Virus record (IMG/VR): IMGVR_UViG_3300022934_000213
Coordinates: 1-22,543 of that record
Reading direction: 5' to 3' (one strand)
DNA length: 22,543 nucleotides
Origin: a virus
Part shown: positions 1-22,543 of the stretch, one piece after another
Numbering within the stretch: the stretch's first letter is position 1
Layout: the number at the start of each line of letters is the position of its first letter
The notes under the pieces: model-generated
Told to the model about the DNA's origin: nothing
The model's input: only the letters and a program-made list of their open reading frames with translations
The model's database searches: none
Program-made: the position numbers and the translations under genes

Positions 1-159
1 TTCAACAGCACCTGGATTGATCATTTGCTGTATGGTACTAGATAGTAACTTTTTGTTTACATCTGTTCTAAAATATTTTGGCAGAAAATCAATTGCTTTT
101 GGATTTTCGTTGTTATCAGTAGGCAAACCACTTTCGTTTTGTTCTTTATCGTATGCCAT
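1..159 (-). CDS. Virion structural protein downstream of gp6, N-terminal 53 residues only (partial)
   Basis: An open frame begins with ATG at 159-157 and runs off the left edge, giving 53 residues. The start codon overlaps the gp6 stop as TAATG, so translation is probably coupled to gp6. The visible part has a polar N-terminus followed by the segment IDFLPKYFRTDVNKKLLSST. From memory, marine T4-like phages have a large structural protein after gp6 with a similar FLPKYFRTDxNKK start; this recollection is not verified here. The position corresponds to the gp7/gp8 end of the T4 wedge cluster. Too little is present to assign a function beyond probable baseplate or fibre-associated structural protein. 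Confidence 0.6.
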   Translation of the reverse strand, partial: MAYDKEQNESGLPTDNNENPKAIDFLPKYFRTDVNKKLLSSTIQQMINPGAVE

Positions 160-3100
160 TAATAGCCTCCGGTATTATCTGTAGAACCAATTATAAAATT
201 ATCTGTTGTAGTTTCTTCTGCACTTTGTATTCCGCTTCCTACAAATTCGCTTTGAGTAACTACTGTACCAGACGCTTTAAGTCTTTCTGAAGTTAATGCC
301 TCAATTATTTCTATATCAGAAACAGTTGCACCACTTATTAATATTTCATCTGAATCACATTTAATTTCTTGTAAACTTCCATATGAACTACTTGCAAGTC
401 TTGGAACAACTACAATACTGTTTATATCAGGTGCTAATTGCTTCATAATATATGCACTTAATTCACTCCAATAAAATGTTTCGCCAAAGTCCCAATTGTC
501 TAATGCAAAAAATTCATTCATTGCTTGCACAATACGAACTTTTAATTCATTATCATTTATTACACGTTCTTTAGATTTTACAACTTTAATTGCTGCTTGT
601 AAATCTATATCTGCTTTATCTCCAAATAGCACTTTGTACTTAACAGGATGGTAAATTATTTCATCACTTATAGATTTTACTTTTTCAATTTCACCGCCAT
701 AATACCTTGCCATTTGATCACTGCTCAATGGTAAAGGTTTAGTTGTAACAATGTTTCTTAGGTATTGTCTAAATGCTGTATCGTATGCTCGTGTCATTAG
801 ATACACATCAATTACGTTTGTGCTGCTAGGATCAATCCTGCTGTTTTCATCACTTGCATGTACATATCTAAAACTTATACTATCACGACCTATAAATGCT
901 TTATAATCATAAGAAGGTGATAATGTTCTATTAACAGAGTCTAAAATATAAAATTCGTCTGTTGCACTTACATAATACTTAGGATTATTAGGTGTTAATA
1001 AATTAATGTCTGTGCTAAACCCTACAACATTCATATTTTCACTTTCTGCAGAAACATAATTGTAGACAGTTGTATTATTTTGCTGTTTGGCTTTTAAGAA
1101 AATATAATTTGTAGAATCTACAATTTCTGTAAACAAGTCTGGATTATCAATTACCCCATCATCGTCGCTATCAAAAAACGCAACTTCAACTCTAGTACTA
1201 TCTATATAACCGTCTTGGTCTCTATATACACTTGATATTTCCCAATCATAATCTAATGTGTAAGATTCTGTTCCTGTACTAGAATTTACATCATTGTTGA
1301 TGTTTAGCACTGATACTCTATCTCTAATAATTTTACCTGATTTACTATCAAATATTTTTTTGTTGTTGTCAAAATAGAATCTTAATTCTGAATCGCTTTC
1401 AAATATGTAACGCAATGTTCTATAAGTTACAGTATAAGTTTCGCCGTCAGTTTCAAACAAAAACAACCAACTGCTATCAATACGTGAATTACTTACATCT
1501 CCGGCCTGTCCTAAACTAAAATTACCTGTGATATTTAAATTGTCCTGAGTAATAACTTTCCAAGATCTAGATTCTCTATCGTACCGCAAACCAAAAGTAT
1601 TGTACGAGAAAATTTGATCTACCATTTGACCTTGAATATCTACAATCAATTGTGTGCTAAGTTTAGGAATTGTACTATCTAAAACAGCACCGTCAGGTAT
1701 AGCATCATTAAAAACAACACCGCCTAGTCCTGTAGTTTCATCAACAGTGTTTCCACCGTTTGTAACACTAATACATTTTGTCCAAATATATGAAGTTGAA
1801 TATCTATGTGTTGCATCACCTAGCATAAGTTTATTGTCATCATTAGTCATAAAATGATAACCTGATGGTGCAGTAAATTTAACCATTGCACCAGGTTCAA
1901 TAAAACGCAACGGTCCTTCAGTGAATGATCCTACTGTATATCTAATTAAGTTACTATCTTCAAACATACCTGTAGTTCTGTTTGTATCGATTGTTTCTTC
2001 GTGCCACACTAAACCTAATTCACGATAATCTTGTCTGTTATAATTTTCTAAGTAAAAGTTTCTAATATTTTTACTTTGTAACAATGGAGTAATTTTGTTT
2101 AAAACTGTTTGTAAAATATCTGACCGTGTTGTAAAGTCAAAGCTTGTAACTTCGTCAATATACTCTTTATACAAAATACCATCAGTAGCAAATAGATTAG
2201 TGCTACTGTATTTTCCAGTAGCATCTAAAATATCATAATTTCTACTAATACCGCTTGCAATTCTGTTTAGTGATTTTACCTTAATAATGTCTTGGCTTAC
2301 ACCTAGTGGACCAACATTGTAATCTTCGCCTGTTACCATTCTGTTTTGAGTATAGTAAGTTGAAGATGCATTATTTCTAATGCTATCTGTACTTTCACTA
2401 CTTGCACTGTTAGAAATTGTTTCTTGTAATGACAATGTAAGAACAAGTGTTTCAGTTCTACCTGTTGAACTGATATAAGGAATAGTAACTTGTACATCTT
2501 TTATATTGGTTGGCAATATAACAACATCTGAATTTGCACTTGTTCTATAATATACTCTAAATGTTCCGGTAGGCAAATTGCCAAAAACGCCGTCACTAAA
2601 AATTAAACTAATTCTGTCGTCTGCTCTAGATAGCACACTGAAGACATTTTTAATATTTTTTGAAATGCTATTGTAAACAATATTATTTCCTTCTACAGCA
2701 TCAATTTTTGTCCATTCTGTAGTTTCTCTTGAAGAACTATCTAATCCAAAAAGCCAAACATCTGAATTGTTAATGTTTGTTGTATCAATGTCAATTTTTT
2801 GATTAGGCACTGGAAAGTCTACACCAAAGTCACCTCTTTGTAATCTACCTTGTCTAAAATGCATAAAGAATCCTGTACTAGATGCACCAGGTCCTCTGCC
2901 GTTATCTCTATAAATGTAACTTAATGGCTCTGCAGGTTTAGGTGTTGCTTCTTTTAATTCACCATTGTCAATAATTGTGCTTACAACTTCAAAATCTAAA
3001 CCTTCGCCATTTACGTCACGATTGAACGCATAAATTGGAATACCGCCATTATTAGTTTCAAATGTATACTGCTCTGTTGGAATACCGTCAATAACTTGAT

Positions 3101-3632
3101 TGTTTACAGGACGTCCAAATTGATTAGATACATTGTTTGCTGCATTTAATATTTTAACAAAATGTTCAAACCAGTCATTGTTAACGTTATCATTCCATAA
3201 AATGCTTCTACCTGAAAGACTATTTCCATTACTGTCAATTACATTTTCGGATGTCTGAACTGCTGTAATTTTAAGAAAGCCGTTTGCTGCTTGGTTACGT
3301 GTTACATTATAACTTAATAGTCTTGCTAAACGGAGTACACTTTCTCTACGTTCTGCAAGTTCTAAATAGTTTTCTCTTGCATTTAAATCTGTTCTATATG
3401 AAAGGTTTTGCCCAAGAAACGCAATCATATCAATTATTGCAAGATATTCTGAACTTTCAATATAATCATTAAAATCTTCTGGATAATTTTTACGTAGGTA
3501 ACTTATCATTGTTCTACGTAATGTATCAAAGTCATATGATTTGAATTCTGCGTTATTAAAACTCTGATAGATCTTTGTCCAATCCTCAGCAAGCAATAAT
3601 CTGTTTTGTCTATCTATAGAAGACATGGGCAC
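159..3632 (-). CDS. 6: Baseplate wedge protein gp6
   Basis: This is the gp6-type wedge subunit, which in T4 dimerises around the baseplate and forms the inner iris with gp25 and gp53. The diagnostic N-terminal region (residues about 35-120) contains LRRTMISYLRKNYPEDFNDY, then the AIIDMIAFLGQNLSYRTDLN and ENYLELAERRESVLRLARLL segments. The C-terminal part (about 990-1110) has KYKVLFGDKADIDLQAAIK and a DNWDFGETFYWSELSAYIM segment, where family members contact gp25 and neighbouring wedges. At 1157 residues it is far longer than T4 gp6 (about 660); the extra length lies in a beta-rich, Asp/Ser/Thr-rich middle (about 230-950). An AAGGA Shine-Dalgarno precedes the ATG, and a late-promoter-like GATAAATA lies about 22 nt upstream of the start. 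A 50-nt gap separates it from gp25. Confidence 0.93.
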   Translation of the reverse strand: MPMSSIDRQNRLLLAEDWTKIYQSFNNAEFKSYDFDTLRRTMISYLRKNYPEDFNDYIESSEYLAIIDMIAFLGQNLSYRTDLNARENYLELAERRESVLRLARLLSYNVTRNQAANGFLKITAVQTSENVIDSNGNSLSGRSILWNDNVNNDWFEHFVKILNAANNVSNQFGRPVNNQVIDGIPTEQYTFETNNGGIPIYAFNRDVNGEGLDFEVVSTIIDNGELKEATPKPAEPLSYIYRDNGRGPGASSTGFFMHFRQGRLQRGDFGVDFPVPNQKIDIDTTNINNSDVWLFGLDSSSRETTEWTKIDAVEGNNIVYNSISKNIKNVFSVLSRADDRISLIFSDGVFGNLPTGTFRVYYRTSANSDVVILPTNIKDVQVTIPYISSTGRTETLVLTLSLQETISNSASSESTDSIRNNASSTYYTQNRMVTGEDYNVGPLGVSQDIIKVKSLNRIASGISRNYDILDATGKYSSTNLFATDGILYKEYIDEVTSFDFTTRSDILQTVLNKITPLLQSKNIRNFYLENYNRQDYRELGLVWHEETIDTNRTTGMFEDSNLIRYTVGSFTEGPLRFIEPGAMVKFTAPSGYHFMTNDDNKLMLGDATHRYSTSYIWTKCISVTNGGNTVDETTGLGGVVFNDAIPDGAVLDSTIPKLSTQLIVDIQGQMVDQIFSYNTFGLRYDRESRSWKVITQDNLNITGNFSLGQAGDVSNSRIDSSWLFLFETDGETYTVTYRTLRYIFESDSELRFYFDNNKKIFDSKSGKIIRDRVSVLNINNDVNSSTGTESYTLDYDWEISSVYRDQDGYIDSTRVEVAFFDSDDDGVIDNPDLFTEIVDSTNYIFLKAKQQNNTTVYNYVSAESENMNVVGFSTDINLLTPNNPKYYVSATDEFYILDSVNRTLSPSYDYKAFIGRDSISFRYVHASDENSRIDPSSTNVIDVYLMTRAYDTAFRQYLRNIVTTKPLPLSSDQMARYYGGEIEKVKSISDEIIYHPVKYKVLFGDKADIDLQAAIKVVKSKERVINDNELKVRIVQAMNEFFALDNWDFGETFYWSELSAYIMKQLAPDINSIVVVPRLASSSYGSLQEIKCDSDEILISGATVSDIEIIEALTSERLKASGTVVTQSEFVGSGIQSAEETTTDNFIIGSTDNTGGY

Positions 3633-3653
3633 TTCCTTAACATTAATTTATAA

Positions 3654-3661
3654 TATTTATC
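3654..3661 (-). promoter_or_regulatory. Late promoter box upstream of gp6 (GATAAATA)
   Basis: On the minus strand the 8-mer GATAAATA differs by one base from the T4 late -10 box TATAAATA. It sits in the 50-nt gap between gp25 and gp6, about 22 nt before the gp6 ATG, which is the normal spacing for a T4-type late start. The same 8-mer occurs on the plus strand before the tape measure gene. Confidence 0.5.
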
Positions 3662-3682
3662 TAGGATTATAATACACGTACT

Positions 3683-4129
3683 TTAAAAGATTTCGTTATT
3701 TAGGTCAAATTCGTATTGTAAAACTTCAGATATATTGTACTCTAAAAATAGTAAAGTTAACTGTATTTGTATACCTGATTCAAAAGAATCTACTTGTACA
3801 TCTGTTAATGTAACTCTAGGATCTGCATTTGCAATTTCAGTTACATTTGCAATAATTGCTTGCTCTACATCCGGTGTAAACGGCTCGTATAAAAGATCCC
3901 ATATAATTGTACCAAAATTAGGATTTTCTAATTTTTCACCTACTCTAATGTGAAAATGATTTAAAATATCTCTTTTTATTAGTTCAATATCTGTATAGTT
4001 GAAATTTTTTGTGTTAGGATCTGTAGTGCTTACTCCTCTATAAGATTTACTTCTTACAGGATTAGACACTTGATAAGATTTTTGTCTTACCTTTAAATTT
4101 TTATACAGATTTTTTTCTAGTGTACTCAT
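3683..4129 (-). CDS. 25: Baseplate wedge protein gp25 (lysozyme-like fold)
   Basis: This is a gp25-family wedge protein, the small conserved component that in T4 and in type VI secretion baseplates binds gp6 at the inner ring and nucleates the sheath. The 148-residue length is close to T4 gp25 (132). Residues 45-90 carry the family signature: DIELIKRDILNHFHIRVGEK, then NPNFGTIIWDLLYEPFTPDV, followed by ADPRVTLTDVQV. An N-terminal basic extension of about 40 residues precedes the domain. There is no clear Shine-Dalgarno in front of the ATG and only 8 nt to the upstream gene, so it is probably translated by coupling. Its place between gp6 and the CHAP region fits a baseplate role. Confidence 0.92.
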   Translation of the reverse strand: MSTLEKNLYKNLKVRQKSYQVSNPVRSKSYRGVSTTDPNTKNFNYTDIELIKRDILNHFHIRVGEKLENPNFGTIIWDLLYEPFTPDVEQAIIANVTEIANADPRVTLTDVQVDSFESGIQIQLTLLFLEYNISEVLQYEFDLNNEIF

Positions 4130-4137
4130 AATAATAT

Positions 4138-4686
4138 TTAGTATCTGATTGCTTGTCTAATTGCAAGACGTCTAAAATCTTCATCAGATCTTGCATTGTA
4201 TTTGTCATACATTTCAAGAGCCCAATCTAGACCTAAGTTTATGGGTGCGTCTGCGTTTTTCCAAGTAACTTCCTCTTTTTGCCAAGGAAAAATTCTTTCT
4301 AATCTGTACGCTAAATCTAATTCAAATTTTTGACGATTAAAATCGTCTAGTAGTGCTTGAGATATAAGTTTTTGTACTTCTTCAGGAGTAGAATTTAACA
4401 TCAATCCATTACGTATAAACTCTCTTCCATTTACCCTAGTATCAACTCTAGCATCCCAATCTTCTACTTGTTCAGCAAATGCTGCTTCTGCTTGTCTTGC
4501 GATTTGTGCAGCGTAAAATTGTAAAGGTCCAATTATATTATCATATTGCTGTTTTTCTAAATCAGTCAATCCTACAGGATAACCGTCATCTGCTATATCA
4601 GTGCTCATATCAATTTTATCAATAAGTCTGTTGATTTCTCTACTAGACATAGGATAAGTTGTTAAAACATTATCAATTGAACTCAT
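4138..4686 (-). CDS. Unknown baseplate-operon protein (182 aa)
   Basis: I do not recognise this family. The frame is certainly used: its start overlaps the CHAP gene's stop as ATGA, its end lies 8 nt before gp25, and codon use matches its neighbours. The protein looks helical and acidic-amphipathic. It has Ala/Gln/Glu-rich stretches such as YAAQIARQAEAAFAEQVEDW (about 58-77), an FPWQKEEVTWKNAD segment near 135-150, and an arginine-rich C-terminus ending RRLAIRQAIRY. There is no signal peptide or membrane segment. Its location between a tail hydrolase and gp25 suggests a baseplate component, or an accessory to loading the hydrolase. It does not resemble gp53, for which a better candidate lies at 10761-11060. 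Confidence 0.8.
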   Translation of the reverse strand: MSSIDNVLTTYPMSSREINRLIDKIDMSTDIADDGYPVGLTDLEKQQYDNIIGPLQFYAAQIARQAEAAFAEQVEDWDARVDTRVNGREFIRNGLMLNSTPEEVQKLISQALLDDFNRQKFELDLAYRLERIFPWQKEEVTWKNADAPINLGLDWALEMYDKYNARSDEDFRRLAIRQAIRY

Positions 4687-5498
4687 ATCACACTCCCTTG
4701 TGTTATTCCGCCAGTGTCAACTGCTGTATCTCCTGTTGGATATGCAATATCATATTTGGGAGGTATGTCCCAATTCCTACGAATATCAGTAAGATATAAA
4801 TTTGCATCAGGATTGTTAATCCAGTAGTTAGAAACTTTATAATTGTCGCCTTGGTTGCCTCCGGCAATTTGTATCTTAAAACTTCCTGGTTCTACAGCCC
4901 AAACAAACCCTACATGACCTCCGCTACGTGTTCTAGATTTTAAAACAGCAATATCGTATTTTCTAATCTTAGACAAATCTCTCCAATCAATTGCCCGTCC
5001 GTACCGCTTATATTCTTGACTTCCCATAGTGTTAAAACTTTCTAAACCTGCGGTTGCTAATACATGACTTACAAATGCTGCACACCATGCATAATCAATT
5101 GCACCCGAATCTCTTGTATATCCTGATCTGCCAGCAGTTACATAACAAGCATAGATATTAGGATTTGGTGGAGATCCTTTTTCAGTCCAGTCTAGTCTGT
5201 TAAAGGCAACAAGCGTATTTGCAAGCGCACCGTATGGAGTATCTGCTGGAGGAATATTGGTAATTTGTTCTACTCCACCTCTGTTAGGATTATTATAACT
5301 GAAAAAATGAGGACTGCCACCTGTTCCACCCTGTCCGCCATCTACTCCTGTAACAGGATCTCCATCTCGCAAATCGCCGATTGTTCCTGGTGGCCATTGT
5401 AATGCTTGTGTACCTTGACTATCTTGTTGTGCTATTTGATCAGTTGGAGACTGTCTTGGAGGCACAACTGCATTTGCTGGTATTATAACTTGACACAT
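4683..5498 (-). CDS. CHAP/amidase-type tail peptidoglycan hydrolase
   Basis: The C-terminal half (about 85-250) matches the NlpC/P60-CHAP-like phage amidase type (TIGR02594 style). The catalytic cysteine is in DYAWCAAFVSHVL (Cys139), the histidine in SGGHVGFVW (His195), and the third polar residue in IAGGNQGDNYKVSNYW (Asn215). The family cleaves peptide or amide bonds in peptidoglycan. The N-terminal 80 residues are low-complexity, rich in Gln/Pro/Gly, with no signal peptide, which fits a virion-attached enzyme rather than a secreted one. It starts 4 nt after the gp5 stop and overlaps the next gene by 4 nt, so it is part of the spike/baseplate operon and is probably a structural hydrolase used at entry rather than the lysis endolysin. 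Confidence 0.82.
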   Translation of the reverse strand: MCQVIIPANAVVPPRQSPTDQIAQQDSQGTQALQWPPGTIGDLRDGDPVTGVDGGQGGTGGSPHFFSYNNPNRGGVEQITNIPPADTPYGALANTLVAFNRLDWTEKGSPPNPNIYACYVTAGRSGYTRDSGAIDYAWCAAFVSHVLATAGLESFNTMGSQEYKRYGRAIDWRDLSKIRKYDIAVLKSRTRSGGHVGFVWAVEPGSFKIQIAGGNQGDNYKVSNYWINNPDANLYLTDIRRNWDIPPKYDIAYPTGDTAVDTGGITQGSVI

Positions 5499-5501
5499 TT
5501 T

Positions 5502-7994
5502 TTATGCACTCCATACTGTTTCATTTGAAATTGTCGACCTTCCTAAATTATAATAAGCTTGCACTGTAGTTCCATATGCATCAGGATTTACTAAATTACC
5601 GACTCGCCAATCTTTTACATCTCCTGGGCCTTTAAGGTGTGCTGCCATTAGCAATCCTGAAATAACACTTACACTATCGCCTGCAAACAAAGCGTCAATT
5701 CTACGTAGTGTATTTAAATTTTGTGTTGTGTATCTAATTATTGTTGCTTCTTGAACATCTGGACTGCCTAGCCAATCTTGTAAACTTGAAATGCCGTCTC
5801 TTCCTGTCCAGAATGAAGAATCACGCATAACAGTGCAGTTTCTTAACCCTCTTGCAAATGTTCCCGATCTAATATATCCCATGTCTTCAAGTGCAGCGTG
5901 TCCAAATTGGTATTTTCCTGCAAAACATATACTGTTTACAACGTCATATGAATTTCCACTTTCTCTTTGACCTAGAGCATTTAGATAAATTAATGTTTCT
6001 TGTTCTGTGAATCCAGGAATACGCCCAGGTGCAGCAGTTAAAGGTTCTGCTGGTGTTCCGCCTTGTGCTCTAGGTACATTAGCATTTGGATCTGTATATG
6101 CGCCAGGAGGTCCTGCAAAATCTTGTTGTGGACGCTGCTGACTTTGTGTTCTGCCAACCGATGGCTGATTTTGTGGAGGCAAATAAGTATCAGGCACAGC
6201 ATCAACAAATGTATCAATTTGCTGTTGACCTGCTCTTGTTTTTTCTGGAGTATATTCCGTTGGATTTAGATTTTCGTGCTGATACCAAGGTTCGTGCATT
6301 GGTTGTCTTGCGGCTTGTTTTGCTCTTGCAGGACTTTCAGGCAGCGCAGGATCAGGTACAGCAGGAAGTGTTGCTGCTTGTGCATTACTAGCAGTATCTG
6401 CAGGACTTCCTGCTGTGTTAAGATGAATATTAGTTCCTGTTGCTTGTATATTTGCTCCGTCTGCTTTTAAACTCATTGTTGCTGCGGAATAAAGTTTCAT
6501 TGCAGCACCTGTGCTTTTAATTTCTACAGTATTATCAGCAGTAATTTTTGTTGAAAGTTTTGCTAACAAATTAATGCTAGATTCATCACTTTGCATAAAA
6601 ATTGTTCCCAATGCTTTTGTATGGAAATCACCGTCAGTTGCAATTTTAACATAAGAACAACCTTCAATCGCAACTTCTCCTGCGGCTGATCCGATATTAA
6701 CTGTAGATTCTGCTAAAAAGTCTGCTGTGTTTTGGGAAATAAAACTTACATTATCAGGTGCATATCCTGCTAAAAACGTACCAGCAGATAAACTAATACC
6801 TTCTTCAGCATTTGCTGCAATTTTTGCACCACTTGTTAGTCCTATTTGATCTCCAGCATCTATTCTTAATTCTTTACCAACTATGATATTCATATCTTCA
6901 TAGGCAGTTAAATTAATGTCTCTATCAGCAACAAAATTTAAATCGTTTTCAGAGTGTATACTTACACTATCATGAGAATAAATGTCAATTTTTCCATTTG
7001 CTGTAAGTTCAATCCATGCAGTGCCTCCTGCGTTTCCTATGTAAATTAAATCTTCACTGTTATGTAATAAAATTTGATGTCCTGTGCGAGTACGAATTCT
7101 AAACAGTTCATTTGCAGGTATTTCATAATTACCGCCACCTTCGTTTTGTTCTAAAGGCACATATTCAGATGGTGTTTCACGTGCAGGACCTCTACGTAGT
7201 ATTTTTTCATCGCCGTCGTCCATAACAATACTATGGCCGCCTATCCTACTTGAGAACATAGATGCTGTAGCACCTGCAACACCTTTATCTACTCTAGGAG
7301 CACCAGGACCTTTATAAAGTGGGCCCGGAGTGTTCATTCCATATACATTACTAGGTGCTTCACGTCTTGCACCGCTTGTTGTTAGTCCTCTTGTATCATC
7401 ATCTAATAAACCTGCTTTAAACAATTGATCTGTTATCCTATCATTTGGAGGTTTAGGATAGTATGTTGGTTGTTTTTGTCCTTGCGGATCTACTCTATTT
7501 TTATTGTACTCTCCCACTGGTAATTTTTTACCGAGTAGTGTACCAGGTGTCATTGTAGGATCTGTAACAGCAGTTGCAGTATTACCTGCAGGCACAGTAA
7601 AATTCATATATTCATCTGGCACACATGCAAACCAAAAACAATAGTCATGTCTGCCTTCGACAAATGTTACAAGAACACGTGATCCAGGATCTGGCGGTAC
7701 TGCCCAAAATCCGTAACTTTGTTGTGTATGAGTATAATCGTTTGGTCCTGTTGCACCTGTAAGTGGTGTGGTACCAAAAAACGGACTTGCATAAAATGCA
7801 TCAACAACTTGTCCAGGATCTGAATCGTCATCAGCACTAGATCTTGTCTTAATAATTTGCACTCTAAGAGCGCCCATAAATCTTTGATCTAAATGACTTA
7901 CAACTTTAGCAAGATATGTACCAGGAGTATGCGGTTGCGCTGCTTCTCTACTAGTTCTACCAAGTTCTGTTCTTATAGGTTTAGGTGCTATCAT
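5502..7994 (-). CDS. 5: gp5-like baseplate spike with C-terminal lysozyme-like domain
   Basis: Residues about 25-140 form the OB-fold typical of gp5/VgrG hubs: GTYLAKVVSHLDQRFMGALR, then GFWAVPPDPGSRVLVTFVEG and DYCFWFACVPDEYMNF. A middle section (about 240-530) has short repeating beta-strands of the IDIYSHDSVSIHSENDLNFV kind, expected for the trimeric needle. A Pro/Gln/Ala-rich linker follows (about 535-655). The last about 170 residues look like a lysozyme/transglycosylase: LGQRESGNSYDVVN supplies the probable catalytic Glu, FAGKYQFGHAALEDMGY follows, and AAHLKGPGDVKDW lies near the end. In T4 the lysozyme sits between OB-fold and needle; here it is at the C-terminus. At 830 residues it is longer than T4 gp5 (575). 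The start overlaps the upstream stop as TAATG. Confidence 0.88.
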   Translation of the reverse strand: MIAPKPIRTELGRTSREAAQPHTPGTYLAKVVSHLDQRFMGALRVQIIKTRSSADDDSDPGQVVDAFYASPFFGTTPLTGATGPNDYTHTQQSYGFWAVPPDPGSRVLVTFVEGRHDYCFWFACVPDEYMNFTVPAGNTATAVTDPTMTPGTLLGKKLPVGEYNKNRVDPQGQKQPTYYPKPPNDRITDQLFKAGLLDDDTRGLTTSGARREAPSNVYGMNTPGPLYKGPGAPRVDKGVAGATASMFSSRIGGHSIVMDDGDEKILRRGPARETPSEYVPLEQNEGGGNYEIPANELFRIRTRTGHQILLHNSEDLIYIGNAGGTAWIELTANGKIDIYSHDSVSIHSENDLNFVADRDINLTAYEDMNIIVGKELRIDAGDQIGLTSGAKIAANAEEGISLSAGTFLAGYAPDNVSFISQNTADFLAESTVNIGSAAGEVAIEGCSYVKIATDGDFHTKALGTIFMQSDESSINLLAKLSTKITADNTVEIKSTGAAMKLYSAATMSLKADGANIQATGTNIHLNTAGSPADTASNAQAATLPAVPDPALPESPARAKQAARQPMHEPWYQHENLNPTEYTPEKTRAGQQQIDTFVDAVPDTYLPPQNQPSVGRTQSQQRPQQDFAGPPGAYTDPNANVPRAQGGTPAEPLTAAPGRIPGFTEQETLIYLNALGQRESGNSYDVVNSICFAGKYQFGHAALEDMGYIRSGTFARGLRNCTVMRDSSFWTGRDGISSLQDWLGSPDVQEATIIRYTTQNLNTLRRIDALFAGDSVSVISGLLMAAHLKGPGDVKDWRVGNLVNPDAYGTTVQAYYNLGRSTISNETVWSA

Positions 7995-10759
7995 TATGTG
8001 AAAAATCCTCTTGTCATTTTTCTTGCAGTATTATACACATCAGGTGCTGCATTTTTTCCTGCTGTTACAATATCATTTAGCACAGGTGCAACTTGATTTG
8101 CTGCTTCGTCTAATGCTCCACTTATTGCTGTTTCTATTGCTCCATCTAATGCTTCCATTTTTGCCTTAAAAATATCTTGAGCAATTTCTGATCCGTCTAC
8201 TGCACCTCTTTCTAACACCTTCTGTCGAAGTTGATTTAATGCATTAGATCCAACTTCATTTGGTAGTTGGAAATTTCCTAAATCGCTAACATTTCCTCCT
8301 AGAACATTTATTGCAGGTGCAAGTGCATTTGTTGTTACGTCTCTAAAAAATCCTACAAAATCACCATATTCTCCGCCTGTTCTTTGGAACAAATTATCTA
8401 CACTTGCAGATACAACTTTTTGTATATCTATTCTTTCCAATCCTGTAACTTTCAAATATTCTTGTGGTAGTCTTTCAAGTATTTTATTAAAGTCATCTAC
8501 TACATTTATAATCGATTGGTTAATTAATTGTGTTGCTAAATCTCCAGAAAGATTTTCATCAAACAAACTTGCAATAGAATTAAGTGTTTGTTCGTCTTGT
8601 CCTGGACGTCTTACTAATTCCAGTGTTTGTGTAAATCTGCCTTTCGAAAAACTATTTCTAACAGTAACAATATTATATAAACCTGTAAACTGTTGTAAAG
8701 AGTCTATTACCATTTGTCCTTGTCTATAGTCAAATCCAGTTCTAAAATACACAAGAATATCTACTTGTTCATAAACAAACGGTGCTTGAACATTTCCAGC
8801 AACATATGATCTAGATTGATCAGCAGGTAATCTAAAATTACTTGCATCAGATTCTGCCATATAGTAAGGATCTCCCCAAATTGTTAATTCTAATGACACA
8901 TTTTCTGTATCACTGTTAAGAATTAAATTATTAAAAAGTTCTGCTATTCTTCTAGTGTTCGTGCTTATCCTCGCGCCGCCTGAATTTGCCATATCTAATG
9001 TATATGGATATACTACATTCCTAATTCCAGCATTTGCATTAGGAGGAATGTTAGTACCTGATTTTGAAGTTACTTTATTATTTGTAACATTTGGTACATC
9101 GCTATCTTCTCCTGATTGTATATTAGTCCAAGGTTTGTGAAAACTATTATCAATTGTAAAATTAAAATCAATAATATCAGTATTTCTTCCAGTATAAGAA
9201 TAAAAATATCCTTTGTCTAAATTTAACGCCCTTTGCGAATAATTAGTTTGAATTGTAGGAGCACCAAAAACACTAGAATGTACTTTATAAGGAATTACAA
9301 TGTACTGAAACTCCATAGCAGATCTACCACTTTTTGTCATTTCAATAGTATCAAGTATTCTGTTTTTTACATCGATTTTAAACCATGTCATCATACCATC
9401 AGAATCAGGATATTGTTCAATTAAACTTCTTCCCCATTCACTAGTTAAAATTACATCTTCAATTATTATCGGTATACTTGTATTTTGCGGAAATACAAAA
9501 TCTCTTGTCAACGGATCAATTGTAAATTGAGCATCTCTAATTGTTCTTGTAGTTTCATCCCAACTACTGTTTTCAAATGCAAAACGTATGTTGCCAGGAT
9601 CTTCAAATGTTCTTACAATAGGACTGTTTCCGATGTAATTAGAATTTGCATCTTGGAACAGTGTAACATCTGCTGCTGAGAAATCTCCATACTGAACATT
9701 GCCAGATTGCTCAGCTGCTCTAAAAGATTCTATCCTACCTGGTATTCCTAATCCTGTATCTGTTACTGTAGGTGTAGCAGGACCATTAAGACGAGATTGT
9801 ATCTCTTGTCTTTCTTTTTCTAAATTTGCTCGTGCTGCTTCTGAAATTGCACGATCTCCAACCCCTGATAAATCATCCAGTGCATCTATATTAGAAATCA
9901 CAGTGTCTAATTGTCTGCGTAAGGAATCTTTTTGTGCTCTTGCAAGTGCAGGATCAACTGCTCCTTGAAAATATCCTATAGGTGCATTTAGAACAGGATC
10001 AATTTCGGGAATAAAAATATCATCTTCATTAATTAAGCCGCCTTCAGGATTTTTTGGAAAAACAATTGTATATCTATCGCCTACAAGTTTCTTGCCTTCT
10101 CTAACTGCCTTTTCTTCTATTCTATTTAGACTAGAAGTTAAACTATTATCACCTTTTTGTAAAACCTCTACAACACTTGTACCAGAAATACTTGTTGTAG
10201 TCTGCATATTAGCAATTTGGTCTAGTAAATTTAAATGGTTGAAAGGTGTAGCAGTGCAACTATAATTTGCTCCTCCTGCATCTACACTGAATTGTATATC
10301 AACCCATTTAATTGCATAACCTCTACTACTTACCGTTTTGCCATGCTCTCCTTGATCTGTATGTCCGATCCAATCTACAGAAATATAAAACGGTGCTTCA
10401 ATATAATTCGCATACCCTGCTTGCAACGCACCAATTGCAAGTGCTTGTAAAAACAACCCAACACTGTATGGTTCGTAAACATTAAATTGAAATGTTACAT
10501 TATTTGTTGTACCTGTTGCAGGATTTGGATTATACAACCCTTCTATTTCAACATCATCCATAAAAAATTCAACTTGTCCGTATTGTTTTTCTAATTCTGT
10601 TAAAACAGTTTTTTGACCGATGCCGCCATCTCTAATAATAAGGTTTGGTTTATAATTTAAAAAACCACTTTCGTTGTAATCTTGAGGTTCTAAAACTCCA
10701 AGAGACCATCTATAGTTGCAACTCCTAAATTGGTTTAATATATTTGGCTGCATCGCCAT
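7994..10759 (-). CDS. Large baseplate hub-type structural protein (gp27 position)
   Basis: The gene encodes 921 residues and is directly upstream of gp5, where T4 has the hub protein gp27 as partner. The first about 190 residues are beta-rich, for example FRSCNYRWSLGVLEPQDYN, VEFFMDDVEIEGLYNP and VTFQFNVYEPYSVGLFLQAL. About 480-760 contains more conserved-looking pieces such as EFQYIVIPYKVHSSVFGAPT, FNNLILNSDTENVSLELTIW and YFRTGFDYRQGQMVIDSLQQ. The C-terminus is helical and Ala/Asp-rich. These features fit a tail hub or baseplate structural protein, but I recognise no catalytic motif and cannot prove homology to gp27. It starts 1 nt after the gp53-like gene and overlaps the gp5 start, so stoichiometric co-translation with gp5 is likely. 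Confidence 0.7.
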   Translation of the reverse strand: MAMQPNILNQFRSCNYRWSLGVLEPQDYNESGFLNYKPNLIIRDGGIGQKTVLTELEKQYGQVEFFMDDVEIEGLYNPNPATGTTNNVTFQFNVYEPYSVGLFLQALAIGALQAGYANYIEAPFYISVDWIGHTDQGEHGKTVSSRGYAIKWVDIQFSVDAGGANYSCTATPFNHLNLLDQIANMQTTTSISGTSVVEVLQKGDNSLTSSLNRIEEKAVREGKKLVGDRYTIVFPKNPEGGLINEDDIFIPEIDPVLNAPIGYFQGAVDPALARAQKDSLRRQLDTVISNIDALDDLSGVGDRAISEAARANLEKERQEIQSRLNGPATPTVTDTGLGIPGRIESFRAAEQSGNVQYGDFSAADVTLFQDANSNYIGNSPIVRTFEDPGNIRFAFENSSWDETTRTIRDAQFTIDPLTRDFVFPQNTSIPIIIEDVILTSEWGRSLIEQYPDSDGMMTWFKIDVKNRILDTIEMTKSGRSAMEFQYIVIPYKVHSSVFGAPTIQTNYSQRALNLDKGYFYSYTGRNTDIIDFNFTIDNSFHKPWTNIQSGEDSDVPNVTNNKVTSKSGTNIPPNANAGIRNVVYPYTLDMANSGGARISTNTRRIAELFNNLILNSDTENVSLELTIWGDPYYMAESDASNFRLPADQSRSYVAGNVQAPFVYEQVDILVYFRTGFDYRQGQMVIDSLQQFTGLYNIVTVRNSFSKGRFTQTLELVRRPGQDEQTLNSIASLFDENLSGDLATQLINQSIINVVDDFNKILERLPQEYLKVTGLERIDIQKVVSASVDNLFQRTGGEYGDFVGFFRDVTTNALAPAINVLGGNVSDLGNFQLPNEVGSNALNQLRQKVLERGAVDGSEIAQDIFKAKMEALDGAIETAISGALDEAANQVAPVLNDIVTAGKNAAPDVYNTARKMTRGFFT

Positions 10760-10760
10760 A

Positions 10761-11060
10761 CTAAACTCCTAATACTGATAACAATGTAGATTTTTTTGGC
10801 AAATATATTTGTGTTCCTGTTTTAAAATCAAATACAGGATCTTTTAAAATATCCATATTACGTTGTGCAAATACCCACCATAGTTTAGGTGTTTCGTACA
10901 CATCAAAAGCAAGCAAGTCTGGTCTATAATTATAAACAGGTTCTATTGTATATAAAATATCGTCTTCTGTTTCGGGTATAAATCTAGGTGAAAATATACC
11001 TAATGCTCCGTTTCTAGTATATTTTGTTTGTGAATATGGACTAGTGTTTGCATATGGCAT
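10761..11060 (-). CDS. 53: gp53-like baseplate wedge protein (LysM-like)
   Basis: This short protein (99 aa) carries the pattern RPDLLAFDVYETPKLWWVFA (about 46-65) followed by NMDILKDPVFDFKTGTQIYL and PKKSTLLSVLG. That combination of 'RPDLxAxxxY', 'LWWVxAxxN', 'DP' and 'GxxxxxP' is typical of gp53-type wedge proteins, whose core resembles a LysM fold and which help hold gp6, gp25 and the hub together. It is about half the length of T4 gp53 (196), so it may be only the conserved core. ATG overlaps the upstream stop as TAATG. The assignment is by motif; a generic LysM-like tail protein is the alternative. Confidence 0.72.
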   Translation of the reverse strand: MPYANTSPYSQTKYTRNGALGIFSPRFIPETEDDILYTIEPVYNYRPDLLAFDVYETPKLWWVFAQRNMDILKDPVFDFKTGTQIYLPKKSTLLSVLGV

Positions 11061-12088
11061 TAGATAAATCTCCCATTACCTTGAATATAATCGCCTTGCA
11101 CATAACTGTCTAAGTTAAACTGACTTACTTCATTTCTGCTTAGTGCAATACCTGCAACAATTGACAATCTGCTTAGTGTCGGAACGTAACTATAATCATA
11201 TCCTTGACTTGCGCCGTAAGTTTCTGCTGTTCCATCAAATTGAGACCTATTGTACAATGGTACTTTGATATAATCAACACCATCATTTAGATCTAAAGAG
11301 AACATTTTAATTACAATCGGAACATTTGGAAATATAAAGTCGCCATATCCTGACAATTCAACAACAGGCGGCGGAGCACCTAAATTACTTTGTGCATCAC
11401 TACCGTAAAACATTTTAGAAACACTTCTTAAAAAGTGTGTTGCTGCTATCCAATACAATCCATCTTGTTCGTTTTCTACTGGCCATTCACAAGCAATTGT
11501 CAAATCTTCAACTTGACTGTTTTGATAGATTTGATAGCCATAATTTGTATGAGTTGGACTCATTACATCATAGTTTGCTCCATGTGTAACAAGAAGTTGC
11601 GGTAATGTTGGAAATACCATGTATCCGTCTGTTTTAACAACCAAAGGATTTAGTTGTGGACTAGTCTGAAAACTTGAAATATTAGGTAATTTAATTTTAA
11701 CACGCCAATCATCTGTAGTAGATCTACTGTTGGCTGCATAAGATGACTTTGCTACATTAGTTGATAAACCATACGAGTTTTGTCTTTGTGTGCTAATTTG
11801 ATTTTGTCTATTAGTAAGAGTGTTAAGAGATGTGCTTTTACGCATTTCACTTTTCATTGCAGCAGCACCTAAATTAAACAATGATTTTAAAAAAGGATTT
11901 TTAATTCTACCTGATGCTGTTTGAAGAAATTGATTTGCGCCTGCGTTTACAGCACTAGCAACTCTTGGATCAAGAGGCTGTGCATTGTTTCTTTGTGCAG
12001 GCGAATTTCCTCGAGAAGTGCCTGTTCTAACTGCATTACCGCTACTGTCTCTAACAGGATTCCCTTTGCTATCTCTTACTATTCCCAT
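11060..12088 (-). CDS. 48: Baseplate tail-tube cap/initiator protein (gp48/gp54 class)
   Basis: The 342-residue protein has a disordered basic N-terminus (about 1-120, with the internally repeated VRDSKGNP/VRDSSGNA near the start) and a beta-rich C-terminal part. The latter contains DDWRVKIKLP, MVFPTLPQLLVTHGANYD, THTNYGYQIYQNSQVEDLTI, ENEQDGLYWIAATHFLRSVS and PPPVVELSGYGDFIFPNVPI. That series fits the tube-like proteins between hub and first tail-tube ring, gp48 or gp54 in T4; I cannot decide between them by eye. It is the first gene of the leftward baseplate operon, with AGGAG before ATG, and is divergent from gp55. The role inferred is capping the baseplate and templating tube polymerisation. 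Confidence 0.78.
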   Translation of the reverse strand: MGIVRDSKGNPVRDSSGNAVRTGTSRGNSPAQRNNAQPLDPRVASAVNAGANQFLQTASGRIKNPFLKSLFNLGAAAMKSEMRKSTSLNTLTNRQNQISTQRQNSYGLSTNVAKSSYAANSRSTTDDWRVKIKLPNISSFQTSPQLNPLVVKTDGYMVFPTLPQLLVTHGANYDVMSPTHTNYGYQIYQNSQVEDLTIACEWPVENEQDGLYWIAATHFLRSVSKMFYGSDAQSNLGAPPPVVELSGYGDFIFPNVPIVIKMFSLDLNDGVDYIKVPLYNRSQFDGTAETYGASQGYDYSYVPTLSRLSIVAGIALSRNEVSQFNLDSYVQGDYIQGNGRFI

Positions 12089-12106
12089 AATCGAATCTCC
12101 TACATA

Positions 12107-12114
12107 TATTTAGT
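12107..12114 (-). promoter_or_regulatory. Weak late-box candidate for the baseplate operon (ACTAAATA)
   Basis: On the minus strand ACTAAATA keeps the TAAATA core of the late box with two mismatches to TATAAATA, about 18 nt before the gp48-class start. It directly abuts the -35 element of the divergent gp55 promoter, so the two could interfere. The same 8-mer also occurs by chance elsewhere, so confidence is low. Confidence 0.28.
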
Positions 12115-12142
12115 TGACAAAATTAAATACATATATTATTAT
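12114..12142 (+). promoter_or_regulatory. Sigma70-type promoter for gp55
   Basis: TTGACA at 12114-12119 is a perfect -35 hexamer. After exactly 17 nt comes TATTAT at 12137-12142, one base from the consensus -10. Transcription would start near 12149, leaving a leader of about 17 nt with GGAG before the ATG at 12166. This predicts gp55 expression by unmodified host polymerase, before late transcription. Confidence 0.75.
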
Positions 12143-12165
12143 ATGTGTATCAACTTGGAGAAAAA

Positions 12166-12993
12166 ATGAAAAAAGTCAATTATTTAAACAACAAGGACAT
12201 TCTAGCCGAGATACACAAATCAAAAAATACTTTTTGCAGTTATACTGATAATAGTTATGCTGATTATGATATCATTTTACCTAGTATTGAAAAGGTAAAC
12301 ATTAGAACAATTGCTGAGGCAAAAAAGAACAAAGCAAAAAAACAAACACAAAGAATTTATGAAGCAGAAAAAGCTGCTGGACGCAAGAAAAAACTCTCCG
12401 AATGCGAAGTTGATTACCGTAAAATTAGCAAATATGAACTAATTTTTCGTATTATGACGTTTGATCATGTTCCAGAAGAACCAGGACGTAAGAAAAATCC
12501 TAAAACTATTGCAGATACTAAAACAAAATTGAATTTTCCTCCATTTCAGCACTACAAGTTTAACGAAAACGATGAACTTGTCTGTGTAGGCAAAAGCCAT
12601 TGGACAGGTGGAATGGAAAATGGACATTTTGACAAAACACACGGTATGGCTACAAACAAATTAGCAATGATGTGGATGAAATTGTGTGAAAGATATGCAA
12701 CTAGAGGAAATGTGCGTGGCTACACGTACAATGACGAAATGAAAGGTCAGGCTATTTTGCAATTATCACAAATTGGTTTGCAGTTTGATGAATCAAAATC
12801 ACAAAACCCATTTGCTTATTATACAGCCGCAGTTACAAATTCATTTGTAAGAGTAATTAATTTAGAAAAACGAAATCAAAATATTAGAGATGATATCCTA
12901 GAAATGAACAATCTCAACCCAAGTTACACAAGACAAAGCCAAGGCGAACACGAACGTTCTAAGGCACGTTGGGAAGAAGACTCAAAAAAATAA
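12166..12993 (+). CDS. 55: gp55, sigma-like factor for late transcription
   Basis: gp55 is the phage sigma-family protein that directs host RNA polymerase to the simple late box TATAAATA. The C-terminal half has the family features: NKLAMMWMKLCERYATRGNV, GYTYNDEMKGQAILQLSQIG, and then NPFAYYTAAVTNSFVRVINL followed by EKRNQNIRDDILEMNN, which corresponds to sigma region 2. I chose ATG 12166 (275 aa) rather than the in-frame GTG 21 nt earlier because GGAG sits 5 nt before this ATG and the GTG falls at the expected transcription start. It is longer than T4 gp55 (185 aa): the first about 130 residues are Lys-rich and not recognised. The C-terminus is charged (ARWEEDSKK). Two stop codons end it just before the gp47 promoter. 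Confidence 0.88.
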   Translation: MKKVNYLNNKDILAEIHKSKNTFCSYTDNSYADYDIILPSIEKVNIRTIAEAKKNKAKKQTQRIYEAEKAAGRKKKLSECEVDYRKISKYELIFRIMTFDHVPEEPGRKKNPKTIADTKTKLNFPPFQHYKFNENDELVCVGKSHWTGGMENGHFDKTHGMATNKLAMMWMKLCERYATRGNVRGYTYNDEMKGQAILQLSQIGLQFDESKSQNPFAYYTAAVTNSFVRVINLEKRNQNIRDDILEMNNLNPSYTRQSQGEHERSKARWEEDSKK

Positions 12994-12996
12994 TAG

Positions 12997-13025
12997 TTGA
13001 CTTTGTTTTCCTTTGATCTTATAAT
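12997..13025 (+). promoter_or_regulatory. Sigma70-type promoter for gp47-gp46
   Basis: TTGACT at 12997-13002 (one mismatch) is followed after exactly 17 nt by a perfect TATAAT at 13020-13025. The initiation site would be near 13032, about 17 nt before the TTG start at 13049. It shares the extended TAGTTGAC motif and the 17-nt spacer with the gp55 promoter, suggesting the same early/middle expression class. Confidence 0.8.
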
Positions 13026-13048
13026 AAAACTCAATACGGAGTATAAAT

Positions 13049-14059
13049 TTGTTTAAAAAAGCAGCAGTGTTTACTGACATACACTTTGGTATGAAGGGTA
13101 ATTCACGAGTACATAACCAAGATTGTGAAAACTTCATAGACTGGTACATCGAAACAGCAAAAGAAAACGGTTGCGAGACTGGTATTTTCTGCGGTGACTG
13201 GAATCATAACAGAAATAGTCTTAATTTAACAACTATGGATGCAGGTATTCGTAGTTTAGAAAAACTAGGTGCAGCATTTGAAAACTTTTATATGTTTGCA
13301 GGCAATCACGATTTGTATTACAAAGATAAACGTGATGTTAAAAGCACCGAATGGGCAAAACACATTCCAGGTATAACAGTTGTTAACGAAATACAAGTTG
13401 TAGAAGATGTAGCACTAGTTCCTTGGTTAGTAGGCGATGAATGGCGCCGTATAGAGAAGATACAAGCCAAATATTTGTTTGGACACTTTGAATTACCTAG
13501 TTTCTATATGAATGCTATGGTGCAGATGCCAGATCACGGTGAACTAAAGTCACAACACTTCAAGAATCAAGAGTATGTGTTCAGCGGACACTTCCACAAA
13601 CGTCAACGGCAGGGCAAGATCCACTACATAGGTAATGCTTTCCCACACAACTATGCAGATACTTGGGATGATGACCGTGGTATGATGATACTGGACCGTG
13701 AGAACGATGCAGAACCAGAGTATATCAACTGGCTAGACTGTCCAAAGTTTCGTACAGTTAAGTTATCTCAGTTGATTGACGAAAAAGACACACTGATCAA
13801 ACCTAATATGTACTTGAGGGTAACACTTGACCTTCCTATTTCATACGAAGAAGCAAGTTTTATTAAAGAAACATTTATAGATCAGTACAAATGTAGAGAA
13901 ATTACACTAATACCACAAAAACAAATTGAAGAAATTACAACAGAACTTGATATTGCACAGTTTGAGAGTGTGGATCAGATTGTTAGCAACGAAATTCTTG
14001 CAATTGACTCTGAATCTTTCAATAAAAAGATGCTGTTGGACATTTACAAAGAGTTATAA
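13049..14059 (+). CDS. 47: gp47 recombination endonuclease subunit (Mre11-like)
   Basis: gp47 is the metallophosphoesterase nuclease that with gp46 forms the phage Mre11-Rad50 complex, resecting DNA ends for recombination-dependent replication. The metal-binding motifs are all visible: FTDIHFG (Asp10, His12), FCGDWNHNRN (Asp50), AGNHD (Asn86, His87), FGHFELP (His146) and SGHFHKRQ (His181, His183). The length of 336 residues matches T4 gp47 (339). The start is TTG, supported by GGAG 7 nt upstream and by the protein beginning right at the first catalytic strand; no nearer ATG keeps Asp10. It overlaps gp46 by one base (TAATG), so the two subunits are translationally coupled. Confidence 0.95.
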   Translation: MFKKAAVFTDIHFGMKGNSRVHNQDCENFIDWYIETAKENGCETGIFCGDWNHNRNSLNLTTMDAGIRSLEKLGAAFENFYMFAGNHDLYYKDKRDVKSTEWAKHIPGITVVNEIQVVEDVALVPWLVGDEWRRIEKIQAKYLFGHFELPSFYMNAMVQMPDHGELKSQHFKNQEYVFSGHFHKRQRQGKIHYIGNAFPHNYADTWDDDRGMMILDRENDAEPEYINWLDCPKFRTVKLSQLIDEKDTLIKPNMYLRVTLDLPISYEEASFIKETFIDQYKCREITLIPQKQIEEITTELDIAQFESVDQIVSNEILAIDSESFNKKMLLDIYKEL

Positions 14060-15834
14060 TGATAAAATTTAAAGATTTAACCGTAAAAAACTTTATGAGT
14101 GTGGGTAATGTTACCCAAGCTGTTGACTTTGACCGTGAACAGTTAACTCTAGTGCTTGGTGAAAACTTAGACCAAGGAGGTGATGATTCAGGATCACGCA
14201 ACGGTACAGGTAAAACTACGATAATCAATGCATTGTCCTATGCCTTGTACGGCCAAGCACTAACAAACATCAAGCGTAATAACTTGATTAACAAAACCAA
14301 TAGTAAGGGCATGTTGGTTACACTAAACTTTGAAAAAGGTGGAAACAGTTATCGAATTGAACGTGGAAGATCGCCTAATGTACTAAAATTTTATGTAAAC
14401 GACCACGAACAACAAGATTTAACTGACGAATCGCAAGGCGATAGCCGTAAAACACAAGACTCTATTAATGGTTTACTTGAAATGAGTCACAATATGTTCA
14501 AGCACGTGGTTGCATTGAACACATACACCGAGCCTTTCCTAAGTATGCGACAAAATGATCAACGTGAAGTCATTGAGCAACTGCTAGGTATTACTATTTT
14601 ATCAGAAAAGGCAGATAATCTTAAAGAACAAATCAAATATACCAAAGATAGCATTACAGAAGAACAATTAAAGATTAATGCAATACAATCTTCTAATGAA
14701 AAAATCTCTCAAAGTATTAATACACTAAGAACTAGACAGTCTGCATGGAAAACAAAGCAAAAAACAGACATTGAAAAGTTAAAAAACGGTATTAAAGAAC
14801 TAGAACAAGTAGATATTGAAAAAGAACTTGAAAATCACGAACAATTACAGAATTGGCAAGAACTAAACAACAAAATAACGGCTCTTAGAAAAGAATTAAG
14901 CACGTTAGAGCCTGCACTACAACGTGCAGACAAGTCTGTAAAAAAGGTTACTAAAGACATTGCAGAATTAGACGATGCTATTTGTTATACATGTGGTCAA
15001 GAACTACATGAAACTAAGAAAGCAGAGATTCTTGCAACTAAAACTAAAGATCTAGCCGATGCCAGAGCATATTTCATTGAAATAAAAAATAAATTTGATG
15101 ATAACGCTGTTGAATTGGGTATAATTGGTGATATTGACGGTCGTCCTACTACATTTTATGATACAATGCGTGAAGCATATGAACATAGAAACAACGTAGA
15201 TAACTTAAAGAATACATTGCTAAGTAAAGAGCAAGAAGAAGACCCTTATCAGGCACAAATTGACGATTTAACTAACACAGCACTGCAAGATATCGATTGG
15301 TCAGTTATAAATCAACTGAATACTTTCAAAGAACACCAAGAGTTTTTGTTAAAACTACTAACAAACAAAGATTCTTTCATAAGAAAGAAGATTATTGATC
15401 AAAATCTTGCATATCTAAACAACAGGCTTACGAATTATCTCGATAAGTTAGGCTTACCTCATCAAGTTACATTCCAAAACGACTTAGCCGTTGAAATAAC
15501 ACAACTTGGCCAAGACTTAGACTTTGATAACTTGTCAAGAGGTGAACGCAATAGGCTAATACTTGGTATGAGTTTTGCATTCCGTGATGTTTGGGAGTCA
15601 TTGTACCAAGGACTGAACCTATTATTCATTGACGAACTTATTGATAGTGGTATGGACAGTCAGGGTGTCGAGAATTCTTTGAGTGTACTAAAGAAGATGG
15701 GCAGAGAAAGACAGAAAAACATCTATTTGATTAGTCATAAAGACGAACTAGTAGGCAGAGTAAACAATATTCTAAAGGTTGTAAAGGAAAATGGCTTTAC
15801 TTCATACGAAAACGACATTGAAGTGGTAGAATGA
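14059..15834 (+). CDS. 46: gp46 recombination endonuclease subunit (Rad50-like ATPase)
   Basis: This SMC/Rad50-type ATPase partners gp47. The Walker A motif is GSRNGTGKTT (about 45-54, Lys52). A long Lys/Glu-rich coiled coil spans about 190-430 and is interrupted by the zinc hook CYTCGQEL (Cys309, Cys312). The ABC signature is LSRGERNRL (about 492-500) and Walker B is LLFIDELIDSGMD (Asp525, Glu526). A His in the switch region follows (LISHKDE). At 591 residues it is slightly longer than T4 gp46 (560). All motifs are intact. The 3' end overlaps the next start as ATGA. Family knowledge says the ATPase opens and closes the gp47 active site on DNA ends. Confidence 0.95.
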   Translation: MIKFKDLTVKNFMSVGNVTQAVDFDREQLTLVLGENLDQGGDDSGSRNGTGKTTIINALSYALYGQALTNIKRNNLINKTNSKGMLVTLNFEKGGNSYRIERGRSPNVLKFYVNDHEQQDLTDESQGDSRKTQDSINGLLEMSHNMFKHVVALNTYTEPFLSMRQNDQREVIEQLLGITILSEKADNLKEQIKYTKDSITEEQLKINAIQSSNEKISQSINTLRTRQSAWKTKQKTDIEKLKNGIKELEQVDIEKELENHEQLQNWQELNNKITALRKELSTLEPALQRADKSVKKVTKDIAELDDAICYTCGQELHETKKAEILATKTKDLADARAYFIEIKNKFDDNAVELGIIGDIDGRPTTFYDTMREAYEHRNNVDNLKNTLLSKEQEEDPYQAQIDDLTNTALQDIDWSVINQLNTFKEHQEFLLKLLTNKDSFIRKKIIDQNLAYLNNRLTNYLDKLGLPHQVTFQNDLAVEITQLGQDLDFDNLSRGERNRLILGMSFAFRDVWESLYQGLNLLFIDELIDSGMDSQGVENSLSVLKKMGRERQKNIYLISHKDELVGRVNNILKVVKENGFTSYENDIEVVE

Positions 15835-16058
15835 TTGAAGACGATGTACATGATCAATTGGTAAAAGAGTATTTGGCTTACTTTAAAGCCAATGAAATAT
15901 TTTTACAAAGGCCATCTGAGGCAAAAAGACGAGTAGTTCGCAAACATTTAAGTCAAATTATGAAACTAGCAAAGGTAAGACGTTTAGAAATACAAGAAAT
16001 ACACCAACAGGCACTAAAAAAACATCCTCTATCCAAAACAAGAGAAGAAAGCACATAG
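15831..16058 (+). CDS. Small basic helical protein, unknown (75 aa)
   Basis: I do not recognise this gene. It starts within the gp46 stop (ATGA overlap), so it is part of the same operon and translationally coupled. The product is a predicted all-helical, strongly basic protein with many Lys/Arg/Gln residues (SEAKRRVVRKHLSQIMKLAK, VRRLEIQEIHQQALKKH) and no cysteines, signal or membrane segment. Its place behind gp46/47 suggests an accessory to recombination or a nucleic-acid binder, which is inference only. Confidence 0.75.
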   Translation: MIEDDVHDQLVKEYLAYFKANEIFLQRPSEAKRRVVRKHLSQIMKLAKVRRLEIQEIHQQALKKHPLSKTREEST

Positions 16059-16076
16059 GCACACATAAATTACTGT

Positions 16077-16511
16077 ATGAATTGGATATATCAAGGTAAA
16101 GAAGTAACAGAAATACCAAACGAGTACGAAGGGTTTGTTTACCTTATTACTAATTTAACGGACAATCGCAAATACGTAGGCAAAAAACTAGCAAAGTTTA
16201 AAACAACCAAACCACCGCTTAAAGGCAAAAAAAATAAAAGACGAGGCTACAAGGAATCAGATTGGCGAGACTATTGGGGATCGTCAGATAAACTAATAGC
16301 AGACGTAGAAAAATTAGGCGAAAACAAGTTTACAAGAGAAATACTTTATTTTTGTAAATCTAGAGGCGAAATGTCATATTTAGAGGCACGAGAACAATTT
16401 GAACGTAGAGTTTTAGAAACAGATGAATACTATAATGGTATTATAAACGTTCGAGTTGGTGGTTCAAAAATACTTAGAGAAAATTTAAAGGCACATCAGG
16501 ACACTGTTTGA
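16077..16511 (+). CDS. SegE-like GIY-YIG endonuclease
   Basis: The N-terminal part shows a divergent GIY-YIG signature: FVYLITNLTDNRKYVGKK (about 20-37), where VYLIT takes the GIY position and KYVGKK the YIG position. A basic loop follows, then ESDWRDYWGSSDKLIADVEK (60-79) and FTREILYFCKSRGEMSYLEA with a candidate catalytic Glu near 103 (YLEAREQFERR). This layout matches phage proteins related to the T4 free-standing homing endonuclease SegE. Such enzymes cut DNA and can spread themselves; some have been taken over for replication or recombination roles. It follows gp46 and the 75-aa gene with an 18-nt gap and no evident Shine-Dalgarno. Immediately downstream is the G+C-rich self-complementary element. 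Confidence 0.78.
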   Translation: MNWIYQGKEVTEIPNEYEGFVYLITNLTDNRKYVGKKLAKFKTTKPPLKGKKNKRRGYKESDWRDYWGSSDKLIADVEKLGENKFTREILYFCKSRGEMSYLEAREQFERRVLETDEYYNGIINVRVGGSKILRENLKAHQDTV

Positions 16512-16527
16512 TCGGAATTGTTCGATC
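16510..16527 (+). other. Short inverted repeat at the end of the endonuclease gene
   Basis: GATCG pairs with CGATC, with AA/TT continuing inward past a one-base bulge, giving about seven pairs around a TTG loop. It overlaps the stop codon of the endonuclease gene and the first bases of helix H1. No T-run follows, so it is not a typical terminator; it may be an alternative fold at the 5' end of the structured element. Confidence 0.4.
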
Positions 16528-16760
16528 CACCTTGAGCTTCACGTAACCACGTGATCAGACACTGGTGAAGTCCCACAGGCTGTATGCTACGAAAACCCCT
16601 TAGCACTAGGAACGAAGCGGGGGATAGCGCATTTTGCGTGATGTCGACGTAGGTTGGGAAAGGTTAGAGCCCAGTAGCAAAGTCAAATACCTACTTCCAA
16701 GTCTCGGCTATGCAACTCACATGAAGCTCGAGGAGGATGGAACCGCTGCAAGGTTCCGTC
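16525..16760 (+). ncRNA. Candidate structured non-coding RNA (unrecognised class)
   Basis: The interval folds into a nested set of helices read directly from complementarity. H1: 16525-16541 with 16722-16738, 17 positions, 15 Watson-Crick, one G-U, one A-A mismatch. H2: 16557-16570 with 16694-16704, ten pairs with small bulges. H3: 16585-16590 with 16674-16679, six perfect pairs. H4: 16596-16599 with 16619-16622. H5: hairpin 16624-16642. H6: 16655-16658 with 16670-16673. A possible pseudoknot joins 16649-16654 to 16689-16694 (six perfect pairs). A 3' hairpin pairs 16736-16744 with 16752-16760 (nine pairs, one G-U), competing with three pairs of H1. Wobble pairs are G-U on the plus strand and would be A-C on the other, so the RNA is probably plus-strand. 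I see no tRNA, tmRNA, RNase P or riboswitch signature. Confidence 0.6.
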
Positions 16761-16785
16761 TGACTAATTAATCTACATGAAACTA

Positions 16786-16798
16786 AGTGCTTCGCACT
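16786..16798 (+). other. Hairpin 1 (AGTGC-TTC-GCACT)
   Basis: Five perfect pairs close a TTC triloop. It is followed by A-rich sequence, not by a T-run on either strand at the correct side, so it is not an intrinsic terminator. It is the first of three hairpins between the structured element and the late promoter. Confidence 0.55.
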
Positions 16799-16813
16799 AA
16801 TAAAAAAACAAAT

Positions 16814-16840
16814 ATAGTTTGAGCGATAGCGAAAACTTAT
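16814..16840 (+). other. Hairpin 2 (ATAGTTT ... AAACTTAT)
   Basis: Seven pairs with one bulged T enclose a GAGCGATAGCGA interior that can form two further pairs. The last two bases overlap the stem of hairpin 3, so the two probably compete or switch. Confidence 0.4.
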
Positions 16841-16857
16841 TGCTACGTAGTAGCAAT
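16839..16857 (+). other. Hairpin 3 (ATTGCTAC-GTA-GTAGCAAT)
   Basis: Eight perfect pairs close a three-base loop, ending 13 nt before the late box. It is strong enough to act as an RNA 3'-end protector or processing signal; no T-run follows on the plus strand. Function unknown. Confidence 0.6.
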
Positions 16858-16870
16858 ACTAAATAATTCA

Positions 16871-16878
16871 TATAAATA
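16871..16878 (+). promoter_or_regulatory. T4-type late promoter (TATAAATA)
   Basis: A perfect match to the T4 late -10 box lies 30 nt before the ATG at 16908. No -35 element is needed for gp55-directed late promoters. A start near 16885 gives a leader of about 23 nt containing AAAAAGGA. Confidence 0.72.
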
Positions 16879-16907
16879 AATATAACAACATCAAAAAGGA
16901 TTGTCTT

Positions 16908-17426
16908 ATGAAAGTATTTGAGATTATTAGTGAAGATAACGTAAGTGAAAAACCAATGGGATTGCTAAAAAGAGCAGGACTTGGTGCTATGAGTAAATTA
17001 GGCAGTAAAACTGCAAAAGCAAAACTTGATGTAGGCAAAGATGCAAACCAAACCAAAAAAGATCTAAGTGTATGGATGGCAGGTAGTGGCATTAAAAAAG
17101 GAAAACTAGAACCTGATCAACTCAAGGGTTTTCTAAGACAAAAAGGTTTACCTACTACTGATGTTGATATGATTTTAGGTAAGTCAAGAGAAGCAGGTGG
17201 TAGAGATGAAAATGAACCACTAAGCAATCCTGAAGTAGATGAGATTTTAAAGAAAGTAACACAGCAAGGCTTTCAAAGATCTGGTGCTGGTGATCCTAAG
17301 AAACGTAGTAAGTTTGCATCACCGGATGCTACACCACAGTGGGCAACATCAAGAATTTCACCTGAAGAAAAAACAGCAATTGCAATGCTTAAGAAAAAAG
17401 GCTACAAAGTTTCACAGCCTTCTTAA
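16908..17426 (+). CDS. Candidate internal head protein with capsid-targeting N-terminus
   Basis: The family is not recognised. The 172-residue product begins MKVFEIISE, which resembles the capsid-targeting peptides of T4 internal proteins (MKTYQEFI-x-E type), and I-S-E fits the (I/L)-x-E site of the T4 prohead protease, predicting cleavage after Glu9. The rest is basic and low in aromatic residues (LLKRAGLGAMSKLGSKTAKA, GDPKKRSKFASPDATPQ, MLKKKGYKV), with no Cys, signal peptide or membrane segment. It has its own perfect late box and an AAGGA Shine-Dalgarno. Together these suggest a protein packaged inside the head and perhaps injected. Without the N-terminal argument it would be a plain hypothetical protein. 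It stops immediately next to the stop of the convergent frame. Confidence 0.78.
   Translation: MKVFEIISEDNVSEKPMGLLKRAGLGAMSKLGSKTAKAKLDVGKDANQTKKDLSVWMAGSGIKKGKLEPDQLKGFLRQKGLPTTDVDMILGKSREAGGRDENEPLSNPEVDEILKKVTQQGFQRSGAGDPKKRSKFASPDATPQWATSRISPEEKTAIAMLKKKGYKVSQPS
17391..17421 (-). terminator. Probable intrinsic terminator for the leftward gp26-family unit
   Basis: On the minus strand AAGGCT (17421-17416) pairs with AGCCTT (17403-17398) around a 12-nt loop, and the distal arm runs into a T-rich tract TTTTTTCTT. The signal lies just past the minus-strand stop at 17427 and inside the last codons of the convergent plus-strand gene. The stem is only six pairs, so efficiency may be modest. Confidence 0.45.
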
Positions 17427-17660
17427 TTACCAAAACGGCTGTCCTGTCTTTTTACTAGTTTCTAAATTTTCTTTTACTATACCTGCTAGGATTTCTCTGT
17501 CCTCAACACTCATCTCGTAAAGTTCTGACACCGAAACACCTCCACGCATGTACCAAGACAATTTGTAGAGATCATATTTTATTTGTTTTGATTCGTTGTC
17601 AAGGATCTCAACTTGTTTAAGAATGTCCTCTAAGGACAGAGCTGAGATCCTTAGGCGAAA
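17427..17660 (-). CDS. -1 frame extension of the gp26-family gene (frameshift product, C-terminal part)
   Basis: This frame encodes 77 residues in the -1 frame after the slippery site and ends at TAA 17429-17427. Its core LYKLSWYMRGGVSVSELYEM, then SVEDREILAGIVKENLETSK, ending in GQPFW, resembles (from memory) a short conserved protein found near gp26 in marine T4-like phages. There is no in-frame ATG, GTG or TTG before the conserved core: the first are a TTG and an ATG inside the LSWYM segment itself. A CTG with an AAGGA 8 nt upstream exists but CTG starts are rare. The frame therefore seems to be reached by -1 slippage from the upstream gene, giving a fusion of about 360 residues. Role inferred: the long form of a tail assembly chaperone, like lambda gpGT. 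Confidence 0.72.
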   Translation of the reverse strand, partial: FRLRISALSLEDILKQVEILDNESKQIKYDLYKLSWYMRGGVSVSELYEMSVEDREILAGIVKENLETSKKTGQPFW

Positions 17661-17666
17661 AAATTT
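17601..17666 (-). promoter_or_regulatory. Programmed -1 ribosomal frameshift signal
   Basis: On the minus strand AAATTTTTTC (17666-17657) contains two overlapping X-XXY-YYZ heptamers in the correct phase, A-AAT-TTT and T-TTT-TTC, just before the gp26-family stop at 17653-17651. Downstream, 17652-17643 pairs perfectly over ten bases with 17610-17601, and inside that loop 17638-17634 pairs with 17628-17624. An alternative seven-pair hairpin joins 17654-17648 to 17636-17630. The ten-pair stem begins 7 nt after A-AAT-TTT and 4 nt after T-TTT-TTC, a normal distance for stimulatory structures. Confidence 0.75.
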
Positions 17667-18508
17667 GATTGATCGAAAGTAATCGGAACATCAATAGTTT
17701 CTGGTGCTCCTCTTTCGATATCCGCTGGACTTAGACGTGCCTTGAATGGCGGTATTGCAAACTTTTCTCTTTGTTCATCTAAATGAACTATAAGAGAAGT
17801 GTAAATGTCTTTGTCGGCGTTTTCAAAAAATTCTATAATATGATCTCTGTTAGTAACAGGTTCTTCATCCTGAAACTGTATTGACATAATACTGTTTAGA
17901 ATATTACTAATGTTAAGTTCGGTAACTCTAACAAATGCTTCATTAAACTGAGTAATTTTATCTGTTTCGCTCATGTTATCGTCGTTAACAATTCTAAACA
18001 AACGTTGTTCTTCAAATGTTTTTAAAGCAATTTCTGTAAACTTTTTGTACACCATCGGCGCAATTTCAAAAGTAAAGTCGCCGATTTGAAAAACATTATC
18101 ATACTGTCTTGCAATTAGTCCATCAAGAACTGTGCGCAAATCAAGTTCAAATGATCTTTCTTCATCTATTTCTTTGATGTTAACACCTAGTTCCATTACT
18201 TCGCCATAGGTTGCGATTCTAATTGCAATTAATATAGCATCAATGTCGATGCTAGGTATTGACCAACCATCTTTGATATTGGGCATACAACTTTGAATTA
18301 CGTTTACTGTGCTTTGGCCGTTTAACAAAGCATCAGGAGTTTTGAACATAAGTTCATCCTTTGCTGTCATAGCATACACAGGGTATTCACCCGTTTGCTC
18401 AGGCACAAGACTACCAGGACGATAAAAATTTCCACCACTAGGTAATTTGATATATAATTTAGGCTGTCTAAAATGTTTAGACAGCGGGTTTGCTGTTGCT
18501 GTCTGCAT
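17651..18508 (-). CDS. 26: gp26-family baseplate hub / tail assembly protein
   Basis: The protein matches the T4 gp26-type baseplate family by LYIKLPSGGNFYRPGSLVPE, then YPVYAMTAKDELMFKTPDAL, LNGQSTVNVIQSCMPNIKDG, and DIDAILIAIRIATYGEVMEL. The ATG at 18508 (285 aa) is chosen because GGAG lies 9 nt upstream and the family sequence begins soon after; a longer frame to 18586 would add 26 unlikely hydrophobic residues and run into the divergent gene. T4 gp26 is 208 aa. The C-terminal half is acidic and helical. The gene ends at TAA 17653-17651 on top of a slippery site, and the reading can continue in the -1 frame. Its position beside, but divergent from, the tape measure gene suits a chaperone that coats the tape measure. 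In T4, gp26 is required for hub assembly. Confidence 0.87.
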   Translation of the reverse strand: MQTATANPLSKHFRQPKLYIKLPSGGNFYRPGSLVPEQTGEYPVYAMTAKDELMFKTPDALLNGQSTVNVIQSCMPNIKDGWSIPSIDIDAILIAIRIATYGEVMELGVNIKEIDEERSFELDLRTVLDGLIARQYDNVFQIGDFTFEIAPMVYKKFTEIALKTFEEQRLFRIVNDDNMSETDKITQFNEAFVRVTELNISNILNSIMSIQFQDEEPVTNRDHIIEFFENADKDIYTSLIVHLDEQREKFAIPPFKARLSPADIERGAPETIDVPITFDQSNFFA

Positions 18509-18522
18509 GTATTTTTTCTCCG

Positions 18523-18530
18523 GATAAATA
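18523..18530 (+). promoter_or_regulatory. Late promoter candidate for tape measure-portal (GATAAATA)
   Basis: GATAAATA, one base from the T4 late box, lies on the plus strand in the 77-nt divergent gap, about 55 nt before the tape measure start. It is the same 8-mer as the minus-strand box before gp6. An alternative AT-rich element TATAAT occurs nearer the gene near 18554, so the true start is uncertain. Confidence 0.45.
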
Positions 18531-18585
18531 CTACACGTATATATATGAATTAATATAATGTGCGCAGTTAATTTGGAATGATTCA

Positions 18586-21500
18586 TTGGCAGAAGATGTA
18601 GAAATTAGTAATGTAGGCGGCCCCCGTCCAAGAGACGGCGTAGCAAGTGAAGCCACCTTACAGGCTTTATTAGCAGCAACTGAAAGACGTGGTGGCGGTG
18701 GCGGCCCTGATACAGCAACACGTATACAAGAAAATTATAATAAAGCACAAAAAGATGGCACTGACAAAGTCAGTAAGTTAGGCAAAGCAGCAGAAGCAGC
18801 AGGCAAAGGCCTTAAAGGTTTTGCTAAAGAACTTGCGTTTGGAGGCACACGGGCTAGTGACTTTGCTGAAGCAATCTTTGGAAGTACAAATGTTGTAACA
18901 AGACTTACACGCTACTTGGATCACACAGTTGATCAATTTAGAAGTTTAGCATCAGTAGGTGCAAGTTTTGAAAATAGTATTTTTGAAATGATGAAAATAA
19001 GTGCAGAAGCATCAATGAGTCTTGATGATTTTGCACAAATGGTAAGAGACAATGCTGCAAATCTAGCGTTTTTTGGAGGCACTGTAACTAACGGTGCAAA
19101 ACTTCTTGGAACATTCAGTCAAGAGTTTAGAACAGGATTAGGTAGACAATTCTTTGCAATGGGTTTCACTATTGAAGATGTTAACGAAGGACTTATTGAT
19201 TTTCTATCAAACGAAAGAATGAGACAGTCACAAGCACTGAGATTTGATGGACAAACACAAGCAAGTGCAGCAAATTATATTTTACAACTTGATAGACTAG
19301 CAAAACTAACAGGTGAAGAACGCAGACAACTTGCTGATAGAATGGCACAGCAAATGACTGAAGCTAGAATTAGAAATCAGTTGAATCGATTAAATGAAAA
19401 TGAACGAAACAACTTGCGTGGTGCGTTGACGTTCTTTGACACAAGACTTCCGGGTTTCAGTGATGGCTTCCAAGACCTAATGGATGGCGTTGCACAAACT
19501 GATTTAGGCAAGGCTTTAGTACAGGCTATGCCTGGCATTGAAACTTATATGCAACGAGTTTTTACAGGTGAAGAAGAACTATCTGATGTTATTTCAACTT
19601 TGCAAAACAGATTTGGTCCTACGCTAGAAAGATTTTCGCAACAGTATGGCCCTGCACAACTTACATCAATGCAAAACAGTAGTAACGGTGTTGTTGCTGC
19701 ACTTGCAAGTGTTGCAGACTATGCATACCAATTCAACAGTATCAGAGGAATAGATGCAGGACTTAGTGAAGAAGAACAGGGACGCAGGAATAGATTAACA
19801 TCTGCACTAGGAAACTTTGAACAAGCAATAACTGACGTGAGAAAATCAGTTGTTAGGGCATTCTTTGAAATTGTAGACGGTACTGACGGCAGAGGCGGAT
19901 TACTTGAAGTGTTTGGAGAGTTTGGAGACGCTTTGAAAAATTTCTTTTCTCCAGGTGCAGCAGGCGGTCTTAGCACAGTAACAAACACTGTAAAAGATTT
20001 TTTAAATGCAATTTTTGGTCCACAAGGATTTGTTACTAGAGGGTTGAGAAGATTTAACGATTTTTTAAATTCAGGAGAAGCAAGAGATGCATTAGGATAC
20101 CTTCAAGAAAAACTTGTAGAGTTTGCTAATTATTTAGAAAGTATTTTTACAGATCAAGACGGTAAGTTAACAATTATTGAAGGACTTAAAACACTTCTTA
20201 GAGACACGTTTGCAAATATAATGGATTTTGCATTTGGAGAACTTCAGCAAGGGCCAAATGGAGAACAGTCAAGAAGTGGTGGTATGTTTGATAGTATCAA
20301 ACAAAGCATAGCAGGCTTCTTTTCGGGTACTGAATTTGGAAAAGCAATTACTGATAGTATAACAAATGCGTTTAACACTGTTGATACCCATTTATCTAAA
20401 ATACTAGGAATGCCACAAGGTACAACAGTATCAGATTGGCTTACTACTCAATTAACAGCAATTCAGAATGCATTTAACGGTCCAGACGGTGTGTTATCTA
20501 AAGTAACTACATTGTACGACGATATAAAGGTATTTGTTACTACTCAAGTAACAGCAATTGAGAATGCATTTAACGGTCCAGACGGTATATTATCTAAAAT
20601 AACTACATTGTACAACGATATAAAGGGATTTATAGGCACAAGCGGCCAAACAAGTCTAACACAATGGTTTGACAATACGTTAGCAACTATAAGTAATATG
20701 ATAGACACTGTAACAACGACAATGAATAGTACTGTTAATTACTTTAGAGATGCACTAGGTTTTGGACAAGGACAAACACTTCGTGAATGGTTTGACAGTA
20801 CTTGGACAAGTATTTCAAATACCATGAATGCTATTAATAACACTATCATTACTGTAATGGATACAATAGCAGATACATTTGGATTTGCACCAGGGGGCCA
20901 AACGTTTCAAGAGTGGATGAACACAACACTTACTGATTTACAAACCAAAATGCAAACATTTATTAATACCCAAATTAACGCTGTAAGAGATTTACTAGGC
21001 ATGGAGGCTACCGAAGATTTTGCTAGTTATATTGATAGATTAATTCAAGAGATGACAATCTCAATTGAAGCAGGCATGATGCAAATTCTAAAATCTTTAG
21101 GTCAATATGCAAAGTCATTTATCCCAGGTGCTAAGATGACAGACACGCAACGTGATGATGCTATGACTCGCTTTATGTCAGGCGAACAACTTGACAAGAA
21201 CGAATTACAAAGTTTAATACAAACTATACGTGCAGAACAAGTTCAACGATCAATTGACAATGGCAGTGTTATTTCTGGAAATTTTGCTAAATTTTTAAAC
21301 TTAGTAACTGATCCTGTCTCAGACGCACTTAATTTAGATGCTCTTATGACCGATCCTGATGCATTACGTCAGAGTATCATGGCACTTTATCCTAATAGTC
21401 CTTCCTTTCCTGAATTTGCCACTGGAACAAATGGGTTCCGAGATTTTGGTAGAGGAACTCATGCAATATTGCACGGTAATGAAGCAGTTGTGCCTAGGAA

Positions 21501-21705
21501 TACAGAAGCAGGACAACTTCTAGATGCGTTCTACGAAAGGCAAGGTTCAAGTACGGACCAGACTCAGTTAATTCAGAAGATAGATCAGTTAAATAACAAT
21601 ATGAAAATGGCTGTGCATTTGCTAAGTGAAGGGCTAAGTGTCGAAAAAGGCATTGCAAGAAATACAAAAGGCAGTACTAACCTGTATAGGAGTTTAGGTA
21701 GATGA
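18586..21705 (+). CDS. 29: Tail tape measure protein
   Basis: This protein sets tail length and is ejected with the DNA. The 1039 residues begin with a Gly-rich, disordered segment (about 25-45), followed by long helical stretches without strong motifs and Gly-rich turns. About 590-820 has repeated modules with a conserved Trp ('xxWxxTxLTxIxx'). The C-terminus has the typical tape measure end: FATGTNGFRDFG followed by RGTHAILHGNEAVVP (about 940-970). Using about 0.15 nm per residue, a tail near 155 nm is expected. The start is TTG, with only GGA as a weak ribosome site; an ATG at 18578 is out of frame. The end overlaps the portal start by four bases. The gene symbol denotes T4 functional equivalence; sequence similarity to T4 gp29 (590 aa) is not evident by eye. 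Confidence 0.85.
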   Translation: MAEDVEISNVGGPRPRDGVASEATLQALLAATERRGGGGGPDTATRIQENYNKAQKDGTDKVSKLGKAAEAAGKGLKGFAKELAFGGTRASDFAEAIFGSTNVVTRLTRYLDHTVDQFRSLASVGASFENSIFEMMKISAEASMSLDDFAQMVRDNAANLAFFGGTVTNGAKLLGTFSQEFRTGLGRQFFAMGFTIEDVNEGLIDFLSNERMRQSQALRFDGQTQASAANYILQLDRLAKLTGEERRQLADRMAQQMTEARIRNQLNRLNENERNNLRGALTFFDTRLPGFSDGFQDLMDGVAQTDLGKALVQAMPGIETYMQRVFTGEEELSDVISTLQNRFGPTLERFSQQYGPAQLTSMQNSSNGVVAALASVADYAYQFNSIRGIDAGLSEEEQGRRNRLTSALGNFEQAITDVRKSVVRAFFEIVDGTDGRGGLLEVFGEFGDALKNFFSPGAAGGLSTVTNTVKDFLNAIFGPQGFVTRGLRRFNDFLNSGEARDALGYLQEKLVEFANYLESIFTDQDGKLTIIEGLKTLLRDTFANIMDFAFGELQQGPNGEQSRSGGMFDSIKQSIAGFFSGTEFGKAITDSITNAFNTVDTHLSKILGMPQGTTVSDWLTTQLTAIQNAFNGPDGVLSKVTTLYDDIKVFVTTQVTAIENAFNGPDGILSKITTLYNDIKGFIGTSGQTSLTQWFDNTLATISNMIDTVTTTMNSTVNYFRDALGFGQGQTLREWFDSTWTSISNTMNAINNTIITVMDTIADTFGFAPGGQTFQEWMNTTLTDLQTKMQTFINTQINAVRDLLGMEATEDFASYIDRLIQEMTISIEAGMMQILKSLGQYAKSFIPGAKMTDTQRDDAMTRFMSGEQLDKNELQSLIQTIRAEQVQRSIDNGSVISGNFAKFLNLVTDPVSDALNLDALMTDPDALRQSIMALYPNSPSFPEFATGTNGFRDFGRGTHAILHGNEAVVPRNTEAGQLLDAFYERQGSSTDQTQLIQKIDQLNNNMKMAVHLLSEGLSVEKGIARNTKGSTNLYRSLGR
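20443..20634 (+). repeat. 96-bp in-frame tandem duplication inside the tape measure gene
   Basis: Units 20443-20538 and 20539-20634 are direct tandem copies differing at only a small number of positions. Each encodes 32 residues containing TAI(Q/E)NAFNGPDG, then LSK(V/I)TTLY and DIK. They lie within a larger set of more diverged Trp-containing modules (about 20420-21000). Confidence 0.9.
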
Positions 21706-22543
21706 GTTGGAAAAAATATTTTACACCAGTAGCAACGAGTGCCAATCCTACCGGTAACTTCAGTCCATTTAGTTTTACACAAGGTCAAGGAATGGGACCA
21801 GCAGCAGCAAACTATTCATCTCACCTTCCTGATGTTTATGTCGGATCACCAAATCGTGTTGAGCGTTATGGTCAATATAACACAATGGATAATGACTCTG
21901 AAGTTAATGCTGCACTAGACATCCTAGCAGAATTTTGCACACAAAAGAACAAACAAAACAACACACCTTTTAATATTGAGTTTAACAAAGGTGCAACAAA
22001 AAGCGAAGTACAAATTCTTGGTCAGTATCTAAAACAATGGTGCAAGATACAAGAATTTGAAAAACGCATGTTCCGTGTTATAAGAAATGCATTTAAGTTT
22101 GGCGACCAATTTTTTATTAGAGATCCTGAAACACAAAAATGGTATCATGTAGATCCTGCTAATGTAACAAAAATTATCGTTAACGAATCGGAAGGCAAAC
22201 GTCCTGAGCAATATATTGTAAAAGATCTTAACATTGCCTTTGAAGGATTAAGTGCAACAAAAATCAATACAAATCAAGTTTACGGTCCAGGCGGTAACAA
22301 TCCTGGATACCAAACACTTGACAACAAATATATGACAGGTAGAACTCCTGATCAAAGCACAAGCCGTTGGAGTCAAGATGCAAATGAAACTGCAATCGAT
22401 GCAGAACATGTTGTTCATCTATCAATGAGCGAAGGGCTAGATAACAACTATCCGTTTGGTAACAGTCTATTAGAAACAATTTTTAAAGTATACAAGCAGA
22501 AAGAACTGCTTGAAGATGCGATTATTATCTATCGTGTCCAACG
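21702..22543 (+). CDS. 20: Portal vertex protein gp20, N-terminal 280 residues (partial)
   Basis: The frame starts at ATG 21702 inside the tape measure stop (ATGA) and remains open to the right edge. It encodes the N-terminal half of the T4-type portal, which forms the DNA-packaging dodecamer and docks the tail. Visible family features are YNTMDNDSEVNAALDILAEF, then QYLKQWCKIQEFEKRMFRVI and RNAFKFGDQFFIRDPETQKW, DAEHVVHLSMSEGLDNNYPF, and near the edge LLETIFKVYKQKELLEDAII followed by IYRV. These match gp20 proteins of marine T4-like phages well. Tape measure and portal are translationally coupled. The C-terminal part lies outside the window. Confidence 0.93.
   Translation, partial: MSWKKYFTPVATSANPTGNFSPFSFTQGQGMGPAAANYSSHLPDVYVGSPNRVERYGQYNTMDNDSEVNAALDILAEFCTQKNKQNNTPFNIEFNKGATKSEVQILGQYLKQWCKIQEFEKRMFRVIRNAFKFGDQFFIRDPETQKWYHVDPANVTKIIVNESEGKRPEQYIVKDLNIAFEGLSATKINTNQVYGPGGNNPGYQTLDNKYMTGRTPDQSTSRWSQDANETAIDAEHVVHLSMSEGLDNNYPFGNSLLETIFKVYKQKELLEDAIIIYRVQ

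Follow-up and report, generated by a model that had tools for sequence, protein, structure and literature searches.

A structured phage RNA behind a SegE-type GIY-YIG gene carries two matched 7-nt words and reads as a new noncoding RNA family

The DNA stretch analysed here, referred to throughout as the window, comprises positions 1–22,543 (22,543 nt) of the IMG/VR record IMGVR_UViG_3300022934_000213 and belongs to an uncultured bacterial virus. The genes for a late sigma factor, SbcD, and gp46 at 12145–15834 are arranged in the same order as in Pseudomonas phage PA5oct (Arenbergviridae), and the gp46 of the window is 48% identical to that of PA5oct. Downstream, a 144-codon ORF encoding a SegE-type GIY-YIG endonuclease and an ORF starting at 16908 border a gap which hosts a structured RNA (Table 1). 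The 5′ end of this RNA overlaps the last codons of the endonuclease gene, whose stop codon is located inside the 5′ domain; the limits of the RNA are those of the conserved structure and not mapped transcript ends.

An earlier note on this DNA pointed to a G+C-rich island, and 104 of the 200 bases in 16561–16760 are indeed G or C. Over 16499–16783 the G+C content is 49.1% versus 35.4% in the whole window, and 6 of 4452 sampled segments of this size, overlapping ones included, are equally rich. As a single sequence the RNA of the window folds unremarkably (z = −1.21; 25 of 200 shuffles fold equally well), and its more-than-chance structure is stated because of comparative evidence, which folding of the lone sequence would not show.

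Table 1. Coordinates of the features at the RNA locus (positions of the window; pairs of segments are the two strands of a helix).
Feature	Position	Strand	Remarks
SegE-type GIY-YIG endonuclease gene, 144 aa	16077-16511	+	Pfam PF19835, E=1.3e-34
Structured RNA, ~285 nt	16499-16782	+	5′ bound, GGAC/GUCC helix; 3′ bound, second 7-nt word
5′ domain type A, three-way junction	16499-16573	+	GGAC/GUCC helix 16499-16502/16570-16573
Type-A hairpin	16510-16514/16523-16527	+	part of 5′ three-way domain
Type-A helix	16529-16531/16564-16566	+	part of 5′ three-way domain
Helix A	16584-16590/16674-16680	+	two-sided changes in 7/7 pairs; 84.5% of cells paired
Hairpin H1, conserved loop AGGAACGA (GGAACGA)	16596-16623	+	5/7 pairs changed on both sides
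Hairpin S2, length varies among genomes	16627-16639	+	two-sided changes in 6/6 pairs; 82.2% of cells paired
Near-invariant GAUGUCGAC	16640-16648	+	alignment A1
Helix B, 5′ strand GUAGGU	16649-16654	+	pairs with 16689-16694; paired in 61/61
Hairpin E, GGG/CCC stem, near-invariant loop AAAGGUYAGAG	16656-16672	+	stem invariant in 61
Helix B, 3′ strand ACCUAC, and invariant UUCC	16689-16698	+	alignment A1
Hairpin C, word R1 on 3′ side	16702-16733	+	79% of cells paired; 2/5 pairs changed on both sides; moderate support
Word R1, ACAUGAA	16719-16725	+	
Hairpin D	16736-16760	+	paired in 99.3% of cells; changes mainly one-sided, two-sided in a single pair
Word R2, ACAUGAA	16775-16781	+	
Hairpins GUGCUUCGCAC, GUUUGAGCGAUAGCGAAAAC, AUUGCUACGUAGUAGCAAU	within 16785-16880		3′ of the RNA, before the TATAAATA box; similar ones in relatives
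TATAAATA box	16871-16878		precedes next gene (ORF from 16908)

Many members of a group of uncultured phages, seen here solely as metagenome-derived contigs, share the RNA. An exact 22-mer from the region matches 31 IMG/VR contig stretches and two further core patterns have at least 119 matches each among IMG/VR contigs, such contig counts being lower bounds since they cover the matches listed. The core (core 1) is present, once each, in 232 of 409 gathered loci, which gave 137 distinct sequences with the window's type included; a loose-pattern contig scan returned 117 loci that are chance matches, with the core in none of them. In 133 of the 137 distinct RNAs the GIY-YIG gene precedes the RNA in the same orientation, the remaining four having no more than 257 nt of upstream DNA. 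Conversely, among the best 80 GIY-YIG loci core 1 was found in 57 by pattern and in 2 more with one mismatch, a second core described below was found in 7, and 14 end too early to be judged; in all 66 judgeable loci one of the two RNAs is thus located behind the GIY-YIG gene.

The usual order in the set of 63 loci checked for synteny is gp47, gp46, small ORF, GIY-YIG, RNA, variable genes, and baseplate gene, and the GIY-YIG and small-ORF families are present in 59 of these 63. A phage-borne hemC gene (porphobilinogen deaminase; family F16) lies between gp46 and the small ORF in locus L033 (2925–3773; PF01379, E=3.8e-63) and in nine other loci. In 6 of 67 loci with a 5′ module of type B, the GIY-YIG stop is separated from the RNA by 245–290 nt, seemingly the end of another ORF; extra sequence at this place is seen in L027, L306, L320, and others. 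In 11 of the 12 large core-1 records a covariance model of the 3′ part of the RNA detects a single copy, apart from weak opposite-strand shadows at the same place; the fetched stretch of the twelfth stops inside the RNA. With this model, whose E-values are rough, the best score was E=0.79 in three records with the second core and E=1.5 in five named phages. The blastn search (E≤1), in which core 1 was represented by three sequences and core 2 by one, matched 0 of 50,697 phage records, a set from which records very near to the window may be omitted, and no named phage record searched contains the RNA. The carrying records reach 256 kb; therefore the phages may be jumbo-type, and the RNA supplies a marker and a covariance model for this phage group.

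The RNA might be a cis element, serving either the endonuclease message, as a 3′ UTR structure that stabilises or terminates it, or the downstream late genes, as their leader or sensor. In favour of this, it overlaps the last codons or the stop of the endonuclease gene in 57 of the 94 measured loci, hairpins follow it, and the TATAAATA box before the next gene is taken to be late-type by the late consensus. Such a role has a rather small probability, as the RNA is far more elaborate and conserved than these elements require, the downstream genes vary and own a late-type box, and the terminator-like sites within 15800–17000 lie on the other strand only, the last hairpin listed in Table 1 being terminator-like on the minus strand only.

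The core fold was studied in alignment A1, which holds 61 sequences of less than 90% similarity with S2 no longer than 75 nt; L342 was omitted by hand (R2 mis-segmented), and 4 of the 137 distinct RNAs failed the segmenting pattern. The 43-pair model has 91.5% of cells paired, compared with 35–43% for slid partners, where cell counts are not independent events because the aligned sequences share ancestry. Two-sided changes were counted in 321 cells versus 109 in shuffles, with 0 of 500 shuffles reaching 321, and in 21 pairs versus 17.8, a value reached by 13 of 500. In general none of the 500 shuffles matches the alignment in paired cells, double-changed cells, or covariation score, while 13 and 30 do so in two other measures. 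The mutual-information scan, which is blind to the model, placed all of its seven strongest pairs within helix A, S2, and H1. Compensatory change exceeds that of both shuffles and slid controls, and the element is a covarying structured RNA. In addition, the modelled pairs contain 195 G-U cells versus 35 A-C cells, and therefore the plus strand is the RNA strand, in agreement with the orientation of transcription proposed before.

Helix A corresponds to the six-pair helix 16585–16590/16674–16679 of the earlier note, in which every pair shows two-sided changes among the 61 copies; five of these pairs are formed in 57–60 of the 61, while the sixth, 16590/16674, is formed in only 16, and at the other end of helix A the pair 16584/16680 is open in the window itself. 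The possible pseudoknot 16649–16654/16689–16694 reappears as helix B, which crosses helix A; one of its pairs varies between G-C and G-U and the others are invariant, so this near-invariance provides no covariation for or against it. The nine-pair hairpin noticed at 16736–16760 was recovered as hairpin D. A kissing helix of loop E with UCUGACY at 16759–16765, pairable in 99.8% of cells with no covariation, may be offered as a proposal only.

The 5′ part of the RNA exists in several module types, 29 of the 137 RNAs carrying type A as in the window, 93 type B, and 8 type C, while 7 are unassigned; B or C replaces A elsewhere. In alignment A3, which includes 27 of the 29 type-A sequences (L039 and L136 omitted), the type-A domain has 100% of 319 cells paired and 38 changed on both sides, a result reached by 0 of 500 shuffles. 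The fold predicted from the alignments comprises, from 5′ to 3′, this domain or another module, a pseudoknotted core, and two hairpins.

Two other helices suggested previously did not hold. The 17-position closing helix 16525–16541/16722–16738 has 16 standard pairs in the window, yet in 27 copies with the type-A module 60.9% of its cells are paired, no pair is changed on both sides, and 481 of 500 shuffles pair equally well or better; because its 5′ strand lies in the fully supported type-A domain, it competes with this domain. The helix is not conserved, and the architecture in which it encloses everything else is unsupported. Nor did the bulged helix 16557–16570/16694–16704 hold: 8 pairs outside its middle part were tested, of which 3 are present in all 27 copies and the remaining ones in 2–21 of 27. 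Both the 5′ domain and helix B share positions with its strands.

None of the 4227 families of Rfam 15 reached its gathering score across the whole window. At E≤10 over 16500–16910 there were three weak matches, none of them beginning before 16781, and six related loci with both cores represented (L055 and L072 included) gave one weak match, outside the RNA; tRNA or tmRNA was not found in the window. The main statement of the earlier note, a phage-encoded plus-strand structured RNA which matches no known family, therefore holds, with homologues that change in a compensatory manner.

The most unusual property of the RNA, absent from the earlier note, is the relation of words R1 and R2. Positions 1–6 are identical between them in all 137 RNAs and position 7 in 135, but position 8 in only 52, and the flanks are unlike (CUC versus UCU), which means that the match is a sharp 7-mer. 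The spacing is 54–68 nt, mostly 56–62 nt, and approximately 57 nt in the window. Across genomes the words include ACAUGAA, ACAUAAU, ACAUGAU, GUAUGAA, ACGUGAA, GCAUGAA, GCAUAAA, ACAGGAA, ACAUGAG, and ACAUAAA, and in 36 of the 38 RNAs which do not carry the majority word twice both words agree over all 7 nt. The alignment shows that R1 and R2 change together between genomes: the columns from 248-318 to 252-322 share all of their information with zero complementarity (0.84 for 254-324), and in the mutual-information scan only the partner word explains the word changes, except for one position varying in a single sequence. R1 was defined as the word flanked by ACTC or GCTC which is most like R2, and taking the unselected first match resulted in the same classes. 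To our knowledge, no RNA family has two words bound to each other by identity rather than pairing.

Several origins of this match were considered and rejected. An internal pairing partner is excluded, as no 6-nt complement of the words was found at a consistent place inside the RNA. Coding or ribosome bypassing does not fit, since the word spacing keeps no frame and the core-R1 lengths differ by 1–2 bases. Template jumping by a phage reverse transcriptase was rejected because none was detected in the 12 large records examined, by a search that is positive in 3 of 14 control genomes. The 15 nt around R2 (16773–16787) recur in the gp46 gene of the window at 15004–15018; this match was not considered meaningful, as upstream matches of at least 10 nt occur for 15 of 100 R2 regions versus 56 of 570 random segments (Fisher p=0.16), at most a slight excess. 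Two rare words, ACATGAG and ACATAAA, show a higher density in the loci that carry them, a difference based on 5 and 2 occurrences, respectively.

Some recombinases require identical overlap regions, which two matched 7-bp direct repeats would resemble, and the locus could in principle be a DNA-level element (crossover sites, replication origin, or nuclease target) mimicking an RNA. This is very improbable: the excess of G-U over A-C cells and the compensatory pattern described above point to RNA folding, and the fetched flanks hold no consistently placed third copy of the words, nor a complement, single extra copies being present in some loci.

The word rule is not confined to one core. In seven loci the GIY-YIG gene is followed by a second, different core, joined to 5′ module A or C and to a similar 3′ tail, and a pattern scan detected it in at least 51 contig stretches; modules A and C are each found with both cores. 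Loci with the second core include L055 (1715–2090), L072, and L417–L467. All 26 distinct copies with enough flank follow a GIY-YIG gene, and their words (GAAUAAU, GAAUGAU, AGAUGAU) agree at positions 1–6 in 26 of 26 and at position 7 in 23 of 26, with a spacing of 56–58 nt. Therefore two different cores obey one word rule.

A pseudoknotted, near-invariant core together with equal words of sharp edges and nearly fixed spacing, and a second core subject to the same rule, might indicate a self-processing RNA, in which a ribozyme-like core would cut, or cut and join, at the words and so free or remove the segment of about 57 nt. This explanation is improbable, as the RNA has no internal guide complementary to the words and no Rfam model match, and both words are retained in all 137 and 26 copies with no collapsed form among them. 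A degenerate ribozyme, suggested in the earlier note, is unlikely for a sequence so conserved; an active one is conceivable.

The upstream protein is a bare 144-aa GIY-YIG domain. Among 125 such proteins, which were script-extracted from the 137 loci, residues Y22, Y33, G35, R56, E103, and E106 are kept in at least 98%, and the match to PF19835 together with the catalytic Tyr, Arg, and Glu identifies the gene product as a probable SegE-type homing endonuclease. Its best PHROG match, PHROG 447, is labelled NAD synthetase, a name common in phage records which looks like a mislabel. The nearest named relative, from phage Melnitz, is 72% identical and encoded just after the ribonucleotide reductase gene, and the phiN3 relative is 47% identical; both stand in other gene neighbourhoods, and such an RNA is absent from both loci examined, so the pairing of enzyme and RNA is not general. 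GIY-YIG proteins as few as 6 differences apart are accompanied by different words; therefore the enzyme is not obviously the word reader, and word choice by large changes of this protein was rejected; small determinants may exist. PA5oct was considered as an empty site, but the gene after its gp46 is not the baseplate gene of the window (E=0.57; a weak match with E=0.004 lies further on). Therefore no clean empty site is shown, which makes the homing part of the interpretation weaker.

The endonuclease association proposed earlier accordingly stands as adjacency (133 of 137 core-1 and 26 of 26 core-2 copies), while a direct enzyme-RNA partnership is possible. The latter would be a ribonucleoprotein with the RNA as scaffold or guide for the upstream GIY-YIG nuclease, in the manner of the IscB, IsrB, and TnpB RNAs, and the adjacency, the frequent overlap of the RNA with the ORF end, and the conserved catalytic residues would all suit it. 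It is nevertheless improbable, given the Melnitz and phiN3 enzymes without such an RNA, the bare domain of the protein, and words that vary little, unlike guides, with no consistently placed target nearby.

Taken together, the element reads as a new phage noncoding RNA family with two equal sites for one partner, its function being inferred from comparative data. The best explanation as a whole, to which we assign a probability of slightly less than one half, is a structured RNA acting in trans which presents twin words to one partner and has a homing enzyme as neighbour. The RNA would be transcribed with or just after the endonuclease gene and then processed, would fold alone, and would hold two equivalent words for one partner, either a protein dimer or another RNA; a single partner for both would explain the equality of the words and the lack of a complement in the RNA. 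For the endonuclease, the simplest reading is a free-standing homing enzyme which may travel with the RNA gene and spread it by gene conversion, and this would explain both the strict adjacency and the shuffled 5′ modules and cores.

Equality without complementarity is most simply read as two equivalent sites for one partner, with cut-and-join as a bolder alternative. An unlikely but far-reaching possibility is a new kind of RNA machine that acts on two matched 7-nt sites, either cutting and joining at its own words by identity or holding two partner copies side by side, with two different cores adapted to one such word pair next to the GIY-YIG gene; if true, its rule for cutting and joining RNA would be identity instead of complementarity. 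Structured RNAs of large size and near-invariant core are uncommon, and they have frequently proved to be ribozymes, scaffolds, or assemblies.

Among known systems, candidate structured RNAs of viruses and phages have reportedly been surveyed, and the present RNA may be an unnamed entry in that survey. No description of it was found in the open-licence literature searched, including the available parts of PMC9004378, PMC12350094, and PMC12286853, which is no proof that it was never listed. According to the available part of the last source, GOLLD and ROOL are large ornate phage or prophage RNAs whose function is not known (PMC12286853). They are likewise phage-encoded and elaborate, with pseudoknots stated for ROOL, but measure from ~660 to >800 nt versus ~285 nt here, as far as that part of the source describes them (PMC12286853). 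Unlike them, the present RNA lies behind a GIY-YIG gene and has concerted 7-nt words; membership in these families was rejected, as there is no model match and no tRNA in the window, although a tRNA neighbourhood is common for the family.

The HEARO/OMEGA RNAs of IscB-IsrB and TnpB are also structured RNAs beside an endonuclease gene; HEARO is an Rfam family, and in TnpB systems the RNA often overlaps the 3′ end of the gene. The RNA described here differs in an unrelated nuclease family, in the lack of a variable guide and of an Rfam match, and in its one syntenic place in the loci examined. An OMEGA-like guide was rejected on account of the small variation of the words and of the flanks, in which neither a third copy nor a complement is consistently placed. 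Group I introns, whose core has the order P7-P3-P8, were rejected as well, with no Rfam model match even at relaxed E-values and no interrupted gene seen; unlike that order, hairpin E is placed between the 5′ strand of helix B and the 3′ strand of helix A. Similarly, for a group II intron there is no domain V model match and no reverse transcriptase in the 12 large carrying records. The closest protein likeness is to the seg genes of T4, which are free-standing homing endonucleases, the GIY-YIG gene being a member of the SegE family; the difference is that it is tied to a gene for a structured RNA rather than to one for a protein or to a group I intron. Known structured phage RNAs beside homing endonuclease genes show the same arrangement, while the words of the RNA described here are identical to each other and not complementary.
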